This document shows, piece after piece, positions 1 through 64,000 of a stretch of 64,000 nucleotides of DNA. The translations under genes were made by a program, and so were the position numbers. Source of the stretch: an uncultured Flavobacteriales bacterium (lineage in GTDB: Bacteria > Bacteroidota > Bacteroidia > Flavobacteriales_G > Salibacteraceae). The stretch is taken from the NCBI GenBank assembly GCA_943788145.1, contig CALSPD010000029.1:1-64000 (forward strand). The letters run 5' to 3'. How positions within the stretch are numbered: position 1 is the stretch's first letter; the number at the start of each line of letters is the position of its first letter. The notes beneath the pieces are model-generated. The model saw only the letters and a program-made list of their open reading frames with translations, had not been told where the DNA came from and made no database searches.

Positions 1-1993
1 TTATTACTATCAGCACTTAGCATGGCTGCCGCAATAAGCGGTATGAATGCTCATTCCATTATTGAAGTCGACTTTCAAGCTGGAATTCCTTCTGGATGGA
101 CTCAAACTACATTAGCGACTGACGGTGGATGGAATGCAGGAAATGCAACGTCACTATCAAGTTCATATTTTGCGATTACAGAGCATGGAAACTTTATTGG
201 AACTAACGATGACGGATGCAATTGTGACAAATCTGCGGATGTATTGGTTTCTGAAACCATAGATCTGTCGTCATACTCAGGAGAGTCTGTAAGACTTCGA
301 TTCGATTTATTCTTCTTCGAGGGAACGTACCAAGGTGCGACTGAAAGTTTTGAAGTGAAGGCTTCTACGAATGGAGGTTCAACTTGGACAAGCATTTATA
401 CAGCGGCAGGGGCTGCAGATTGGCAAAATGCCATTTTGGTTGATGCATCAGCTTACGCTGGTAACGCCAATGTGAATTGCTTTCGTATATAATGACGGAG
501 CTGGTTGGACGTATGGAGCTGGATTAGATAACGTTGTTGTTGAAATTCCAAATGATCATGACATTAAACTTGTTTCAGTTAAAGTTCCACCTTATTCTGC
601 AACAGATGTTCCTCAAACTGTAACAGGCGTAATTTCAAACCTTGGTGCGAGTGCCGAGAATTCGATTACCGTTTCTTGGACGGATGGAACAACCACGAAG
701 ACTGCTACTTTATCAGGTACACTAAACCCAGGTGAATCTATGAGTTTCACTCACCCTGATGGAATTGCTCTAGCAAGTGGAGCAAGTATTTCAGTCGATG
801 TTACTGCAATGGTTACTGGAGATGCTGATGTAAGCAACAACACGCTTTCTGATTATTCAGTAGACGGAGTTGCATTTTGGCCAACGAAGGCTGTAGTAGG
901 TGAAGAAGCAACAGGTACATGGTGCGGATGGTGCCCACGAGGTATGGTTGGGATGGAATACATGGAAGAGACTTATGAAGATGAATGGATCGGTATAGCA
1001 GTTCACAATAGTGACCCAATGGAAAACGCAGATTACGATACATGGATGGGCGGTCAAATAAGCGGATACCCTAGCGGACTTGTTGATAGAGAGGGAGATA
1101 TTGATCCTGCGGCTGCAACATTAGAAGCTAATTTCCTTGCTGCAATTGAGAAGTTTGGATATGCACGCATAGAAGTAATGCCGTTAATTGATGCAAACGA
1201 TGAGGTTGAGATTCGAGTTCGAACCAAATTTGCGGTTGATATGGATCAAGACATGAGCTTGGCAATTATGATCGTGGAAGATGATTTGACAGGTACTTCA
1301 GCCGATTGGAATCAAACAAACTATTACAGTTTTCAATCTCAAAACTTACCGCTAGTTGGAGCGGGTTTTGATTGGCAAGCTGAAGGCGGTTCTGTTTCTG
1401 GTGTAACATATAATGATGTGGCTCGTGAGGCGCTTTTAGGTGTTGAAGGTGATAATAATATCATCCCAAGTTCTGTAAGTGAGAATGACGTTGTAAGCTA
1501 TACGATGGATAAATTCACTTGGAATGGTGATTATGACAAGGATAACTCAACCATTGTTGTTATGCTTATTGACGATAATTCAGGAGAAATAATCAACGCA
1601 GTAGAATCTCACCTTAAGAACTTGATTATTGTTGAGCAAAATGGAGTGACGTATTATGTGATTGATGGTGATACTTACCAATTGTTTGCTGGAACCGACT
1701 TGGTGCCAACAGGCTTAGCTTCAGTTCCTGCAGTTGAAGATTTGATGGTTTATCCAAACCCAGCTTCTAACAATGTGAAAATTGTAGGTACTGGAATCAC
1801 TAGTGAGTCACAAATCAATGTGTATGACATGACTGGAAGATTAGTTTTGAATCAATCACAATTAGGAATTCAATCTACGAACATGGGTTCTGGTGTCGAA
1901 ATCAATGTATCTAACCTTCCAAATGGAGTGTATAATTTGGTAGTTGATACCGACATAAGGACCATGAAGCAGACGATTTCTGTGATGCACTAG
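1..1993 (+). CDS. T9SS-secreted Omp28/thioredoxin-like protein with cleaved-adhesin-type domain; 5' partial and frameshifted
   Basis: The reading frame is open from base 1, and the first residues look like the end of a signal peptide (LLLSALSMAAAISGMNAHS), so the start lies upstream. Residues up to about base 480 resemble a jelly-roll cleaved-adhesin/MAM-type domain (ends in DNVVVEIP after the shift). A CARDB-like beta domain follows (about 556-860), then an Omp28-type thioredoxin-like core with TGTWCGWCPRG (CGWC codons 923-934). The C-terminus (about 1745-1990) is a T9SS type A sorting domain with VYPNPASNNVKI and a terminal Ig-like fold. At the TTT run 481-483 the frame shifts: removing one T joins the segment ending near base 480 to FVYNDGAGWTYGAG without loss. 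This looks like a sequencing error or a recent mutation. The substrate of the CxxC core is unknown. It is the first of three tandem paralogues. Confidence 0.8.
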
Positions 1994-2019
1994 TCACGAT
2001 TTTCGATAAAAGAAAAATG

Positions 2020-2048
2020 AGCCTCGATCTTTGTATCGGGGCTTTTTT
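2020..2048 (+). terminator. Rho-independent terminator after the first Omp28-like gene
   Basis: The hairpin arms are AGCCTCGAT (2020-2028) and ATCGGGGCT (2035-2043), with one G-T pair, followed by a run of T to 2048. It lies 27 bases after the stop codon. Confidence 0.85.
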
Positions 2049-2150
2049 ATGCCCAATGTGGTTCAATACGTAACTAGGGATTCAATTTGATTCTGTTTGA
2101 TGAATGGAATTATGGTCTTGACGGCTTATATTGGTCCAAAATTTATAAAA

Positions 2151-4238
2151 ATGAAAAAACTATTACTCAGCGCAATTGCCGTTACAGCAGCTCTGACATC
2201 GCTTCAAGCACAGTTCTATGTGATCGAAGAGACAGGGCCAGTTAGCGGGTATGCTTGGGATGGGACAGGAACAACCATCATGGCTTCGCCTAACAACGAT
2301 GTGTATTCATCCATCCAAACACTTCCATTCTCTTGGACATATTACGGTCAAACGGTAACTCAATATATCGCCAGTGATAACGGATATATAACGTTTGAAA
2401 CAGGAGCAACTACAAGCTATAGCGCAAACACTGCAATCCCATCAACTGCAGGACCAAACAATGCTATTTATGCTGCTTGGGATGATTTAAACCTAATCGG
2501 AGCAGGGACACCAGATGTTATAAAGTCTTGGACTTATGGCACTATGCCAAACAGGACACATGTTATTCAATGGCATAGTGTTAATCAAAACGCGGTCACG
2601 AACTCATATTTGTACGCGGCTATCTTAATTCATGAATCTGGCGATTTTGACATCGTTATTCCATGGGCTCAAGGAACTTCAGGAAGCTTCACAATTGGAT
2701 GTGAAGATGCAACAGGCGCTGACGGAATTGAAATCGATGGCAGTCCTAATTATGCTCTTCCCAGCAGTGGGTCAGATCCAGTTGATGATTTAGTTTTTCA
2801 CTTCTTATCTGGAACACAACCAGCAGTTGATCCTAAGCTTAGCTCAGCTATTATACCAGGATTTGCGTCTCCAAGCGGTTCTAGAAACATTACAGGAAAA
2901 GTTCAAAACCTTGGGGCAAACACTTTAAGTTCCTTTGATATTACTTGGACAGATGGATCAATTACTAAAACATATACCGTAAACAATTCGTTAGCAAGCG
3001 GTGCTTCTTACGAGTTTGAGCACCCTGATCAAGTTACTGTAGCGGCTGGCGCGACTTCTAACATTGAAGTAAGTGTCGTTGCGGCTAATGATGCGAATTC
3101 TGCTAATAATACCATCTCCGGAGATGTAGACGGTTTTGTTTTTGTTCCACATAAAGTGGTAGTAGGAGAAGAAGCAACAGGAACATGGTGCGGATGGTGC
3201 CCAAGAGGTATGGTAGGAATGGAGTACATGGAAGAAACCTACGAAGATGATTGGATTGGTATTGCTGTTCATAACAATGATCCCATGGAGAACGCTACAT
3301 ATGACGCCTGGATGGGTGGTAAGATTTCTGGTTACCCTAGTGGATTAGTAGATCGTAAAGCTGATATTGATCCTTCCTCGGCTAGTCTTGAAGCGGCATT
3401 TAACGTAGATATCAATGAGTTTGGCGTAGCAAACATTGAAGTATTGCCTTTAATTGATGAAAATGACGAAGTAGAGATTAGAGTTCGATTTCATTTTGCA
3501 ACAGATTGGTCAGATGATGTCCGAGTTGCTGTAATTATCGCTGAAGATGGACTAACAGGAACGTCTAACGATTGGAGACAAACCAATTATTACAGTTACC
3601 AATCTCAAAACCTTCCTTTAGAAGGAGCAGGTTTTAACTGGCAAGCTGAGCCATCTTATGTAACTGGAGTTACTTATAATGATGTAGGACGTGAGCTATT
3701 GACTGATGTTGATGGAGATAATGACATAATAGAAGCACCTTTCTCTGAAAATCAAGTATTGAATATCACTCTTGATAAATTCACATGGAATAGTGACTAT
3801 GACATGGACAATTCGACCATTATAGTCATGCTTATTGATGATTCCTCTGATGAAATAATCAATGCCGGTGAGTCTCATTTAAAAGATCTTGAAATCGTTG
3901 AACAAAATGGAGTTACTTATTACATTATTGACGGTGATACATTCCAACTTTGGGATGGAACTGATTTAGTTCCAACTGGAATGGCAAACGTTAAGCCGGT
4001 TGATTTGAATGTTAAGGTTTATCCAAACCCATCAAATGGGTTGATCAATGTTGAACTTTCGGAGGCTGCTGAGGTTGTATTGCTCGATATGGCCGGAAGA
4101 GTTGTTGCGCGTTCTAATATATTCGGAACAACAAATATTGTCCAATTCAATGGACAAATTCTTGATGCAGGAGTTTACAATGTTGTAATCAAAACAGAAT
4201 CTGTAACTCAAACAGAGCGAGTTACAATAATCAAATAG
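2151..4238 (+). CDS. T9SS-secreted Omp28/thioredoxin-like protein with nidogen-like N-terminal domain
   Basis: I start the gene at ATG 2151 because MKKLLLSAIAVTAALTSLQA is a clean signal peptide; an in-frame ATG at 2097 would put 18 non-signal residues in front. The protein is 695 aa. Residues about 20-230 form an all-beta region with a nidogen-like look (SDNGYITFE, AIYAAWDDLNL). A CARDB-like domain follows (about 245-335), then the Omp28-type core with VVGEEATGTWCGWCPRG and SGYPSGLVDRK. The protein ends in a T9SS type A sorting domain (VYPNPSNGLINVEL, final VTIIK). The core is nearly identical to the genes on both sides while the N-terminus is unrelated. This supports modular duplication. 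It is expected at the cell surface or secreted through T9SS. CxxC suggests thiol chemistry, but no substrate can be inferred. Confidence 0.85.
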   Translation: MKKLLLSAIAVTAALTSLQAQFYVIEETGPVSGYAWDGTGTTIMASPNNDVYSSIQTLPFSWTYYGQTVTQYIASDNGYITFETGATTSYSANTAIPSTAGPNNAIYAAWDDLNLIGAGTPDVIKSWTYGTMPNRTHVIQWHSVNQNAVTNSYLYAAILIHESGDFDIVIPWAQGTSGSFTIGCEDATGADGIEIDGSPNYALPSSGSDPVDDLVFHFLSGTQPAVDPKLSSAIIPGFASPSGSRNITGKVQNLGANTLSSFDITWTDGSITKTYTVNNSLASGASYEFEHPDQVTVAAGATSNIEVSVVAANDANSANNTISGDVDGFVFVPHKVVVGEEATGTWCGWCPRGMVGMEYMEETYEDDWIGIAVHNNDPMENATYDAWMGGKISGYPSGLVDRKADIDPSSASLEAAFNVDINEFGVANIEVLPLIDENDEVEIRVRFHFATDWSDDVRVAVIIAEDGLTGTSNDWRQTNYYSYQSQNLPLEGAGFNWQAEPSYVTGVTYNDVGRELLTDVDGDNDIIEAPFSENQVLNITLDKFTWNSDYDMDNSTIIVMLIDDSSDEIINAGESHLKDLEIVEQNGVTYYIIDGDTFQLWDGTDLVPTGMANVKPVDLNVKVYPNPSNGLINVELSEAAEVVLLDMAGRVVARSNIFGTTNIVQFNGQILDAGVYNVVIKTESVTQTERVTIIK

Positions 4239-4257
4239 ATTTTAGCCTTGATTTGAA

Positions 4258-4289
4258 AGCCCCATCTGAAACGATGGGGCTTTTTTTTT
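4258..4289 (+). terminator. Rho-independent terminator after the second Omp28-like gene
   Basis: A perfect stem AGCCCCAT (4258-4265) pairs with ATGGGGCT (4274-4281) and is followed by nine T residues. It lies 20 bases past the stop codon. Confidence 0.9.
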
Positions 4290-4319
4290 GCACAACTTGT
4301 TATAATCTTAAGTCACTGG

Positions 4320-4352
4320 TTGTCAATTATTCAAATAACCTTATTACATTGG
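4320..4352 (+). promoter_or_regulatory. Bacteroidota-type promoter for the third Omp28-like gene
   Basis: TACATTGG at 4345-4352 is one base off the Bacteroidota -7 motif TAnnTTTG. A TTG lies 22 bases upstream at 4320-4322. The pair sits 17 bases before ATG 4369 and just downstream of a terminator, so the third paralogue probably has its own promoter. Confidence 0.45.
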
Positions 4353-4368
4353 TGCAAAATATTAAACT

Positions 4369-5838
4369 ATGAAAAAAGCATTACTTCTATCATTAATTAT
4401 TGGAAGCGCAGGTGCTGGAGCTTTTGCTCAGGTAGATGCTAAACTCGTCTCGGTAGAAATCCCTTTCTACGTAAGCCCTGAAGGCTCAGCGAAAATTACT
4501 GGTGTTGTGAAAAACAACGGTTCCAGCGCCTTGTCCAATTTTGATATAAATTGGACAGATGGTTTTAATACATTTAGCTATGAAGTAACTTCTAGCATTG
4601 CGAGCGGTGCGAATTATAACTTCACGTTACCCGATGAAATTACAACCGTACCAGCAGGTTTTTCTGCCAATATAGAGGTAACTGTAGTTGCCGATGGAGA
4701 TGCAGATGCCACCAATAATTCGCTATCAGAGACAGTGGAAGGAATTCCTTTTGTACCTGAAAAAGTTGTTGTTGGTGAGGAAGCCACAGGTACTTGGTGT
4801 GGATGGTGTCCTCGTGGAGCTGTTTGGATGGAGTACATGGAAGAGAATTATCCGGAACAATGGATCGGAATTGCCGTGCACAACAATGATCCAATGGAAA
4901 ATGCAGATTATGACAGCTGGATTGGCGGTGAAATCAGCGGATATCCAAGCGGTTTGGTTGATCGGAAGTCTGACATTGATCCTTCAAATTTTGAGGCTAA
5001 CTTTTTGACAAGTGTTGATGATTTCGGAGTTGCACGTATAAAGGTTGAGCCATTTATTAACGATCAAGACGAAGTATGGATTCGAGTTCGAACACAATTT
5101 GCAAAAGCATCAGATAAATCAATGCGTATTGCAGTTGCACTTGTCGAGGATAATGTCACAGGAACAACCTCAGGTTACAATCAGGCCAATTATTACAGCT
5201 ATCAATCTCAAAACTTACCATTAGTTGGGGCAGGGCACAATTGGCAACAAGAGCCTGTTTATGTTCCTGCTGCTGACATGGTTTATAACGATGTTGCGCG
5301 TGAGCTTTATACCAACGCTAGTGGTGAGTCTGGCAGTATTCCTAGCTCGGTTGCCGCTGAAGAAGTGGTCATTTTTGAAATTGATCCTTTCACTTGGAAT
5401 AGCGATTACAAGAAAGAAGATTCACGCATCGTAGCCATGTTGTTGAACAATTCAAATGGAAACGTAATAAATGCCACAGAATCACACTTAATCGCTTATG
5501 AAGAAGTTGAAGTGGGTGGAACAACGTACTATGTAATCGATGGTGATACTTATTTGATGAGTCCTGAAGGTCAAATTGTTCCTGTTGGAATCGCAAGCGC
5601 ACCAGCAAAAGATCTAAATGTTCAATTGTATCCAAATCCTGCTACGGATATGCTAAACATCAAAGGGTTAAATGGAATTTGCAACGTTGTTGTTTACGAT
5701 ATGAAAGGCTCAGTTGTTCTTAAATCATCTGTAGTTGACAACAGGCTAAACATCGAGTCGCTTCAGGCGGGAGTTTATGCCATTGAAATTGAGAACAAAG
5801 GATTGATTTCAGTGGAGAAATTTACAATACTGAAGTAG
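4369..5838 (+). CDS. T9SS-secreted Omp28/thioredoxin-like protein, short form
   Basis: This 489-aa protein opens with a signal peptide (MKKALLLSLIIGSAGAGAFA). It has no N-terminal adhesin or nidogen-like part. It starts directly with the CARDB-like domain (about residues 22-125, DAKLVSVEIPFYVSPEG), then the thioredoxin-like Omp28 core (KVVVGEEATGTWCGWCPRG, HNNDPMENADYDSW, SGYPSGLVDRK). The T9SS type A sorting domain is at about 415-489 (LYPNPATDMLNIKG). It is the minimal version of the three-gene array and defines the shared unit. The Omp28 family is known as outer-membrane or surface proteins of Bacteroidota. A redox role for CGWC is inferred from the motif only. Confidence 0.87.
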   Translation: MKKALLLSLIIGSAGAGAFAQVDAKLVSVEIPFYVSPEGSAKITGVVKNNGSSALSNFDINWTDGFNTFSYEVTSSIASGANYNFTLPDEITTVPAGFSANIEVTVVADGDADATNNSLSETVEGIPFVPEKVVVGEEATGTWCGWCPRGAVWMEYMEENYPEQWIGIAVHNNDPMENADYDSWIGGEISGYPSGLVDRKSDIDPSNFEANFLTSVDDFGVARIKVEPFINDQDEVWIRVRTQFAKASDKSMRIAVALVEDNVTGTTSGYNQANYYSYQSQNLPLVGAGHNWQQEPVYVPAADMVYNDVARELYTNASGESGSIPSSVAAEEVVIFEIDPFTWNSDYKKEDSRIVAMLLNNSNGNVINATESHLIAYEEVEVGGTTYYVIDGDTYLMSPEGQIVPVGIASAPAKDLNVQLYPNPATDMLNIKGLNGICNVVVYDMKGSVVLKSSVVDNRLNIESLQAGVYAIEIENKGLISVEKFTILK

Positions 5839-5854
5839 CAGTTTTTATTAGCTT

Positions 5855-5887
5855 AAAAACCTCGAGCGTCAAGTTCGGGGTTTTTTT
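5855..5887. terminator. Terminator between the convergent Omp28-like gene and hutI
   Basis: The stem AAAACCTCGA pairs with TCGGGGTTTT. It is T-rich at the plus-strand 3' side and A-rich on the other side, so it could serve both converging genes. It fills the 47-base gap between the two stop codons. Confidence 0.75.
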
Positions 5888-7130
5888 ATGCCTCAAAAAT
5901 TTCACCATTAATGTATACAGAATCAATCACAGGACCACCAAAATGATAAGGAATTAGCGCCAATGATTCAATTGGATTGGTTACTATGAAATTTGCTCTT
6001 TTTCCTATCGTGATCGATCCAAGTTCATTATTCAATTCAAGGGCGGCAGCTCCATTTAAGGTTGAAGCATTTATTGCCTCATTTGGCGTCATATTCATTT
6101 TGAGACAGGCTAGCGAAAGCACAAAATTCATATTGCCAGAAGGCGTTGATCCAGGATTAAAATCAGTTGCCAGAACAAGTGGAAGCCCAGCATCAATTAT
6201 GGTCCGAGCCGGAGTGTAGGGTAGGCTCAAGAAAAAGGAGCAAGATGGAAGCGCAACGGCTAACGTGTTACCTAAGCTCAATGCCTGCAAATCTTGATTA
6301 TTAAACTCTTCAAGATGATCAACGCTCAGCGCATTTCTTTCAACACAGGCTTGAACACCGCCCAGAATGTTAAATTGATTTACATGTACCTTTCCTCTCA
6401 TTCCGTGTAAATTTCCGGCATCTAAAATGGCCTTACAATGGTCTAAATTGAAATAACCTTTTTCACAAAAAAGATCGATGTAATCTGCTAGTTCCTCTTC
6501 AACAACTTTAGGAAGAATGTCTCTGATCACATGTTCCACATAAGCATCAACGCGACCTTTATAGGCCTCGGGTAGGGCGTGAGCACCTAGAAAAGTTGCC
6601 TTTATCGGAATAGGTGAAGTTTGCTTTAGTCTTTTAATTACTCGAAGCATTTTCAGCTCAGCCTCTAATGATAATCCATATCCACTTTTGATTTCTATGC
6701 CACCAGTGCCCAATTGTATGAGTTTGTTTAAACGAAGTTTTGCATCTTCATATAGGTTGTCTTCTGACATGTTGGTAAGCTGTCGAGCGGAGTTAAGTAT
6801 TCCTCCACCTCGATTCGCAATTTCCTCATAACTCAAGCCATTGATTCTATCCTCAAACTCCTTTTCACGCCAAGCTGCAAATACTAAATGCGTGTGACTA
6901 TCTACATAGGTAGGGAGGATGCTACGGCCTTCGACATCAATGATTTCATAGTTCTTGAAATCTTCTTTTTTCAATTCAGATTCGGGACCAAAATCTTCAA
7001 TTCGCCCATTCTTTACCGATAGCCAAGCATTGTTGATATTTGGAAGAATATTCATAGCTGAACCGGATACAATTTTTTCGTCTTGTGAACGTATTTGAGC
7101 TAAATTTCGGATTCCAACAAACAATTTCAT
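5886..7130 (-). CDS. hutI: Imidazolonepropionase (histidine degradation)
   Basis: HutI hydrolyses imidazolone-5-propionate to formiminoglutamate, the third step of histidine breakdown, in the cytoplasm. The 414-aa protein is an amidohydrolase of the usual family length. Metal ligands are visible: the HTH motif at residues 79-81 (DSHTHLVFA), HVNQFN, the SVDHLEE histidine and the late aspartate in LATDFNPGSTPSG. The family-typical GTGGIEIKSGYGL segment is present. The other hut genes are not in this window. The start codon is only 11 bases from the start of the divergent gene at 7142, so the promoters must overlap the opposing gene. Confidence 0.95.
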   Translation of the reverse strand: MKLFVGIRNLAQIRSQDEKIVSGSAMNILPNINNAWLSVKNGRIEDFGPESELKKEDFKNYEIIDVEGRSILPTYVDSHTHLVFAAWREKEFEDRINGLSYEEIANRGGGILNSARQLTNMSEDNLYEDAKLRLNKLIQLGTGGIEIKSGYGLSLEAELKMLRVIKRLKQTSPIPIKATFLGAHALPEAYKGRVDAYVEHVIRDILPKVVEEELADYIDLFCEKGYFNLDHCKAILDAGNLHGMRGKVHVNQFNILGGVQACVERNALSVDHLEEFNNQDLQALSLGNTLAVALPSCSFFLSLPYTPARTIIDAGLPLVLATDFNPGSTPSGNMNFVLSLACLKMNMTPNEAINASTLNGAAALELNNELGSITIGKRANFIVTNPIESLALIPYHFGGPVIDSVYINGEIFEA

Positions 7131-7141
7131 AGGATCAAATT

Positions 7142-7915
7142 ATGAGACGCAATATTACTTTTTTGTGGCTAGGGTTTTTGGTTCTATTGCTTTTTCAAGT
7201 GCAATCTGAAGGGTATGCTCAGTCTTCTGCAACCATTACTTCTGACAGCTCGTCTGTTCAAACACAATTAAAACCCCAATGGACGATAGGTCTTAATGTC
7301 ACCACTTTAGGTGTTTTTTTTCTAGGTGGTTATGCAGGGCAAAACGGTCATTTCGGACTAAATATAAAGCGTATTTCAGGGCCAAAGGCAATTCGCTTTT
7401 CAGCGTCCGTATTTCCTCAAGTGTTTGCGGATTATTATAATCTTTCCAATAGTATTCCAATCGAAATTCAAGGCCAAAATGTCGTTTATAGAAATCAAAA
7501 CATTAATGGAACCATTGTAAGAGCGGGAATTGGGTTTGAACGGGGTTGGAAATCAGGCAAAAGGGGGCGGAGAAATGTAGGGTGCGATTTGAGTGTAAAT
7601 ATGCTTCGAGGGTATGTTCAGAGTTACGAGATAATAAGAAACCTTGAATCACGCGAAATCATTGAATGGCCTTTAACGATTGAAACGAAGTCATATACGT
7701 CAATTGGTCCTGGGATTTCTCCCTTCGTTGGATATGAATTTCATGCCTGGAAACGTCTAGGTTTCAACTTAGAGTTAAAAGCGGATTTAACTGCATTTTT
7801 TGGAGACCCTATTGGATTTGATCAAAATGGAAATATGGTTCGTCATCGCATCTTTTATGACATGCGTATGTTTCCCCTTGCTGAGTTCAGAATGCACTAT
7901 CGATTATGGAAATGA
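7142..7915 (+). CDS. Uncharacterised secreted or outer-membrane protein, first of a paralogous pair
   Basis: The 257-aa protein has an N-terminal signal peptide (hydrophobic LWLGFLVLLLFQVQ, then GYAQ). The rest shows alternating hydrophobic and aromatic strands and ends in an aromatic residue region (FRMHYRLWK), as in small outer-membrane beta-barrels. I do not recognise a named family. The C-terminal part (GPGISPFVGYEFHAWKRLG, LELKADLTAFF, FPLAEFRMHYR) matches the next gene ([33 protein letters not shown]), so the two are tandem duplicates. Their ends overlap by 10 bases, which suggests coupled translation. A membrane location is inferred; no function can be assigned. Confidence 0.6.
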   Translation: MRRNITFLWLGFLVLLLFQVQSEGYAQSSATITSDSSSVQTQLKPQWTIGLNVTTLGVFFLGGYAGQNGHFGLNIKRISGPKAIRFSASVFPQVFADYYNLSNSIPIEIQGQNVVYRNQNINGTIVRAGIGFERGWKSGKRGRRNVGCDLSVNMLRGYVQSYEIIRNLESREIIEWPLTIETKSYTSIGPGISPFVGYEFHAWKRLGFNLELKADLTAFFGDPIGFDQNGNMVRHRIFYDMRMFPLAEFRMHYRLWK

Positions 7916-8691
7916 AAGATTTAGGAAAATGTGTTTTGCCATTACTTATTGTTTCAGCGATCGGTATAGCTTTTAAATCTCAAGCTCAGCTACACGATGA
8001 ACTCATTATAATGGAGGAAGGTGGTTCGATTGAGCAAATTCCTTCCACAACGATTGATTCGAGCAATTTTTGGATGTTGAAAATGGACATTTCATCGCCA
8101 ATCGCACAGCTCGCTGGAAGTCAGAATACTGCCGATTTCCATTATGGAATACAGCTGAAACATGTTCGAGTAGCGAATGGGTTTAGGTTTACAACCGAGT
8201 TCTATCCGGATATTGACGCAGGTTTTTTTTCTCATTCAACGCGAGAAGTGGCAGTTGTGAACGATAATATCCAGTATATAGATATATACACCCGAACGAA
8301 TGTGCTTCGATTTGGTTTTGGTTATGAACGAAGATTTAAAAAGGACTGGGGAGTTTCATACATTGGAATGGATTATAACTGGCAACGAAGTGTAAGTAGT
8401 TTACTCACTAATAGTTATCAATTGAATGTCGCATTAAATGAAATTGATAGCATACAGCCTGCTCATCATGCAAGAACGCGCGGATTCGGAATGGGTTTAT
8501 CGCCCCTCGTTGGATGTGAAATTCCAATTGCAGGAGGATTCGGAATTTCCGTTGAAATTAAAGCGGATGTCGCCTTGAGCATAAATGAAGGATATGCTAT
8601 TGATGATGAAGGAATAATTACAAAAACGGGAGCCGGATATTATTTCAGAACCTTTCCTTTGCTCAACTGTAGGTTACATTATCAGTTTTAA
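7906..8691 (+). CDS. Uncharacterised secreted or outer-membrane protein, second of a paralogous pair
   Basis: The 261-aa protein starts at ATG 7906 or, equally possible, the in-frame ATG at 7912. Both precede a signal peptide ([18 protein letters not shown]). The body has strand-like alternation with a tyrosine/glycine-rich pattern ([16 protein letters not shown]) and finishes in HYQF, a terminal phenylalanine typical of outer-membrane beta-barrels. It shares the C-terminal motifs of the preceding gene. It lies 2 bases before aroC, so the pair may be co-transcribed with a housekeeping gene, although no functional link is evident. Function unknown. Confidence 0.6.
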
Positions 8692-8693
8692 GT

Positions 8694-9767
8694 ATGACGG
8701 GCAACACATTTGGAAAGCTTTTTTGTTTAACAACGTATGGCGAGTCACATGGCGCGGCAATAGGCGGTGTAATAGAAGGCTGCCCTGCTGGATTGAATCT
8801 GAATCTTGCCCAGATTCAATCAGAGCTGCATCGTAGAATGCCAGGGCAATCCAGCATTTCTACCCAGCGTAAAGAAAAAGACGAGGTAGAATTTCTTAGT
8901 GGGATATTTGAAAATATTACCCTCGGCACACCAATAGGCTTCATCATTCGAAACAAGGATGCGAAGGCAAAAGATTATGATCACTTAAAACATGCATATC
9001 GGCCGTCACATGCCGATAATACCTATGATGTCAAATATGGACAACGTGATCATAGGGGCGGTGGTCGGTCATCAGCCCGCGAAACTGCTTGTAGAGTAGT
9101 TGGTGGGGCCATTGCTCGGCAGTTGCTCGAAAAAGCCGGAGTCGAAGTTACAGCCTATGTTTCTCGAATTGGTGCTGTTGAGTTAACTCAATCTTATCAA
9201 TCGCTCAACTTCAAACAAATTGAAGAAAATATGGTGCGATGTCCAGACTTGATGATCGCGAAGAAAATGATTGCCCATATTGAGGATGTTAGATCTCAGG
9301 GCGATTCTGTGGGCGGCATAGTGACCTGTGTTATTAAAAACACGCCCAAGGGGCTAGGAGAGCCAGTTTTCGACAAACTTCACGCTGATTTAGCCAAGGC
9401 CATGCTAAGTATTAACGCGGTAAAGGGATTCGAATATGGAAGTGGTTTTAAGGCCGCGTCAATGACAGGTTCTACCCACAATGATACATTCAACAGCGAC
9501 TTATCAACACGAACGAATCATTCGGGCGGCATTCAGGGTGGAATCTCGAATGGAGAGGACATATATTTTAATGTGGCATTCAAGCCAGTTGCCACCATCA
9601 TGAAACATCAGGATTCGGTTAACAACAGGGGTGAATCAATTGTCTTAAAAGGAAAAGGCCGTCATGACCCCTGCGTTGTTCCTCGAGCAGTGCCCATTGT
9701 TGAGGCGATGGCTTTATTAACAATGGTCGATCATTTATTGCGCAACAGAACATCTAAACTAAACTGA
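8694..9767 (+). CDS. aroC: Chorismate synthase
   Basis: AroC makes chorismate from 5-enolpyruvylshikimate-3-phosphate with reduced FMN, the last shared step of aromatic biosynthesis. The 357-aa length is normal. The family signatures are present: [18 protein letters not shown] near residue 16, the [18 protein letters not shown] segment near 121 and [18 protein letters not shown] near 320. aroE, an earlier step of the same pathway, is also in this window at 22841-23557 but not in the same operon. Confidence 0.97.
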
Positions 9768-9793
9768 ATTGGGTTTTATTTTCGGTCGTAGAA

Positions 9794-11911
9794 ATGAGTG
9801 TGATTAAATCTTTCTTTTTTATTGTGTTCGGATTACTTCTGCTCTCTTCAGTTTCCGCTCAAACAGTGACCTCGAAGAGTTTTGAAGTAGAGATAAATCC
9901 GGATTGCTTGGGGTCTGAAGACGCCAAGACTATGAAGTATTTAGAAGTGGCGCGCGATCGAAAAAAGAATGATAAAGACAAGCGCGTTGATGCATTGAGA
10001 AAAGCATTGGAAGAAGATCCAACGTGCGCAGAAGCGCATTACTACCTTGGGCTTGAATTACTGCGAACAGCAATTTCTAAGAGCGCATCCTTAAAACCAG
10101 CTGTTTTTGAACTTACTGAGGTCGTAAGGCAGTGTCCCGATTTTCATTTTGAACCATATTATTATCTAGCGACCATAGCTCTAGGCAACGCAGAATATGT
10201 AGAGGCCGCCAAGTATTATGAGAAATACCTTGAATTATCGTCTAGCTCGCAGGAGCGATTAAATGAAGAGCGAGAAGCGACCATTCAATTGGACTATCAA
10301 TTCGCTAAATTCTTTGCTGATGCTTACAATAATCCCGTACCATTTAATCCTGAAAAAGTAGAAGGAGTCACCACGGACGAAGATGAATTTTTACCCCTGA
10401 TTTCAACCGATAACCAAAGTATGTTGCTGACGAGACGTTATACTGTTCAATCTGAAGTACGCACATCGGTTATAGCAGAAAAGGAAATGTATTTGGAGAA
10501 ATTTGTGCAAGCAAAACGCTTACCTTCTGGTTTTGAATCGGGTGAACCGTTGCCAAGTCCCTTCAATGAAAACCAAGCTTATCATTACGGAGGTGCATCG
10601 CTTAGTCTGGATAATAAGCATATCTATGTAACTATTTGTGTTCCAGCGCCTGGTGGTTATACAAATTGTGATATTTATACAGCCGATTTGGAGTATAAAA
10701 CCGACAAAGAAACCGGCCTCCTTGGATACCATTGGTCACCGTTGGAAAACATGGGGGCGAAAATTAATACCAAAGACGGATGGGAGTCTCAACCGAGTAT
10801 ATCAGCGGACGGTAAGACCTTGTATTTCTGTAGTGCTCGCGAAAACAGTAGGGGGATTGATATATATTATTCAGAAAAGGACGAATTCGGGACTTGGGGC
10901 GAGGCTAAAAACATCGGTCCTCCAATTAATACTGATTTCAACGATAAAACTCCCTATATGCATAGTGATTCGCGCACATTATACTTTGCTTCCGATGGTG
11001 CTGGTAACGATAACGCCCATTTGGGCTTTGGAGGCTATGATGTTTTTTATACGCGACAAAACGAAGATGGGACTTGGAGTAAGCCCAAAAATTTGGGTCA
11101 CCCGATAAACACGGCTGGAGATGAGCAGGCGTTTGTCGTAAGTACTGATGGAAAGCGGGTTTATTATTCTGCAAAAGATCCGAAATTGAGCCAATCTATT
11201 GATATCTGGAGTTTTGAATTGTATAAGGAAGCTCGACCTGATAATGTTGTTTTTGTTAAAGGGAAACTAACGGATGAACAGGGCGAACCTGCACGAAACG
11301 CCACCATTGAGCTGAAAACCATGCAATCGAAGGGAATTACAAAGGTGGATGTTGACACAGATGACGGGGCATACGCTGCGGTGATTGTTGTTCGGGATAA
11401 TGAAGATGTAGTGCTCAATGTCAAGGCTGATGGAATGGCGTTTCAATCTAAGCTTATCGAAGCAGAACTGGATAAGAATGTGCCAAAGCAAAGCAGAACA
11501 GATGAGGCAAGCGAAGAGGTGAGTACGTTGAAAGAAATTGACCTAAAAGTTGAGGAGGTTAGGGAAGGGGGCGTGTATAAAATTGAGGATATTTATTACA
11601 ATTCAAATTCCGCGCAGATTACTGAAAAGTCAAAATACATTCTAGGTGAGTTTGCTTTGTATCTAAATGATAATAAGTCGATTAAGTTGGCAATTCATGG
11701 GCATACAGATAACGTTGGGAAGTCGGAGGCGAACTTGGCATTAAGTACAGATCGAGCCTTCTCCGTAAAGCAATTTCTGGAATCTTTAGGTGTTGCGCCT
11801 GAGCGGATTCAATACAAAGGTTTTGGAGAAACCGTTCCTTTTGCTAGCAATGAAACAGCCGAAGGACGCGCATTAAATCGAAGGACAGAATTTTTGATTC
11901 TAAGTAAGTAA
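9794..11911 (+). CDS. PorE-like envelope protein: TPR, beta-propeller, CRD and OmpA domains
   Basis: The 705-aa protein has a signal peptide (LLLLSSVSAQ). In order it carries TPR-like helices (about residues 45-165), a PD40/WD40-like beta-propeller (about 190-470; repeats such as SQPSISADGKTLYFCSA), a carboxypeptidase-regulatory-like beta domain (about 485-555, VFVKGKLTDEQGEPARNATI), and an OmpA C-terminal peptidoglycan-binding domain (about 590-705, GHTDNVGKSEANLALSTDRA, NRRTEF). This domain order matches PorE, the Porphyromonas T9SS component that anchors the machinery to peptidoglycan. Here the signal peptide lacks an obvious lipobox. Several Bacteroidota paralogues share this architecture, so PorE itself is likely but not certain. 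Confidence 0.75.
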   Translation: MSVIKSFFFIVFGLLLLSSVSAQTVTSKSFEVEINPDCLGSEDAKTMKYLEVARDRKKNDKDKRVDALRKALEEDPTCAEAHYYLGLELLRTAISKSASLKPAVFELTEVVRQCPDFHFEPYYYLATIALGNAEYVEAAKYYEKYLELSSSSQERLNEEREATIQLDYQFAKFFADAYNNPVPFNPEKVEGVTTDEDEFLPLISTDNQSMLLTRRYTVQSEVRTSVIAEKEMYLEKFVQAKRLPSGFESGEPLPSPFNENQAYHYGGASLSLDNKHIYVTICVPAPGGYTNCDIYTADLEYKTDKETGLLGYHWSPLENMGAKINTKDGWESQPSISADGKTLYFCSARENSRGIDIYYSEKDEFGTWGEAKNIGPPINTDFNDKTPYMHSDSRTLYFASDGAGNDNAHLGFGGYDVFYTRQNEDGTWSKPKNLGHPINTAGDEQAFVVSTDGKRVYYSAKDPKLSQSIDIWSFELYKEARPDNVVFVKGKLTDEQGEPARNATIELKTMQSKGITKVDVDTDDGAYAAVIVVRDNEDVVLNVKADGMAFQSKLIEAELDKNVPKQSRTDEASEEVSTLKEIDLKVEEVREGGVYKIEDIYYNSNSAQITEKSKYILGEFALYLNDNKSIKLAIHGHTDNVGKSEANLALSTDRAFSVKQFLESLGVAPERIQYKGFGETVPFASNETAEGRALNRRTEFLILSK

Positions 11912-12056
11912 GGGACGGTCCAAGTTCGATAGCAAATTTGATTTGGTTTTACCCGCAAGGTGAGCCTTTTCTAAAATCTCTAATTACCTAAGTGACGGTA
12001 ATTATGGAGACCTGTGATCGCACTTTTAAGTTAATAAGTGGTGAAGAATATTCATG

Positions 12057-12086
12057 AAATAAAAATGGCCCTTGACGGGCCATTTA
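12057..12086 (-). terminator. Terminator of tRNA-Ser
   Basis: On the minus strand the stem AATGGCCC pairs with GGGCCATT around a 5-base loop (12064-12085), followed by TTTTATTT. It starts a dozen bases after the tRNA 3' end. Confidence 0.85.
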
Positions 12087-12097
12087 ATCTTTCTGTG

Positions 12098-12182
12098 CGG
12101 AGAGTGAGGGATTCGAACCCCCGGAGGTATTACCCTCAATAGTTTTCAAGACTACCGCAATCGACCACTCTGCCAACTCTCC
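12098..12182 (-). tRNA. tRNA-Ser (UGA)
   Basis: The minus strand folds as a class II tRNA with acceptor stem GGAGAGT/ACTCTCC and G as discriminator base. It has the D-arm GGCAGAGTGG, an anticodon loop CTTGAAA giving UGA, a long variable arm, and the T-arm with GGTTCGAATCC-like sequence. CCA is not encoded. Two further bases on each side (GC...GC) also pair, so ends could be placed two bases further out. Confidence 0.96.
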
Positions 12183-12186
12183 GCTG

Positions 12187-12219
12187 CAAAAGTAAAAATG
12201 TTGTGATACGGTAAATCAA
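12187..12219 (-). promoter_or_regulatory. Promoter of tRNA-Ser
   Basis: On the minus strand TACTTTTG (12187-12194) matches the -7 motif TAnnTTTG exactly, 4 bases from the tRNA 5' end. A TTG at 12217-12219 lies 22 bases further upstream. Both fit the sigma factor recognition pattern of Bacteroidota. Confidence 0.7.
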
Positions 12220-12282
12220 AAAATCATCTTCGATTGAAAATAATCGGAAACCCTCATGATTATTGAGTTGTAGAACCGTGGT

Positions 12283-13296
12283 CTATTTAAAAATGGAGAC
12301 TTCTGATAGGCCTTGATTGGTTTTTACTGCTCGGAACATGCTTGAAGTGTTGAAAGGCATCGAAACATTTCCTTGTCTATCCATAGCGATTAATCCACCT
12401 TTACCACCCAAGTTTTCTAATTCTTGGTGAATGACGTAGGAAGCGGCCTTATCCAAATCCCACCTTCTGTGAATCATTAAAGCGGAGACCTCATGGGCAA
12501 CAGCTAAGCGGATAAAATACTCACCATGTCCGGTACAAGATACCGCACAAGACTGATTATTTGCATAAGTGCCCGCTCCAATTATTGGCGAATCTCCGAT
12601 TCGATTGTTCTTTTTGTTGGCCATACCACCGCTACTTGTTCCTGCTGCTAGATCTCCATTTTGATCAAGCGCAACAGCGCCCACTGTTCCAAATTTTAAA
12701 TCGTTGATACCATTCTTTCTTTTATCAATCGGCAAGGTCGGTTCAACCTCTGATTTGTCTTCTGATTTCAACAATTTTATACGTTCCAAATTTTGCTCGG
12801 TTATAAAATAGGCAGGTTTTTCCATGGCTAGACCTGATTTTTTTGCAAACTCATCAGCCCCTTTTCCACTGAGGATTACATGAGGACTCTTGGTCATTAC
12901 TATTTGAGCCGCTGTGATAGGATTCTTTGTTAATTGCACACCAGCAACCGCACCAGCATTCAGTGTTTTTCCCAACATTATAGATGCATCCATTTCAGCG
13001 ATTTCCTCGTTACAAAGGACACTTCCTTTTCCAGCATTAAATAGTGGGCTGTCTTCCAAAGTTTTAATAGCAGCAACGATTGCCTCCTCCGATGTACCTC
13101 CTTCTAAAAGAATGGTATAGCCAATACTTAGAGCGTCATTTAGTTTCTTTTCGTAAGCCTCTATTTCGGCTTCGGAAAGATTCGCTTGGTTCATATAACC
13201 AGCGCCCCCATGAATCACAATTCCAATCGGCTTTTCCTGTCCAATTAGACTTGTAATGGTAAGTGTCATAGCGAGTAGTAGGAGCAGTCGTTTCAT
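12283..13296 (-). CDS. Isoaspartyl peptidase / plant-type L-asparaginase, exported
   Basis: This N-terminal nucleophile hydrolase family cleaves isoaspartyl dipeptides and asparagine after self-processing into two subunits. The 337-aa protein has a signal peptide ([17 protein letters not shown]), then HGGAGYM near residue 29. The family-typical [20 protein letters not shown] segment is present. The processing site is at [19 protein letters not shown], where the threonine of GTVG is the expected nucleophile. GNRIGDSP-like ([16 protein letters not shown]) and HGEYFIR motifs follow. Export suggests action in the periplasm on damaged peptides or asparagine. It is transcribed toward the tRNA-Ser gene with no operon partner. 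Confidence 0.92.
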
Positions 13297-13358
13297 GTTA
13301 TTAAGAGTCAGTAGTTTAAAAAGTTCAATAGAGGGTCAATGTTTCCAATACAAATCTC

Positions 13359-13366
13359 TATTTTTG
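13359..13366 (+). promoter_or_regulatory. -7 promoter element upstream of the L33 gene
   Basis: TATTTTTG fits TAnnTTTG exactly and is followed by GCGCC. It lies 27 bases before ATG 13394 and inside a longer upstream reading frame, which argues that translation starts at 13394. No clear -33 TTG at standard spacing was seen. Confidence 0.5.
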
Positions 13367-13393
13367 CGCCCCGATTTTACAAAGACAAAGATC

Positions 13394-13576
13394 ATGGCAA
13401 AGAAAGGCAATAGAGTTCAAGTTATTATGGAGTGCACCGAGCACAAGGAAAGCGGTCAGCCAGGAACGTCTCGTTATATTACAACGAAGAACAGGAAAAA
13501 TACACCTGAAAGAATGGAATTGAAAAAATACAATCCCATCTTAAGAAGGATAACTGTTCACAAAGAAATTAAGTAG
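13394..13576 (+). CDS. rpmG: 50S ribosomal protein L33
   Basis: The 60-aa protein [20 protein letters not shown]... shows the L33 pattern with [20 protein letters not shown] and KKYNPILRR. The frame is open upstream to 13256, but ATG 13394 gives the family start and follows a promoter element. Only one cysteine is present in the first half, so this is the non-zinc type without paired CxxC motifs. It heads the conserved rpmG-DUF4295-ftsY-rimO cluster. rpmB, often just upstream in related genomes, is not here. Confidence 0.95.
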
Positions 13577-13598
13577 TTAACTCGAAAAGAATTAAGTC

Positions 13599-13754
13599 AT
13601 GGCAAAGAAAACAGTAGCTGGACTCCGTAAACAAGGAGCAAAAGATTTCACGAAAGTGATTAAAATGGTAAAATCTGAAAAAAGCGGAGCCTATAGCTTT
13701 CGCGAAGAAGTAATGCCTAAGGATGCGGTTGACGCCTTCTTAAGCGCAAAGTAA
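13599..13754 (+). CDS. DUF4295 small basic protein, probable ribosomal protein bL38
   Basis: ATG 13599 opens a 51-aa lysine-rich protein (MAKKTVAGLRKQGAKDFTKV..., ending FLSAK), 22 bases after rpmG. Composition, size and position between rpmG and ftsY match the DUF4295 family, which is confined to Bacteroidota. From memory, a protein of this family was seen in Flavobacterium ribosome structures and named bL38; treat that name as recalled, not checked. Its place directly after a ribosomal protein gene supports a ribosomal role. Confidence 0.85.
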   Translation: MAKKTVAGLRKQGAKDFTKVIKMVKSEKSGAYSFREEVMPKDAVDAFLSAK

Positions 13755-13828
13755 TTTCCGAATTAAAGATATTTGAAAGCTTTCCGTTTTAAAAGGAAGG
13801 CTTTCTTTGTTTATATCAACACCTATTA

Positions 13829-14791
13829 ATGGCATTATTTGGTCTTTTTAAATCTAAAAAGGAATCCTTAGACAAAGGGTTAGAAAAGACGCGTGAAAGC
13901 GTTTTCTCCAAAATCTCGCGTGTTGTTGTTGGAAAGTCCAAAGTGGACGATCAAGTTTTAGATGATTTGGAGGAAGTCTTGGTTACCTCAGATGTGGGAG
14001 TTGACACGACTTTGAAAATTATAAAGCGAATCGAGGAACGCGTGTCCAAGGACAAGTATGTAAATGCGGAAGAACTGAACACCATTCTAAAGGAAGAAAT
14101 CATCGCTCTTTTAGAGGAGAACAAAGCGGGTGAAGTCAAAAACTTCGAAGAGGATCTGAATAAGAAGCCTTATGTAATGATGGTGGTTGGAGTAAATGGA
14201 GTTGGGAAAACAACGACCATTGGAAAACTCGCCAATCAATTTAAAGGAGCTGGGAAAAAAGTTGTTGTTGGGGCTGCCGACACCTTCCGAGCTGCCGCAA
14301 TCGATCAGCTTGTCGTTTGGGGCGAACGCGCTGGGGTTCCAGTGATTAGTCAGCAAATGGGATCTGATCCGGCATCCGTAGCCTTTGATACATTACAATC
14401 GGCCGTAAATCAAAACGCAGATGTGGTCATTATTGATACCGCTGGTCGGCTTCATAATAAGATTGGGTTGATGAGCGAGCTGAGTAAGATCAAGCGCGTA
14501 ATGCAAAAAGTAGTTCCAGATGCACCACATGAAATTCTTCTTGTGCTAGACGCAAGTACAGGACAAAATGCCTTCGAACAAGCCAAACAGTTTATTGCAG
14601 CCACTGAAGTCAATGCCCTGGCGCTAACGAAATTAGATGGAACGGCAAAGGGTGGGGTAGTGATTGGAATCAGTGACCAGTTTAAAATTCCGGTAAAGTA
14701 CATTGGCGTTGGAGAGAAAATTGACGATCTACAACTCTTCAATCGACAGATGTTTGTCGAGTCATTGTTTCAGTCGAAATCTATCAAATAA
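13829..14791 (+). CDS. ftsY: Signal recognition particle receptor FtsY
   Basis: FtsY is the membrane-associated GTPase that receives SRP-ribosome complexes for co-translational insertion. At 320 aa it is a short form without a long acidic N-terminus: a helical N-domain (residues about 15-105) is followed by the G-domain. Motifs are GVNGVGKTTTIGKLA (G1), DTFRAAAIDQL, DTAGRLHNK (G3), TKLDGTAKGG (G4) and a final GVGEKIDDLQ. It sits 74 bases downstream of the DUF4295 gene and its stop codon directly abuts the start of rimO. Confidence 0.97.
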   Translation: MALFGLFKSKKESLDKGLEKTRESVFSKISRVVVGKSKVDDQVLDDLEEVLVTSDVGVDTTLKIIKRIEERVSKDKYVNAEELNTILKEEIIALLEENKAGEVKNFEEDLNKKPYVMMVVGVNGVGKTTTIGKLANQFKGAGKKVVVGAADTFRAAAIDQLVVWGERAGVPVISQQMGSDPASVAFDTLQSAVNQNADVVIIDTAGRLHNKIGLMSELSKIKRVMQKVVPDAPHEILLVLDASTGQNAFEQAKQFIAATEVNALALTKLDGTAKGGVVIGISDQFKIPVKYIGVGEKIDDLQLFNRQMFVESLFQSKSIK

Positions 14792-16105
14792 ATGCGAACC
14801 AAAGGCAAACGTTCCGAAAAAATCAACGTGGTAACGTTGGGTTGTTCAAAGAACATTTTCGATTCTGAAATCCTTATGGCTCAATTAAAAGCCAACGATT
14901 TCAGTGTAGAACACGAGAGTGAAAATGAAGACTTTGATACAGTCATCATTAATACTTGTGGATTCATTGACAATGCCAAAGAAGAATCGATCAATACTAT
15001 ACTTCAATTCAGTGAAGCAAAGTCCAAGGGCTGGGTCAATAAGGTGATAGTAACAGGCTGTTTAAGCGAGCGTTATCGAGAAGAATTGGAGCTTGAGATT
15101 CCAGACGTTGACGCTTGGTTTGGGACGCGCGAATTACCACGTTTGCTTAAGGTTTTAAAAGCAGATTATAAAGCAGAATTGGTTGGTGAGCGTTTCTTAA
15201 CAACGCCTACTCATTATGCTTATTTAAAGATTAGCGAAGGATGCGATCGGCCATGCGCTTTTTGTGCCATTCCGCTAATGCGGGGAAAACATATTAGCAC
15301 GCCTATCGAAGAATTAGAGAAGCAAGCAAAATCTTTAGCAGCTCAGGGAACAAAGGAATTGATTCTGATTGCCCAAGACTCTACTTATTATGGCCTCGAT
15401 ATCTATGGAAAACGAAATCTAGCTGAATTGCTAAAGCGGCTTTCTCAAGTAGAAGGAATTGAATGGATACGAGTTCATTACGCATACCCTGCCGGATTCC
15501 CAATGGATGCCATTGAAGAAATGGCCAACAACCCGAAGATTTGCAATTATTTAGACATGCCTCTTCAACATATTAATGATGAGGTGTTGAAGCGAATGCG
15601 AAGAGGAACAAATCGAGGAAAAACAGATCGAATTCTCGCGGAAATGAGAATTGTCAACCCAGGGATGTCCATTCGGACCACCTTAATTTCTGGTTTTCCT
15701 GGTGAGACCATCGATCAACATAATGAACTTGTTGATTGGGTGCGTAGTTCAAGATTTGATCGTTTGGGTGTTTTCACTTATAGCCACGAAGAAAACACGC
15801 ATGCACATCAATACGAGGATGATGTGTCGGAGGAAGAAAAGCAACGCAGGGTTGCTGAAATTATGGCGGTTCAGGAGGAGATTAGCCTTCAATTGAATGA
15901 GAAAAGGGTCGGAACCATTCAAAAGGTACTTATTGATCGAAAGGAATCCGGTTTTTATGTGGGCCGGACGCAGTTTGACTCGCCTGAGGTTGATAATGAA
16001 GTTTTGGTCAAAACAGAAAATGGCTACTTGAGGATAGGTGATTTCGTAGATGTAACTATTACCGGATGCTCGCCATTTGATTTGGAAGGTGAAGTTCTTT
16101 CATAG
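14792..16105 (+). CDS. rimO: Ribosomal protein S12 methylthiotransferase RimO
   Basis: RimO is a radical-SAM enzyme that adds a methylthio group to an aspartate of ribosomal protein S12. The 437-aa protein has the N-terminal methylthiotransferase domain with its cysteines (TLGCSKNIFDSE, NTCGFI, VTGCLSERY). The radical-SAM motif CDRPCAFCAIP follows at about residue 151, and a C-terminal TRAM domain ends in GCSPFDLEGEV. The start codon follows the ftsY stop codon with no gap, so the two are translationally linked. Confidence 0.97.
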   Translation: MRTKGKRSEKINVVTLGCSKNIFDSEILMAQLKANDFSVEHESENEDFDTVIINTCGFIDNAKEESINTILQFSEAKSKGWVNKVIVTGCLSERYREELELEIPDVDAWFGTRELPRLLKVLKADYKAELVGERFLTTPTHYAYLKISEGCDRPCAFCAIPLMRGKHISTPIEELEKQAKSLAAQGTKELILIAQDSTYYGLDIYGKRNLAELLKRLSQVEGIEWIRVHYAYPAGFPMDAIEEMANNPKICNYLDMPLQHINDEVLKRMRRGTNRGKTDRILAEMRIVNPGMSIRTTLISGFPGETIDQHNELVDWVRSSRFDRLGVFTYSHEENTHAHQYEDDVSEEEKQRRVAEIMAVQEEISLQLNEKRVGTIQKVLIDRKESGFYVGRTQFDSPEVDNEVLVKTENGYLRIGDFVDVTITGCSPFDLEGEVLS

Positions 16106-16141
16106 ATAAAGGGCCTTACTTCTTGAACTATTGCTTCATTT

Positions 16142-17740
16142 GTGCGTTATCCAAACAAGTTGAATCTCAAACAAAAAATAAAACCGAATCTTCCAACTTT
16201 GGTTCAAGACTACTTGAATCAGAACGAGTCATTAAGCTCCTTTTATGATTTTGCTCCCTCTTTAAAGGGATTGAAAGAAGCATATTCCAAACGGTCTAAA
16301 TTCCCGGTTAATCGCGAAGTATTGGTAGAAACGCTTTTGGAACAAGCAGGTCAAAGCGGATTTGCGACAGAAATTACCAATTCTCAAATTCTGCGCTTGC
16401 GAAATCCAAAAGTGATGACAGTAACCACTGGTCATCAACTCTGCGTATATGGAGGGCCTATGTTCTTTATGTACAAGATTCTTTCTGTTATTGGATTGTC
16501 GAGGAAATTAGAGGCGGAAGGGATGGAAGTTGTGCCAGTCTATTGGATGGCTTCTGAGGATCATGATTTTGATGAGATCAACCACGTCCATTTAAAAGGA
16601 GAAAAAATAACCTGGAATACAAATCAGTCTGGTGCTGTTGGCTCAATTTCGATCATCGACCTTGATGAATTCAAACATCACCTGAAACATCAATTTTCAA
16701 ATGATTATCGATATGATGATACCTTGAATCAACTGGATATCATTTTTAATTCTTCTAAAACGCTTTCCCAAGCCATTCAAGATTTTGTCTATTGGGTTTT
16801 TGCACAGGAAGGAATTGTTGTGATTGATCCTAATGTTCGAGGATTAAAGGAAGAGTTTAAGCGAGTTGCCCGATCTGAATTAACCGATCAAATTTCTTCG
16901 ATTCAGCTCACTAAAAGCAATGAGTCGTTACAAGAGAAGGGATATCCAGTTCAAGTTAATGGTAGGTCCATCAATCTGTTTTGGTTGGATGATAATTATC
17001 GGGAACGAATCGAATGGAATGGAGCAACATTTGAAACCCCAGACAAGAAAAATCAATGGGAATTAGGAGAGCTTTTGAGACTCGTGGATAATGCGCCAGA
17101 GCATTTTAGTCCAAATGTCATTCTTCGACCTGTTTACCAAGAAATGATCTTACCAAATCTTGCATATATCGGTGGGCCTGGAGAAACGAGTTATTGGCTT
17201 CAACTGAAGTCAGTTTTTAAAGCCTTTGGCGTCTTTATGCCTGTCGTTCTCATGCGTGACATGTTTTTATTGGTTAATGATACATTAGATAAAAAGATCG
17301 AAAAGTTGGGAATTGAATACAGCGATCTCTTGAAGAATCAAGATTGGTTGTTTACGGAATTGGTAAAACGAAAAGGAAGCAATGAGTTCATTATCGAAGA
17401 AATTCGTGAACCAATTTCAAAGGCGTTGCAACATGCTATTGACCAAATCGATGAAGTTGACGTTACGTTGAGTCAAAGCGCAAAAACGGAAACAGTCCGA
17501 ATCTTAAAGCGACTCAATGTCTTGCAGTCCAAACTATTGCGATCCGATAAACGAAAAAGCGAAGAACTTCAGCAAAGATTGCAGTCGCTGTTTTCAGAAG
17601 TTTATCAAAATGGCACTCCTCAAGAGCGATTGGATAATTGGCTCAATCACTTTCAAAACCCAAAGCAGATTATTGAATTTTTGGAATGGATTGACCCCTT
17701 AGCCTCGGATAGATTGAAGGTCGTTTCCCACAAGGCATAG
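16142..17740 (+). CDS. bshC: BshC, cysteine-adding enzyme of bacillithiol synthesis
   Basis: BshC joins cysteine to glucosaminyl-malate to complete bacillithiol. The 532-aa protein matches family length and carries VTTGHQLCVYGGPMFFMYK (about residues 97-115), VYWMASEDHDFDEIN (about 138-152) and YIGGPGETSYWLQL. The C-terminal third is a long helical region (about 385-510) consistent with the BshC coiled coil. I use GTG 16142 as start, which gives MRYPNKLNL; no better ATG exists nearby. bshA and bshB are not in the window. Together with egtB/egtD at 61193-63293 this suggests two low-molecular-weight thiols in one cell. Confidence 0.93.
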   Translation: MRYPNKLNLKQKIKPNLPTLVQDYLNQNESLSSFYDFAPSLKGLKEAYSKRSKFPVNREVLVETLLEQAGQSGFATEITNSQILRLRNPKVMTVTTGHQLCVYGGPMFFMYKILSVIGLSRKLEAEGMEVVPVYWMASEDHDFDEINHVHLKGEKITWNTNQSGAVGSISIIDLDEFKHHLKHQFSNDYRYDDTLNQLDIIFNSSKTLSQAIQDFVYWVFAQEGIVVIDPNVRGLKEEFKRVARSELTDQISSIQLTKSNESLQEKGYPVQVNGRSINLFWLDDNYRERIEWNGATFETPDKKNQWELGELLRLVDNAPEHFSPNVILRPVYQEMILPNLAYIGGPGETSYWLQLKSVFKAFGVFMPVVLMRDMFLLVNDTLDKKIEKLGIEYSDLLKNQDWLFTELVKRKGSNEFIIEEIREPISKALQHAIDQIDEVDVTLSQSAKTETVRILKRLNVLQSKLLRSDKRKSEELQQRLQSLFSEVYQNGTPQERLDNWLNHFQNPKQIIEFLEWIDPLASDRLKVVSHKA

Positions 17741-17789
17741 GCAATAGATAAAATATTATAGAATTTATGTGTAGGTACACATTTCTATA

Positions 17790-17797
17790 TACTTTTG
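17790..17797 (+). promoter_or_regulatory. -7 promoter element of the YceI gene
   Basis: TACTTTTG matches TAnnTTTG exactly and is followed by CACC, 10 bases before ATG 17808. The arrangement implies a very short leader. Confidence 0.55.
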
Positions 17798-17807
17798 CAC
17801 CTCTAAA

Positions 17808-18464
17808 ATGAAAACTATGAAAAAAACACAATTATTTTTAGCGTTTATCGCTGCAGGTGCTTTGATGACATCTTGTGCTGGCGAAACTGCTCACGAAGGA
17901 GAAGAAACAACAACTGAGACAAGCGAAGAAGTTGCAGTTTCTAGCGATGGCGAATGGGTTATCGATACAGAAAAGTCAACCATAACTTGGGAAGGTGGAA
18001 CAGCAGGAGCGCAAGTCTATGCTCACACTGGGACTTTGAAAATTAAAGAAGGAAAAATCACTTCTGCAGATAATATGGTGACAGGAGGTTTAATTATTGT
18101 TGATATGTCTTCCATTAACCCTACCGATGAGAACTACTCAGAAGAGCATCCTGCAAGCGATTTAGTTGGTCATTTATCAAGTCCAGACTTTTTCGATGTT
18201 GCTAACAATCCTACTGCAACTTTCGCAATTAAAGAAGCTCACGGAAATGACATACATGGAACAATGACCATTCGTGGCACGTCAAACGAAGAGCACATTC
18301 AGTTCGATATGATCAACTTCACACCCGAAGGCGAAATGACAGGTGAAGGAATGATGGAATTCAATCGTCAGAACTATGGTGTTGCATGGAAGCATTATTT
18401 GAAGGATGTGATCCTTGCAGATGGCATTCAATTGCGTTTTAACATCGTGGCTAAAAAAGCTTAA
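17808..18464 (+). CDS. YceI family lipoprotein
   Basis: YceI-like proteins are small lipocalin-like beta-barrels that bind amphiphilic or isoprenoid ligands. The 218-aa protein has a lipoprotein signal ending at LMTSCAGE, so it should be lipid-anchored. An acidic linker (residues about 27-45) is followed by the YceI domain from DGEWVIDTEKSTITWEGG to the C-terminus. Visible family features are SSPDFFDVANNPTATFAI and a late FNRQNYGVAWKH segment. The ATG at 17817 (MKKTQLF) is an equally good start. It is monocistronic between its own promoter and terminator. Confidence 0.92.
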   Translation: MKTMKKTQLFLAFIAAGALMTSCAGETAHEGEETTTETSEEVAVSSDGEWVIDTEKSTITWEGGTAGAQVYAHTGTLKIKEGKITSADNMVTGGLIIVDMSSINPTDENYSEEHPASDLVGHLSSPDFFDVANNPTATFAIKEAHGNDIHGTMTIRGTSNEEHIQFDMINFTPEGEMTGEGMMEFNRQNYGVAWKHYLKDVILADGIQLRFNIVAKKA

Positions 18465-18494
18465 GAAAGAGATTTCCGTTTGGAATCAATTTGG

Positions 18495-18520
18495 AGGCGC
18501 CCTAGGGCGCTTTTTTTTTT
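18495..18520 (+). terminator. Terminator after the YceI gene
   Basis: The palindrome GCGCCCTAGGGCGC (18497-18510) is followed by ten T residues. It lies 30 bases past the stop codon. Confidence 0.85.
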
Positions 18521-18605
18521 GTTTCATATTTACGCAAGCGTTGATAACTGACGAGCTTCGTTAATAAACCATTGGCAACACATTAGGTGATTGACACACA
18601 AAATT

Positions 18606-18613
18606 TACATTTG
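18606..18613 (+). promoter_or_regulatory. -7 promoter element directly before guaA
   Basis: TACATTTG is an exact TAnnTTTG match and ends 3 bases before ATG 18617. Transcripts would be nearly leaderless. It lies inside the reading frame that runs up from GTG 18587, which argues against that earlier start. Confidence 0.55.
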
Positions 18614-18616
18614 CGC

Positions 18617-20146
18617 ATGCAGGAAATGATTCTGATTTTAGACTTCGGATCTCAGTATACACAGCTGATTGCCAGAAGAGTAAGAGAGCTTAATGTGTAT
18701 TGTGAAATTCATCCATTCAATGATTTTCCTAAAATAAAAGATCATGTTAAGGGTGTAATTCTCAGTGGAAGTCCTTTTTCGGTTCGTCAAGCAGATCATC
18801 CCATTCCAGATTTGTCCAAAATTAAGGGTGAATTACCGCTACTGGCCGTTTGTTATGGAGCGCAATACTTGGCGCAGAATTATGGTGGCGAGGTCCAGAA
18901 ATCGTCAAAACGTGAATATGGACGAGCCAATTTGAACTATGTTGATCACGCTCAACCTTTATTAAAAAGTGTAGCTGAGAATTCACAAGTTTGGATGTCT
19001 CATGGTGATACTATCATGCAATTGCCGAAAGACACGTCCATTATTTGCAGTACGGATGATGTGAAGATTGCGGGTTATCGATTCAATAACGAAGACAGCT
19101 ATGCCATTCAGTTCCATCCTGAAGTTTTTCACACGACAGACGGGAAGACATTACTTCGAAACTTTGTCGTAGGAATTTGTAATTGTGTCCAAAGTTGGAC
19201 CCCAAAGTCGTACGTAGAAACATCGATCGCTTCGTTAAAGGCCCAATTAGGAAACGACAAAGTTGTGCTTGGTTTGAGTGGAGGCGTGGATAGCTCTGTG
19301 GCAGCAATGCTCTTGCATAGGGCGATAGGCGCAAACCTTTACTGCATTTTCGTTGATAATGGCCTTCTGAGAAAAAATGAATTTGAAAGTGTTTTACACC
19401 AATATGAAGATTTAGGACTAAATGTAAAAGGTGTTGACTCCAAGAATAGGTTCTACGATGAACTTAAAGGGGAATCAGATCCTGAAGGTAAGCGTAAAAT
19501 CATTGGCCGTGTTTTCGTTGAGGTATTTGATGATGAAGCGCACCGAATTAAAGATGTAAAGTGGTTAGGACAAGGGACAATCTATCCCGATATTATTGAG
19601 TCAAAAAGTGTAAAAGGTCCATCAGCTACTATTAAGTCCCATCACAATGTGGGTGGTTTACCTGACTATATGAAATTGAAAATTGTGGAACCTTTAAGCT
19701 CGCTTTTTAAAGACGAAGTGAGGGAAGTTGGTAACACACTTGGTTTGCCTCAATCCATTTTGAATAGGCACCCATTTCCTGGACCTGGATTAGGGATAAG
19801 AATTCTTGGTGACATCACTCCTGAGAAAGTAAGAGTGCTTCAAGAGGTAGATTTCATTTATATTGAGGGATTGAAAGAAGCTGGATTATACGATCAAATT
19901 TGGCAAGCGGGTTCAATTCTATTACCCGTTCGATCTGTGGGTGTAATGGGTGATGAAAGAACATATGAGAATGCCGTGGCGTTGCGAGCAGTCACCTCAA
20001 CGGACGGAATGACGGCAGATTGGTTTCATTTCCCTCATGAATTTTTAGCTAAGATTTCAAATCGAATTATTAATAATGTCAAAGGTGTGAATCGAGTCGT
20101 ATATGATATCAGCTCGAAGCCACCAGCAACAATAGAATGGGAGTAG
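18617..20146 (+). CDS. guaA: GMP synthase (glutamine-hydrolysing)
   Basis: GuaA converts XMP to GMP using glutamine and ATP. From ATG 18617 the protein is 509 aa and opens with [20 protein letters not shown], the usual family start; an upstream GTG at 18587 would add ten unlikely residues. The class I amidotransferase domain has [11 protein letters not shown] (nucleophile Cys) and [10 protein letters not shown] (His-Glu). The ATP pyrophosphatase domain has [13 protein letters not shown], and the C-terminal dimerisation domain ends KPPATIEWE. The stop overlaps the start of the LysM gene by 10 bases. Confidence 0.97.
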
Positions 20147-21972
20147 TAAAACGCATAATTTTCTTTTTTCTACTTCTCTTCGTTCCTGTTTGGGGAATTT
20201 CACAAGAAACTCCAGAGGTTCATAAAATAGATGGGAAGAAGTACTATCTGCATATTGTGGAACAGGGCAACACCCTGTATGGAATTTCACGCAAGTATGA
20301 TGTTAGTTTGGCGGAGATCGAAAAAGAAAACAAGGAATTGCTAGTCGATGGTTTAAAGGTGAACCAAACACTAAAAATACCTGTCAACAGCTCGAATCGT
20401 AAGGAGTTGCCAGGTGTTGAACAAGATAGAAATGTGCTTATTCATAGCGTGCAGCCCGGGCAAACGTTATATTCGATATCTCAACAATACAACACGAGTT
20501 TAGAGGCTCTATTGGAAGCAAATCCAGATGTTGCAGAGTTTGGATTAAGGGCAGATAGTCAGATTCGAATTCCAATTAAAGAAATTGAAGCTGAACTACA
20601 ACATGTTCGGGCAGCCAAGCCGGATTCACTAAAAGGACATAAGGTTTTACCAGGAGAAACCTTATACAGCATTAGCAGAATGTACAATGTGAAAGTTGAG
20701 GATCTGGTAAAAGCAAATGACGGGCTTCAAATGGGTCTGACAGGAGGGATGATGGTGAGAATTCCCGGTACGAGCACTACTGAAGAAGCAGTAAATACAG
20801 CATCCGAAAAATCAACATCCTTGATTCAAAAAGACTCTTCGGCAGTCTATCACATTGGTCTTTTACTGCCTATGAATCCGAGTTTTCCGTATTCAGCAAA
20901 TGCTCGAAGTTTTAAAATAAGTCCAAGTGCCCGTGTTGCTTTAAGTTTTTATCGGGGTTTTACTTATGCGTTAGATTCTTTGGATACGACCTATCCGTTG
21001 GATATTGTGCTTGACGTTTTCAGTGCGAATGGCGATTCAGGAGAGTTAGATTTAGTTTTTAATAATCCAAACTTTGATTCTTTGGACATTTTGGTTGGAC
21101 CGTTTTATTCTCAGCAATTTGAGCGATCCGCAGATAAAATGCTAACGAAAGGTGTGATTACGATTTGTCCAATAAATAAACCAAGCAAGATTCTATTTCA
21201 TCGCCCAAATGCGATCAAAACTGTGCCCAGCGAATCAATGCAACTTAATACCCTTGCTTCCTATGCAGCCAACAATTTAAAAGATTCTAATTTGGTTCTA
21301 GTCAATAGCAATAAGTTTCAGGACACACAAAACATCGAATTTTTTAAAGATAGGTACTCTACCTATTTAGGGCTACCAGACACGGTTTTGGATGAAGGGA
21401 TCAAGGAGGTGAAGCTTTGGGATATCAATCGAGAAACGCTAGGAATGAGGTTCAAAGACACCGGGGAATATGTGTTAATCGTGCCTTCAAAAGATCAAGT
21501 TTTTGTTACGAAGTTGTTGTCGGGCCTTTATGATTATGTCATTGCGGGAAAGGGAAAGTATGCGTTCAAGGTAATTGGAATGGCTGAATGGCGAAATTGG
21601 GAAGAAGGTCTGAATCTCAGACATCTTCATACGCTGAAAGTGACCATTCCAGTTCCCGAATATGTTGACATGAAAGACACTTTAGTCACAAGATTTTACA
21701 CCAATTATACTAGACGATTTGGGTTTGAACCCGATTTATCGACTATTCAAGGTTTCGATTTGAGCGCTTACTTAATGAAACAGCTGTATGAAAATCCATC
21801 GCTATGGTTTGCTCAAGAGGATTTAAGTCCATTTCAAGGCGTAGTCTCCGATTTTGATTTTAAACGTGTGATGGAAGACAGTGGAATGGAAAATGAATTC
21901 GTTCAATTCTATCAATATCAAGATTATCAACTTAAACCAACATTCAATTGGTCCTCTCAAAGGAAGAAATAG
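20137..21972 (+). CDS. LysM protein with periplasmic-binding-protein-like C-terminal domain
   Basis: The 611-aa protein has a signal peptide ([17 protein letters not shown]). Three LysM repeats at about residues 33-82, 99-147 and 165-206 each hold the G-x-TLYxIS core ([39 protein letters not shown]). The remainder (about 230-600) resembles a type 1 periplasmic-binding fold of the amino-acid ABC receptor type ([26 protein letters not shown]). LysM units bind peptidoglycan, so the protein is probably fixed to the wall in the periplasm. The ligand of the second domain is unknown. It overlaps guaA by 10 bases and hemF by 25 bases, indicating one transcription unit. Confidence 0.85.
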
Positions 21973-22844
21973 CGCGACAGCTAAGAGTTTTACAGCAGTC
22001 TATTTGCACGTCTATTGAAGGTGAGGATGGCCGAGGGGAATTCGTTTTAGATCAATGGGAGCGACCGGGAGGTGGAGGAGGAGACACGCGCGTGATCGAA
22101 AATGGAAAAGTGATCGAAAAAGGAGGAGTAAATTTTTCGGCAGTTCATGGTGAGCTACCTGAAAATATAGCAAAGTCGCTAAAGGTTACAGCCAAAGAGT
22201 TTTTCGCAACCGGTGTTTCAATTGTAATGCACCCATTTAGCCCTCATGTGCCAATTATACATATGAACGTCCGTTATTTTGAATTGGATGAGGATAATTG
22301 GTGGTTTGGTGGGGGAATTGATTTAACTCCACACTACATCAATGAAGCCGAAGCAGATTGGTTTCATAACCAATTGAAAACTGCGTGTGACTTAACGGAC
22401 ACGAGCTTTTACCAGCGGTTTGCCGATTGGGCGAATAATTACTTTTTCATTAAACACCGAAAGGAATCAAGGGGAGTGAGCGGTATTTTCTTCGATCGAT
22501 TAACGGACCAATCGGAACATAAAACGAAGGAAGAATTATTCGCTTTCGTTTTAAATATTGGTCGATCATTCGCTCCAATTTACACGAAGCTAATGCATTC
22601 GAATAAAGAAAAGTCATGGACTGAAGTGGAAAAGGCTTGGCAAATGCACCGCAGAAGTAGGTATGTGGAGTTTAACTTGGTTTATGATAAAGGGACAAAA
22701 TTTGGCTTGGATACAGATGGACGAATTGATTCCATTCTGATGAGTTTACCTCCTGAAACTGGCTGGAAATACACTCAAAATTGGCCTGAAAATGGCCCAG
22801 AAATGCGAACGGAGCATCTGCTAAGAACAAGGTACGTTCCTTAA
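21948..22844 (+). CDS. hemF: Coproporphyrinogen III oxidase, oxygen-dependent
   Basis: HemF decarboxylates coproporphyrinogen III to protoporphyrinogen IX with oxygen in heme synthesis. The 298-aa protein has ERPGGGGGDTRVIENGKVIE, MNVRYFE and WWFGGGIDLTPHY, then KHRKESRGVSGIFFD and SLPPETGWKY near the end. The start is a TTG at 21948, within the last 25 bases of the LysM gene; no ATG fits family length. Use of the oxygen-dependent enzyme suggests aerobic heme synthesis. Its stop codon interlocks with that of convergent aroE (shared TTAA). Confidence 0.95.
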   Translation: MVLSKEEIARQLRVLQQSICTSIEGEDGRGEFVLDQWERPGGGGGDTRVIENGKVIEKGGVNFSAVHGELPENIAKSLKVTAKEFFATGVSIVMHPFSPHVPIIHMNVRYFELDEDNWWFGGGIDLTPHYINEAEADWFHNQLKTACDLTDTSFYQRFADWANNYFFIKHRKESRGVSGIFFDRLTDQSEHKTKEELFAFVLNIGRSFAPIYTKLMHSNKEKSWTEVEKAWQMHRRSRYVEFNLVYDKGTKFGLDTDGRIDSILMSLPPETGWKYTQNWPENGPEMRTEHLLRTRYVP

Positions 22845-23557
22845 CTATTCCATATCTTCCAGCTTTCTTCAGCCTGAATTCTGAGCATGTGCATACCATT
22901 CAATGTCCTGGCCTGTGTAAGGCTGCATCGCTTTAAAAACGCTGTTTCCAACGGATTGTAAATCAGGTCCATGATATAATGTTGGCTACCTATCGCTTCA
23001 TATGGAATATCGAGAGATTCTTGAACCTGCGGAAACATTCCAACGGGCGTGGTATTAACAATTAAGTGCGCCTCATGAACGAGGTTGGGGTGAAGCGTTT
23101 CGAAATTGAGTTCTAGGTTTCTTGAAACTATGCGAAATGGTATGTTCAATTTAGAAAGAACAAACTGTACTGCTTTTGAGCTGCCTCCATTTCCTAAAAC
23201 AAGGGCTTGTTTTGGATGGGTTTCCAGAAAAGTGAGCAGGGATTGCTCAAAAGCAATTGCATCCGTATTATATCCGATTAACTCGTTGTCAGCGCATCTA
23301 ACACAATTCACAGCTCCTATTGCTGATGCTTCAGGGACAATTCTATCTAACAATGGAAAGATTGATTCCTTGAACGGAATGGTGACATTGAATCCGGAAA
23401 GCTTTTGATTTTGAAGTAGCGCACCTAGCGCTTCAATTCTATCCAGTTCAAAAAGTTCGTAAGTGGAAAGAATAGCTTCACGTTCAAATTTATTTTTGAA
23501 GTAGCGTGCAGAATAAGAATGCGAAAGGGGATTGCCTATTAAGCCAAATTTTCTCAA
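22841..23557 (-). CDS. aroE: Shikimate dehydrogenase
   Basis: AroE reduces 3-dehydroshikimate to shikimate with NADPH. The 238-aa protein is slightly short for the family but complete: GNPLSHSYSARYF (substrate serines) near residue 7, GFNVTIPFKESIFP with the catalytic lysine, NTDAIAF, and the nucleotide loop LGNGGSSKAVQFV. It ends in GMHMLRIQAEESWKIW, matching the family C-terminus. The start overlaps the stop of the upstream DUF368 gene by 4 bases, so the two are co-transcribed. Confidence 0.95.
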   Translation of the reverse strand: MRKFGLIGNPLSHSYSARYFKNKFEREAILSTYELFELDRIEALGALLQNQKLSGFNVTIPFKESIFPLLDRIVPEASAIGAVNCVRCADNELIGYNTDAIAFEQSLLTFLETHPKQALVLGNGGSSKAVQFVLSKLNIPFRIVSRNLELNFETLHPNLVHEAHLIVNTTPVGMFPQVQESLDIPYEAIGSQHYIMDLIYNPLETAFLKRCSLTQARTLNGMHMLRIQAEESWKIWNS

Positions 23558-24516
23558 GCTTCATTTAGTTTGTTAGCAAGTGTTTCAGAAAGAAACACAG
23601 TAAAAAAACCCGCAACCATCATTAGTATACAGCCTAATATTTGAGGGTCACTTCCATAAAGGAAATTATCGGTTAGTGATGAAAAGGTGTTGGGTAAAAC
23701 ACTTTTACTAAACACAACTACAATGGAACCATCTTCTTTTTCCATTGTCTGTAAAACTTCTTGCCAAGGCCAAATTTTATTCAACGAACCTATCAAGAAA
23801 CCAGAAAGAGCCGCTAATGTTAAGTCACGATAATGCTTGAAAGTCCAAGAAATCACCCTTGAAAAAATAACCATACCGACAAACATGCCACCACCAAAGG
23901 CAGCAAGAATAAGTAGTTTGTCGAATTCAAAGGTTTTTATAGCTGTCTTTACCGTTGGAATAATGTAAGTGTACATTCCCATTAAAAGTAAAATGAAACT
24001 ACCCGAAATACCGGGCAATAAGAGCGCACTTACAGCAATTGCGCCACATATAAATACATACCAAAGTGCTGGGTTTCCGGTAGCCGGAACTGCCACGGTA
24101 ATAAAATAGGCGATGGCGGCTCCAAGGGTAGCCATGAAAACGATTTGTCCATTCCATGCTTCAATCTGTTTGCCCACAAACCACGCACTCACAATGATCA
24201 AACCGAAGAAGAACGACCATACTAAAAGCGGAAAAGTTTCAAGTAAAAATGTGATGAGAAAAACACCAGTTACAATCCCTATTACCATTCCAGAGATTAA
24301 AGCAATTAAAAAATTGCCGTCTAATGCTTTCCAAGCACCTTTAAGTCCGTCTTTGCGAAACGCAGTAATTAAATCAGGGCCAATAGCCTTAATAACGTTG
24401 ATTAATCGCTCGTAAATTCCTGTAATAAAGGCGATTGTTCCACCTGACACTCCAGGTACGACTTCGGCCATGCCCATAGCCATGCCCTTTGCCGCTATTA
24501 TAAGCTGGGATTTCAT
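23554..24516 (-). CDS. DUF368 membrane transporter, likely undecaprenyl-phosphate translocase
   Basis: The 320-aa protein has about eight to ten membrane segments. It opens with the DUF368 signature (GMAMGMAEVVPGVSGGTIAF), which is repeated in weaker form in the middle (LLLPGISGSFILLLMGMYTY). DUF368 proteins (PopT) have been reported to return undecaprenyl phosphate across the membrane for cell-wall synthesis. I infer the same role from the family motif. It lies 2 bases downstream of the rhodanese gene and overlaps aroE by 4 bases, forming a three-gene minus-strand unit. Confidence 0.88.
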   Translation of the reverse strand: MKSQLIIAAKGMAMGMAEVVPGVSGGTIAFITGIYERLINVIKAIGPDLITAFRKDGLKGAWKALDGNFLIALISGMVIGIVTGVFLITFLLETFPLLVWSFFFGLIIVSAWFVGKQIEAWNGQIVFMATLGAAIAYFITVAVPATGNPALWYVFICGAIAVSALLLPGISGSFILLLMGMYTYIIPTVKTAIKTFEFDKLLILAAFGGGMFVGMVIFSRVISWTFKHYRDLTLAALSGFLIGSLNKIWPWQEVLQTMEKEDGSIVVVFSKSVLPNTFSSLTDNFLYGSDPQILGCILMMVAGFFTVFLSETLANKLNEA

Positions 24517-24518
24517 GC

Positions 24519-24833
24519 CTAGTATTTTGGAACAGTAGGGTCAATTTCGGTTGACCAAGCTAATATGCCACCAGTTAGATTGATCACGTTATTGTATCCT
24601 CTAACTTCTAATGCTTGGACCATGGCGCTTGAACGACCTCCAGATTTGCAATGGATTATCACATCTTTGTCTCTGGAGATTTTATCAAGGTTCATCATTA
24701 TTTCACCCATAGGTATGTGTTGCGCTCCTATGTTACAGTATTCATATTCATTTGACTCTCGAATATCAATTACCTGAATCGGATCATTGGAATCTATTCG
24801 TTTCTTCAATTCACTTACACTAATTTCCTTCAT
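24519..24833 (-). CDS. Single-domain rhodanese-like protein
   Basis: The 104-aa protein is one rhodanese domain: VIDIRESNEYEYCNIGAQHI at the start and the active-site loop HCKSGGRSSAM, where the cysteine would carry a persulfide. It has no signal peptide, so it is cytoplasmic. The final residues (GGILAWSTEIDPTVPKY) match stand-alone Bacteroidota rhodaneses. A sulfur-carrier role is inferred; the partner is not clear from the neighbours, although a cysteine desulfurase is encoded 3 kb away. Confidence 0.92.
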   Translation of the reverse strand: MKEISVSELKKRIDSNDPIQVIDIRESNEYEYCNIGAQHIPMGEIMMNLDKISRDKDVIIHCKSGGRSSAMVQALEVRGYNNVINLTGGILAWSTEIDPTVPKY

Positions 24834-24875
24834 ATCTTATAGTTAATCTATTCAAGCCGAGCGCTTGGCAGTCGT

Positions 24876-26279
24876 TTATTTCATCGATTCAATTAAAAAT
24901 TGAATCTCCTCCAATTCCATTGCTTGGGGATAGAATAGGATAAATTCTTCAATCAATTTAGGTTCCTGCATCAAAGTTTGCACTAAAAGCTCGAAGCCCA
25001 TGTCTTCTTCTCGATCTCCATAGTGTATTATGGATCGATAAACTTGAAGGAGTTTATTCTCAGCGTGAATTGCCTGACCTCGATCTACAACGCTTTTAGC
25101 AAGTTCTTGGTCTTTAAGGGTTAAACACAGCTGGGCGTAGTCCTCCCAAACGTCTTCCAATAAATAGCCCATTTCAATGGCCTTCTCAAATGAATTAACC
25201 GCATCATAAGGAAGGTCATATTTCATTTCTAGACCCGCGAGAAAACACCAATAATCACCATTTTTATTATCAATTTCAACGGCACGCTTAGCGTATTCAA
25301 GAGCTTCGAGTTCTCTTTCTAACATGTCAAGAGAGCTACTGGCTCCAATCCATCCTTCGGCCATTGCAGCATCTTTCTTTATGGCCTTTTCAAAGTACAG
25401 CAAGGCGTTTTTATAATCTTCTAGATTATCGTAACAGTCGCCAATGTAGAAATAGATAAGAGAGTCTAGAATTTCAAATGACAAGGCGCGTTTATAAAGT
25501 TCGATAGCCTCACTATACCTTTCTAATTTAACTAGAACCATTGCCTTATTGAAGTATGCAGCGTGAAAATCCTCATCAATAATAAGTACATAATCTAATG
25601 CTACAAGAGCTTTTTCAAATTGGCCAAGGGCTTGGTAGCTGGCGCCTAAATTGAACCAAGCATGCGCATTATATGGGGAATGATCAATAATTTTATTAAA
25701 GGTTAGCACCGCATCGTCATAATTTCTTGAAAGCTCAAAACAATAAGCAAGCTCATAAAGTGCGTCTTCGCTGTCATAATTGAGTGTCAGCGACTTTTTC
25801 AGGAATTCGATTGCCCTTGGATAGTCCTCCATATTTTGGTATTCAATGGCCAGATTTAAATAGATTAAATCATGTTCATCTCTAGCAAATTCCAGTGCCT
25901 TGAATAATGAATCGATGGCATTTTTATAGTTCCCACCTTGACTAAGCACTGTGGCTTTCGCTAAATAGTAATCGGGGTTGAAGCTTTCTAAAAGCTCAAT
26001 TTCTGAAAGTAATTCTAGCGCCTCTTCATGTTTACCAGTTATGGAGAGTAGCTCGGCCTCTTTAATAGCAAGTTGTTTGTTTCCAGGGTATTGCGTTCCC
26101 GCAATACCAATCACTCTAAAGGCTAACTCAACTCTTTGATTGATAATGTAATGCTCAAGAAGTTCTTCCAGCTCATCTACTTCATAGTAAAGTGATCCAC
26201 CATCTTCCACCATTTTTTCAAACCTGATGACAAGCTGATCGATGTTGCTCTCCGAGAAATCGTCTTCATAATTTTCCAT
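24876..26279 (-). CDS. TPR-repeat protein, cytoplasmic
   Basis: The 467-aa protein lacks a signal peptide and consists of roughly ten to eleven TPR units from about residue 55 to 440. Many show the 34-residue period with W/L-G-Y-A-F-A-P positions (for example AHAWFNLGASYQALGQFEKA). The N-terminus is very acidic (MENYEDDFSESNID). TPR arrays bind partner proteins; no catalytic domain is present and the partner is unknown. Long all-TPR proteins of this kind are common in Bacteroidota. Confidence 0.85.
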   Translation of the reverse strand: MENYEDDFSESNIDQLVIRFEKMVEDGGSLYYEVDELEELLEHYIINQRVELAFRVIGIAGTQYPGNKQLAIKEAELLSITGKHEEALELLSEIELLESFNPDYYLAKATVLSQGGNYKNAIDSLFKALEFARDEHDLIYLNLAIEYQNMEDYPRAIEFLKKSLTLNYDSEDALYELAYCFELSRNYDDAVLTFNKIIDHSPYNAHAWFNLGASYQALGQFEKALVALDYVLIIDEDFHAAYFNKAMVLVKLERYSEAIELYKRALSFEILDSLIYFYIGDCYDNLEDYKNALLYFEKAIKKDAAMAEGWIGASSSLDMLERELEALEYAKRAVEIDNKNGDYWCFLAGLEMKYDLPYDAVNSFEKAIEMGYLLEDVWEDYAQLCLTLKDQELAKSVVDRGQAIHAENKLLQVYRSIIHYGDREEDMGFELLVQTLMQEPKLIEEFILFYPQAMELEEIQFLIESMK

Positions 26280-26453
26280 AAAGAGGTGGGTTTAAACAAA
26301 TTTAGATGTTGACAGACCCAATTCAATTTACTCAAGCAAGCGTTTTCAACAAGCTTCTTAACATTAGTGCAAAGTTGCCAATAAAAAGGGACTTAAAGGT
26401 TAAATTACCCAGGATTGAATAAACTAGAAAAGGGTGTCTTCCGCCAAGGACTA

Positions 26454-26461
26454 TATCTTTG
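26454..26461 (+). promoter_or_regulatory. -7 promoter element of glmM
   Basis: TATCTTTG matches TAnnTTTG exactly, followed by GCG, 18 bases before ATG 26480. The 200-base gap upstream of glmM shows no other feature. Confidence 0.5.
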
Positions 26462-26479
26462 GCGTCCATTTAAAAATTC

Positions 26480-27865
26480 ATGACTTTAATATCTTCTATA
26501 TCAGGAACAAGAGGGACAATTGGAGGGAAACCAGGGGAAAACTTGACTCCATTAGATGCCGTGAAATTTGCAGCGGCCTTTGCTCAATTTATTAAGAATT
26601 CGAGCTCGATAGAGAGCCCAATAATTGTCATTGGCCGTGACGCTCGACCTTCTGGAGGTTGGTTGTCTCAAATCGTTTCATCAACACTTCAGGCAAGTGG
26701 AGTAAATGTTATTGATCTCGGATTGAGCACGACACCAACTGTGGAGATTGCTGTTCCTGGATTGAAAGCACAAGGAGGAATCATTTTAACTGCAAGTCAC
26801 AATCCAATCCAATGGAATGCATTGAAATTACTTAACGCTAAAGGCGAGTTTATTTCTGGCGAGGATGGGGAAGCGCTTTTGTCAGCAATCAAGGATGAAC
26901 AATTTGAGTTTGTTGACGTGTTGAAGACAGGACGTTATCAGGAAGATAATTCTTGGATAGAGAAGCACATTAATTTGGTTTTAAAACATGAATTAGTAAA
27001 TGCTGAACTGATTAGGAAGGCGAATTTTAAAATTGCCGTTGATCCGGTAAACTCTACTGGAGGGATATCCATTCCTCCTTTATTGAAAGCCTTGGGGGTA
27101 CAGCAAATAGAGCTAATCAATGGTGAGCCAACTGGGATTTTCGCTCATAACCCTGAGCCTTTAAAGGAAAACCTAACAGAAATATCTAAGGTCGTAAAAG
27201 AGAAAAGATGCGATCTTGGAATTGTAGTCGACCCAGACGTGGATCGATTGGCGTTGATTTCAGAAAATGGTGAAATGTTTGGCGAAGAGTATACGCTAGT
27301 GGCCATTGCAGATTATTATATGAATGCAAAACCAGGCGCCACAGTTTCAAATTTATCTTCGTCACGAGCACTAAAGGATGTGACGGAAAAAGGTGGACAA
27401 TCCTACCATGCTAGCGCTGTGGGTGAGGTGAATGTGGTGAAATTGATGAAGGAAGTTGGAGCTGTTATTGGTGGTGAAGGCAATGGTGGAATTATTGTTC
27501 CTGATCTACATTATGGTCGAGACTCGCTGATTGGTATCGCTTTGTTCTTGACGCATTTGGCAATGGTTAAAAAGAAAATGTCTGAACTGAGAGCTTCCTA
27601 TCCTCACTACGAAATGGCTAAAAATAAGGTAGAATTGAAACCAGGAATGAATCCAGACGACCTTATTGAAAAACTCAAAATGAAGTTTTCGGAATATAAT
27701 CTCAATACAGTGGATGGACTTAAAATCGACTTTGAATCGGAGTGGGTGCATCTGAGAAAATCAAACACGGAACCAATTATTCGAATTTATACGGAGAGTA
27801 GGACGAGCGATTCGGCCATGGCTTTGGCAATTCGATTTGAAAATGAACTTAAGGCTTTAATCTAA
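26480..27865 (+). CDS. glmM: Phosphoglucosamine mutase (phosphohexomutase family)
   Basis: The enzyme interconverts glucosamine-6-phosphate and glucosamine-1-phosphate for cell-wall precursor synthesis. The 461-aa protein begins with SGTRGTIGGKPGENLTP. It has the phosphoserine loop LTASHNPIQWNALK (about residues 98-111), the metal loop VVDPDVDRLALI (about 249-260), the sugar-binding GEGNGGIIVPD and the phosphate-binding LRKSNTEPIIRIY. A phosphomannomutase activity cannot be excluded from sequence, but this subgroup is normally GlmM in Bacteroidota. A cysteine desulfurase gene follows after 7 bases. Confidence 0.9.
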   Translation: MTLISSISGTRGTIGGKPGENLTPLDAVKFAAAFAQFIKNSSSIESPIIVIGRDARPSGGWLSQIVSSTLQASGVNVIDLGLSTTPTVEIAVPGLKAQGGIILTASHNPIQWNALKLLNAKGEFISGEDGEALLSAIKDEQFEFVDVLKTGRYQEDNSWIEKHINLVLKHELVNAELIRKANFKIAVDPVNSTGGISIPPLLKALGVQQIELINGEPTGIFAHNPEPLKENLTEISKVVKEKRCDLGIVVDPDVDRLALISENGEMFGEEYTLVAIADYYMNAKPGATVSNLSSSRALKDVTEKGGQSYHASAVGEVNVVKLMKEVGAVIGGEGNGGIIVPDLHYGRDSLIGIALFLTHLAMVKKKMSELRASYPHYEMAKNKVELKPGMNPDDLIEKLKMKFSEYNLNTVDGLKIDFESEWVHLRKSNTEPIIRIYTESRTSDSAMALAIRFENELKALI

Positions 27866-27872
27866 GAAAGCG

Positions 27873-29015
27873 ATGAAGGTATACTTTGATAGTGCGGCTA
27901 CGACCATGCTCGATCCACAAGTGATTGATGAAATGATTCAATATATGGGTGATGAATACGGAAATCCAAGCTCTACACATGCTTTTGGTCGGAAAACAAG
28001 AGTTGCGATAGACTTAGCAAGGAAGAGAGTCGCAGCACATATCAATGCCGAACCGAGTGAAATTGTTTTTACAAGCGGAGGAACGGAAGCCGATAACATG
28101 GCCATCCTTTGTAGTATAAATGATTTAGGGATTAAACATGCCATTACTTCAGCTATAGAACACCATGCAGTTTTATATCCGCTTGAGCAGCTGGCTCGGG
28201 AAGGGAGAATAAAACTTTCAATTGTCCGTGTGCTTTCGAATGGACATATTGATCTCGATCATTTGAGACAGCTTCTTGAAACAAACGAACGATCGTTTGT
28301 TTCCTTGATGCATGCGAATAATGAAATTGGCAATCTATTACCCTTGAATGAAGTCGCAGCTTTATGCGAAGAATTCAATGCTGTCCTGCATTCAGATACA
28401 GTTCAAACGATTGCGCATTATAAGCTGGATGTCAGGTCTTTAAATGTGCATTTCATCACCTGTGCTGCGCACAAATTTCATGGTCCAAAAGGTGTTGGAT
28501 TCTTGTATGTAAGTAACAAGATCAAAGTAAATCCATTAATTCGAGGAGGCGCACAAGAGCGGAGCATGCGGGCGGGAACTGAGAATGTTTATGGCATTAT
28601 GGGCTTAGCTAAAGCCTTGGATTTGGCTTACGCCAATATCGATCAAGATGTGAGCTACATTCGGGATTTGAAATTTTATATGATTAAGAAGTTGCGCGAA
28701 ACCTTTTCTGAAGTTCAATTCAATGGTGATGCAGAAGGGGAATCGCTTTATACGGTGCTCAATGTTTGTCTGCCAGAAACGGACAAAAAGGAAATGCTTC
28801 TATTTAATCTAGATATCGAAGGTGTGGCTGTTTCCGGAGGGAGTGCCTGCAGTTCGGGAAGCAACATTGGTTCGCATGTCTTAACAGCGATTGGTTCAAA
28901 CCCAAATCGTCCATCGATTAGGTTTTCTTTTAGTCGAAATAATAATAAAGAGGAAATTGACTACGCAGTGAGCAAGCTCAAATCCATTTATGAGCTTCCT
29001 TTAATTACAAAATGA
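27873..29015 (+). CDS. Cysteine desulfurase (IscS/NifS type)
   Basis: The 380-aa PLP enzyme releases sulfur from cysteine for Fe-S clusters, tRNA thiolation or other cofactors. It has YFDSAATTMLDP at the start, TSGGTEADNMA, HSDTVQT with the PLP aspartate, AHKFHGPKGVGFLY with the Schiff-base lysine, and SGGSACSSGS with the catalytic cysteine on a long loop typical of the IscS group. It overlaps the next gene by 4 bases (ATGA). IscU or other Fe-S genes are not adjacent, so its sulfur acceptor is not evident here. Confidence 0.93.
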   Translation: MKVYFDSAATTMLDPQVIDEMIQYMGDEYGNPSSTHAFGRKTRVAIDLARKRVAAHINAEPSEIVFTSGGTEADNMAILCSINDLGIKHAITSAIEHHAVLYPLEQLAREGRIKLSIVRVLSNGHIDLDHLRQLLETNERSFVSLMHANNEIGNLLPLNEVAALCEEFNAVLHSDTVQTIAHYKLDVRSLNVHFITCAAHKFHGPKGVGFLYVSNKIKVNPLIRGGAQERSMRAGTENVYGIMGLAKALDLAYANIDQDVSYIRDLKFYMIKKLRETFSEVQFNGDAEGESLYTVLNVCLPETDKKEMLLFNLDIEGVAVSGGSACSSGSNIGSHVLTAIGSNPNRPSIRFSFSRNNNKEEIDYAVSKLKSIYELPLITK

Positions 29016-29788
29016 GTGAAGGATTAAAGATTACGTTTTTAGGTACAGGAACTTCAATGGGAGTGCCTGTCATAGGTTGCGATTGCCTTACGTGTTCAAG
29101 CAATGATCCACACGATAAACGACTAAGAACAAGTATTTTAATCGAGCAAGGAGAAATCAAAGTGGTTGTGGATTGTGGACCTGATTTTCGAGCTCAAATG
29201 CTTGCGGCTAAAGTGCGATCATTATCAGCCATAGTGTTCACGCACGAACATAAAGACCATACAGCTGGTTTAGACGATGTACGCGCCTATAACTTTATTC
29301 AAAACAAACCAGTTCAGATTTGGGCCTCGAAGGGAGTAGAAAATGCTTTGAGGCATGATTATCATTACGCCTTTGCTGAAAAACGTTATCCTGGAGTGCC
29401 AGAAATAGTTTTTAATCGAATCGGATCGGACGAGTTTAGTATTGGCGGGCTAACAATTACACCATTACCAGTTATGCACCATAAACTGCAAGTTTACGGA
29501 TTCAAAATAGGTGGTTTTGTTTATATCACTGACGCTAATTCAATTCCTAAGTCAACTTGGTCGCAAATTAAGAATGCCGATGTTCTTGTATTGAATGCTT
29601 TAAGAAAGACCGAACATATCAGTCACTTCACCTTAGAAGAGGCGCTGGGAATCGGATTAGAAACAGGAGCTAAAAAGCTGTATTTGACACACTTAAGCCA
29701 TCAAATGGGTCGACATGAAGATGTTGAGCAAGAGCTTCCAGAGTTTGCGCATTTAGCTTTTGACGGGTTGGAGCTTTATTTAGACTAG
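29012..29788 (+). CDS. Metallo-beta-lactamase-fold phosphodiesterase (PhnP-like)
   Basis: The 258-aa protein has the RNase Z/PhnP subfamily start FLGTGTSMGVPVIGCDCLTC (residues about 9-28), whose cysteines are a zinc-site hallmark of PhnP-like enzymes. The core metal motif is FTHEHKDHTAGLDD. Further ligands are in LPVMHHKLQ, ITDANSI (aspartate) and LTHLSHQMG. PhnP cleaves cyclic ribose phosphates, but this larger group has uncertain substrates. It overlaps the cysteine desulfurase by 4 bases and its stop codon interlocks with the convergent gene (CTAG). Confidence 0.88.
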   Translation: MSEGLKITFLGTGTSMGVPVIGCDCLTCSSNDPHDKRLRTSILIEQGEIKVVVDCGPDFRAQMLAAKVRSLSAIVFTHEHKDHTAGLDDVRAYNFIQNKPVQIWASKGVENALRHDYHYAFAEKRYPGVPEIVFNRIGSDEFSIGGLTITPLPVMHHKLQVYGFKIGGFVYITDANSIPKSTWSQIKNADVLVLNALRKTEHISHFTLEEALGIGLETGAKKLYLTHLSHQMGRHEDVEQELPEFAHLAFDGLELYLD

Positions 29789-31032
29789 ATAAGTACCACT
29801 TTTCCCTTCATTTCTTTGTTGAGGACGGGTGAGTTAGTTGATTTTGAGGCTAATGAATCTTCGTCATAATTCCAAACTGAATTAGGATCAAATAAGGTGA
29901 ATTCGAATGGAGCACCAATTTCTAATTGTGGTAAGTCTATTCCAAATCGCTTTCTAGGATTAAGGCTCATTGTTTTCGCTACAATCTCCCAAGAAATTTC
30001 GGAACTCAATTCACTGTTAATTAGGCTTAGTGCGGTTTCAAGCATGGTCATACCGAATGCGGCATGATCGAATTCACGGTCTTTATTTTCAATATTTTCA
30101 GGTGTGTGGTCAGTTACGATCATGTCTATCGTTCCGTTATTGACGGCTTCGATAAGCGACTTTCGAGTTTTTTCATCTCGAAGATGAGGGAGCGTTTTAA
30201 AATTGGAATCAAATCCAGCAAGTTCTTGCTCAGTAAACAAGAGGTTGGGCAAGGCTACCGCGGCAGTTATATCTAGTTTATTATCCTTCGCCTTTTTGAT
30301 CAATTCAATCGATCCTTTTGTGCTCACCGTGCTCACATGCATGGAAGAATTAGTGTATTCAAGCAGATATATGTCCCGATTCAACATAATTTCTTCTGCC
30401 AATTCAGGGGTCGATTTAATCCCTAAAGTGGTATTGTCAGGGCTTTCGTTGACCATTCCACCAGGATTAATGCGTTCATCATTTGGAAAGGAACAAACGA
30501 TGCCTTGGAAATTTTTCACGTAATCAAGTGCCCTTTTCATCATATTGACATCCGAAACAGCATGCTTTCCATCTGTGAAAGCAATCGCGCCATGTTGCTT
30601 TAAATCAAACATTTCACTTAACTCGATTCCCTGTGCTGATTTGGTTATACTTCCGTAACAGAGAATTCGCAAGGAAAGTTGATCCGCTTGGTTAAGGACA
30701 AACCTTAGTTGCGCTTTATTATCAATTACAGGATATGTGTTGGGAAGCATGGCAATACAATGAAAACCACCCTTTTTGCCCGCTTTAGCTGCTGAAACTA
30801 GCGTTTCTCTATGCTCATTCCCCGGCTCGGGTATTGTGCATTGAGCATCCATTAAACCGGGTAAACATAGGAGGCCATTTATTGAAATGACATCGATATC
30901 AGATGATTCCACCTTTAATGCAACTCCTACTTTTTCGATTAAACCGTTTCGCACCAGAATATCGACCGTTTTACCATTAAATGGATGATTAGGGTAGTGG
31001 ATGATTACCTGTTTTATAAGTTTAGTTTTCAT
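29785..31032 (-). CDS. Dihydroorotase-like protein lacking the metal-binding histidines
   Basis: The 415-aa protein has the amidohydrolase/dihydroorotase layout: GLLCLPGLMDAQCTIPEPG near residue 53-71, LPNTYPVIDNK, FTDGKHAVSD and IVTDHTPENIENKD. Active enzymes carry H-x-H in the first motif, but here residues 64-66 are Q-C-T. The usual 'REPG' arginine is proline (P68), and the usual HCED-type histidine region reads SFPNDERI. Only the late aspartate region is kept. I infer a non-catalytic or altered-function paralogue, as described for PyrC-like partners of aspartate transcarbamoylase. A genuine dihydroorotase would be elsewhere. The start overlaps the BatA-like gene by 4 bases. Confidence 0.85.
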   Translation of the reverse strand: MKTKLIKQVIIHYPNHPFNGKTVDILVRNGLIEKVGVALKVESSDIDVISINGLLCLPGLMDAQCTIPEPGNEHRETLVSAAKAGKKGGFHCIAMLPNTYPVIDNKAQLRFVLNQADQLSLRILCYGSITKSAQGIELSEMFDLKQHGAIAFTDGKHAVSDVNMMKRALDYVKNFQGIVCSFPNDERINPGGMVNESPDNTTLGIKSTPELAEEIMLNRDIYLLEYTNSSMHVSTVSTKGSIELIKKAKDNKLDITAAVALPNLLFTEQELAGFDSNFKTLPHLRDEKTRKSLIEAVNNGTIDMIVTDHTPENIENKDREFDHAAFGMTMLETALSLINSELSSEISWEIVAKTMSLNPRKRFGIDLPQLEIGAPFEFTLFDPNSVWNYDEDSLASKSTNSPVLNKEMKGKVVLI

Positions 31033-33033
31033 CTAAAGAGTTTTAATAAAACGGATTCAATTAATAGAAAAAACAATCCGAAAAGGAGTAAAAATGGCCA
31101 TAGTTTATAACCATCGTTGCGAATATTAATTGCAGCACCAAGGGCTTCTCCGGTCTCATCGATGAGACGAAAGTTGTAACCCGAATTTGTAAAATAACTA
31201 TCTATGGTTTTTTTAGCTTTATTCTGAATGATGCTTTCTTTTCTATTGTAGTTAAAGGCCAGCATTTTTAAAGGAATGTTCATCGTTTTTAACTCATAAA
31301 ACCCTGGAGCCTTTATTAAATCGTGTAGCGTCAACCCATCATAGATAATTCCTGGAATGAAAGTCGTACTATCCTCAATTGATGATATTTCATATGATTC
31401 AGCTAGCTTGTTGGGTATTTCAATCTTCGAATCACCGACTAAGTATGAAAGGCGATGGGAGAGACCAGATTCCATGCATATATTTAAAACGGTAGGAACG
31501 AATAGGGCGTGCTTTTGAAAGTTGGTATAGCTCTCAGAAAGTTCGGTGGAAATGAAAAAAACACGAGCGTTGTGTATTGGAATGGCGCATACCAATGGAT
31601 CATTATTGAACAATTGGATCAAAGGTTGGATGTCGTTACCTTTTAACTTCCAATGGCCGTGAACATTGGGATAGTTTAAATTTTTCGGCTGCGTCTCAAA
31701 AACATCCTTAAAAATGGCGTCATTAGTCTCTAGAAAATTCGCTTCTACACTTGAAGTATCCCAGCTTTCGAGCGAAACATTAAACTCAGATTGAATAAGT
31801 TCTCGGCTGCTTTTGGAGATGTCTTTGGGTATGGAAATCAGAACATTCACTCCATTTTTAGTCAAAGCGGAAATGGAAGACATTAGTCCAGAGTTTAGAT
31901 TTTCCAATTGATTGAAAATCAACAGATTTAATTGGTTTAATGAATCTTGTCGGATACTATTCTCTCCAACTTTGTGATAGGCGAATGTTTCGGCATCAAA
32001 AACCTTTTCAAAAGGTGATTTTATGTTGCTTCCCGATATTTCTAATACTTGATAAGACTTATCAACTTCGAAGGTGAAATAATAATTATTGTCAAAGTCG
32101 ATGGGGTCGATCTTAAGAGAAATGTTACCCTGAATGATTGATGATTCGGATGGGATAAAAGCGAATCCTGTATCAAGAGTCGAATTAGCTTCTAGCTCCA
32201 AAATTGAACTTGAAAGAATGGACCCGTTAATTTCTAAGTTGACTTCAACGTTATTTTGAAAAGACACTCCATAGTTTGTAATTCTATAATTAAGAATTAC
32301 TTCCTTCCCGGCCGTGACTATTGGTTCATTTATCCATACGCTATCTATTCCAACATTTACATCCGCCACACTAGTGTACGGCAGTACATTAATTTCAAGC
32401 AAGGAGTCCTGTTTCCAAGTGGTTGAATCAATATTGTTTCGAAAATCAGATAAAAGATAAATTACACTAGATCCAATTTCTTCAACGGCTTTCGAGTCAA
32501 TATGAAACTGAATTACTCGATTAATAGTTTGAAAATTTGGCGAATAATTAATGGCATCCAGTCTAGAAACAAAAGTCTCTTTATCAACAAATTTTCTTTG
32601 TTCCGAACTTAGGTCATTGGTAATGAGTTGAAATTTAACTTCAGAACTATAGGAATCTACGATTTCAAATGCGTCCCTTAAAGCGAGTTTAAAAAGTGAT
32701 GTCGACTCCCCCTGGCTTTGCATGCTCAAGGAATTGTCAATATATACACTAACATACTTAACGTTACCATCTAAGGTTTTAGCATCTTCATTTTCTATGC
32801 GAGGATCTGTAAACGCAAGAACAAGAAAAGCGAGAAATGCCAACCTTGAGAAAAGGACCAGAAAATGTTTGAGTTGGTTTTTTTATTTGAGATTTCGTTT
32901 GTATCTCTTTCAGCAAGCTGATGTCAGAGAAGTATAGTTTTTTGAATCTACGAAACTGGAAAAGGTGAATGATGATAGGAATAGCCAGTATTCCGAGTGC
33001 CCAGAGAAAGGATGGCGAGGAGAAAGTCATCAA
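31029..33033 (-). CDS. BatA-type membrane protein with VWA-like domain (frameshifted)
   Basis: The N-terminus MTFSSPSFLWALGILAIPII is the BatA transmembrane start (LFQFRRFKKLYFSDISLLKE follows). A VWA-like domain follows (VKYVSVYIDNSLSMQSQGES), then a large extracytoplasmic beta-rich region and a C-terminal helix LWPFLLLFGLFFLLIES. The frame breaks at the T run 32878-32884 (A run on the coding strand). Deleting one base gives KSQIKNQLKHFLVLFSRLAF, exactly the expected second membrane helix. So one gene of about 667 codons is present with a one-base insertion, probably a homopolymer error. It lies between the SiaB-like and dihydroorotase-like genes in one minus-strand operon. Confidence 0.85.
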
Positions 33034-33066
33034 AGGTCAAAGGTAACAGTTGCCTGCAATCCTATG

Positions 33067-34170
33067 CTATTTTGATAGATGAATTTGAAGAATAAAGAAT
33101 GGTGGGTCAGATCGGTGGACAAGGATTTCGTGATCGATTTCATGACCGCTGATTTTTCGCAATTGCATTAGACCTTTTCCTTTACTGGATTCGGCACCTT
33201 CAGCATGTGTCGCTAAGTATTTCGTTAATTCGTCTGTTGTTAGAACATTGATCGCGCTAACTATTTTGTCTAATGTTTCAGTTTTATCGCTTTGAACGTA
33301 ATTACCAGAAAACATGCAATACCTTTTATCATTTTTTTGAAGCATAAAAACACCAGGCTTACCGGGGTAATTGTATCTGTTGTAAGCATGTTTTGCAACA
33401 TTCCGCAACAACTCAGTCATAACCAATCCAAGACCTCCTCCTTCAGGATCATCGCTGATGGTAGTGTCGATCTGGTTCGATAAATGATTTACGTTGTCCT
33501 CGTGAAGTAATCCTTTAAATAAGATTTGAGCTTCACAAGCAATCATCTCATCGTGCAATGCAACCGCACGATCTAAATATCCCTGAGGGTCCTGTGCGTC
33601 ATAAACCTCTGGATCAATGGCAATACACAAATTCAAATAATAGAAGTAGCCATCATTTACGGGGACGAAGTGATAAGACAGCTTTCCTGAGGATTTTCGA
33701 GCCATATCAACAAGGCCAAGTCCAGCACCACCTTTTGAAGAAAATCCAGAAGAACTTAATATTTCGAGATAGTATTCTTTCAGTTCTGATTGTTCTTTGT
33801 TGCTTATAGTTCCCAATCGCTCTTCTAACATATCCTTGATGTCAGCTGCTACCCAATTGCCATAAGTGATACTATACGCTTCTGGATGACGGTTTATGAT
33901 AAACAAGCCCCCTTCATAGGAGTGTCCGTCATGCGTATAGTGTTGATGTCGTGTGATGTTTTGTAAACCTTCTACCATCAGGTAGTATACCTTTTTGGAA
34001 ATCTTTGAACTATCAAGGTCGTGAAGATTACCTTCGGTCAGGAAAAGGATGTTGTCAGTGATAGATGAATTGAAATTTCCGCGACATGCGAAAAGAAACC
34101 GATCGGTATCAATTGACTCACCCGTTTCATGGATTAAGCTGTAGGCAAGTTTGGTTTTATTCTCTATCAT
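33067..34170 (-). CDS. Tandem SiaB-like (DUF6272) protein with two ATPase-like halves
   Basis: The 367-aa soluble protein is built from two related halves. The first has VYYLMVEGLQNITRHQHYT (N-box-like, Asn71) and SSKGGAGLGLVDMARKSSG (G-box-like, about 144-162). The second has VMTELLRNVAKHAYNRY (Asn257) and SSKGKGLMQLRKISG (about 328-342). This matches the SiaB-family anti-sigma-like kinase fold (DUF6272), which normally occurs as a single unit. SiaB in Pseudomonas phosphorylates the SiaC partner. No SiaC-like gene is adjacent here. It is the first gene of the operon with the BatA-like and dihydroorotase-like proteins. The target is unknown. Confidence 0.7.
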   Translation of the reverse strand: MIENKTKLAYSLIHETGESIDTDRFLFACRGNFNSSITDNILFLTEGNLHDLDSSKISKKVYYLMVEGLQNITRHQHYTHDGHSYEGGLFIINRHPEAYSITYGNWVAADIKDMLEERLGTISNKEQSELKEYYLEILSSSGFSSKGGAGLGLVDMARKSSGKLSYHFVPVNDGYFYYLNLCIAIDPEVYDAQDPQGYLDRAVALHDEMIACEAQILFKGLLHEDNVNHLSNQIDTTISDDPEGGGLGLVMTELLRNVAKHAYNRYNYPGKPGVFMLQKNDKRYCMFSGNYVQSDKTETLDKIVSAINVLTTDELTKYLATHAEGAESSKGKGLMQLRKISGHEIDHEILVHRSDPPFFILQIHLSK

Positions 34171-34237
34171 TCCGTATCCCGCAAAAGTTTGAATAATCTT
34201 TAAATAATCAACATTTTAATTCATCAATATCTGAATT

Positions 34238-34720
34238 ATGCGATCAGAATATTTTAAACTTCTTCAATGGTCGGAAAGTAATAAGAAAAACTTGACCAAA
34301 CGAATCGACCGATTGAAAAGATTAAAAACGTTGGATCAGACCATTAATTCTGCCCACGAAAAAGCGTTTAATGAAATAGATTGTTTGGAGTGCGCAAATT
34401 GTTGCAAGACTACTGGGCCATTGGTGACAAACAGCGATATATCTCGGATATCCAGTAAATTAAGGGTTTCTGAAAGAGAGTTTGTTTCTACTTATTTACG
34501 AACAGATGAAGATGGGGATCATGTGTTTAAAGGAATGCCATGTCCATTCCTAAGCGAGAACAATTATTGCGCTATTTATGAATATCGACCTCGTGCGTGC
34601 AGGCAATTTCCACATACGAATCAAAATGGACAGGCTGAAATCACTCATTTAACTCGAAAAAACGGCAGAATTTGCCCTGCAGTTGCTCGGATTTATCAAA
34701 TAATCTCCGACTTAGATTGA
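34238..34720 (+). CDS. YkgJ family cysteine-cluster protein
   Basis: The 160-aa protein has a basic helical N-terminus followed by the cysteine cluster: DCLECANCCKTTGPLV (three spaced cysteines plus one), CPFLSENNYCAIYEYRPRAC and RICPA. This pattern defines the YkgJ/DUF-type zinc or iron cluster family. The number of cysteines fits one metal cluster. Function in the family is unproven. The 3' end overlaps the convergent small membrane protein gene by 25 bases. Confidence 0.85.
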   Translation: MRSEYFKLLQWSESNKKNLTKRIDRLKRLKTLDQTINSAHEKAFNEIDCLECANCCKTTGPLVTNSDISRISSKLRVSEREFVSTYLRTDEDGDHVFKGMPCPFLSENNYCAIYEYRPRACRQFPHTNQNGQAEITHLTRKNGRICPAVARIYQIISDLD

Positions 34721-35073
34721 ATATTTGGAATTGGAAAATTCATCCATTTGGCAAAAATCAGGGCTCCGATTAGATAGGCAACAATATCCAAGTAATCACG
34801 CGTAAATCTGGTATCGACTGTCGGTAAATAACCTTCGAAATAGACACTAACTGCGGCTGTGATAAGGATGATGTCAAATGCACTTAATGTGAAGTTTCTG
34901 AATGGTTTAAAAACACGCTGGAGTATCAATTGACTTGATTTTAGAATAATAGGTAGCGCTAGAATGTCTTCAAAGTAAGCATGAAAGAAAATGATGTTAG
35001 GATTGAATGACTCGAACAATTTATAACATGAGAAGAGTAGGAGTAAGAAGCAATAAAGCCATATATGTTGCAT
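34696..35073 (-). CDS. Small polytopic membrane protein, uncharacterised
   Basis: I start at ATG 35073 (MQHIWLYCFLLLLFSC), because the longer frame up to 35178 would add soluble residues that overlap the upstream gene. The 125-aa protein has about four hydrophobic segments (first residues 4-20, then DIILITAAVSVYFEG, DIVAYLIGALIFAKW and one between). It lies 5 bases after the zinc-ribbon gene, so the two are probably translated from one message. No family recognised. Confidence 0.6.
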   Translation of the reverse strand: MQHIWLYCFLLLLFSCYKLFESFNPNIIFFHAYFEDILALPIILKSSQLILQRVFKPFRNFTLSAFDIILITAAVSVYFEGYLPTVDTRFTRDYLDIVAYLIGALIFAKWMNFPIPNIQSKSEII

Positions 35074-35078
35074 CGATT

Positions 35079-35378
35079 TCAATGGGCCAGGGAGGTTGAA
35101 AGGTATATGAAGAAGCCTACGATAGCATAAAGTAAGAGCTGAACAATCTGGATTGGGCGTTTGACTATTTTCAACCAAAGTGGATCAGATATATTTATTC
35201 GCCAAATGGGAATATGAAGATCATCTACCTCCTGTCGCTTTTTGATTTCCGCCCTTCTTTCTTTTAAAAGCTCAAAGCCGCAAGTAGGACACGTTTCAAT
35301 TTCGGCATCCATCCAACTTTGGCATTTTGGGCATCGCCTTAGGTGCATATTTGGCCTTCCTTCACTTGTCTCTGTCAT
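35079..35378 (-). CDS. Zinc-ribbon protein with C-terminal membrane segment
   Basis: The 99-aa protein carries a zinc ribbon RRCPKCQSWMDAEIETCPTC near residues 14-33 (two CxxC pairs) and a basic stretch (LLKERRAEIKKRQ). One membrane helix near the C-terminus (VQLLLYAIVGFFIYLSTSLA) would leave the ribbon in the cytoplasm. The start could also be the methionine at residue 11 (MHLRRCPKC). It is 4 bases after PIN-PhoH and just before a small membrane protein. Function unknown. Confidence 0.7.
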   Translation of the reverse strand: MTETSEGRPNMHLRRCPKCQSWMDAEIETCPTCGFELLKERRAEIKKRQEVDDLHIPIWRINISDPLWLKIVKRPIQIVQLLLYAIVGFFIYLSTSLAH

Positions 35379-35382
35379 GTGA

Positions 35383-36721
35383 TTATAGTAGCTCGTTTGC
35401 CAAATTAGCTAACTCAGAGCGTTCTCCTTTGGTTAACGTAATATGAGCAAACAATGAATTGCCTTTTAATCGGTCTATGATATAACTGAGACCGTTTGAT
35501 TGTTCGTCAAGATATGGTGTGTCTATCTGCCTTATGTCGCCTGTAAAAATGATTTTAGTGTTGGCGCCAGCCCGAGTGATAATGGTTTTCACCTCATGTG
35601 GAGTTAGGTTCTGAGCCTCGTCTACAATAAAATATACATTACTTAGACTGCGCCCACGGATAAAGGCCAGCGGAGTGATTTCAATTTTCTTCTCCTTCAG
35701 CATGACCAGTATTTGCTTGTAACGCTTCTCATTTTCAGAGAATTGACTTTTAATGAATTCTAAATTGTCCCAAAGTGGTTGCATGTATGGATCGATTTTT
35801 CGCTCGGCTGTTCCAGGGAGGAAGCCGATATCTCGATTACTCAAAGGAACAATTGGCCTAGCTAGTATTATTTGCAGATACTCCTTTTTTTGTTCAAGAG
35901 CTGCCGCTAAAGCCAATAACGTTTTTCCAGTACCTGCCACTCCCTGCAATGTGACGAGCTTAATAGCGGGATTCATCAAAGCGTGCATGGCAAAAGTTTG
36001 TTCCGCATTTCGAGGCTTAACTCCATAAGTATAGAGCTTTTTCAACTCGCTCTATCATGGCATTTAAAGGGTTGTAATATGCCAGAGAGGATGTTTTGCC
36101 ATTCTTTAAGATATAATAGTGATTGTCAATGACTTTCTTTAGAATAGATATATCTTCAGTTAAACCGTGAGTATAGAGTTTTCTAATATATTCACTATCA
36201 ATATCCTCTAACGTTATGTTGCCTTTATACAGCTCGTCAACATCATTTATTTTGCCTGTTTCATAATCTTCCGCATGAAGATTTAATGCTTTGGCTTTTA
36301 GCCGGAGATTAATGTCTTTGGTGACGAGAATTACTTTGGCATCTTTTTCCGTGTCATTCAGGTGTAACACCGTATTCAATATGCGATGATCGGCTTTATT
36401 GTCGGCATAAATTTTTTCAGCATCTACGGCTAATTTACCGTTGTTAAGAATGATTTTAAACTTGCCCCTTTTTACGCCTTCTAAGGGTATCCAATCTTGG
36501 AGCATGAAGTCGGCACTTAATTTATCGATGAGTCGAATAAATTCGCGCGCCTCGTAGTTTTTACTGTTTTTTCCGCGTTTAAAATTATCAAGCTCTTCGA
36601 GAACAGTGATTGGTAAACAGATATCGTGCTCATCAAAATTGTTAATTGCCTGATGATCATGCAAGATGACTGAAGTATCTAAGACAAAAATTTTTCTCGA
36701 CTCTTTCTTGATTCTTGGCAT
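35383..36721 (-). CDS. PIN-PhoH fusion ATPase/nuclease (PhoH2 type), frameshifted
   Basis: The first part (36721 down to about 36040) is a PIN domain ([29 protein letters not shown]). The second is a PhoH ATPase with [18 protein letters not shown] (Walker A) and [17 protein letters not shown] (Walker B). PhoH2-type proteins combine both in one chain of about 440-450 aa. Here the frame breaks in the T run at 36038-36042 (A run on the coding strand). Removing one A turns the dead end [11 protein letters not shown] into [18 protein letters not shown], the expected junction. PhoH2 proteins have reported RNA helicase/RNase activity. The break is most likely a one-base error; without correction two separate proteins of 234 and 220 aa would be made. 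Confidence 0.88.
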
Positions 36722-36872
36722 CGGATGTGTTTTGATTACATCGAATTTAACGCAAGTAATAGGTGGTAAATCGACCTGAACTGAGAATTAATGAACGCTA
36801 TTTGTTGAAAGCTGAAAATTGATCAATGCACGATTTCCCTCTCAGCCCATTATTTGACTCAAGATTCCTGGT

Positions 36873-38057
36873 TCAATAGCTCGTTGCTCGATTAATCTTA
36901 TTGAATGCATCGATAAATTCTTGGGATGATTTTTCCCAGCTAAAGTTTGCCTTTACATAGTTTTTACCGTTGGTGGCAATACTGGCAAGGGCTTGGTCTT
37001 GCTCAAGAATCCTACTGATGGAATCTGAAAATTGCTCTTTGTCGTCTGCAATGATTACTTCATTATTTGGTTTAGCCTTCAGCGCATTATTCGCAAGCGA
37101 AGTGGTTATGCATGGAATTTCAGAGGCCATGGCCTCAAGTAACTTGTTTTGTAGACCCGTATTTACGAGCATTGGGGCAACAAACACCCTAGATTGCCTA
37201 TAAATCCGCGAAATATCATCAACCCACCCTGTGATAGATACGCGTTCCGATTTCAATCCGATTACTTGTGCTGATGGATCGGCTCCGGCAAGACATACAG
37301 TAGCATTCGGATGCTTTTTCCAAACAATGGGCATGATTTCGCTAATTAGAAACTTAGCACTTTCCACATTTGGTCGGTACGACATGTTACCAGTAAAAAG
37401 TATGTCATGTTTCTTTGTTTCCAATGATTTTATTTTCTCTAAAAAGATGGGGTCAATTCCATTCGAGATGATTTGGAGATCTTCTATGAAATCCATTTGT
37501 TTTCGATCTTGATCCGATATGATGAATCGCTTTTGGAACATTCCTTGAACGCCATTCTCATAGGCTTTCAGCCTTTTATATTCTATTTTCATCATGAACG
37601 ATAATGGCCATGGAGAGCGCTCTGCCATTCGCTTCATTCCCGTTGAAAAGGCATCCATATAGTCGATCGACTTATGGATAACATTGTATTTCCTAACGTA
37701 TTCGGAAGTTCTAACCAGTTGGCAAAAAATATGATCAGGAATGTTGTTGTCAATAAATATGTCGAAAGCCTTTTGAGCCTTCCGAGAATGGAAATAGTTG
37801 ACTTGAAACGGCTTCTTTCGAAATATGCTTAAAAACATCCTGACCGCGATTTCCACCTTATTAAAGCGATAAATGAAAACTTGAGAACATATTTCATTGA
37901 GCTTTGACTCGGCTTGTGGATCAATGCCGCGATCCGTAAGGCAAAAAAGGGTTACTTCATTATCTTTTGACCACTCTCGGATTAAATGGTAGGCTCGAAG
38001 CTTGTCACCTTTTTCTAAGGGCCAAGGAACCCGGCTCAAAACGACAAGAATTTTCAT
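36873..38057 (-). CDS. Glycosyltransferase, GT4-like family
   Basis: The 394-aa protein has a two-domain GT-B layout: an N-terminal Rossmann part (KILVVLSRVPWPLEKGDKLR) and a C-terminal donor-binding part (DILFTGNMSYRPNVESAKF, SITGWVDDISRIYRQSRVFV, LVNTGLQNKLLEAMASEIPC). It resembles sugar transferases found with exopolysaccharide clusters of the PEP-CTERM type. Here it stands alone beside an LptF/G gene, whose start region it overlaps by 4 bases. The sugar and acceptor are unknown. Confidence 0.85.
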   Translation of the reverse strand: MKILVVLSRVPWPLEKGDKLRAYHLIREWSKDNEVTLFCLTDRGIDPQAESKLNEICSQVFIYRFNKVEIAVRMFLSIFRKKPFQVNYFHSRKAQKAFDIFIDNNIPDHIFCQLVRTSEYVRKYNVIHKSIDYMDAFSTGMKRMAERSPWPLSFMMKIEYKRLKAYENGVQGMFQKRFIISDQDRKQMDFIEDLQIISNGIDPIFLEKIKSLETKKHDILFTGNMSYRPNVESAKFLISEIMPIVWKKHPNATVCLAGADPSAQVIGLKSERVSITGWVDDISRIYRQSRVFVAPMLVNTGLQNKLLEAMASEIPCITTSLANNALKAKPNNEVIIADDKEQFSDSISRILEQDQALASIATNGKNYVKANFSWEKSSQEFIDAFNKINRATSY

Positions 38058-39499
38058 TTAATGGCCGGAGTTTGCTCCTTCGACTTTCGTTTGAAGAAGT
38101 CAAGAATACTTCTGATCGCCTTGGTGTATGTTTCCATATCCAAAAGTTTGCTGTCAGTACTCGCTTGATAGGTTAAATAAAAGCCAATTGGGAGTAAGAC
38201 GTAAGTTGCAATCCACATACCCAATGCTGCATCCATTTCATTTTGCTTTGCAAGCTTTTCAAAGGTTATAGAGGTTATATGATAAACCAAAAAGAATAGT
38301 ACGGATATTACCACAGGTAGTCCTAAACCACCTTTTCGGATGATTGCCCCTAAAGGTGCCCCAATGAAAAACAGAATAATACAAGCTATAGATAACGTGA
38401 ATTTTCTGTGCCATTCGATTAGATGTCGATTAATGTTACGAGAGGCACCCTCCAATATCTCAGCTTTCGATGCCAATGTAGTCTTGTTTTGTCTCAAGTT
38501 TGAAACAGCCGTTTCGAGAAAGGCCATTTTATGTTGCTTATTAAAGGATTCATAAGCAAGTATTAAGTTGCTATCTGAAATAATGCTTTGATCTACAGTA
38601 TCTAAGTATTCAGCTTTAATTGTTCGGTTATAAATGTTCGCGTCTAACTCTTCTTTTTTATTGGCATATCGGATCAGATGAGAATCAATTGCCTCGTCCA
38701 ACTGACTTAAATTCAACATCTGATAGTTGTCTTTGAAGATATCCTTATCACTTCGCTCCATCTGAAAACCGCTTAGGTCGAAGCGCATTATTTCCGAACC
38801 AAATTCGGATAACATATGTGGTTTATCGTCCCCTTCAAGCTCTTCGTAACTCGTACCGTTGTTTAGCTCAAATATGAGGTATCTTTCATCGCTACTCATA
38901 TCCATTCTTCCCGACTCGGCTCGAATAACATGCGCATTTCCTTTATCTGAGGAATGATCATAAATAAGGACATCGTGCATGCCTCGACCATCCTCATCCT
39001 TTTTATCCACACGAATAACATAGTTTTCAATTCCAGCATAAAAGATGCCTTCGGTGATATCGAAGGTTGGTTTTTTATGTCGGATATCATAGAGTAGGGA
39101 GGCAAACTCCAAATTAGCCTTTGGCCAGACGTAGTTGGTAAACATAAACGCAGAGGCACTGGTGAGTAGGGTGACAATTAATAAGGGGAACATTATTCGA
39201 ATAAGTCCCATTCCACTCGATTTCATGGCGACCAATTCGTAATGTTCACCAAAACTTCCAAAGGTCATAATGGATGCCAGCAATATCGCAAGCGGAAGTG
39301 CCATCGGCACAAGGTTGGCGGATGCGTAAAAAAGCAGTTCACCAACGAGATACCATTCTAGCCCTTTTCCAACAAGTTCATCGATGTATTTCCAAAGAAA
39401 TTGCATCACAAATATGAACAGCGTAATGAAAAACGTCAGGATAAATGGTCCCAAATAGGACTTAATAATAAGAAGATGCAGCTTTTTCAAATGTGGCAA
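38054..39499 (-). CDS. LptF/LptG family permease
   Basis: LptF and LptG form the membrane part of the lipopolysaccharide export machine. The 481-aa protein has helices at residues about 12-35, 55-80, 98-120 at the N-terminus and three more at about 360-455. These flank a periplasmic beta-jellyroll domain (about 125-340), as in the family. It starts KLHLLIIKSYLGPFILTFFI, a typical LptF/G opening, and has the conserved LVPMALPLAILLASIMTFG. Whether it is LptF or LptG cannot be decided. It precedes and overlaps a glycosyltransferase, which may act in the same surface pathway. Confidence 0.9.
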   Translation of the reverse strand: MPHLKKLHLLIIKSYLGPFILTFFITLFIFVMQFLWKYIDELVGKGLEWYLVGELLFYASANLVPMALPLAILLASIMTFGSFGEHYELVAMKSSGMGLIRIMFPLLIVTLLTSASAFMFTNYVWPKANLEFASLLYDIRHKKPTFDITEGIFYAGIENYVIRVDKKDEDGRGMHDVLIYDHSSDKGNAHVIRAESGRMDMSSDERYLIFELNNGTSYEELEGDDKPHMLSEFGSEIMRFDLSGFQMERSDKDIFKDNYQMLNLSQLDEAIDSHLIRYANKKEELDANIYNRTIKAEYLDTVDQSIISDSNLILAYESFNKQHKMAFLETAVSNLRQNKTTLASKAEILEGASRNINRHLIEWHRKFTLSIACIILFFIGAPLGAIIRKGGLGLPVVISVLFFLVYHITSITFEKLAKQNEMDAALGMWIATYVLLPIGFYLTYQASTDSKLLDMETYTKAIRSILDFFKRKSKEQTPAIK

Positions 39500-39537
39500 C
39501 TTGAGACCTCAAATGTAAGGCCAATTGGCCTGCTCGA

Positions 39538-39921
39538 CTAGGAGCCTAATATGTGTAGAAGTTCCCCTATCTGAGATTCCCAAAGCCTCGTTTGTGCTTC
39601 AATCTCATCTTTTTCGGCAAAATCGGTGATAAAAAGGCCAACATCGCCTGTTAATTGATCTGTTTTAATTAGGAATTCAAAATAATAGTCAGTGCCCTCA
39701 TCCTCAACAAATTGATACCGGATGAACTGCTCCTGTTTCTTAGCCAAGATCACAGCCTCCTCTACAGACCCATCCCATTCAAACTTTGCTTGATCACGCT
39801 TTATAGTAACATCATCTGCAAACCAATCGGATAGCCCACTACTAGTAGATAAACATTGGTAAAGAATCTTAACGGAAGATTTGACAGTAAATTCCAGTTC
39901 AAATTTTTGCTTTTCAGCCAT
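39538..39921 (-). CDS. START-like (SRPBCC) domain protein
   Basis: The 127-aa protein is a single small START/AHSA1-like domain: ELEFTVKSSVKILYQCLSTS at the start, GLSDWFADDV, then strands and a long final helix (EIEAQTRLWESQIGELLHIL). This family is common and stand-alone in Bacteroidota, often next to an LptF/G gene as here (38 bases upstream of it on the same strand). SRPBCC folds bind hydrophobic ligands; the ligand is unknown. Confidence 0.85.
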   Translation of the reverse strand: MAEKQKFELEFTVKSSVKILYQCLSTSSGLSDWFADDVTIKRDQAKFEWDGSVEEAVILAKKQEQFIRYQFVEDEGTDYYFEFLIKTDQLTGDVGLFITDFAEKDEIEAQTRLWESQIGELLHILGS

Positions 39922-40163
39922 GTCTGTTATCGATTAATAAACTCAACTCGAGTGATCGCAATATAATCTTTTGAGCTATAATGACTAATACAATTTATCA
40001 ACCATTGATAAAAAGACGTTTGGTTCGGTCTAAGCTACCGGACAAGATGTTCGGTCTTTCAATAATTAAAGTTTTACTCGTCTATTAATTTCTCAAGTTT
40101 TCAGTTTTTTAGAAGATTGAAGCAGAATTGAGAATTATAAAGAGCGAAGAACTAGAAAAGTCC

Positions 40164-40260
40164 CCCCCGTCCGCCAGCTGGCTGATAAGAATCCTGCCAC
40201 AAGTTGAATGATATTAAAAAAAAAGCCCCGATAAAGGGGCTATTCCTAGTAGCGAAGGGG
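40164..40260. repeat. Direct repeat, copy 1 (tRNA-Met 3' end plus downstream sequence)
   Basis: The unit reads CCCCCGTCCGCCAG..., GATAAGAATC, GTTGAATGATAT, an A run, AGCCCCGATAAAGGGGCT, CTAGTAGCGAAGGGG. It matches copy 2 (40282-40379) with few differences at a period of 118 bp. The last bases (AGCGAAGGGG) are the acceptor and start of the T-arm of tRNA-Met, but the rest of the tRNA is absent here. Confidence 0.85.
40216..40241 (-). terminator. Duplicated tRNA-type terminator (copy 1)
   Basis: On the minus strand AGCCCC TTTATC GGGGCT (40224-40241) is followed by nine T residues. It is identical in its hairpin to the terminator of tRNA-Met at 40334-40360 but has only a tRNA fragment in front of it. 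Confidence 0.8.
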
Positions 40261-40261
40261 T

Positions 40262-40277
40262 CCCGATAGCTATCGGG
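40262..40277. repeat. Perfect palindrome between the two direct repeats
   Basis: CCCGATAGCTATCGGG is a perfect 16-base palindrome. It replaces the part of the tRNA that should follow AGCGAAGGGG in copy 1 and is flanked by G-rich and C-rich runs that could extend the stem. Confidence 0.75.
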
Positions 40278-40281
40278 GGAA

Positions 40282-40379
40282 CCCCCGTCCGCCAGAAGGC
40301 GGATAAGAATCTTGCGCACAGGTTGAATGATATAAAAAAAAAAGCCCCGATAAAGGGGCTATTTCTAGTAGCGAAGGGG
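40282..40379. repeat. Direct repeat, copy 2 (overlapping the tRNA-Met 3' end)
   Basis: This is the second copy of the unit at 40164-40260. It contains CCCCCGTCCGCC AGAAGGCGGAT, where the two halves pair (GTCCGCC...GGCGGAT), then the terminator and the real 3' end of tRNA-Met. Confidence 0.85.
40334..40360 (-). terminator. Terminator of tRNA-Met
   Basis: On the minus strand AGCCCC TTTATC GGGGCT (40343-40360) is followed by ten T residues, starting 9 bases after the tRNA. Confidence 0.88.
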
Positions 40380-40442
40380 GGAATCGAACCCCCGACCTCA
40401 GGGTTATGAATCCTGCGCTCTAACCGTCTGAGCTACCTCGCC
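40369..40442 (-). tRNA. tRNA-Met (CAU)
   Basis: The minus strand gives a 74-base cloverleaf: acceptor GGCGAGG/CTTCGCT with a G1-U72 pair, D-arm AGCTCAGACGGTTAGAGC, anticodon loop TTCATAA (CAU), variable AGGTC, T-arm GGGGGTTCGATTCCCCC, discriminator A. CCA is not encoded. It lacks initiator features, so elongator Met is most likely; tRNA-Ile2 with modified CAU is less likely given its similarity to Bacteroidota elongator Met genes. Confidence 0.95.
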
Positions 40443-40454
40443 AATTAGCGGGTG

Positions 40455-40462
40455 CAAATATA
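40455..40462 (-). promoter_or_regulatory. -7 promoter element of tRNA-Met
   Basis: On the minus strand TATATTTG is an exact TAnnTTTG match, followed by CACC, 12 bases upstream of the tRNA 5' end. A -33 element at good spacing is not clear. Confidence 0.6.
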
Positions 40463-40492
40463 ATTTTAGCATCAATTAAAACCAGTCAAAAT

Positions 40493-40522
40493 AAAAAAGC
40501 CCTAATCAATTTGATCAAGGCT
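40493..40522 (-). terminator. Terminator after lpd
   Basis: On the minus strand AGCCTTGATCA pairs with TTGATTAGGGCT allowing G-T pairs (40498-40522), followed by six T residues. It lies 20 bases after the lpd stop codon and upstream of the tRNA promoter. Confidence 0.7.
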
Positions 40523-40542
40523 TTCTAATTTATTAGTGAGTT

Positions 40543-41937
40543 CTATAGGTGAATAACCTCATCATAAGCCGCAGCGGCAGCTTCCATAATGGCTTCACTC
40601 ATAGTTGGGTGTGGGTGCACTGTTTTGATCAACTCGTGACCTGTTGTCTCAAGTTTTCGAACGGCGACCAACTCAGCAACCAATTCAGTCACGTTGGCTA
40701 ACCGATCATATGGCCTCCAAGAGTTCACCGTACTTCGCGTCAAAAATTAGTTTGACAAAACCATCTGAGTGACCTGAGGCTTTCGCCTTTCCAGATGCGC
40801 TGAAAGGGAATTTTCCGACTTTCAATTCGTATCCAGCCTCTTTTGCTGCTTTTTCTGTCATACCAACGCTTGCAACTTCTGGTGAGCAATACGTGCATCC
40901 TGGGATGTTTCCGTAATCTAAGTGCGTCAGGAGATTGACCTGCAATTTTTTCAACACAAATAATTCCTTCAGCTGATGCTACGTGCGCTAGTGCTTGACC
41001 TGGCACACAGTCGCCAATAGCGAATACACCGGGATGTTGGTCTCATAGTATTCGTTTACCATGATCTTTCCTCGATCGGTGGCAACTCCAACATCCTCTA
41101 AGTCCTATGTTCTTCAATGTTCGCAACAATTCCTACTGCCGAAAGAACTACATCACATTCAATAGTTGCCTTCTGCCTTTTTTGTCTTTGTAATTAACCG
41201 TGCAACCTTTCGCGGAAGTTTTTACCTCAGTAACCTCGGTGCCGGTCATAACACTCATTCCAGACTTCTTGAAGCTTCGTGCCAAGTTGCTTGCTTACTT
41301 CTTCGTCTTCAACTGGAACAATGTTGTCTAAGTATTCGATAAGCGTAACCTCTGTGCCCAGTGTCTGATAGAAATATGCAAACTCAGAACCGATGGCGCC
41401 GGATCCCATAACAACCATTTTCTTTGGTTGGGTTGGAAGGGTCATTGCTTCGCGATATCCAATAATCTTTTTACCGTCTTGCTTAATGTGAGGAAGCTCT
41501 CTGGATCGAGCACCCGTTGCAACGATGATGCTTTTCGCAGTCACCTCTTTTGACTTGCCTTTGTCATCGGTCACCTCAAGTTTACCTGCAGCCTTCAGCT
41601 TGCCTGTACCAATGATCACTTCGATTTTATTCTTTTTCATGAGAAACTCTACGCCCTTACTCATGCTTCCAGCAACATCTCGACTTCTGCCAACAATGGC
41701 ACTTGAAATCCGCTTTATGATCTGAAACGGTAATGCCGTAGTCTCCAGCATGATTAAATAATCAAACACTTGAGCGCTTTTAGCAAGTGCTTTTGTTGGA
41801 ATACATCCCCAGTTTAAGCAAATTCCGCCAAGCGATTCGCGCTCAACGATTGCTGTTTTCAAGCCAAGTTGCGAGGCTCTAATGGCTGCTACGTATCCGC
41901 CAGGTCCGCTTCCTAATACTATTAGATCAAAATCCAT
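40543..41937 (-). CDS. lpdA: Dihydrolipoyl dehydrogenase with multiple frame disruptions
   Basis: Lpd is the FAD-dependent E3 component that reoxidises lipoyl groups of 2-oxoacid dehydrogenase complexes. The first 225 codons (41937 to about 41265) are intact: FAD loop GSGPGGYVAAIRASQLG, redox disulfide GGICLNWGCIPTKA (Cys40, Cys45), VATGARSREL, NAD loop GSGAIGSEFAYF. The last part encodes TVHPHPTMSEAIMEAAAAAY with the catalytic His-Glu. Between about 41265 and 40690 the frame changes about eight times by one- or two-base gains and losses. Yet every piece read in the right frame is family-like (AIGDCVPGQALAHVASAEG, GCTYCSPEVASVGMTE). The total span of 465 codons is the normal Lpd length. I favour local sequencing errors over a true pseudogene. 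Confidence 0.85.
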
Positions 41938-41969
41938 GGATTGTTTTTTTTTCGTTTTTCTGTTGGTCG

Positions 41970-41977
41970 CGAATTTA
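41970..41977 (-). promoter_or_regulatory. -7-like promoter element of lpd
   Basis: On the minus strand TAAATTCG fits the TAnnTTTG motif with one mismatch, about 32 bases before the lpd start, and is followed by CGACC. Confidence 0.35.
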
Positions 41978-42137
41978 GATTAATCCAGATAAATTATCGG
42001 GACAAATTGGTTTGGATTTCAGGTTGACCATTTATCAAGAAAATCATACTGTAATAGTTCTCGATTTTCCACCGCTCATACTTTTCGGGAATTCTGAGCA
42101 TTCTGACTTATTATTGAATAACCAAAACCTATTTATC

Positions 42138-42770
42138 ATGATGAAATTTGACATTCTACATCAAGAACATTATTCAAGAGGTGAGCTTTTACTACGCTCA
42201 ATTTTAGGATTTTTCTACATTCTTATTCCGCATGGCTTTCTATTAGGATTTCTTGGAATAGCGGCAGGTGTCTTGCATTTTCTCACTTTTTGGGTTGTAT
42301 TATTTACTGGTCGTTATCCAGAGTCGTGGTTTGAGTTTCAAGTCAAATATCAGCGGTGGAATCTTCGAGTAAGCGCTCGAATCTTAAACATGGCTGATGG
42401 TTATCCTGCTTTTGGATTAGATGCTGAGGATGATAAAACCACGCTCGAAATTTCATATCCAACTGAAATATCGCGAGGGCTCGTTTTGGTTCGGGCTTTT
42501 TTTGGGTTTGTCTATGTTTTGATACCACATGGTCTAATTTTAGGCGTATTGGGAATTGGCGTCTTGTTCGTAAACTTCATTGCGTTTTGGGCTGTATTGT
42601 TCACGGCTAAATTCCCAAGGTCTATGTTTAATTTTCAGCTTTCTTATTTAAGATGGTCACAACGAGTTTCAAATTATCTCATGTATTTAACGGACCAATA
42701 CCCACCATTTCATGGTGAGCCAGATTCTGAAGATGCTGGCGAAAACATACTAGATGCTGACGTTCATTAA
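42138..42770 (+). CDS. DUF4389-type membrane protein with internal duplication
   Basis: Two adjacent ATGs (42138, 42141) precede MKFDILHQEHYSRGELLLRS; I choose them because the open frame upstream to 42012 encodes non-membrane residues with no family support. The 210-aa protein consists of two repeats. Each has the motif LLLRSILGFFYILIPHGFLLG / LVRAFFGFVYVLIPHGLILG style (split here at about residues 14-35 and 116-137). A second helix follows in each, then VLFTGRYPESWFEFQVKYQRW / VLFTAKFPRSMFNFQLSYLRW type segments (about 52-72 and 154-174). This is the DUF4389 pattern. About four membrane helices are expected. Function unknown. A DUF4870-like gene follows. Confidence 0.8.
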   Translation: MMKFDILHQEHYSRGELLLRSILGFFYILIPHGFLLGFLGIAAGVLHFLTFWVVLFTGRYPESWFEFQVKYQRWNLRVSARILNMADGYPAFGLDAEDDKTTLEISYPTEISRGLVLVRAFFGFVYVLIPHGLILGVLGIGVLFVNFIAFWAVLFTAKFPRSMFNFQLSYLRWSQRVSNYLMYLTDQYPPFHGEPDSEDAGENILDADVH

Positions 42771-42790
42771 ATGCTTAAGTGCTAGGAACC

Positions 42791-43231
42791 ATGTATGGAC
42801 CACATCCACAACCGGATGAAATTCCGCTGAGAGAGCGGGAAGACGCCATGGGTGCCTATCTGATGATGTTCGCTGCGGTGGCGGTGGCGCTGCCACTACC
42901 TGTGATTAATTTAATTGCGGCTATTGTCTACTATTTTGTAAATCGAAGAAAGAGCGATTTCATTCATTTTCATTCACTGCAAAGCTTGCTTTCTCAATTC
43001 CCGACAACCTTGTTGAACTGGGGTTTGCTCTACTGGTCATTGCAAATTTGGTTGTTCGGAAATTGCACAATTTGCATAGAGTTTTGGGCGTATATCGGAC
43101 TGGTTGTATTTGCCAATATAGTCTACTTTGTTTTTAGTTTAATCGCTGCAATTAAGGCTTATAGAGGGGAGATGTATTACTTTTTCGGAATTGGAAGCTA
43201 TTGCTATCGCGTTGTATTTAAGAGGCATTAA
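42791..43231 (+). CDS. DUF4870-like membrane protein
   Basis: From ATG 42791 the protein is 146 aa; a GTG at 42779 would add four residues. Features are MGAYLMMFAAVAVALPLPVI (first helix), NRRKSDFIHFHSLQSLLSQF (the conserved amphipathic segment of DUF4870) and two further helices. It ends YFFGIGSYCYRVVFKRH. It is 20 bases after the DUF4389-type gene and probably co-transcribed. No biochemical role is known for the family. Confidence 0.75.
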   Translation: MYGPHPQPDEIPLREREDAMGAYLMMFAAVAVALPLPVINLIAAIVYYFVNRRKSDFIHFHSLQSLLSQFPTTLLNWGLLYWSLQIWLFGNCTICIEFWAYIGLVVFANIVYFVFSLIAAIKAYRGEMYYFFGIGSYCYRVVFKRH

Positions 43232-43296
43232 GCGCATGGATAATCTCCATAACCCAATTTCATCAATCGTTTCTCGTTTTATCCTACTATTGACAG

Positions 43297-44079
43297 ATGA
43301 TTCAAATCACCAGTTTCACAAATGCGCGCTTTAAATATTTCCGTTCGTTGGCGAAATCACGAACGAGAAAGCGTGAAGGTGTATTTATCATGGAAGGACG
43401 TCCAGAGTTGGACCTTGCGATTAAGTCAGGATTAAGTCCATTGTCCGTATTGTATTGTGAATCATACTTAGGCCTCAAAGAAATCGAAGCGATAGTTAAT
43501 GTCAGTGAAGTCGAGCTTATACATCTTTCGAAAGCACTTTTTGACGAACTGGCTTACCAAACCATTCCGGGTAATTTTTTAATGGCTTTTCGCTCTTGGA
43601 ACACTTCGATAGAAAGCATTTCCAAACAAGATGTCACTGTAATTATTGAGGCCGTTGAAAAGCCAGGAAACCTTGGTGCAATTTTAAGAACTTGTGATGC
43701 TGTGGGTATCAAAAATGTATTGGTAACCGAAACTGAGGTTGATTTATTCAATCCAAATGTGATTCGTAACAGTAGGGGAGCAGTATTTACTGTGAACGCT
43801 GTTTTTTGTACAAATGAGCAGGCACTAGACCTTGTTAAAACGCAAGGAGCAGAGGTATATGCAGCCGTACTTTCGGGCAAGGCAGTCGACTACAAAATCG
43901 TAGCAAACGAAGCCAATAAGGCCATTGTTTTTGGGGCTGAATCTCGAGGGTTGTCTTCGTTTTGGTTTGAAAACGCCAATCACCACATTATCATTCCTAT
44001 GCGAGGCGTTGTAGATTCCTTAAATGTTTCTGTAAGCGTAGCTGTTATCTTGTACGAAGCCACGCGAAATGACGATTAG
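43297..44079 (+). CDS. SpoU/TrmH-type RNA 2'-O-methyltransferase
   Basis: The 260-aa protein has the small substrate-binding N-terminal part (FTNARFKYFRSLAKSRTRKR, GVFIMEGRPELDLAI) and the knotted SPOUT domain. Its three motifs are VEKPGNLGAILRTCDAVGI, FGAESRGLSSFW and IPMRGVVDSLNVSVSVAVIL. This is the RlmB/TrmH class that methylates ribose of rRNA or tRNA. The target nucleotide cannot be told from the sequence. Confidence 0.92.
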   Translation: MIQITSFTNARFKYFRSLAKSRTRKREGVFIMEGRPELDLAIKSGLSPLSVLYCESYLGLKEIEAIVNVSEVELIHLSKALFDELAYQTIPGNFLMAFRSWNTSIESISKQDVTVIIEAVEKPGNLGAILRTCDAVGIKNVLVTETEVDLFNPNVIRNSRGAVFTVNAVFCTNEQALDLVKTQGAEVYAAVLSGKAVDYKIVANEANKAIVFGAESRGLSSFWFENANHHIIIPMRGVVDSLNVSVSVAVILYEATRNDD

Positions 44080-44085
44080 AGGTGC

Positions 44086-45843
44086 CTATATCCGAGCTTG
44101 GTAGGTGTAAAGTTGGTGATATCTACCTTCTTTAGTTATCAATTCATCATGTGTTCCTCGCTCAGCAATTTGCCCATCTTCAACAACCAAAATCTGATTG
44201 GCTTGCCTAATGGTGCTCAGTCGATGCGCTATGACAAATGTTGTTCTCCCTTTCATTAATTTTGATAAGCTATCTTGTATAAATGACTCACTTTCAGTGT
44301 CTAAATTAGAAGTAGCTTCATCTAAGATTAACACCTTTGGATCGGCCAGAATAGCGCGGGCGATTGCAATTCGTTGACGTTGACCGCCAGATAGTTTCAC
44401 ACCGCGTTCGCCAATTACCGTATCCAATCCAAGTTCAAATCGATCGCAAAATTCACTTACATAAGCTGCATCCACTGCTTGTTTAAGTTGTTCTTCACTG
44501 GCCTGCGGTCTAGGGAAGAGTATATTCTCACGAATGGTTCCTTCAAAGAGAAAATCGTCTTGAAGCACAACGCCTAGGCGACTTCGAAAACTTCCCAATG
44601 TAACTTTGGATAAATCTTTACCATCTAGATAAATGGTTCCTGTATTTGGATTTAAAAAAGTGGCTGCAAGGCCTGCTATTGTTGTCTTTCCCGACCCTGA
44701 CGTTCCCACCAATGCTGTTACAGATCCAGCTTTTGCTTCAAAGCTGATGTTATGTAACACTTCTTTTTCTTCTTCATATGCGAAACTCACATTATCGAAT
44801 CTAATGTCACCTTGAATTTCGGCCAATGATATTGTGCGAATGGACGAGTCCTCCTCGGGTTCCATATTCATGATTTCCTCGGTTCGATCTAAACCTGCGA
44901 AAGCCTCCGTCAACTGGCTGCCAATGTTGCTCATTTGAACCAAAGGCGCGATCATGAATCCTAGATATAGGGTGAAGGATAAAAAGTCGCCCGTGGTGAT
45001 TTCTTGTTCAATCATCATGCTTCCACCGATTCCCATGATACCAGCAGATGCTAGGCCCAAGAGCAAGGTAGCCAAACTCGTAATTAGGCTGGTTGATGTT
45101 AGACTCTTTTTGACATTCAAAAACAAACGCTCAACTCCTTCTTCAAAGGTTTTTACTTCTTGAGGTTCAGCATGGAATCCTTTTATGACACGAACGCCAT
45201 TGAGGGTTTCGACCAAGCGTCCTGTGACTTCCGCATTTATCTTACCTCTTTCTCTAAAAATAGGTCTGATATAGGCAAAAGCTTTGAGCGAAATGCCTGC
45301 AAAAACAACTACAGGGAGCAGAACAAAGAGTGTCATTTTTGGGCTTATTTGGATCAATAAAAAAAGCGACACAACCGATGTCAGCAGTCCGCCAATAAGT
45401 TGAACAAGTCCCGTTCCGACTATATTTCGTACGCCTTCAACGTCTGTCATGATGCGAGAGACGAGCTCACCACTCTTGTGATTATCAAAGAATCGAATAG
45501 GCAATTGCAGGATTTTCTGCTGGACTTGAGCACGAAGTATAGATATGAGTCGTTGCGCTTCAACACTTAGTATGTTGGTTAATAGAAATGAAGTAACCGA
45601 TTGAACGAGTAGGGCGGCACCTACGACCAATAATAGCATTTTGAGCATCTGATAATCCTTGCCAACTATGACATCATCCATCAAGTATTTACTCGCGCCT
45701 GGTAAAACCAAACCCGCCAAGCGACTTATGACGATCAGGACCAGCCCGAATGAAATAACCCTCCTTCTGGGCCAGACAATGGTCTTAAAAACATGCGCGA
45801 TCGAGATTTTATTCTTTGGCTTTGATTTGGATTTAGGCTCCAT
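44086..45843 (-). CDS. ABC exporter, fused permease and ATPase (MsbA-like)
   Basis: The 585-aa half-transporter has six membrane helices (about residues 25-320) and a C-terminal ATPase. The ATPase shows VGTSGSGKTTIAGLAA (Walker A), LSGGQRQRIAIARAIL (signature), PKVLILDEATSNLD (Walker B) and IAHRLSTIRQ (H-loop). It should work as a homodimer. The N-terminus is basic (MEPKSKSKPKNKISIAHVFK). It resembles lipid A or multidrug exporters; the cargo cannot be assigned and there are no operon partners. Confidence 0.92.
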   Translation of the reverse strand: MEPKSKSKPKNKISIAHVFKTIVWPRRRVISFGLVLIVISRLAGLVLPGASKYLMDDVIVGKDYQMLKMLLLVVGAALLVQSVTSFLLTNILSVEAQRLISILRAQVQQKILQLPIRFFDNHKSGELVSRIMTDVEGVRNIVGTGLVQLIGGLLTSVVSLFLLIQISPKMTLFVLLPVVVFAGISLKAFAYIRPIFRERGKINAEVTGRLVETLNGVRVIKGFHAEPQEVKTFEEGVERLFLNVKKSLTSTSLITSLATLLLGLASAGIMGIGGSMMIEQEITTGDFLSFTLYLGFMIAPLVQMSNIGSQLTEAFAGLDRTEEIMNMEPEEDSSIRTISLAEIQGDIRFDNVSFAYEEEKEVLHNISFEAKAGSVTALVGTSGSGKTTIAGLAATFLNPNTGTIYLDGKDLSKVTLGSFRSRLGVVLQDDFLFEGTIRENILFPRPQASEEQLKQAVDAAYVSEFCDRFELGLDTVIGERGVKLSGGQRQRIAIARAILADPKVLILDEATSNLDTESESFIQDSLSKLMKGRTTFVIAHRLSTIRQANQILVVEDGQIAERGTHDELITKEGRYHQLYTYQARI

Positions 45844-45932
45844 TCTTTTGAAATTTATTTAAGACATGCGTGAAGGCAGAAACCATACCTAGAACCAGAA
45901 CATGACAAATGGGCTGAAATGAGTTTGGCACC

Positions 45933-48239
45933 TTAAATCGCAATTTTTTGCAATCTAATTTTTACCAATTTACTTGTTGGAGTGTTGGATTTGTCCGCAA
46001 CGGAATCGATAGGGACCAAAACATTTGTTTCAGGAAAGTAGGTGACCGTACATTGACTTGGCACATCATAAGGAATTACTAAAAACCTGGGAGCGATACG
46101 TTTTACACCATTATGCTCGTTTATTAAATCGACTACATCGCCTTTTGATAATCCTTCGTTTTGTATGTCCTGGAGATTCATGAGAATAACTCTGCGTTCG
46201 TTAAAAACACCTCGATAGCGGTCATTAAGTCCGTAAATGGTCGTATTGAATTGATCATGCGTTCGAACGGTAGTCATAATGAACTCGCCTTTTTCCAGTG
46301 CATTATCGGGTACTGGGTTAACACTGAATTTGGCCCGACCGCCTAAAACGTCAAAGTCACCTTCACGGGCATTATTAGGAAGGTAGAATCCGTTTGGTTC
46401 ACGAACCCGCTCATTGTAATGTTCGAAACCGGGGATTACCATCTCAATCTTATCACGAATCGCATCATAATTGTCTTTCAATTTATCCCAATCGATGTTG
46501 GGATTAGGATGCAGGGTTGCTTTGGCGATTCCTGCGATAATAGCTGGTTCGCTCATGAGGGTTCTTGCTAAGGGTTTCAACCGTCCTTCGCTTGTATGAA
46601 CGATTCCCATAGAGTTCTCAACCGTTACAAACTGTTTTCCTGATTTTTGAATATCGATATCTGAACGCCCCAGACTGGGGAGGATAATCGCCCGCTTTCC
46701 CGTTACTAAATGCGATCGATTCAATTTGGTGCTCACATGAACTGTGAGGCTGCAATTCCTTAGCGCCTGAGCCGTGAATGTGGTGTCAGGTGTAGCGGAA
46801 AGGAAATTACCGCCCATTCCAATAAATACTTTGCCTTTTTCCTCGTGCATTTTCTTGATGCAATCTACTACATCGAGCCCATGATTCCTTGGTGCTTTGA
46901 AGTCAAAAACTTCTTCTAGTTTATCAAGAAAGGCTGCTTTTGGCTTCTCCCATATACCCATTGTTCGATCGCCCTGAACATTGCTGTGGCCGCGCACTGG
47001 GCAGGTTCCAGCACCAGGTTTGCCGATGCTTCCTTTAGCTAAAAGGAGATTTACAACTTCTTGGATGTTGCCAACGCCATTTTTATGTTGGGTTAAGCCC
47101 ATGGCCCAACATGCGATAATTTTTGAAGTTGACGCCAGCATTTCAGCCGCTTCATGGATTTGATCGGTCGAGATACCACAAGCCTTGCTAAGTTTAGCTA
47201 GGTCGTATGCTTCGATTGACGAAATAAACGCTTCAAAGCCCTCGGTTTTTGTATGAATGAAATCAGCGTCAAATACCTTACCTGGATTTTCCCTTTCCTT
47301 TGCGCAGAGTAGCTTTAATATCGCTTTCAATAGTGCTACGTCTCCATTAATTTTTACTTGGAGGAAAAGATCCGTTAGGGCAGTTCCTTCGCCCAAAACA
47401 TCACCTATACTTTGCGGGTCTTTGAAGCGAATCAACCCGGTTTCGGGAAGGGGATTGATGGTTATGATTTTAGCTCCATTTTGTTTGGCTTTTTTCAGTG
47501 CATTGAGCATTCGAGGATGATTTGTGCCTGGGTTTTGACCGATCACTAGGATGACTTCGGCCTCATCAAAATCCTCTAAAGTCACGGAACCTTTTCCTAT
47601 CCCAACGGTCTCGCTAAGCGCGACTCCACTGCTTTCGTGGCACATATTGCTGCAATCAGGTAAATTGTTCGTACCAAACATTCGTACAAATAACTGATAC
47701 ATGAAGGCAGCTTCATTGCTCGTGCGCCCAGAGGTGTAGAATATGGCATCGTCCGGACAGGGGAGTTGATTAAGCTCTTTGCCTATGATTTTAAATGCTT
47801 CTTCCCATGAGATAGGGCTGTAGTGTTCAGCGCCCTCTTCAAGTAACATGGGTTCGATAATTCGACCGCGCTTTCCGATCCAAAAGTCACTTTGAGCCGC
47901 TAATTGAGATAGACTATTTTTTTGAAAGAAATCTGGATCAAGGCGTTTTGTAGTAGCTTCTTCAGCAATTGCCTTTGCGCCATTCTCACAGTATTCGCCC
48001 AACTTTGATCGGTGATCTGAAGGGTCTGGCCATGCACAACCAGGACAGTCGATTCCTCCCTTTTGATTCAGTTCAAACATGACTTTTGTTGCGCGCACAG
48101 GATCCATTTCATCCATAAGGTGGCGAACCGCACTGAAAACAGCTGGAAGCCCAGCTGCCGTGTGTTTTGGACTCGTTAACTTTACCCCAGTAAAAGATTC
48201 TGGGGTCAACTCATTATGATTTTCCTTCCTTTTGGTCAT
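45933..48239 (-). CDS. FdhF/YdeP-type molybdopterin oxidoreductase
   Basis: The 768-aa protein matches the YdeP branch of the formate-dehydrogenase-like bis-MGD enzymes. It has GGIDCPGCAWPDP near residue 61 (Cys65, Cys68), ISWEEAFKIIGKEL, FYTSGRTSNEAAFMYQLFVR, and CSNMCHESSGVALSETVGIG. GQNPGTNHPRMLNALKKAK and the C-terminal MGD-binding region (RTHDQFNTTIYGLNDRYRG) follow. It has no separate electron-transfer subunit nearby, and the substrate of YdeP-type enzymes is not established. It is the last gene of the fdhD-DUF7009-ydeP unit, one base after the preceding stop codon. FdhD encoded upstream would be its sulfuration partner. Confidence 0.9.
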   Translation of the reverse strand: MTKRKENHNELTPESFTGVKLTSPKHTAAGLPAVFSAVRHLMDEMDPVRATKVMFELNQKGGIDCPGCAWPDPSDHRSKLGEYCENGAKAIAEEATTKRLDPDFFQKNSLSQLAAQSDFWIGKRGRIIEPMLLEEGAEHYSPISWEEAFKIIGKELNQLPCPDDAIFYTSGRTSNEAAFMYQLFVRMFGTNNLPDCSNMCHESSGVALSETVGIGKGSVTLEDFDEAEVILVIGQNPGTNHPRMLNALKKAKQNGAKIITINPLPETGLIRFKDPQSIGDVLGEGTALTDLFLQVKINGDVALLKAILKLLCAKERENPGKVFDADFIHTKTEGFEAFISSIEAYDLAKLSKACGISTDQIHEAAEMLASTSKIIACWAMGLTQHKNGVGNIQEVVNLLLAKGSIGKPGAGTCPVRGHSNVQGDRTMGIWEKPKAAFLDKLEEVFDFKAPRNHGLDVVDCIKKMHEEKGKVFIGMGGNFLSATPDTTFTAQALRNCSLTVHVSTKLNRSHLVTGKRAIILPSLGRSDIDIQKSGKQFVTVENSMGIVHTSEGRLKPLARTLMSEPAIIAGIAKATLHPNPNIDWDKLKDNYDAIRDKIEMVIPGFEHYNERVREPNGFYLPNNAREGDFDVLGGRAKFSVNPVPDNALEKGEFIMTTVRTHDQFNTTIYGLNDRYRGVFNERRVILMNLQDIQNEGLSKGDVVDLINEHNGVKRIAPRFLVIPYDVPSQCTVTYFPETNVLVPIDSVADKSNTPTSKLVKIRLQKIAI

Positions 48240-48240
48240 A

Positions 48241-48612
48241 CTAACAATTGCTTAGCGGGTTAGGAAAATTGTCCGATTCATCTTCGTCCTCTCGCGCAGT
48301 TAAACAGGCAAAATCTTTCTCTATCAGCAATTTCAACGTTTGACCGTGCTCCAGGTTAAATTCGCTTGAAACCCCGACTTCAGAAGGGGATAACCATTTT
48401 TTACCTGTCGAAAAAGGAACACTAACCTTTATCACATCGGCCGTATAATCAATATCGAAGGTTTCGGTCTTATTCCATATTAAGAAATACTTCAAGGAAT
48501 TGCCATTCGGAAAAGAAATGCTCGATTCTACGACTCCAACTTCTTGAAATTTATTGACTTCTGATTGGGTTAGTCGGAGTCGAAGAGAATTATCTTTTAT
48601 TCGAATTTTCAT
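48241..48612 (-). CDS. DUF7009-like small protein of the molybdoenzyme operon
   Basis: The 123-aa protein starts MKIRIKDNSLRLRLTQSEV and ends FACLTAREDEDESDNFPNP plus a final Cys. I recall this pattern as DUF7009, found beside fdhD in Bacteroidota, but the name is from memory. It is predicted soluble and mostly beta. It overlaps fdhD by 4 bases and sits one base ahead of the oxidoreductase gene, so it is tightly coupled to both and may help maturation. The two acidic residues and the two cysteines near the C-terminus are its most notable features. Confidence 0.7.
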   Translation of the reverse strand: MKIRIKDNSLRLRLTQSEVNKFQEVGVVESSISFPNGNSLKYFLIWNKTETFDIDYTADVIKVSVPFSTGKKWLSPSEVGVSSEFNLEHGQTLKLLIEKDFACLTAREDEDESDNFPNPLSNC

Positions 48613-49448
48613 AAAATGCGTTCGCTGTGTGTGTAGACATTAAAAGATTGAGCTTTTGTAAAGCCAATCAAAGTTATTCCAAATTTACTCGCAGTCTCAA
48701 TAGCTAAGCTGGAAGGCGCGCCCACAGAAACCACAAATGGAATTGTTGCTGCAATTGATTTTTGAATCAGTTCGAAACAACTGCGTCCGCTTAACATGAC
48801 GATATGGTCTTGGAGCGGGATGATTTTTTTGAAAAAAGCAGCACCAATAACTTTGTCCAAGGCATTATGCCTTCCGATGTCTTCTCGGAGGAAAATTAAG
48901 TCGCCCTTTTTGTTGAAAATAGCCGCTGCGTGTAATCCTCCGGTATGTTCAAAGACTCCTTGGGCTTCACGCATTTTAGCATTCAAGCTTGAAATGATGG
49001 CAGAATCTACTTTGACCTCAGAATGAACGGGAGTAAAACACATCTGCTCTAAACTTTCAATGCTGGCCTTACCGCAGATTCCACAACTACTATTCGTGTA
49101 AAAATGCCGTTGAAAGCGCCCCCAATCAAGGCTGATTTCAGGCTTAATTTCTGCTCGGACTATATTTTCACTTCGCTCCCCTTTTTTATCGGTGCAGTGC
49201 TCCAAGTGAAAAATATCGTCCATGTTCTGAATGATACCTTCTGTAAACAAAAAGCCAAGAACCAGCTCCAAGTCATGACCCGGAGTGCGCATTGTGATGG
49301 ACAAACTGCGTTGCTCTCTTTGCTTCTCAGGTCCAAATCCAAGACGAATTTCCAGCGGCTCTTCAACTGTAACGACATCGATTACTTCAACACATCCCTT
49401 ATCACCAAAGCGTTTTATTGAGACTGGAATTGCTGAAGCTTTTGTCAT
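48609..49448 (-). CDS. fdhD: Formate dehydrogenase accessory sulfurtransferase FdhD
   Basis: FdhD carries sulfur from a cysteine desulfurase to the molybdenum centre of formate-dehydrogenase-like enzymes. The 279-aa protein has the cysteine loop NSSCGICGKASIE (CxxC) at about residues 118-130. EDIGRHNALDKVIGAA and MLSGRSCFELIQKS mark the nucleotide-binding C-terminal half, together with VGAPSSLAIETASKFGITL. It heads the tight operon with the DUF7009-like and YdeP-type genes. A cysteine desulfurase is encoded in the window at 27873-29015 but not linked. Confidence 0.94.
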   Translation of the reverse strand: MTKASAIPVSIKRFGDKGCVEVIDVVTVEEPLEIRLGFGPEKQREQRSLSITMRTPGHDLELVLGFLFTEGIIQNMDDIFHLEHCTDKKGERSENIVRAEIKPEISLDWGRFQRHFYTNSSCGICGKASIESLEQMCFTPVHSEVKVDSAIISSLNAKMREAQGVFEHTGGLHAAAIFNKKGDLIFLREDIGRHNALDKVIGAAFFKKIIPLQDHIVMLSGRSCFELIQKSIAATIPFVVSVGAPSSLAIETASKFGITLIGFTKAQSFNVYTHSERIL

Positions 49449-49490
49449 CGCACAAATGTGTTGAATTCAAACAGAACTTAACTTCGCATC

Positions 49491-49601
49491 ATGAATTTAT
49501 TAAAAGAGCTCTGGGGAAAGTATGGTGGTTTCTTCCTTGATATTTGGCAGTACCTGCTCATCATTGTCATTGTTTTCATTGGCCTTTTAATCGTTCTTTA
49601 A
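49491..49601 (+). CDS. Possible 36-aa single-span membrane protein
   Basis: ATG 49491 opens MNLLKELWGKYGGFFLDIWQ followed by a strongly hydrophobic helix (YLLIIVIVFIGLLIVL) ending at TAA 49601. It lies in the only gap of the minus-strand molybdenum cluster, divergent from fdhD, and overlaps the 3' end of the NTPase-MobA gene by 26 bases. A TAACTTCG element (49479-49486) resembles the -7 motif just upstream. The amphipathic start plus one hydrophobic span is typical of real small membrane proteins. Without comparison it remains a prediction. Confidence 0.4.
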   Translation: MNLLKELWGKYGGFFLDIWQYLLIIVIVFIGLLIVL

Positions 49602-50646
49602 TCGATGCGAAATCGGCTGCTGTATTAACATTCACGAATACTTCATCGTCAAATTCAACAACATTCACATTTTCTCGATTCAATAGTTTTGTTAGAGAAT
49701 ATGACCCACTTTCTATTGCGAGGTTTATTTCAGATAGTGCCGATCGATTCCAAATAGAAAGTAAGGGTTCGATTTGTTTTTTTGATTTCGACTTTGCACA
49801 AGTTGCTATTCCGTTTTTATCATGTTCGCGAATTAACCGGTCGATGACAGCGATATTAATCAGAGGCATATCGCAGGCCAGAAAAACTATCGAATCAGAC
49901 CCAAATTCGCTAAAAGCGCTCGCAATTCCGCCAATCGGACCAATTTCTTCAAAGTGGTCAACAATATAGGACTCGTTCAAAAACTCCGCAGTTTGATGGG
50001 GATTAATCGAAAAGTGAATGTTTGAAAACCAAGGAGTCATTCGATTTTTCAGAGCCATCCAGGCCTTCCCTTTTCCATAGTTTAACGAATGCTTGTCTTG
50101 CCCCATGCGCTTGCTTTGGCCACCTGTCATAATAACGAGCGGAGGTCGATCTGTTTCGAATATGCTTTGGTCGATAGTCACCGGTCGATTTAGTTGATAT
50201 TTCAGCTTAACTTCTTCCAATAGAAAATCTCGGACGACTAGGATTAAAACATGTGTTTTTGATTGATGTAAGTTCGTTAGAATTCGCTCAATCGAAGACG
50301 AAAGGCCTTGATCTCTTAGTTCTAGTTTACCTATTTCATCGATGATGAAAACATCTGCTTCTTTATCGCCAGCTTTAGAAATGATTTCATCGGCTCGATT
50401 GAAGGCAATTTGAGAAAACTTATATTTCCCAATCTCCACCGTATCAGCGGGTGAGAGTGGATTTGATTTAAAGGATTCGAAAGTCGGTAGCTCAATAAAC
50501 ACCTTTTCTGCGTAGATACTCGGGTTTATTATCCCTGCACAACGAAGTCTGCTTGAATTTAGCTTACACCAATTCAATAATGCTGTTGACTTTCCAGTAT
50601 GAATCGGCCCTGATAGAATTAAAATTTCAGGATTCATATAGTCCAT
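49576..50646 (-). CDS. Fusion of a P-loop NTPase (THEP1/MobB-like) with a MobA-like guanylyltransferase
   Basis: The 356-aa protein has two parts. Residues about 6-165 form a small NTPase with LSGPIHTGKSTALLNW (Walker A, 12-27) and ADVFIIDEIGKLELRD (Walker B, 97-112), as in the nucleoside-triphosphatase THEP1 group. Residues about 168-356 are MobA-like: VIMTGGQSKRMGQDKH (172-187), EIGPIGGIASAF, FLACDMPLI and a late VNVNTAADF. MobA transfers GMP to molybdopterin to give MGD, the form used by the nearby YdeP-type enzyme. The NTPase could play the role of MobB or energise the upstream membrane protein. The start overlaps that gene by 20 bases; a second Met at residue 4 is also possible. Confidence 0.82.
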   Translation of the reverse strand: MDYMNPEILILSGPIHTGKSTALLNWCKLNSSRLRCAGIINPSIYAEKVFIELPTFESFKSNPLSPADTVEIGKYKFSQIAFNRADEIISKAGDKEADVFIIDEIGKLELRDQGLSSSIERILTNLHQSKTHVLILVVRDFLLEEVKLKYQLNRPVTIDQSIFETDRPPLVIMTGGQSKRMGQDKHSLNYGKGKAWMALKNRMTPWFSNIHFSINPHQTAEFLNESYIVDHFEEIGPIGGIASAFSEFGSDSIVFLACDMPLINIAVIDRLIREHDKNGIATCAKSKSKKQIEPLLSIWNRSALSEINLAIESGSYSLTKLLNRENVNVVEFDDEVFVNVNTAADFASIKERLKGQ

Positions 50647-51649
50647 ATGAAATAAGAAGTAGGAGGAAATTATTAATTCGAAAACCCTTCATTGAAGATG
50701 ATGTTTTCCATGCGCTTTTTGCAAAATGCGCCAACTTAGGAATGTTTTGCTTTATCATCTCAAGTTGTGTCAAGTCGATTTTATTTTTTTTCACAACCGT
50801 TGCAACAAACCAGTGAAACAGGGGTTGAAGAATAAAAACCCAGCTCGCAACGATGGTGATGGTTCGAATCAACTGATTGATGGAAGCTTCCTCTGAAATG
50901 AATGCATATTCGAGAATAAAAGCCACGATTAGTAAGAGTATATAAATCGCGATTAGATGCCAGGCCTTTTTCTTAGTTTCATGCTTGTCGCCATGTTCAA
51001 TTTGAATGTTACCAATGATCTCCTGAATCTCGATGGATCGATTTTGCAAGTTTTTTGGAAAGTTACCTGCAATAATGCCGATAATTATTCCTCCGATTGC
51101 GTACACACAAACAAAGCCGATCGCAATTGCCATTGCCGATGAAAAGGAGGGAAGCCAGTTTAAATTCATGAGCTTTTCGGCTGTTGAAACAACAAATTCG
51201 TCAATGGCTTGAAAAAATGATGTACCAAAAACAATGACCAGCACTAGGATTTTTTGCACTGCAGATGAAACCGTAGCAATTAATCCCGTGAAGAGGGAAG
51301 CAATTTTATGATTGGGAATCACACCAAAGAAAAGGCTGCCCAATAAGGCTTGAACGGAAACCGCGACATACGCACCAATTGGTGAATGTGGGCTAACAAG
51401 CGCCTTAATCAGTAACACGAAAACCGCAGATTTTAAAATTGTTTGAGCGACAGATCCAGCTGTTTTCAAATAATTACCTTGACTTAAAGCTCGAGCTTGG
51501 AACGCGATTAATGCTATAAAAACTATAGACAAACCGCCAACAACGAGTCCAGTAAATGGTGAGTGTAGGGCATGTAAAATGCCTCCCAAACCAGATTCAG
51601 ATATTGCCCAAAGCATAGTAATCCGTTCGATACTCAAATTTTGCTTCAT
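50627..51649 (-). CDS. Uncharacterised polytopic membrane protein linked to NTPase-MobA
   Basis: I start at ATG 51649 (MKQNLSIERITMLWAISESG) because it follows a TACTTTGG promoter-like element and gives a sensible N-terminus; the frame is open from a TTG at 51691. The 340-aa protein has about seven to eight hydrophobic segments and a soluble loop at about residues 210-235. The pattern GLGGILHALHSPFTGLVVGG and LVSPHSPIGAYVAVSVQALL recalls S-component-like small-molecule transporters, but I cannot name the family. Translational overlap with the NTPase-MobA gene implies a joint task. A transporter for molybdate or a cofactor precursor is speculation. Confidence 0.75.
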   Translation of the reverse strand: MKQNLSIERITMLWAISESGLGGILHALHSPFTGLVVGGLSIVFIALIAFQARALSQGNYLKTAGSVAQTILKSAVFVLLIKALVSPHSPIGAYVAVSVQALLGSLFFGVIPNHKIASLFTGLIATVSSAVQKILVLVIVFGTSFFQAIDEFVVSTAEKLMNLNWLPSFSSAMAIAIGFVCVYAIGGIIIGIIAGNFPKNLQNRSIEIQEIIGNIQIEHGDKHETKKKAWHLIAIYILLLIVAFILEYAFISEEASINQLIRTITIVASWVFILQPLFHWFVATVVKKNKIDLTQLEMIKQNIPKLAHFAKSAWKTSSSMKGFRINNFLLLLISYGLYES

Positions 51650-51690
51650 AGCTGAGCCAAAGTAAATGCTTATAGCTTCATTTTTGCGCA

Positions 51691-52143
51691 ATGACGCAGA
51701 ACACGAAAGTCGAATTACACGAAAAGATGGTTTCGAGACTTAAGAGCCGGATCGAGCAATTGCTATTCGATTTAGAAGAAAAGAGGCAGGATATAAATGA
51801 TCAGAGCAAAAACTCAGCGGGTGATAAGCATGAAGTTGGCAGAGCCATGGCTTATATAGAAATTGAAAAACTAACCCAACAACTGGAACTCAATAAAAAA
51901 ATGCTTTTTGAGCTAGGTGAAGTCGATCAAAAAGCCTCTGCTCTAATTGCAAAAGGCAGTTTAATCGAAACGAATAGAGGTCGGTTCTTTGCTTCAATTG
52001 CTTATGGTAAGATTGAGCATCAGGGCGATACTTATTTCGCAGCGTCAACATCCAGTCCGCTCATCTCAAGTATGCTGGGCAAGCGAGTAGGAGACCTGGT
52101 AAGTTTTAATGGAGTTGACTATAAAATTGAGGCCATCTGGTAA
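51691..52143 (+). CDS. GreA/GreB-like elongation-factor homologue
   Basis: The 150-aa protein has an N-terminal helical hairpin (residues about 5-85, KMVSRLKSRIEQLLFDLEEK, EIEKLTQQLELNKKMLFELG) and a C-terminal beta domain (about 90-150, ALIAKGSLIETNRGRFFAS, SSPLISSMLGKRVGDLVSF). The last is the FKBP-like fold of Gre factors with its typical SPLGRALLGK-like turn. The hairpin lacks a clear acidic tip pair, so RNA-cleavage activity is uncertain. Such proteins in Bacteroidota are sometimes mislabelled 3-oxoacyl-ACP synthase. It is divergent from the membrane protein gene and directly abuts the convergent FKBP gene. Confidence 0.8.
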   Translation: MTQNTKVELHEKMVSRLKSRIEQLLFDLEEKRQDINDQSKNSAGDKHEVGRAMAYIEIEKLTQQLELNKKMLFELGEVDQKASALIAKGSLIETNRGRFFASIAYGKIEHQGDTYFAASTSSPLISSMLGKRVGDLVSFNGVDYKIEAIW

Positions 52144-52590
52144 TCAATGCACAGAATCGAGTTGAATATCAAAGATCAGCACTGAATTGGCCGGAATGTC
52201 ACCAGCTTTTTGACTGCCATAACCAAGTTCCGAAGGAATAAGAAGCTTTCCGCTGCCGCCTTCTGAAAAATAGGGAAGACCAATCTGCCAGCCTTGGATC
52301 ACTGCATTTAATGGAAATGTAACTGGACTACCGTCCGTCTGATCAAAAACCTTGTCATTGCTGAGATAGCCCTTGTATTGAACAGTTACTTCACTGTCTA
52401 AGGTCGGGAAAACACCATTTCCTTCTTCTTCAACAACGATATAAAGGCCGTTTTCCTTTTCCTGAGCATCTAATTGATAGCTCGCTATATAATCCGTAAT
52501 TATTTGAGCATCAAGCTCTGATTGATCCTTTTTACAGGATGAAAAAAGCGTAAACAAAAAAAAGGAGGAGAGCATTAAGGTGCGCATCAT
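52144..52590 (-). CDS. FKBP-type peptidyl-prolyl isomerase lipoprotein
   Basis: The 148-aa protein has a lipoprotein signal ending LFTLFSSCKKD. A single FKBP domain from about residue 45 to the end contains VTVQYKGYLSNDKVFDQT, VIQGWQIGLPYF, LLIPSELGYGSQKAG and PANSVLIFDIQL. It should assist folding of exported proteins at the outer or inner membrane periplasmic face. The stop codon touches that of the Gre-like gene with no bases between. Confidence 0.93.
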   Translation of the reverse strand: MMRTLMLSSFFLFTLFSSCKKDQSELDAQIITDYIASYQLDAQEKENGLYIVVEEEGNGVFPTLDSEVTVQYKGYLSNDKVFDQTDGSPVTFPLNAVIQGWQIGLPYFSEGGSGKLLIPSELGYGSQKAGDIPANSVLIFDIQLDSVH

Positions 52591-52731
52591 TTACTATTTA
52601 ACGCGAAGGTGGGGAAAAAGTCATTGTCCATCGAGAAAATCAGGCTGTTCAAATGGAAACTTTCTAATTAGCTCCATTGTGTGATTTGCAAGTTATTAAC
52701 GATACCTTCGCGGCCGCAAAAATAAGGCCCA

Positions 52732-54495
52732 GTGCAATCAATTAGAAACATCGCCATCATCGCTCACGTTGACCATGGCAAAACGACATTAGTAGATAAA
52801 ATCATCCATTTCGCTAAGATTCTGGACGATAGAAAAGAGATGGGCGAGCTCATCCTAGACAGTAATGATTTAGAGCGGGAACGCGGTATTACTATTCTAT
52901 CAAAGAATGTTGCCGTAATGTATAAAGGTGTGAAAATCAACATCATTGATACTCCTGGTCACGCGGACTTTGGGGGAGAAGTCGAGCGAGTTCTTAAGAT
53001 GGCCGATGGCGTTATTCTCCTTGTTGACGCCTTCGAAGGACCCATGCCTCAGACTCGATTTGTATTAGGAAAAGCCATTGAGCTTAACTTGAAACCGATT
53101 GTGGTTGTCAATAAAGTGGACAAGGAAAACTGTCGACCAGATGAAGTACATGAACAAGTCTTTGATTTGATGTTCAATTTGGATGCGAGTGAGGATCAAT
53201 TAAACTTCCCGACACTTTACGGATCGAGTAAGCATAATTGGATGAGCTCGGATTGGAAGCGTAAAACGGAAAACATTAGTGAATTACTCGATACAATCAT
53301 TGAAGTGATTCCTCCAGCGGTTTATCACGAAGGGTCGGCACAAGCGCACGTAACCTCCCTCGATTTTAGCAGTTTCAAAGGAAGAATTGCCATTGGAAAA
53401 GTTTATAGAGGAAACATTGAGTCGGGTAAAGATTACTTTCTGATCAAGAAGGATGGGGTAATGAAGAAGAACCGCATCAAGGAACTATACGTTTTTGAGG
53501 GATTAGGTCGGATTGAAGTGAAAACTGTTCGAGCAGGTGACTTATGCGCCATTGTCGGTTTAGATGATTTTGAGATAGGCGATACGCTTGCGGATATGAA
53601 TGATCCAGTGGCCCTTCCACGTATAAAGGTGGATGAGCCAACTATGAGTATGCTGTTTACAATTAACAATTCGCCATTCTTTGGTAAAGAAGGGAAATTT
53701 GTTACCTCAAGACATTTGCGTGAACGATTGTTTAAAGAGACAGAGAAAAACCTTGCACTTCGAGTTGAAGAAGCTGATACGGAAGATAAATTCAACGTTT
53801 ATGGTCGCGGAATTCTTCATTTGAGCATTTTAATTGAAACGATGCGCAGAGAAGGGTATGAGCTGCAAGTGGGTAAGCCGAAAGTAATTATCAAAGAAAT
53901 TGATGGAATGAAGCACGAGCCAATTGAAACACTGGTTATTGATGTTCCTGAAGAATATAGCGGTAAGGCCATCGAGTTGGTTACTCAACGTAAGGGCGAT
54001 CTACTTATAATGGAAAGCAAAGGAGACATTCAGCATTTAGAATTTGAAATTCCTTCTCGTGGATTGATCGGACTTAGAAATAAGATTTTAACTGCAACAG
54101 CGGGTGAAGCTGTGATGTCGCACCGATTTAATGAATACCGTGCTCACAAGGGCGAAATGACTAAAGTTGAAAAAGGCGCACTAATTAGTAGTGAAACTGG
54201 ACAAGCATTGACTTTTGCTTTAGACAGACTGCAAGATCGAGGTCGCTTTTTTATTGATCCAAGCGATCAAGTATATAAAGGACAAGTTGTAGGTGAAAAC
54301 TCAAGAGACAATGACCTTGAGGTTAATGTTATAAAAGGCAAGCAACTGACCAACGTTCGTGCTTCCGGTACGGATAAGGCTTCTAGTGTTGCACCTAAAG
54401 TTCGCTTCTCCTTAGAAGAAGCCATGGAATACATTCGAGACGATGAATACTTGGAGATTACTCCACTTAGCATTCGGATGAGGAAAATAGGTTAA
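52732..54495 (+). CDS. typA: Translational GTPase TypA/BipA
   Basis: TypA/BipA is a ribosome-associated GTPase of the elongation-factor-G family used in stress and ribosome assembly. The 587-aa protein has NIAIIAHVDHGKTTLVDKI (G1), ERERGITILSKN, DTPGHADFGGEV (G3), NKVDKENCRP (G4) and the C-terminal family signature SRGLIGLRNKILTATAGEA. The start is GTG 52732. A TACCTTCG element at about 52704-52711 upstream is a near match to the -7 motif. Confidence 0.96.
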   Translation: MQSIRNIAIIAHVDHGKTTLVDKIIHFAKILDDRKEMGELILDSNDLERERGITILSKNVAVMYKGVKINIIDTPGHADFGGEVERVLKMADGVILLVDAFEGPMPQTRFVLGKAIELNLKPIVVVNKVDKENCRPDEVHEQVFDLMFNLDASEDQLNFPTLYGSSKHNWMSSDWKRKTENISELLDTIIEVIPPAVYHEGSAQAHVTSLDFSSFKGRIAIGKVYRGNIESGKDYFLIKKDGVMKKNRIKELYVFEGLGRIEVKTVRAGDLCAIVGLDDFEIGDTLADMNDPVALPRIKVDEPTMSMLFTINNSPFFGKEGKFVTSRHLRERLFKETEKNLALRVEEADTEDKFNVYGRGILHLSILIETMRREGYELQVGKPKVIIKEIDGMKHEPIETLVIDVPEEYSGKAIELVTQRKGDLLIMESKGDIQHLEFEIPSRGLIGLRNKILTATAGEAVMSHRFNEYRAHKGEMTKVEKGALISSETGQALTFALDRLQDRGRFFIDPSDQVYKGQVVGENSRDNDLEVNVIKGKQLTNVRASGTDKASSVAPKVRFSLEEAMEYIRDDEYLEITPLSIRMRKIG

Positions 54496-54508
54496 ACGAT
54501 TTAGACAT

Positions 54509-54540
54509 AAAAAAAAGGCCCAGCATGCTGGGCCTTTTTT
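54509..54540. terminator. Bidirectional terminator after typA
   Basis: AAAAGGCCCAGCATGCTGGGCCTTTT is a near-perfect palindrome with an A run before and a T run after (54511-54540). It can end typA and the convergent gene at 54558-55073. Confidence 0.9.
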
Positions 54541-54557
54541 GTTGCTAGAAGTAAGGA

Positions 54558-55073
54558 TTATTTCTTGTCCTTATCCTTAACCGCCCATGGCCAATCAGTG
54601 TCTTCACAGCTTGTGTAAGGGAAACCAGAACCACCACCTGTTTCGTTTTCATTGCAAGAACCTTGTGTTCCATTATCACACGTAAAGTCTTCGACTCCTG
54701 TAATGGTTAAGTCGCAAGGCGTAGATGATGATGTTTGGCACATAGCAACGTGCGCTTCGTCTTCCCATAAGATGTCATTGCCGTCAACGGTTAATTTCAC
54801 CTTAAAGGTTGTGTGCGAACCAGAGCTTGTTCCTTCTCCCGATAAAAAGTGTCCAAATCCAGGCTCGTTTGTAATGGATATTCCCGCTGCCTGATCTTCA
54901 AACACACTACAAGCACAAATATCTTGCAAATCGGACATGTTGTACGTTATAACTGGGTTGCCTGAACCATCGAACTCACCGACTTTAAATGCATCGTTAA
55001 CACTAAGCTGTCGCTCATTGGCGGCAGGCATTTCATTCATTAATAAAGTGGACTCTTTTGCACAACCGAACAT
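54558..55073 (-). CDS. Uncharacterised cysteine-containing protein
   Basis: The 171-aa frame begins MFGCAKESTLL; later Mets at 55040 and 55031 are possible starts. The body has seven to eight cysteines spread along a Thr/Ser/Asp-rich chain (DICACSVFEDQA, AMCQTSSSTPCDLTI, DFTCDNGTQGSCNENE, YTSCEDTD), as in small extracellular disulfide-rich domains, and ends in a KDKDKK tail. A signal peptide is missing, which is odd for such composition. The start overlaps by two bases the divergent start at 55072. No family recognised. It could be truncated by the same event that shortened the neighbouring TPR gene. Confidence 0.55.
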   Translation of the reverse strand: MFGCAKESTLLMNEMPAANERQLSVNDAFKVGEFDGSGNPVITYNMSDLQDICACSVFEDQAAGISITNEPGFGHFLSGEGTSSGSHTTFKVKLTVDGNDILWEDEAHVAMCQTSSSTPCDLTITGVEDFTCDNGTQGSCNENETGGGSGFPYTSCEDTDWPWAVKDKDKK

Positions 55074-56133
55074 GGCAGGGGTTTACAAATTTGCGGGTAA
55101 GCCTTTTAAAGCAAAAGAGAAACTATTGAAAGCCATCGGGTTATTAGAAGGTTCCAATCGCAAACAAGGTCGAGCAAATGCGCTATTAGCATTAGGAATA
55201 GTACAAGAAGAACAAGATGACTTAAATGGGGCCATCCAAAGTTTGCGCAGCGCCATGGATATTTTTGGCGAGGCGGAAAACCTAACGATGTATTTATCCT
55301 GCGTGGAGCAGCTAGGTCGTTTGATGGAACGAAACGGGGATTATGAAGATGCGCTTAAGGTTTATCGATTTGCCTTGAATGGTAGATTGCGGTCTCAGGA
55401 GTCGATTTTGTTGATCCCCATTTACAGAAGAATGGGAACTTCGTATTATCAGCTTAAGGATTTTGAATCCGCCAGAGAAAACCTTGAAATTTCGTTGGCC
55501 TTGTCAGATAGTCTTGATTATTATTTAGCGCAAGATTCCACCTTGGTATCGTTGATCAATGTTTCGGCATCGCTAGGGGATATTGAAAAAACGGCTCATT
55601 ACACCAAACGATTGGTTCATTTTCATAAAACCCAAGAAGAACGAAATGTGGATGAAACTTTGGCTTCGCTGGAGACCGAATATTTGCTAAAAGAACAAAA
55701 ACTCGAGAATAGGGCACTTAAGGCCGAGTCCGAACAAGCTAAACTTGAGCTATCCAGAAACAAAGCCATTCTTATTGGGCTTGTCGTTGGACTGATATTG
55801 TTGATTGCACTGGTGATTGTGGCGGTTGCATTCTACAGGCGAGTAAAAGCGTTCAATCAGGAGCTGGAAATTAAGGTGGCAGAAAAAACGGAAGAAGTTG
55901 TGCAACGAAATGCCAAACTTCGAGAGACGTCCATTGCCTTGGCTCATGAGTTAAGGTCGCGTGTTTCTACTCTTTTAGGGGCAAAAAGTTTACTGGATGA
56001 AAAGGGAATACCGGAAGAACTGGATAAGGAACTTTATGAGGCCATCGGATACTCAACAGAAAAGATGGATGTCACGATTAAAGCGCTGATTCAGCGTTTG
56101 GATGAAGACCAAGCCAAGAACGGAAAAGGGTAG
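55072..56133 (+). CDS. TPR sensor-like protein with one membrane helix, lacking kinase ATPase domain
   Basis: I start at ATG 55072; the frame continues upstream to 54937, but there it is antisense to another gene. The 353-aa protein has TPR-like helices (about residues 8-180), a coiled segment (about 185-225) and one membrane helix (ILIGLVVGLILLIALVIVAV, about 229-248). A cytoplasmic coiled coil follows, then a HisKA-like helix with ALAHELRSRVSTLLGAKSLL. The H-E-x-R context looks like the dimerisation helix of Bacteroidota TPR-type histidine kinases, but no N, G1 or G2 boxes follow before the stop. It also lacks a signal peptide and the usual first repeats. A TAnnTTTG-like sequence near 55083-55093 lies inside the gene. 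The N-terminus appears missing. Confidence 0.65.
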   Translation: MAGVYKFAGKPFKAKEKLLKAIGLLEGSNRKQGRANALLALGIVQEEQDDLNGAIQSLRSAMDIFGEAENLTMYLSCVEQLGRLMERNGDYEDALKVYRFALNGRLRSQESILLIPIYRRMGTSYYQLKDFESARENLEISLALSDSLDYYLAQDSTLVSLINVSASLGDIEKTAHYTKRLVHFHKTQEERNVDETLASLETEYLLKEQKLENRALKAESEQAKLELSRNKAILIGLVVGLILLIALVIVAVAFYRRVKAFNQELEIKVAEKTEEVVQRNAKLRETSIALAHELRSRVSTLLGAKSLLDEKGIPEELDKELYEAIGYSTEKMDVTIKALIQRLDEDQAKNGKG

Positions 56134-56135
56134 GG

Positions 56136-56783
56136 CTATTCGCCAATATGAAAATTGGAATGGTCTGTTTCCGGTCTGGTCGTTGCCGTAATCGTATAAC
56201 TTCCTTCGGGTAAAACGCCACTCGAATCAGCAACTAAATAATCGGCATTCTCCCCTAAATACACAACCTTAGCATAATACTCTTGACCACGTGTGTTTCG
56301 GAGTACGATGATCAAATTTTTCTTCAAATGCGTTTGGAAGGGTAAATCAATTTTGGTTCCTTTTGAAATATTTTGAGGGATGGTCTTAATGGCCTTTTCC
56401 TGACTTAAAAACAATAAGTCATTTACGGCAGGAACAAAGGCGATGGGCGAATAAACAGCCTTATTGTTTTTGTCTATGCGCATAATGCGATAGAACAATC
56501 GACTATTTGGAACATCGGTATCTATATCGAAGTACTCAATTTTTGATTCTGAGCTGAGGGCGCCTTTGACTTCTATAACTTCTTGCCAATTTTCTCCATC
56601 CAGACTTTTTTCAATGGTATATCTTTCGCTTGTCGATGACACCCAACGTATTTCCGCATGATCAGAAACGCGCGTTGCTTCAAAATCAACTATGGTTAAA
56701 TCGATAGAAGTCGGGTTATTCGCGAGTCCAATTAATGAAACGCATAACGACAATGTCAATGAAATTAACTTTGGGATCCTCAT
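56136..56783 (-). CDS. Uncharacterised exported protein with FN3-like domain
   Basis: The start at ATG 56783 gives a clean signal peptide (MRIPKLISLTLSLCVSLIGL, then ANN); an in-frame upstream start at 56834 would add 17 residues in front of it. The 215-aa protein has a fibronectin-type-III-like region (about residues 20-115, DFEATRVSDHAEIRWVSS, YTIEKSLDGENWQEVIEV) followed by a beta-rich C-terminus (KTIPQNISKGTKIDLPF, LPEGSYTITATTR). This layout is common in Bacteroidota surface or periplasmic proteins. There is no T9SS sorting signal at the end. Confidence 0.7.
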   Translation of the reverse strand: MRIPKLISLTLSLCVSLIGLANNPTSIDLTIVDFEATRVSDHAEIRWVSSTSERYTIEKSLDGENWQEVIEVKGALSSESKIEYFDIDTDVPNSRLFYRIMRIDKNNKAVYSPIAFVPAVNDLLFLSQEKAIKTIPQNISKGTKIDLPFQTHLKKNLIIVLRNTRGQEYYAKVVYLGENADYLVADSSGVLPEGSYTITATTRPETDHSNFHIGE

Positions 56784-56919
56784 TCCGAAGTGTTTAGTGA
56801 AAAACGAAACTACTATTCGTCCTGATAATACCAAAGTTCAACGGGTTTATTTGATCGTTTAAATATGAACACCCTGTTTTAACTCTGCTAGAATTGCAAT
56901 CTTCGCAAAAAGGAAAACC

Positions 56920-57966
56920 ATGCACGATTTCTCGGCAGCAACCATAAGCAAATTAGTAATTCACCTTGTAGGCAACAAAGGAGCTAATGAATCGATTACG
57001 CTTTGCGATCAGCACGTTCGCACGCTCACCATCGAAGAAGAGGAGCAATTGCGCTCTTTTTTTCTAAAAAGTTTCCAAAACGAGGAATACCATTCCTTTT
57101 ATCATCATTCAAATCTCGAAATGAATGAGGTTTATAATTACGCGCATGAACTCTTTTTAACCGCAGTTAACTTCATTCCAGCGTCCAAAAAATTAGCTCA
57201 ACATTTATACGAATGTTCCATGCACCCTAGAATAAAGGGTGGAGAGTTTTATGTGGTGTCGTTTGACAATGTCGTGTTAGATGGTGAAATTGTCGAAGCA
57301 GTCGGACTTTTTAAATCCGAAAGGAAATCCGTGTTCATGCAAGTTGAAGGAAACAAGGAAGGCTTCGAGATAAACTTGAGTAAGGGGATAGACATCAAAA
57401 AACTAGATAAGGGCTGCCTGATATTCCATACGAATGCAGATGATGGCTTTACCGTTCTTAAACATGACCAATTAAGCAAAGGCGAAGAAGCACAATATTG
57501 GGCGGAAGATTTCCTTGGTGTGCGTTCTTCCAAATCTGAATACACGATGACGAAGAATTACATGAGTATGTGTAAGTCATTTGTAATGGAGAAATTGCCG
57601 CAAGATTTTGAAATCGATCGCACCGTGCAAATCGAATTGTTAAACCGCTCGTCAGGCTATTTTACGGAGAACTCCGAAATTGATAGTGAAGATTTTGCTG
57701 AAAAGGTCTTAGAACAAAAAGACCTTGTCAACTCCTTTCAGACCTATAAAGCGGAATATCAGCAACAGCATGATATTGAAATTGAGGATCGCTTTGATTC
57801 CTCTAAATCGGCTGTGAAACAGGGCAAGAAGTTCTTTAAGAGCATTTTAAAGTTGGATAAGAATTTCCACATCTACGTTCATGGCGATCAAAACATGATC
57901 GAATCGGGTTTTGATGACGAGCGAGGGATGAAATTTTATAAGGTGTTCTATAAGGAAGAAAAATAG
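56920..57966 (+). CDS. Nucleoid-associated protein (NdpA/YejK-like)
   Basis: The 348-aa soluble protein shows the 37-kDa nucleoid-associated family pattern. The N-terminus is TISKLVIHLVGNKGANESIT, then FYVVSFDNVVLDGEIVEAVG and ALNLFKSE-like VGLFKSERKS in the middle. The C-terminal part has NYMSMCKSFVMEKL, followed by YQQQHDIEIEDRFDSS. Members bind the nucleoid; the exact role is unsettled. It stands alone with no partner gene. Confidence 0.85.
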   Translation: MHDFSAATISKLVIHLVGNKGANESITLCDQHVRTLTIEEEEQLRSFFLKSFQNEEYHSFYHHSNLEMNEVYNYAHELFLTAVNFIPASKKLAQHLYECSMHPRIKGGEFYVVSFDNVVLDGEIVEAVGLFKSERKSVFMQVEGNKEGFEINLSKGIDIKKLDKGCLIFHTNADDGFTVLKHDQLSKGEEAQYWAEDFLGVRSSKSEYTMTKNYMSMCKSFVMEKLPQDFEIDRTVQIELLNRSSGYFTENSEIDSEDFAEKVLEQKDLVNSFQTYKAEYQQQHDIEIEDRFDSSKSAVKQGKKFFKSILKLDKNFHIYVHGDQNMIESGFDDERGMKFYKVFYKEEK

Positions 57967-57978
57967 GACGATTTTATT

Positions 57979-58317
57979 CTAGAGGTCAACTCTATCGTAA
58001 TGCGAGTGGGGATTAGAAATAACCAAGAATTTAATCGGATCGTTGCTATTGTTCTGAATGAAATGTGCCTGTCCTGGATAAACATAAATGCTCTGATGGG
58101 CTTTTAATTCGTAAATCACTCCCTCCAAATTAAAGGTAGCGCTGCCTTCTAGAATGAAAAATAGTTGTTGAACATTTATGTGCTTGTGTAGGCCTTCAGC
58201 ACCGCCAGCAGGCATTTCTTCGAAAACCACACTTAGCGCAGCTGAGTCAACCAATTTCCACGCTTGAAACTGTTCGCCCCAGTTATACGGGCTAATGTTG
58301 GATATATCAATTATCAT
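57979..58317 (-). CDS. Small cupin protein
   Basis: The 112-aa protein is one cupin barrel: GGAEGLHKHINVQQLFFILE gives metal ligands His-His and Gln/Glu positions, and PGQAHFIQNNS supplies the last histidine. It has no signal peptide. The substrate or ligand is unknown; many small cupins bind sugars or act as regulators. It is convergent with the nucleoid-associated gene and spaced 12 bases from its stop codon. Confidence 0.85.
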   Translation of the reverse strand: MIIDISNISPYNWGEQFQAWKLVDSAALSVVFEEMPAGGAEGLHKHINVQQLFFILEGSATFNLEGVIYELKAHQSIYVYPGQAHFIQNNSNDPIKFLVISNPHSHYDRVDL

Positions 58318-58447
58318 AATAAAGTGTTTGGATAAAAATGTGATTCATTTTAAAGTGATTAAATCTAAGAAGAATGGAGATATGAACAGCCGTCCTTTCA
58401 ATCGTCTTTACAATTCAAGATTCACTTAATTTGCTCAAAATCTGAAA

Positions 58448-59524
58448 ATGAAAAATCGTAGCGTACTTGGGTTAATAATCATTGCCTTATCATCATTGGT
58501 TCCGATACAATTAATTGCCCAATATGATTTTGTAGATATAAAAACCATTGATCATACGGGGATTAAAAGCCAAGACATAACAGGAACATGCTGGAGTTTT
58601 TCTACATCATCTTTTATTGAGTCTGAATTGATGCGACTTGGTAAAGGTGAATATGACGTTTCAGAAATGTTTATCGTCAGGAAGATTTATCAAGATAAAG
58701 CCAATAATTACATCCTTCGTCAAGGAAGCGCTGCATTTAGTCAAGGTGCACTTGCTCATGATTTAATTCGAACTATGGGAGAGGAAGGGATCTTGCTCGA
58801 TTCAGATTATCCCGGGCTAATTGGAGAAGATTCTTTGCATGATCACTCGGAGATGGAAGCTGCTTTAAAAGGCTATTTAGATGGCGTTCTCAGTCAAAAA
58901 CATCCGAGTCAGAAGTGGAAGGTCGGGTTTAGTGGAATCCTTGACGCCTATCTAGGGGAATTGCCACAAAAAGATCCAAAACAGCTTTATGCGCAATTAG
59001 GATTGAAAGCCTCTGATTATATAAGTTTTACATCCTTTTCGCATCATCCTTACAATAAGGAATTTATTCTTGAAATACCCGATAATTATTCAAATGGTTC
59101 CTATCATAATCTGAAGCTTGATGATATGATGTTGCTTATTAATCATGCGTTGGATAATGGATTCACGATTTGTTGGGATGGAGACGTAAGTGAGAAGAGT
59201 TTTAAGGCTAAACAAGGATTAGCCATTCTTCCAACGGACATCAAAAGAGATAGCGTGTTTCAAATTCCAGGAGAAGAAATAGAAGTGGATCAAGCGATGC
59301 GTCAAGAGGCCTTTGAAAGTCTGAATACCACCGATGACCATTTGATGCACCTCATTGGTTGGGCCAAGGATAAGAACGGCACGGACTATTATATCATCAA
59401 AAACTCCTGGGGCGAAATAGGAGATTGTAAGGGGTTAATTTACATGTCCGAGGCATATGTGCGCATGAAAACAGTCGGAATTCTTGTGCACCAAGAAGGA
59501 GTTCCGAAGAAAATTAAACGTTAG
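58448..59524 (+). CDS. Exported C1 papain-like peptidase (bleomycin hydrolase/aminopeptidase C group)
   Basis: The 358-aa protein has a signal peptide (LGLIIIALSSLVPIQLIA). The catalytic region reads GIKSQDITGTCWSFSTSSF with Gln42 and Cys48 as oxyanion and nucleophile residues. The catalytic histidine is in DDHLMHLIGWAKD and the asparagine in YYIIKNSWGE near the end. Between them is an insertion typical of the C1B group (EGILLDSDYPGLIGEDS, YLGELPQKDPKQLY). Secretion to the periplasm or outside is unusual for the cytoplasmic bleomycin hydrolases but common in Bacteroidota. Its stop codon interlocks with the convergent T9SS protein gene (TTAG). Confidence 0.9.
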   Translation: MKNRSVLGLIIIALSSLVPIQLIAQYDFVDIKTIDHTGIKSQDITGTCWSFSTSSFIESELMRLGKGEYDVSEMFIVRKIYQDKANNYILRQGSAAFSQGALAHDLIRTMGEEGILLDSDYPGLIGEDSLHDHSEMEAALKGYLDGVLSQKHPSQKWKVGFSGILDAYLGELPQKDPKQLYAQLGLKASDYISFTSFSHHPYNKEFILEIPDNYSNGSYHNLKLDDMMLLINHALDNGFTICWDGDVSEKSFKAKQGLAILPTDIKRDSVFQIPGEEIEVDQAMRQEAFESLNTTDDHLMHLIGWAKDKNGTDYYIIKNSWGEIGDCKGLIYMSEAYVRMKTVGILVHQEGVPKKIKR

Positions 59525-61062
59525 GGTCTAATGATTTTTGTTGCGGTTTGCGCACCGGTGTTCGTGTTCAGTACCAGAACATAAGTAGCTGAAGCGTATT
59601 GACTTAAATCAATCCCGATCGTTTTTCCCGAAAAGTTTCGATTCATAATTTGCTTTCCGTATAAGTTGTATATCAACAATTCACCCGAGTGAGGCTCGTT
59701 TAATTCGATTTGTAATAAATCTTCGTTCAGCCATGTTTTAACAACTTGGCCAAGCGAACGATGAGGTATTCCGGTTAATTCAACATTTAATGCATTTGAT
59801 GTTGCCTCACAATTATTGCTATCCATCACGAGTACGTAATAATTACCTGATTCAACGGGTACATAAGTCTGATTGGTTGCGCCATTGATTATTCCCTGCT
59901 CAACACTATACCATTGGTAAAACAGGGCTTGACTCGATGATATGGTGACTCCATCAAACGTTAAATTAGGAATTGTTGTCGGCCAAACAATCACTTCAAC
60001 ATTTAGGCTTGTGTCAACGCTTTGACGGATGGAAACTACGCATCGATAGTTTCCTGAAGAGCTAACGCTCAATATTGAATCCGTCTCGCCACTAATAAGT
60101 TGAGGACCATCAAGCCATTGATAGTTATACTGGCTGCCAGATGGATTTGCGTTCAGGGTTAACGTGTCATATTCACATCGCTCAGTTGGTCCATCTGGAA
60201 TTGCAACGGCATTTATTAATTCCACGTAAAGTGTATCCGAACCGCCAAGACAGCCTTCAGCACTCTCAAGTTTCACGAAATAACTACCAGTTTGACTAAC
60301 CACCATGGACGCGGAATCGGCACCAGAAATAAGGCCGTTTTGTGCATTATACCATGCATAATTGACCGAAGGATAATCCGTAGAAATGGTTAAATTATTT
60401 TGGCTGAGTATATCATGGGGCAGAGAATGAGCATGAATCAGAATCGCGTCTGAAGTGCCGCTGTCACTGTTTTCGTAAACCCTAAGTTGATAATAGCCAG
60501 AGTCTTTTGCAATTATTGTTGGTGAGGTTTCATTTGGAATAAAAGCGCCATTAAATATCCATTGGTAGGTTTGGTTAAATTGAGCATCAGCATGCAGCTC
60601 TAGTGAATCACCTACGCAGAAATGATGTTCGCCTTGGGGGTGAATGTCGATCGGAATGTTCCCTGAACTCGGACCTACAATAAAACTAGTCGATATGGTG
60701 TCAGAAAATTGAAACGTTGAGCACTCGGTTTGACCAAAACCTAAGTTGTTGTAATACATGGAATAATCAACACTATGGTAACCTTGAGGCAGCAAGCCCA
60801 AGGCGAATGTGTCGTTTCGAGTGCAGATCTGTTGCAGCAGTCCAGAGCAATGAAACCCAGAAATGGAATGAAAGTTTGCGGCATTCGAAATGTTTGATGT
60901 TGTCAACCAGCACATGCTAGTGTTCATGGAAGAATTGACAATAGCATATACAAAATCGGAGCTGGTAGGGTTTGAAGGAATAATTTGAATGCTATTGATT
61001 GCTTGTCCATTAACTGATATAACTGCGAAAAAGAGGAGAAGAGCCAATAGGTGTGTTTTCAT
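59521..61062 (-). CDS. T9SS-secreted protein with Ig-like repeats
   Basis: The 513-aa protein has a signal peptide (LLALLLFFAVISVNGQ). Four to five Ig-like modules follow, of the kind that frames short Y-x-W patterns (YQWIFNGAFIP, YAWYNAQNGLIS, YQWLDGPQLIS, YQWYSVEQGIIN). It ends in a T9SS type A sorting domain (LIYNLYGKQIMNRNFSGKTI, ATKIIRP). These modules usually serve as stalks or binding repeats on surface proteins; no catalytic domain is present. The gene is divergent from egtB and overlaps the peptidase gene by 4 bases at the stop. Confidence 0.85.
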   Translation of the reverse strand: MKTHLLALLLFFAVISVNGQAINSIQIIPSNPTSSDFVYAIVNSSMNTSMCWLTTSNISNAANFHSISGFHCSGLLQQICTRNDTFALGLLPQGYHSVDYSMYYNNLGFGQTECSTFQFSDTISTSFIVGPSSGNIPIDIHPQGEHHFCVGDSLELHADAQFNQTYQWIFNGAFIPNETSPTIIAKDSGYYQLRVYENSDSGTSDAILIHAHSLPHDILSQNNLTISTDYPSVNYAWYNAQNGLISGADSASMVVSQTGSYFVKLESAEGCLGGSDTLYVELINAVAIPDGPTERCEYDTLTLNANPSGSQYNYQWLDGPQLISGETDSILSVSSSGNYRCVVSIRQSVDTSLNVEVIVWPTTIPNLTFDGVTISSSQALFYQWYSVEQGIINGATNQTYVPVESGNYYVLVMDSNNCEATSNALNVELTGIPHRSLGQVVKTWLNEDLLQIELNEPHSGELLIYNLYGKQIMNRNFSGKTIGIDLSQYASATYVLVLNTNTGAQTATKIIRP

Positions 61063-61192
61063 ACAGAAATTATTCTAGTTGACCCAGGAGGCCGCGATTC
61101 ATATAAAACTGAACGGAAATTTAAACGAATTGAACGAATTTAGAAAGGATTTCCACGCATCAATCGTCATATTCGCCACTTAAACACTTGAT

Positions 61193-62353
61193 TTGAACTT
61201 ACCGGAAAAGTATTTAGAAGTACGAGCGCTTTCTCTGCAGCATTGTCAACCGTTGATGACGGAAGATTATATTCCTCAACCAGCTGAATTTGTAAGTCCA
61301 CCGAAATGGCATTTAGCCCATACATCCTGGTTTTTTGAGGAATTCCTATTGAAACCTTACTTGCCATCATATAAATTGTTTCATGTTGATTTTGGCTTCT
61401 TGTTTAATAGCTACTACAACACTGTTGGGAGCAGGGTTTTGAGGATTGACCGTGGGAATATGACTAGACCGAGTTTGAAAGAAGTACTTGCTTATCGCGA
61501 GCATATCGATCAAAATATGGAGTGGCTCTTTGCTCAAAACATTGATAAGCAAATCGAAGGCTTAGTTGAAATCGGTCTTCAACACGAACAGCAGCATCAG
61601 GAGCTTTTGTTGACCGATATAAAATACATTCTTGGCTCAAACCCCTTGTATCCGGTTTATCGGGAAGGCGCGTCTTTAACTTCAGGTTTAAGCGATTCCA
61701 AAGGTTGGATAAAAATGGACGAAGGAGTTTATGAAGTAGGTAGAGATAGCCAAAGCGAATCCTTCGGATTCGATAATGAATCGGGTCGGCATAAAGTCTA
61801 TTTAAATGACTTTGAGATAAATAAGGCTTTAGTTACCAATGGAGCGTATTTAGAATTCATCAAAGATGGTGGTTATGAACGTCATGAATTATGGTTGGAT
61901 GAAGGCTGGAGTTGGCTGCAATCAAGTCGGATCAAAATGCCAATGTATTGGCACCATGAAGATGGCTCTTGGTGGACCTTTACGCTAGGAGGAAAACTTG
62001 CAATGAATCCCAGTGCCGCCTTGTCGCATGTTAGCCATTATGAAGCGGCAGCCTTTGCCGAGTGGAAACATTGTCGATTGCCTACTGAATTTGAATGGGA
62101 GGCGGCTTGCGATCAATTCCATTGGGGGATGCGCTGGGAGCATACAAATAGCGCCTACCTGGCATATCCGGGGTATGTGCGGCCTGAGGGTGCTTTGGGG
62201 GAATACAACGGTAAATTTATGATGAATCAAATGGTGCTTCGAGGCGCTTCAAGCGCGACTTCACCGGGACACTCAAGAAATACCTACCGGAATTTTTTTC
62301 ACCCGAACATGCAGTGGCAATTTAGCGGAATAAGATTAGCGAAGAATGGATAA
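61193..62353 (+). CDS. egtB: Ergothioneine biosynthesis protein EgtB
   Basis: EgtB is a non-heme iron sulfoxide synthase that joins trimethylhistidine to a thiol with oxygen. The 386-aa protein starts at TTG 61193, the first possible start after an in-frame stop at 61181. It has a DinB-like four-helix part with WHLAHTSWFFEEF (His43 ligand) and the HxxxHxE motif HEQQHQE (His131, His135). The FGE-sulfatase domain is at about 185-386 (GRLPTEFEWEAACDQ-type, here CRLPTEFEWEA, and LRGASSATSPGHSRNTYRNF). It overlaps egtD by 8 bases. Confidence 0.93.
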   Translation: MNLPEKYLEVRALSLQHCQPLMTEDYIPQPAEFVSPPKWHLAHTSWFFEEFLLKPYLPSYKLFHVDFGFLFNSYYNTVGSRVLRIDRGNMTRPSLKEVLAYREHIDQNMEWLFAQNIDKQIEGLVEIGLQHEQQHQELLLTDIKYILGSNPLYPVYREGASLTSGLSDSKGWIKMDEGVYEVGRDSQSESFGFDNESGRHKVYLNDFEINKALVTNGAYLEFIKDGGYERHELWLDEGWSWLQSSRIKMPMYWHHEDGSWWTFTLGGKLAMNPSAALSHVSHYEAAAFAEWKHCRLPTEFEWEAACDQFHWGMRWEHTNSAYLAYPGYVRPEGALGEYNGKFMMNQMVLRGASSATSPGHSRNTYRNFFHPNMQWQFSGIRLAKNG

Positions 62354-63293
62354 GAAAACGTTGGAATTATTTGGGACTGAGGTGAAAAATGGATTATTGC
62401 CGCCTCAAAAAAGCCTTTCTTCAAAATGGTTTTATGATGAAATAGGAGATAAGCTCTTCATTGACATCATGAATATGCCAGAGTATTATTTGACAAATTG
62501 CGAATTTGAAATTCTTAGCAAACAGACACCAGAGGTGATATCTGCATTTGGAATTTCGAAAGAACCTTTTGATCTATACGAATTAGGCGCTGGTGATGGC
62601 ACAAAGACTATGGAGTTGTTGAAGTCATTACAAGGCTATGATTTCACCTATCGGCCTATAGATATTTCGATTCATGCTATTGATAGTTTAACGCAACGTG
62701 TCACCCGTGACTTGCCTAACATCAAAGTCGAATGCGCCCAAGGCGAGTACTTTGAAGTGCTAGGTTCACTAAATCAGTCAAAGCCAAAAATCATCCTTTT
62801 TATGGGTTCGAATATTGGCAATATGTTAGACGAAAGGGCAAATGCCTTTCTGAAAGCTTTATCGATGACCATGAACGCAGGCGACAAGTTGTTGCTTGGA
62901 GTTGATTTGAAAAAGGCCTCTGCAATAGTGCTTCCAGCTTATAACGATAAGCAAGGAATTACGGCAAAATTTAATTTGAATTTGCTGCATCGCATAAATT
63001 GTGAGCTAGATGGAAATTTCGATTTAATTGCTTTCGAACATGCTCCGCTTTACGATGAAGAAAGGGGCTGGGCAATGAGCTTTTTAAAGTCAAAATCTAC
63101 ACAACAAGTACATATCAAGGCGTTGGATACTTTGGTTGACTTTGATGAAGGAGAAACTATTTTCATGGAAGTTTCTCGAAAATATGATGATATGTCCATC
63201 GCGAATATTACACAGGACACTGGTCTACAGATTGTTGAAAAATTCTATGATTCCAAAAATTACTTCTGCGATATAGTCTTTGAAAAACAATAG
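62346..63293 (+). CDS. egtD: L-histidine N-alpha-methyltransferase EgtD
   Basis: EgtD trimethylates histidine to hercynine using SAM, the first step of ergothioneine synthesis. The 315-aa protein has KSLSSKWFYDEIGDKLFIDI, YELGAGDGTKTMELLKSL (SAM loop, about residues 78-95), YRPIDIS, LFMGSNIGNMLDERANAFL and the hercynine-binding C-terminal half (FNLNLLHRINCELDGNF). The 8-base overlap with egtB indicates coupled expression. egtA, egtC and egtE are not visible in the window. Its presence alongside bshC implies more than one thiol system. Confidence 0.93.
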   Translation: MDKKTLELFGTEVKNGLLPPQKSLSSKWFYDEIGDKLFIDIMNMPEYYLTNCEFEILSKQTPEVISAFGISKEPFDLYELGAGDGTKTMELLKSLQGYDFTYRPIDISIHAIDSLTQRVTRDLPNIKVECAQGEYFEVLGSLNQSKPKIILFMGSNIGNMLDERANAFLKALSMTMNAGDKLLLGVDLKKASAIVLPAYNDKQGITAKFNLNLLHRINCELDGNFDLIAFEHAPLYDEERGWAMSFLKSKSTQQVHIKALDTLVDFDEGETIFMEVSRKYDDMSIANITQDTGLQIVEKFYDSKNYFCDIVFEKQ

Positions 63294-63326
63294 TTCATTT
63301 CTTCGAGAAATTCATCTATTTGCATC

Positions 63327-64000
63327 ATGAGTGAAAAAAGTAAAATAGTAGAAGCTGCAGACCGAATTTGGAATTCAATCCACACAAAAGCAACTTGCGA
63401 GCCAATCCGAGATTTGTTGGGTGAAACAGATGTCGAAGCTGCTTATGAAGCTCAACAAATAAACACCATGCGCAAACTTTCAGCTGGTGAAATAATAGTT
63501 GGCTGTAAAATTGGGCTGACTTCTTTTGCCGTGCAAAAGCAATTAGGAGTAGATGAACCGGACTTTGGTATGTTGACCAATGTCATGATGGTGAATGAAA
63601 ATACGCCCATTCCCTGGTCTGAATTAATGCAACCAAAAGCAGAGGCTGAAATTGCATTTATACTTTCAAAAGATATTGACAAACAGTTAAATAGCATTGA
63701 TGAGTTAATTGAATCAATTGCATTCGCCTCACCCGCGATTGAAGTTGTAGGGAGTCGCATAGAAGGCTGGAATATTCGTATCACCGACACCATTGCTGAT
63801 AATGCTTCGGCAAGTCATTTTGTGCTAGGAAAGTCAAAAGTTCTTTTAAGCCAAATGGATTTAGAAGGATGTCAGATGAATATGAAGCGCGCAGGAGAGA
63901 TTGTATCTACAGGAAGTGGCCGGGCCAGCATGGGCAATCCACTTAATGCCGCGCTTTGGCTTGCAAATACTATGATTGACAAAAAGGCTGCCTTAAAGAA
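63327..64000 (+). CDS. 2-keto-4-pentenoate hydratase / 4-oxalocrotonate decarboxylase family, 3' truncated
   Basis: ATG 63327 opens MSEKSKIVEAADRIWNSIHT and the frame stays open to the window edge (224 codons seen of about 260). Family signatures include VGCKIGLTSFAVQKQLGVDEPDFGML, seen in two parts (VGCKIGLTSFAVQKQLG; DEPDFGML). PKAEAEIAFILSKDI has the metal-binding glutamates, and AFASPAIEVVGSRIEGW, TGSGRASMGNPLNAALWLA follow. These enzymes act in meta-cleavage degradation of aromatics. Hydratase and decarboxylase members cannot be separated without the end and partners. A weak promoter-like sequence is near 63315. Confidence 0.88.
   Translation, partial: MSEKSKIVEAADRIWNSIHTKATCEPIRDLLGETDVEAAYEAQQINTMRKLSAGEIIVGCKIGLTSFAVQKQLGVDEPDFGMLTNVMMVNENTPIPWSELMQPKAEAEIAFILSKDIDKQLNSIDELIESIAFASPAIEVVGSRIEGWNIRITDTIADNASASHFVLGKSKVLLSQMDLEGCQMNMKRAGEIVSTGSGRASMGNPLNAALWLANTMIDKKAALK

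Follow-up and report, generated by a model that had tools for sequence, protein, structure and literature searches.

The three tandem genes at the start of the window (the whole stretch of 64,000 nucleotides that was analysed) are best read as encoding HBP35-like surface proteins of the type IX secretion system (T9SS) with a redox core, in a modular array subject to recombination and gene conversion. We place the probability of this whole view at about 0.68. At the sequence level, it draws on the layout of the array, the homology of the core to HBP35, homologues of SprA and PorU in the same genome, a site conserved among relatives, the incongruent histories of fronts and cores, and one sharp boundary of identity.

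Layout of the array and state of its genes

The array consists of three consecutive genes on the forward strand, i.e., gene A (1–1993), gene B (2151–4238) and gene C (4369–5838), numbered 1, 2 and 3, respectively. In each protein, a thioredoxin/Omp28 core with a CxxC motif is joined to a T9SS sorting domain of type A, while the fronts differ. The motifs VVGEEATGTWCGWCPRG and SGYPSGLVDR are present in all three, all three match the Omp28 profile PF11551 (45.3, 48.4 and 50.8 bits; Pfam gathering cut-off 34.9), and all three match Por_Secre_tail PF18962 above its curated cut-off as well as TIGR04183, in agreement with the first-pass annotation, which had described consecutive genes with shared CGWC motifs and T9SS C-termini. 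The cores had also been called nearly identical, which is true only for about 90 residues, the thioredoxin part (76–79% pairwise identity among the three proteins), because identity is lower in the rest of the core (49–71%), the CARDB-like Ig domain (39–54%) and the sorting domain (30–37%). Between genes A and B, the thioredoxin segment shows 74% DNA identity, and 48% at third codon positions. The terminators that had been assigned to each gene were recovered as hairpins followed by T runs, located at 2019–2044 (forward strand) after gene A, at 4255–4284 (forward strand) after gene B, and at 5855–5885 (unstranded) between gene C and a convergent hutI-like gene (−14.9, −20.6 and −18.9 kcal/mol; z −2.7, −4.7 and −4.9). 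The hutI-like gene (5886–7130, reverse strand), which we take to encode imidazolonepropionase, also flanks the array site in relatives.

Gene A carries an adhesin/MAM-like front (ORF 1–492), a CARDB-like Ig domain, a CGWC core (codons at 923–934, positioned by translation of the frame starting at 482) and a type-A sorting domain (Por_Secre_tail, 1748–1990, from Pfam/TIGRFAM-type profile matches). The front appears to resemble cleaved adhesin/MAM domains weakly, a likeness and not membership: InhA-like_MAM scores 15.7 bits, below the Pfam cut-off of 26.9, and eight related A fronts match InhA-like_MAM in six cases (best E 8.5e-5) and Cleaved_Adhesin in two (best E 0.0064). The front A profile also weakly matches adhesins of Lys-gingipain (4itc, E 0.004; 3m1h, E 0.08), and domain rearrangement is reported for gingipain-type surface proteins (PMC5266723). 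In the gingipains Kgp and RgpA, however, the adhesins come after the protease, whereas in the array the front comes before the thioredoxin-like core.

Gene A, contrary to the earlier description, is not a single open frame. The window begins at the contig start, so that the first codons of the gene are missing, and a frame break lies near 474: ORF 1–492 stops and the remainder is read in another frame, and the front of an intact relative matches positions 4–474 in one frame and 473–664 in the next. Slip-strand phase variation was set aside as the cause, with no long homopolymer or short repeat seen by eye at 470–492. The closeness of the break to the contig end (474 bases) would suit a pseudogene or an assembly error in a site undergoing birth and death, as would two damaged copies in the relative G004, one with an in-frame TGA and another repeatedly broken, between flanking genes that are open. 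However, past the break gene A runs for about 500 codons without a further stop, its thioredoxin part is 86–87% identical to those of sister genomes, genes B and C are intact, and both array genes are intact in G001, G003, G006, G007 and G011, so that we judge decay or artefact to be somewhat unlikely. For gene A, it can hold alongside the main explanation.

Gene B encodes a signal peptide and an N front (residues 1–224; 2151–2822, from sequence comparison), a CARDB-like Ig domain, a CGWC core (codons at 3189–3200, from translation) and a sorting domain (4017–4235, from profile matches). The N front is unrelated to the front of gene A, and elsewhere in the same genome it finds only weak matches (E no better than 2e-9). 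Its earlier label, nidogen-like, has no support from the tools used: Pfam returned no nidogen (NIDO) match for the gene B front or for N-front family members (0/7), and a PDB sequence search with the family gave no matches. When gene B was modelled together with its front, confidence (mean pLDDT 56, below 50 in the front) was too low for fold comparison. Gene C has no front and consists of a signal peptide, a CARDB-like Ig domain (about residues 23–126), a CGWC core (C144 and C147, codons at 4798–4809) and a sorting domain (5626–5835, from profile matches and a structure match to 8glk_D). CARDB folds match residues 17–128 with Z of 11–12.5 in the VIA comparison, in which, apart from these and HBP35, most rows represent individual Ig domains within large enzymes. 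The claim that the fronts differ stands, with a weakly adhesin-like front in gene A and none in gene C, while the nidogen-like wording for gene B is unsupported by these searches.

The core and its relation to HBP35

Fold comparison supports a thioredoxin-like core that carries the CxxC pair and has HBP35 (PG0616 of Porphyromonas gingivalis) as its closest match. HBP35 (5y1a) is the first of 1495 Foldseek matches (E 1e-12), and in VIA it reaches Z 19.8 over 273 residues, with an rmsd of 13.2 over several domains, the next row being 2axo at 14.8. A profile match to HBP35 (E 9e-5) places the array CGWC on its WCGYC, aligning C144/C147 of gene C with C48/C51. The AlphaFold model of gene C, a structural check suggested earlier, puts C144/C147 after a beta strand, at the start of a helix in the thioredoxin-like core, with modest confidence (mean pLDDT 69; 55 in block 141–150); cis-proline geometry was not seen in this model, which is of modest confidence around the active site. 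The active site is coded by two cysteines in the array genes. Both cysteines and P193 of the GYP loop are invariant in 14/14 aligned proteins. Within the array gene, it is the thioredoxin part that changes most slowly.

HBP35 is reported to be a T9SS-secreted surface protein with demonstrated thioredoxin activity (PMC2907840, PMC3120885), which was abolished by the C48/C51 double mutation, and to bind hemin (PMC2907840). Redox chemistry on secreted proteins is therefore not as little described as the first-pass annotation had it, since a T9SS-secreted thioredoxin that needs C48/C51 for its activity is already published. Like HBP35, the array proteins have a thioredoxin domain with CxxC, then a beta domain and, at the C-terminus, a T9SS domain; unlike HBP35, they have a CARDB-like domain and some have fronts, parts for which no HBP35 counterpart is seen because the alignment spans gene C residues 128–488 only. 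We note two further differences. First, surface location, thioredoxin activity in vitro and hemin binding are established for HBP35, whereas surface location and activity are predicted for the array proteins. Second, none of the text examined describes HBP35 as belonging to an array in which fronts are swapped. The array would thus be best filed as a variant of HBP35-like T9SS thioredoxins, a basic protein type already known.

While all three proteins exceed the Pfam cut-off of the Omp28 family, they differ from its lipoprotein subfamily NF033782 (35.1, 18.3 and 26.3 bits for genes A, B and C vs. a cut-off of 150) in carrying T9SS sorting domains. A related core is found in the Omp28-related selenoprotein NF045500 (19.8 bits vs. 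a cut-off of 200), which hints at possible redox chemistry in the superfamily. A selenoprotein reading was rejected, the score being far below the cut-off and the in-frame TGA of G004 lying after the active site; no literature joining Omp28 and selenoprotein was found.

PROKKA_00502 of Paraprevotella clara resembles the array proteins by description, being Omp28-related, T9SS-dependent and surface-located with several Ig-like domains, and is reported to depend on PorU and to recruit trypsin to the surface without protease activity of its own; the words thioredoxin and disulfide are absent from the available text of that paper (PMC9477747). Recruitment of this kind, hemin binding by HBP35 (PMC2907840), and the loss of both CxxC cysteines in one array copy (G008_N2), which suggests that some copies can do without redox chemistry, would fit binding proteins rather than enzymes, i.e., surface receptors or protease or haem traps in which the core is a scaffold and the cysteines are structural or vestigial. 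However, the invariance of the cysteines and the GYP proline, the slow change of the thioredoxin part and the catalytic role reported for the homologous pair in HBP35 (PMC2907840) speak against such a scaffold, and we consider it unlikely.

Evidence for exchange and conversion among relatives

The modular array recurs in relatives: 12 of the 13 genomes of the genus, all compared as draft assemblies, hold such genes beside ftcD, and the contig of the 13th ends there. Both the thioredoxin-like fold and the arrays in relatives, on which the first-pass reading had been staked, were thus found. At the ftcD site, two front types (A and N) each occur on two core families (WCGWC and STCxPC). G009 has two copies of the other core family without a front, and G024 has a mixed array of WCGWC and STCGPC genes with sorting domains that are 78% identical.

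Between the core groups, A fronts are 41–58% and N fronts 33–56% identical, vs. 17–37% for the thioredoxin segments, and the sliding identity profile runs high–low–high. Tree distances between relative to within groups are 1.9x for the front vs. 9.2x for the core in A, and 2.0x vs. 6.2x in N. STCxPC cores from the genus show 41–48% identity to cores of the STCxPC type in other genera, which marks them as an old family and not WCGWC diverged in place. When profiles of the two families were compared, alignment was confined to the last 101 columns (probability 94), and a PDB sequence search with STCxPC cores gave no meaningful match; because similarity between the families in the thioredoxin part is weak, rapid divergence could account for part of the core distance. 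The A fronts sort by core type (100/100) and N fronts following core type are not rejected (p 0.23), so that a single exchange on one branch could account for the core swap; given this same p 0.23, the grouping of the N front of G001 with STCxPC genes was rejected as proof. Together, these comparisons indicate that heads and cores have recombined as interchangeable parts in relatives.

Gene conversion is indicated by paralogues that are alike within a genome and by a sharp boundary. In a core tree of 19 rows (leaving out two G009 copies, G008_0, G008_N2 and the fragmentary N copies of G004 and G012), STCxPC cores cluster by genome, not by front, as in G007 and G011, the A/N core pair of G007 being joined at 100/99; AU tests reject a single clade of A cores (p 8e-9) and of N cores (p 6e-18). 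In G013, a relative from another genus, DNA identity rises from about 55% to 93–99% just before the thioredoxin domain. The fronts of this pair are 25% identical in protein, vs. 98% for the thioredoxin part and 100% for the C-terminal domain (CTD); in DNA, the values are 98% and 99% (95% and 98% at third positions), vs. 57% in the adjoining Ig domain. The mismatch of front and core divergence, the homogenised cores and this jump in identity point to recombination of fronts and cores together with gene conversion. Long-lasting concerted evolution is reported to be rare in prokaryotes (PMC6053082).

The copies in the window itself show no sign of recent conversion. Third positions of their cores are 48% and 45% alike, no more than in the Ig domain (46%), which rules out recent duplication or conversion behind the alike cores, and in the core tree genes A and B each fall with sister-genome genes that bear the same front (91/97 and 98/98). 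Plain tandem duplication and divergence, with ordinary paralogues, fronts gained or lost once and core families as diverged copies, would accord with these third positions, with cores that mostly follow fronts in the window and sister genomes, and with the grouping of A fronts by core type, but is improbable given distances that grow 6–9 fold in cores and 2 fold in fronts, STCxPC cores that are nearer to those of other genera than to the WCGWC cores found at this site, the G013 boundary, the AU tests and the mixed G024 array.

Proposed mode of action

In the source genome, a SprA homologue (two pieces at contig ends) and a full-length PorU-type sortase homologue (1271 bits) point to the presence of a T9SS. 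The array proteins would be exported by Sec, cross the outer membrane by the T9SS via the type-A C-terminal domain, be processed by the PorU-type sortase, and then be held at the surface or released. Thiol-disulfide oxidoreduction of extracellular or surface proteins would be the most likely role of the CxxC core, and a front, in genes that have one, may bring the core to a partner or polysaccharide. Fronts, central core and sorting domains would recombine between neighbouring genes, with WCGWC and STCxPC cores substituting for one another beneath shared front types. In some genomes, neighbouring cores may be held similar by gene conversion while their fronts remain different. More tentatively, and somewhat less probably than not, the cores could be exchangeable redox cartridges at one conserved chromosomal site, where heads and sorting domains stay and the core is replaced by that of another thioredoxin family, a direction of exchange that we infer, and is then kept uniform by conversion, giving several heads and one chemistry. 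The earlier proposal of a thiol-active family differing only in its targeting or binding module survives as a shared thioredoxin-like core, but not as to what differs, since in relatives cores and sorting domains are exchanged too and the G008_N2 copy has lost its cysteines.

Among the matches listed (titles and abstract openings, with subscription papers outside) for Omp28, HBP35, T9SS and gene conversion, none describes an array of this kind, and in the literature searched HBP35 is the one protein for which a role of extracellular thiol chemistry in Bacteroidota is addressed. Accounts of surface diversity in this phylum usually concern variation of adhesins or proteases. Here, the head and the presumed enzyme would vary independently, with selection or conversion holding the enzyme constant inside each genome while the heads differ. 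Should the cores prove active, the arrays offer natural head/core combinations for probing extracellular thiol chemistry in free-living Bacteroidota.

The tandem array and its site in the genus

The window starts where contig C29 begins, in a 2.89-Mb draft genome (G000), and its forward strand carries three consecutive genes for T9SS thioredoxin-like proteins, i.e., gene A (1–1993), gene B (2151–4238) and gene C (4369–5838). In a profile search, each of the three proteins scored above cut-off for both Pfam Omp28 and the T9SS type-A sorting domain. The first-pass annotation described a tandem array with a nearly identical core, differing fronts and a terminator behind each gene, most of which stands: the fronts of gene A (weakly adhesin/MAM-like, front A) and gene B (front N) are unrelated (23% in global alignment, the background level), gene C has no front, and hairpin terminators lie 3′ of all three. 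However, the likeness of the cores is high (76–79% pairwise identity) only in about 90 residues around CGWC; the values are 49–71% in the remaining core, 39–54% in the CARDB-like Ig domain that precedes it, and 30–37% in the sorting domains.

The 5′ end of gene A is cut off and its reading frame is broken near 474 (window 470–492), such that an intact relative's gene aligns to it in two frames (4–474, then 473–664), reflecting either a pseudogene or an assembly error at the contig end. Two 42-base stretches (2126–2167 and 4344–4385), each running from the upstream DNA into the start of its gene (B and C, respectively), are 79% alike, possibly representing a shared promoter or leader. A second spot in this genome with two adjoining Omp28 matches (C5:49709–51529) comprises frames of 412 and 362 aa, the first of which falls under the Pfam cut-off.

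The expectation that the same modular array would recur in related genomes was borne out. T9SS thioredoxin-like genes adjoin ftcD in 12 of the 13 genomes of the genus, counting G000, though its ftcD sits at the end of a separate contig (C21); in the remaining genome, G002, the contig stops at ftcD. The opposite flank is hutI plus aroC in most genomes, and the other neighbour in G003 is guaA-like; all four flanking genes are named from their sequences. The array holds one gene in G005 and G010, two in G001, G003, G006, G007, G009 and G011, three in G000, G004 (two broken) and G008, and at least two in G012, whose contig ends within it. Named by active-site motif, the cores are WCGWC in five genomes (G000, G001, G004, G006 and G012), STCxPC in six (G003, G005, G007, G008, G010 and G011), and CTFC, frontless, in G009. 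At G004 locus L064 (G004:C6:166000–185000; 6831–12500), two copies are damaged amid open adjacent genes: the one with the adhesin front carries an in-frame TGA (about 8232), and the one with front N has repeated breaks, indicating either array decay or sequencing error. The frontless form has more than one origin: in the core tree, the frontless copy of G004 clusters with an N core (100/99), whereas that of G000 does not.

Exchange of heads and cores

Front A was found in eight genomes of the genus, five with WCGWC and three with STCxPC cores, and front N likewise occurs with both families. Between core groups, A fronts are 41–58% identical and thioredoxin segments 17–37%; inside each group, most pairs show higher conservation in the thioredoxin segment than in the front. 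The between/within ratio of tree distances is 1.9 for A fronts vs. 9.2 for their cores, and 2.0 for N fronts vs. 6.2 for theirs. When six A-front proteins were compared in sliding segments, between-group identity was 16–70% (front), 9–45% (Ig domain plus core) and 36–40% (linker plus sorting domain), with core identity remaining high within groups. Among all loci compared, the linker preceding the sorting domain (YVIDGDTY...VPxG) was confined to this genus, where it accompanies cores of both types; the pattern gave no match in G001, G008 and G010. The STCxPC cores of the genus are 41–48% identical to those of other genera. These contrasts, together with the match to other genera, point to two old core families under the same heads at one site, and the sequences argue that heads and cores recombine there. 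The core may have been replaced, or heads may have moved onto resident cores, both being compatible with the data. Beyond this genus, an N-like front is joined to WCGWC at locus L052 and to STCxPC-type cores in genomes G013 and G016.

In the STCxPC group, cores from the same genome cluster together, and AU tests rejected trees holding together the A cores (p = 8e-9) or the N cores (p = 6e-18). G013, from another genus, carries A-front and N-front genes in tandem at a different site, beside genes that by eye are sirtuin-like and malic-enzyme-like. The fronts of this pair are 25% identical, the thioredoxin segments 98% and the sorting domains 100%, and DNA identity jumps from about 55% to 93–99% about 15 codons 5′ of the first cysteine, marking a sharp boundary of gene conversion. 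In G024, a WCGWC gene and a nearby STCGPC gene show 24% identity in the thioredoxin part and 78% in the sorting domain, meaning that the core families also have sorting domains in common. Recent conversion was not seen in the window, where third-position identity between genes A and B is 48% in the thioredoxin segment vs. 46% in the Ig domain; in the core tree, the cores of both fall with genes from sister genomes that bear the same front.

Similar genes adjoin sirtuin-like and malic-enzyme-like genes at L072, L149, L150, L152 and L156 in other genera of the family, several with an Omp28-looking lipoprotein gene nearby. The TlpA/redoxin-like protein encoded at L153:3543–5240 (G041) has a WCGPC motif and ends in a T9SS-like C-terminus; its neighbour is an N-front STCGPC gene, and it is an additional thioredoxin-fold type within such a pair. 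A separate, non-array WCGWC gene of the genus (G000:C9:24844–26118, L070; also L068, L069, L071 and L105) has a different front, lectin/CBM-like by eye, and its kind also occurs in other Bacteroidota MAGs (L053–L062).

Core fold and predicted function

An AlphaFold2 model of gene C (14-row alignment; mean pLDDT 69), of modest confidence, predicts an Ig domain, beta strand 134–141, CGWC, helix 147–160, a thioredoxin-like region (weak confidence at 171–203), a beta domain and the sorting domain, placing the CGWC cysteines at the start of a helix, the arrangement that the first-pass annotation said to look for. With this model, Foldseek ranked first HBP35, a thioredoxin-like T9SS surface protein of Porphyromonas gingivalis (E = 1e-12), which VIA matched at Z = 19.8 over 273 residues; residues 17–128 matched CARDB domains (Z = 11–12.5). 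A core profile search gave HBP35 (E = 9e-5), then protein disulfide isomerase (E = 0.003), with CGWC aligned on WCGYC. All 14 of 14 aligned proteins keep both CxxC cysteines and the GYP proline, and CxxC is the only cysteine pair common to all compared cores of the genus, except G008_N2. The window's genome encodes SprA and a PorU-type sortase.

T9SS thioredoxin proteins and Omp28 proteins are already known, and the view that redox chemistry on secreted proteins is little described is not supported: the insulin-reducing activity of HBP35 requires C48/C51 (PMC2907840), and the Por system (T9SS) brings it to the surface (PMC3120885). Domain rearrangement of T9SS surface proteins is also described in P. 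gingivalis (PMC5266723). The literature searched did not turn up a swapping of thioredoxin-family cores beneath conserved heads at a single site combined with core conversion.

The best reading is a putative thiol-disulfide oxidoreductase of the HBP35 kind, predicted to sit on the surface and to carry exchangeable heads that may bind ligands. Its main rival is a binding role without redox chemistry, favoured by an Omp28-related protein of Paraprevotella that recruits trypsin (PMC9477747) and by an array copy of G008 (L103:6294–8465) in which the N front, core and sorting domain are present and both active-site cysteines absent. Front A of the window (217–225) and of seven relatives in the genus holds an invariant C-N-C (once C-D-C) in N(D/E)DxCxCDKS, the sole additional conserved cysteine pair, which could form a metal site or act as redox partner to the core.

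Follow-up and report, generated by a model that had tools for sequence, protein, structure and literature searches.

Background

About 300 bacteria among some 5,900 organisms surveyed by Peng et al. in 2018 carry molybdoenzymes without a complete pathway for the molybdenum cofactor (Moco) (PMC6147048). These orphan molybdoproteins belong to the DMSO-reductase and xanthine-oxidase families, their hosts mostly lack known molybdenum transporters, and the survey could not account for them; the explanations it offers are new biosynthetic components or molybdenum-independent enzymes, and its accessible part does not mention cofactor import. Use of ready-made Moco is described in Caenorhabditis elegans, which takes up dietary Moco made by other organisms (PMC9793310).

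We analysed a five-gene operon in a 64-kb stretch of DNA (the window) from an uncultured Flavobacteriales bacterium. Its membrane protein is called MEM; homologue loci are numbered L and genomes G, G000 being the source genome. Judged by gene content, many genomes with MEM resemble the orphan-molybdoprotein bacteria of the survey, having molybdoenzymes without a complete Moco pathway. The proposed use of ready-made Moco is like that of C. elegans, but the latter is an animal with its own pathway and no homology is claimed.

The nearest described systems for MEM are the ECF vitamin transporters (YkoE, RibU, FolT; EcfT; EcfA/A'). The domain homologous to the N-terminal half of MEM is predicted to share the S-component-like fold (TM 0.63 to YkoE), and both systems combine a second membrane domain, adjacent or fused, with a nucleotide-hydrolysing partner. 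In MEM, however, a single chain holds the S-like and T-like parts, no significant EcfT/CbiQ match was obtained for the latter, and the proposed cargo is Moco. No ABC-type ATPase like EcfA/A' exists in the MEM module, where the partner is an NTPase_1 protein and natural S-T-NTPase fusions occur without an ABC domain; therefore we did not file the MEM system as an ECF transporter. It shares with ModABC, WtpABC and TupABC the genomic association with molybdoenzymes, but its proteins are unrelated to them and most of its carriers lack a pathway to use molybdate. The partner NTPase agrees with THEP1/NTPase_1 (PF03266) in Pfam match and motifs, and differs in its linkage, in some cases by fusion, with MobA or with a transporter-like protein. 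As in bifunctional MobA/MobB proteins, a P-loop NTPase domain is fused here to a MobA guanylyltransferase domain, but the P-loop part matches NTPase_1 and not MobB, and relatives have the opposite or a separate arrangement.

Gene organization

An earlier note on this DNA had described a compact molybdenum-cofactor module of five genes on one strand. All five ORFs were found again on the minus strand at 45933-51649 of the window (Table 1), and FdhD, FdhF/YdeP, DUF7009, the MobA-like domain and NTPase_1 all scored above curated family cut-offs, which agrees with that description. The NTPase-MobA ORF overlaps the MEM ORF by 20 bp and is separated from FdhD by 127 bp; FdhD and DUF7009 overlap by 4 bp, and 1 bp lies between DUF7009 and YdeP. 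MEM starts with ATG, and an in-frame TTG is present at 51691.

Gene order and chromosomal position are kept in the congeneric genomes G004 and G006, and the gene order recurs in G002, where the contig is 5.5 kb long and YdeP is missing from it. The operon is therefore the result of neither chance nor contamination.

Table 1. Features of the operon in the window, with profile scores given against their cut-offs.
Feature	Position	Strand	Evidence
FdhF/YdeP-family molybdoenzyme, 768 aa, presumed cofactor recipient	45933..48239	-	TIGR01701 906.8 vs 582.15 bits
DUF7009 protein, 123 aa, putative Moco-enzyme accessory	48241..48612	-	PF22668 126.7 vs 27 bits, full length
FdhD sulfurtransferase	48609..49448	-	NF001943 280.9 vs 269 bits; TIGR00129 171.1 vs 140.9; CGICGK motif
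NTPase-MobA fusion ORF	49576..50646	-	
MobA-like guanylyltransferase domain	49576..50151	-	PF12804 91.2 vs 27 bits
THEP1-type NTPase domain, proposed energiser or gate of MEM	50152..50646	-	PF03266 49.5 vs 23.9 bits
MEM, proposed Moco importer, 340 aa	50627..51649	-	ORF, homologues with NTPase partner, model, split homologues
S-like half of MEM, about residues 1-205	51035..51649	-	Conservation, alignment with short S-like proteins of Nap operons
T-like half of MEM, about residues 222-340	50627..50986	-	hhalign, secondary structure

Late-step proteins and the target enzyme

The NTPase domain belongs to THEP1/NTPase_1, as shown by the profile match, a Walker A motif (GPIHTGKST) and an acidic Walker B motif (DEIGKLEL). 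The core motifs GK[ST] and D[ED]xGxLE were found in 71 of 72 NTPase homologues, but the full Walker A pattern with its first Gly in only 29 of the 72, which means that this Gly is often replaced. A sequence search of the domain against PDB chains gave nothing useful, and no THEP1-type NTPase is known to drive transport. The MobA-like domain carries the motif GGQSKRMG and scores below every MobA equivalog cut-off (TIGR02665: 99.5 against 151.85).

FdhD of the operon is the only copy in the genome. The YdeP protein scores below the equivalog level of E. coli YdeP (NF007406: 717 against 1473), and its relatives with solved structure are formate dehydrogenases. DUF7009 adjoins FdhD or YdeP in many genomes and was present in 14 of 39 molybdoenzyme-positive genomes compared with 0 of 39 genomes lacking MoeA or a bis-MGD enzyme (p=3e-5, kinship ignored). 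Its assignment to the molybdenum module in the earlier note is matched by this distribution, which does not show the frequent occurrence without molybdoenzymes that the note had named as a refutation.

Structure of the membrane protein

MEM showed no significant match with Pfam and NCBIfam profiles. Its N-terminal half is homologous by alignment to a separate S-like protein of about 200 aa in Nap operons, and its C-terminal half resembles a membrane protein of about 182 aa (hhalign E=1.2e-6, probability 90.8), which adjoins the short S-like homologue in those operons. The residues W14, E18, GG22-23, H26, K82, P87, Q100, Q132 and G142 of the S-like half are invariant over 80 MEM homologues. Homologues in genome contigs were found with alignment A1, alignment A2 being too divergent for the contig scan; scanning the contigs with the single MEM protein found no homologue.

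The AF2 model of full-length MEM had a pLDDT of 88 and no significant Foldseek match, so the single-domain homologue L053 was used instead (pLDDT 93.8). Its best match was 5edl (YkoE), with probability 1.00 and TM 0.63/0.64 at an E-value of only 0.02, and RibU and FolT were among the further matches (TM 0.5-0.6). A sequence search of the S-part alignment against PDB chains gave nothing useful. As modelled on L053, the domain homologous to the N-terminal half of MEM is predicted to have an ECF S-component-like fold. The T-like half is modelled as two long helices followed by C-terminal amphipathic helices, and the separate T-like protein of about 182 aa matched CbiQ of Pfam without significance (E=0.53).

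Genomic neighbourhood of MEM

Of 80 MEM loci, 67 have Moco genes as neighbours, with all three Moco enzyme families represented; no Moco gene was near MEM in the other 13. The proposal in the earlier note that MEM is part of a molybdenum module thus holds, but a restriction to YdeP and FdhD does not: MEM also accompanies nitrate reductases and Phs-type, xanthine-dehydrogenase-type and sulfite-oxidase-type enzymes. A THEP1-type NTPase is the next gene in 71 of 79 loci, is fused to MEM in two genomes (L051, L052), and accompanies MEM even without MobA. Loci of the DMSO-reductase type carry MobA, those of the xanthine-oxidase type MocA, and those of the sulfite-oxidase type neither. It means that the nucleotidyltransferase changes with the enzyme family while the MEM-NTPase pair is constant. 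In six Nap/Nar-like operons a TonB-dependent receptor accompanies the MEM homologue. One carrier of the whole module, Kaistella jeonii DSM 17048 (L105), is in culture.

Proposed function of the operon

We suggest, with a probability of about two in three, that the operon serves Moco salvage, in which ready-made Moco would be imported, receive its nucleotide, be sulfurated and be inserted into YdeP. MEM, with its S-like and T-like halves on one chain, would import external Mo-molybdopterin (Moco) together with the THEP1-type NTPase, and NTP hydrolysis may power or gate the uptake. The MobA domain, which is fused to the NTPase, would add GMP, committing and trapping the cofactor as (bis-)MGD; FdhD would then sulfurate it, and YdeP would receive it, perhaps with the help of DUF7009. 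The cell would be spared both cofactor synthesis and molybdenum insertion. Since Moco is labile when free, the process would require a natural carrier or donor. That MEM transports, what it carries and in which direction, how NTP hydrolysis contributes and what DUF7009 does are inferred from genomic evidence.

The earlier note had read the locus as all late steps packaged with a single target enzyme. The late steps are indeed there, but because no de novo pathway was found in the genome and MEM, paired with an NTPase, is similar to an ECF importer, the meaning shifts to import and salvage first, followed by the late steps. On a broader scale, and with somewhat less confidence though still favouring it, we propose that a dedicated Moco importer, composed of an ECF-type S domain, a coupling domain and a THEP1 NTPase and coupled here to MobA, sustains Moco-auxotrophic Bacteroidota and relatives running all three enzyme families. 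The literature searched, which did not extend to subscription journals and preprints, describes no Moco importer in bacteria.

A salvage operon of this kind would explain molybdenum enzymes in many bacteria without the cofactor-making pathway, and salvage by MEM and its NTPase offers a testable answer to the orphan-molybdoprotein puzzle posed by the survey (PMC6147048). The conserved pair likewise makes orphan molybdoproteins, together with Moco uptake in C. elegans, a testable question. If the proposal holds, members of microbial communities would share Moco as they share the B vitamins, genomes deemed to carry non-functional molybdoenzymes would need re-reading, and a transporter-like family nameless in Pfam and NCBIfam would obtain a role, as would its NTPase partner.

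Moco synthesis genes and alternative explanations

Genome-wide absence of Moco genes was determined by profile searches, which found no MoaA, MoaC or MoeA in G000 (86.6% complete). MoaC was absent from all 28 MEM genomes of a set preselected for lacking MoaA or MoeA, and from 42 of 48 in an unselected set, where 6 keep it; MoeA is kept by 12 of 32 MEM genomes. Matches to PF00994 were not counted as MoeA or MogA, as they were mostly ORFs of about 420 aa, which we read as CinA from length alone. Among carriers of bis-MGD-type enzymes in the phylum, MoeA was present in 157 of 166 genomes without MEM and in 10 of 21 with MEM (p=2e-7, kinship ignored).

These losses bear on the possibility that MEM and the NTPase import molybdate in place of ModABC, the cofactor being made by the usual pathway. 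MEM is linked to all Moco enzyme families, and ModB was over the cut-off in 0 of 32 MEM genomes, the 12 with MoeA included, compared with 132 of 363 others; G000 had no match. (TIGR02141 was unspecific at E<=0.001, matching 336 of 395 genomes and all 14 controls, and thus only matches over the cut-off were counted.) However, salvage predicts the absence of ModB too, and the nearest folds are vitamin S components and not oxyanion permeases. We downgraded molybdate transport to an unlikely reading because MoaA, MoaC and MoeA are missing from most MEM genomes, which would have no use for molybdate, although in the 12 MoeA-positive genomes molybdate import may be what the pair really does.

About as unlikely is that Moco is made by a non-homologous pathway to which MEM and the NTPase belong, for example as a membrane-bound molybdenum insertase or chaperone. 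The NTPase-MobA fusion would suit such an assembly line, and new biosynthetic components were proposed for orphan-molybdoprotein organisms by Peng et al. (PMC6147048). But at least three unrelated steps would have to be replaced at once, the conserved set consists of MEM and the NTPase only, and the S-component-like fold and the linkage with TonB receptors point to uptake.

Uptake of another cargo, such as a thiamine-like or folate-like compound, another vitamin, pterin or small nutrient, with only an indirect link to Moco enzymes, would fit the vitamin-carrying S components and nearest structures, a weak Pfam match to the YkoE family and the 13 loci without a nearby Moco gene. We regard it as improbable, since the other 67 loci carry Moco genes for three different enzyme families, and among genomes with molybdoenzymes the distribution of MEM follows the loss of the ability to make Moco. 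Among MoeA-negative genomes, a bis-MGD enzyme occurs in 11 of 20 with MEM and in 9 of 152 without it (p=2.5e-7, kinship ignored). Counting against salvage are these nine, among which G489 shows a pair of convincing operons, four MEM genomes with neither of the enzyme families searched (bis-MGD type and xanthine-oxidase type), and the MEM genomes that keep MoeA or MoaC. Xanthine-oxidase-type enzymes are present in 14 of the 28 preselected genomes, which also keep bis-MGD-type enzymes, many having several molybdoenzymes.

An ordinary late-step cluster, with MEM incidental and the early moa/moe genes hidden in the unassembled 13% of G000, is very improbable despite the incomplete assembly, because the early genes are equally absent from genomes 94-100% complete and from two complete chromosomes, and MEM is repeatedly linked to Moco genes. 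The MEM genome G259, a single contig, encodes nitrate reductases, a xanthine dehydrogenase and a Phs-type enzyme, and the congener G001 has the de novo Moco genes and no MEM.

Operon encoding the putative importer

The operon is read here as a module in which MEM, a 340-aa membrane protein, and a THEP1-type NTPase would import ready-made molybdenum cofactor (Moco) for use by MobA, FdhD and a YdeP-family oxidoreductase. Its genes are separated by a 1 bp gap and one gap of 127 bp, or overlap by 20 bp and 4 bp. In profile searches the family assignments exceeded curated cut-offs, apart from the MobA domain, which scored under its equivalog cut-off, and MEM, which had no significant Pfam or NCBIfam match. 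YdeP could be aligned with solved formate dehydrogenases, and in the alignment its NMCHE stretch falls opposite the active-site region of those enzymes. The block recurs at the same position, between conserved neighbours, in congeners G004 and G006, and is present on a short contig in congener G002. NTPase and MobA are separate overlapping genes in all three; the fusion is found in the window and many relatives.

Features of the window and motifs seen in the operon
Feature	Coordinates	Strand	Remarks
Five-gene operon	51649 down to 45933	-	MEM, NTPase-MobA fusion, FdhD, DUF7009, YdeP-family oxidoreductase
MEM	50627-51649	-	
NTPase			GPIHTGKST, DEIGKLEL; as expected
MobA			GGQSKRMG; as expected
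FdhD			CGICGK; as expected
Dihydrolipoamide dehydrogenase-like gene	40400-41937	-	236 aa open, remainder in other frames
Three consecutive paralogous secreted proteins	740-5838	+	Common GEEATGTWCGWCPRG motif, C-terminal sorting-like repeats

Absence of the early Moco pathway

In the source genome (2.89 Mb, 86.6% complete), profile searches returned a single FdhD copy and no MoeA, MoaA or MoaC; the sole PF00994 match was a 429-aa ORF, CinA-like in length. Incompleteness does not explain the missing early pathway. MoaC was found in none of 28 genomes preselected for having MEM and lacking MoaA or MoeA, 25 of which are at least 90% complete, and was not found in 42 of 48 genomes of an independent set gathered by MEM similarity alone. 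These 42 include the complete chromosomes of Bacteroidetes bacterium UKL13-3 (CP012155) and Chitinophagaceae bacterium LGM1 (CP075895). The searches do work: matches to the same models were obtained in 11 of 14 control genomes, and 223 of 395 phylum genomes gave a MoeA match.

Molybdoenzymes persist in such genomes. Xanthine-oxidase-family enzymes occur in 14 of the 28 preselected genomes and bis-MGD-type enzymes in others. Genome G259 is a single contig at 99% completeness in which MoaA, MoaC and MoeA were not found. It encodes a periplasmic nitrate reductase (L054), a xanthine dehydrogenase/Ygf cluster and, together with its partner subunits, a NarG-type enzyme; its MEM-NTPase pair adjoins a Phs-type operon and a MobA-like gene.

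MEM relatives were present in 10/149 relatives and 32/395 phylum genomes. With kinship ignored, MEM occurred among MoeA-negative phylum genomes in 11/20 with a bis-MGD-type enzyme versus 9/152 without (p=2.5e-7), and MoeA among bis-MGD genomes in 157/166 without MEM versus 10/21 with it (p=2e-7, kinship again ignored). The pattern of MEM present and Moco synthesis absent repeats across several families and within one genus: the source genome, G002, G004 and G006 have MEM, with MoaA and MoaC not found, and congener G001 has two MoaA, MoeA, MoaC and MoaE-like genes next to NarGHJI and no MEM (neighbours other than MoaA identified by eye). MoeA is retained in 12/32 MEM genomes, so some carriers would use the putative importer as a supplement. 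Neither bis-MGD-type nor xanthine-oxidase-type enzymes, the two families searched, were found in four MEM genomes. Nine MoeA-negative genomes had bis-MGD-type matches without MEM, some of them incomplete genomes or weak matches. One of the nine, G489 (98% complete), has two convincing, apparently complete bis-MGD-type operons (L181, L182), which suggests another import or synthesis route.

Peng et al. 2018 (PMC6147048) list 305 bacteria with Moco-dependent enzymes and without the complete pathway, and offer unknown biosynthetic parts or Mo-independent enzymes as explanations. Mature Moco is taken up by C. elegans by an unknown membrane route (PMC9793310). We found no description of a bacterial Moco importer in open-licence literature.

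Architecture of MEM and its NTPase partner

The NTPase belongs with MEM. It is the gene directly after MEM in 71/79 loci, mostly overlapping, and loci L051 and L052 carry S-like, T-like and NTPase parts in a single protein. Of 72 NTPase homologues, 71 retain GK[ST] and 71 retain D[ED]xGxLE. THEP1-type NTPases are not known to act in transport.

Nap or Nar-like operons at six loci (L053, L054, L055, L071, L077, L078) encode the two halves of MEM as separate proteins: a ~200-aa homologue of the N-half, then a ~182-aa membrane protein to which the C-half is homologous (hhalign E=1.2e-6). A TonB-dependent receptor comes next, and in three of the loci there is also an NTPase downstream. The receptor may be an outer-membrane step for the same cargo. 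No TonB receptor gene was found in the window's locus.

The predicted structure of the short N-half homologue (pLDDT 93.8) had as top PDB match 5edl, an ECF S component (prob 1.00, TM 0.63, E=0.02), with the RibU and FolT S components lower in the list; in Pfam, S-component families were matched weakly (ABC_cobalt at E=0.002 and Trep_Strep at E=0.008). The full-length model of the window's own MEM is good (pLDDT 88) but gave no significant structural match, and the predicted S fold of MEM is thus assigned through this low-identity homologue. The invariant polar residues E18, H26, K82, Q100 and Q132 are grouped in the S half, as expected of a ligand site. We describe MEM as S-like plus T-like and do not class it as an ECF transporter: such systems are defined by their ABC ATPases, and here a THEP1-type NTPase stands in their place.

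In one genome family (L058, L060, L061, L062, L064, L066, L068, L073), a ~105-aa carboxymuconolactone-decarboxylase-like gene, AhpD-like by eye, adjoins MEM.

Predicted cargo

The roles of MobA (nucleotide attachment), FdhD and MoeA are established. A Moco-related gene adjoins MEM in 67/80 GTDB loci, and the seed identities behind the neighbour counts were checked. DMSO-reductase-type genes or FdhD are present at 35 loci, all with MobA; xanthine-oxidase-type genes at 12, some with MocA or XdhC and none with MobA; and sulfite-oxidase-type genes at four, none with a nucleotidyltransferase. Since the nucleotide-attaching enzyme varies with the molybdoenzyme family and MEM-NTPase is constant, the simplest and probable cargo is the precursor common to all, Mo-molybdopterin. 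With a Mo-free pterin as cargo, MoeA would still be required, and with molybdate the whole Moco pathway. ModB was above cut-off in 0/32 MEM genomes versus 132/363 others.

DUF7009 and other features

DUF7009 occurred in 14/39 molybdoenzyme-positive genomes versus 0/39 without MoeA or a bis-MGD enzyme (p=3e-5), frequently adjoins FdhD or YdeP and is also found in MEM-free genomes. This distribution assigns DUF7009 to the Moco enzymes as an accessory rather than to import. It adjoins a MobA-like gene in locus L169 and, by eye, a MoaA-looking ORF in locus L171; these contexts suggest a broader Moco role.

Elsewhere in the window, the dihydrolipoamide dehydrogenase-like gene has several frameshifts and is a pseudogene or reflects assembly errors.
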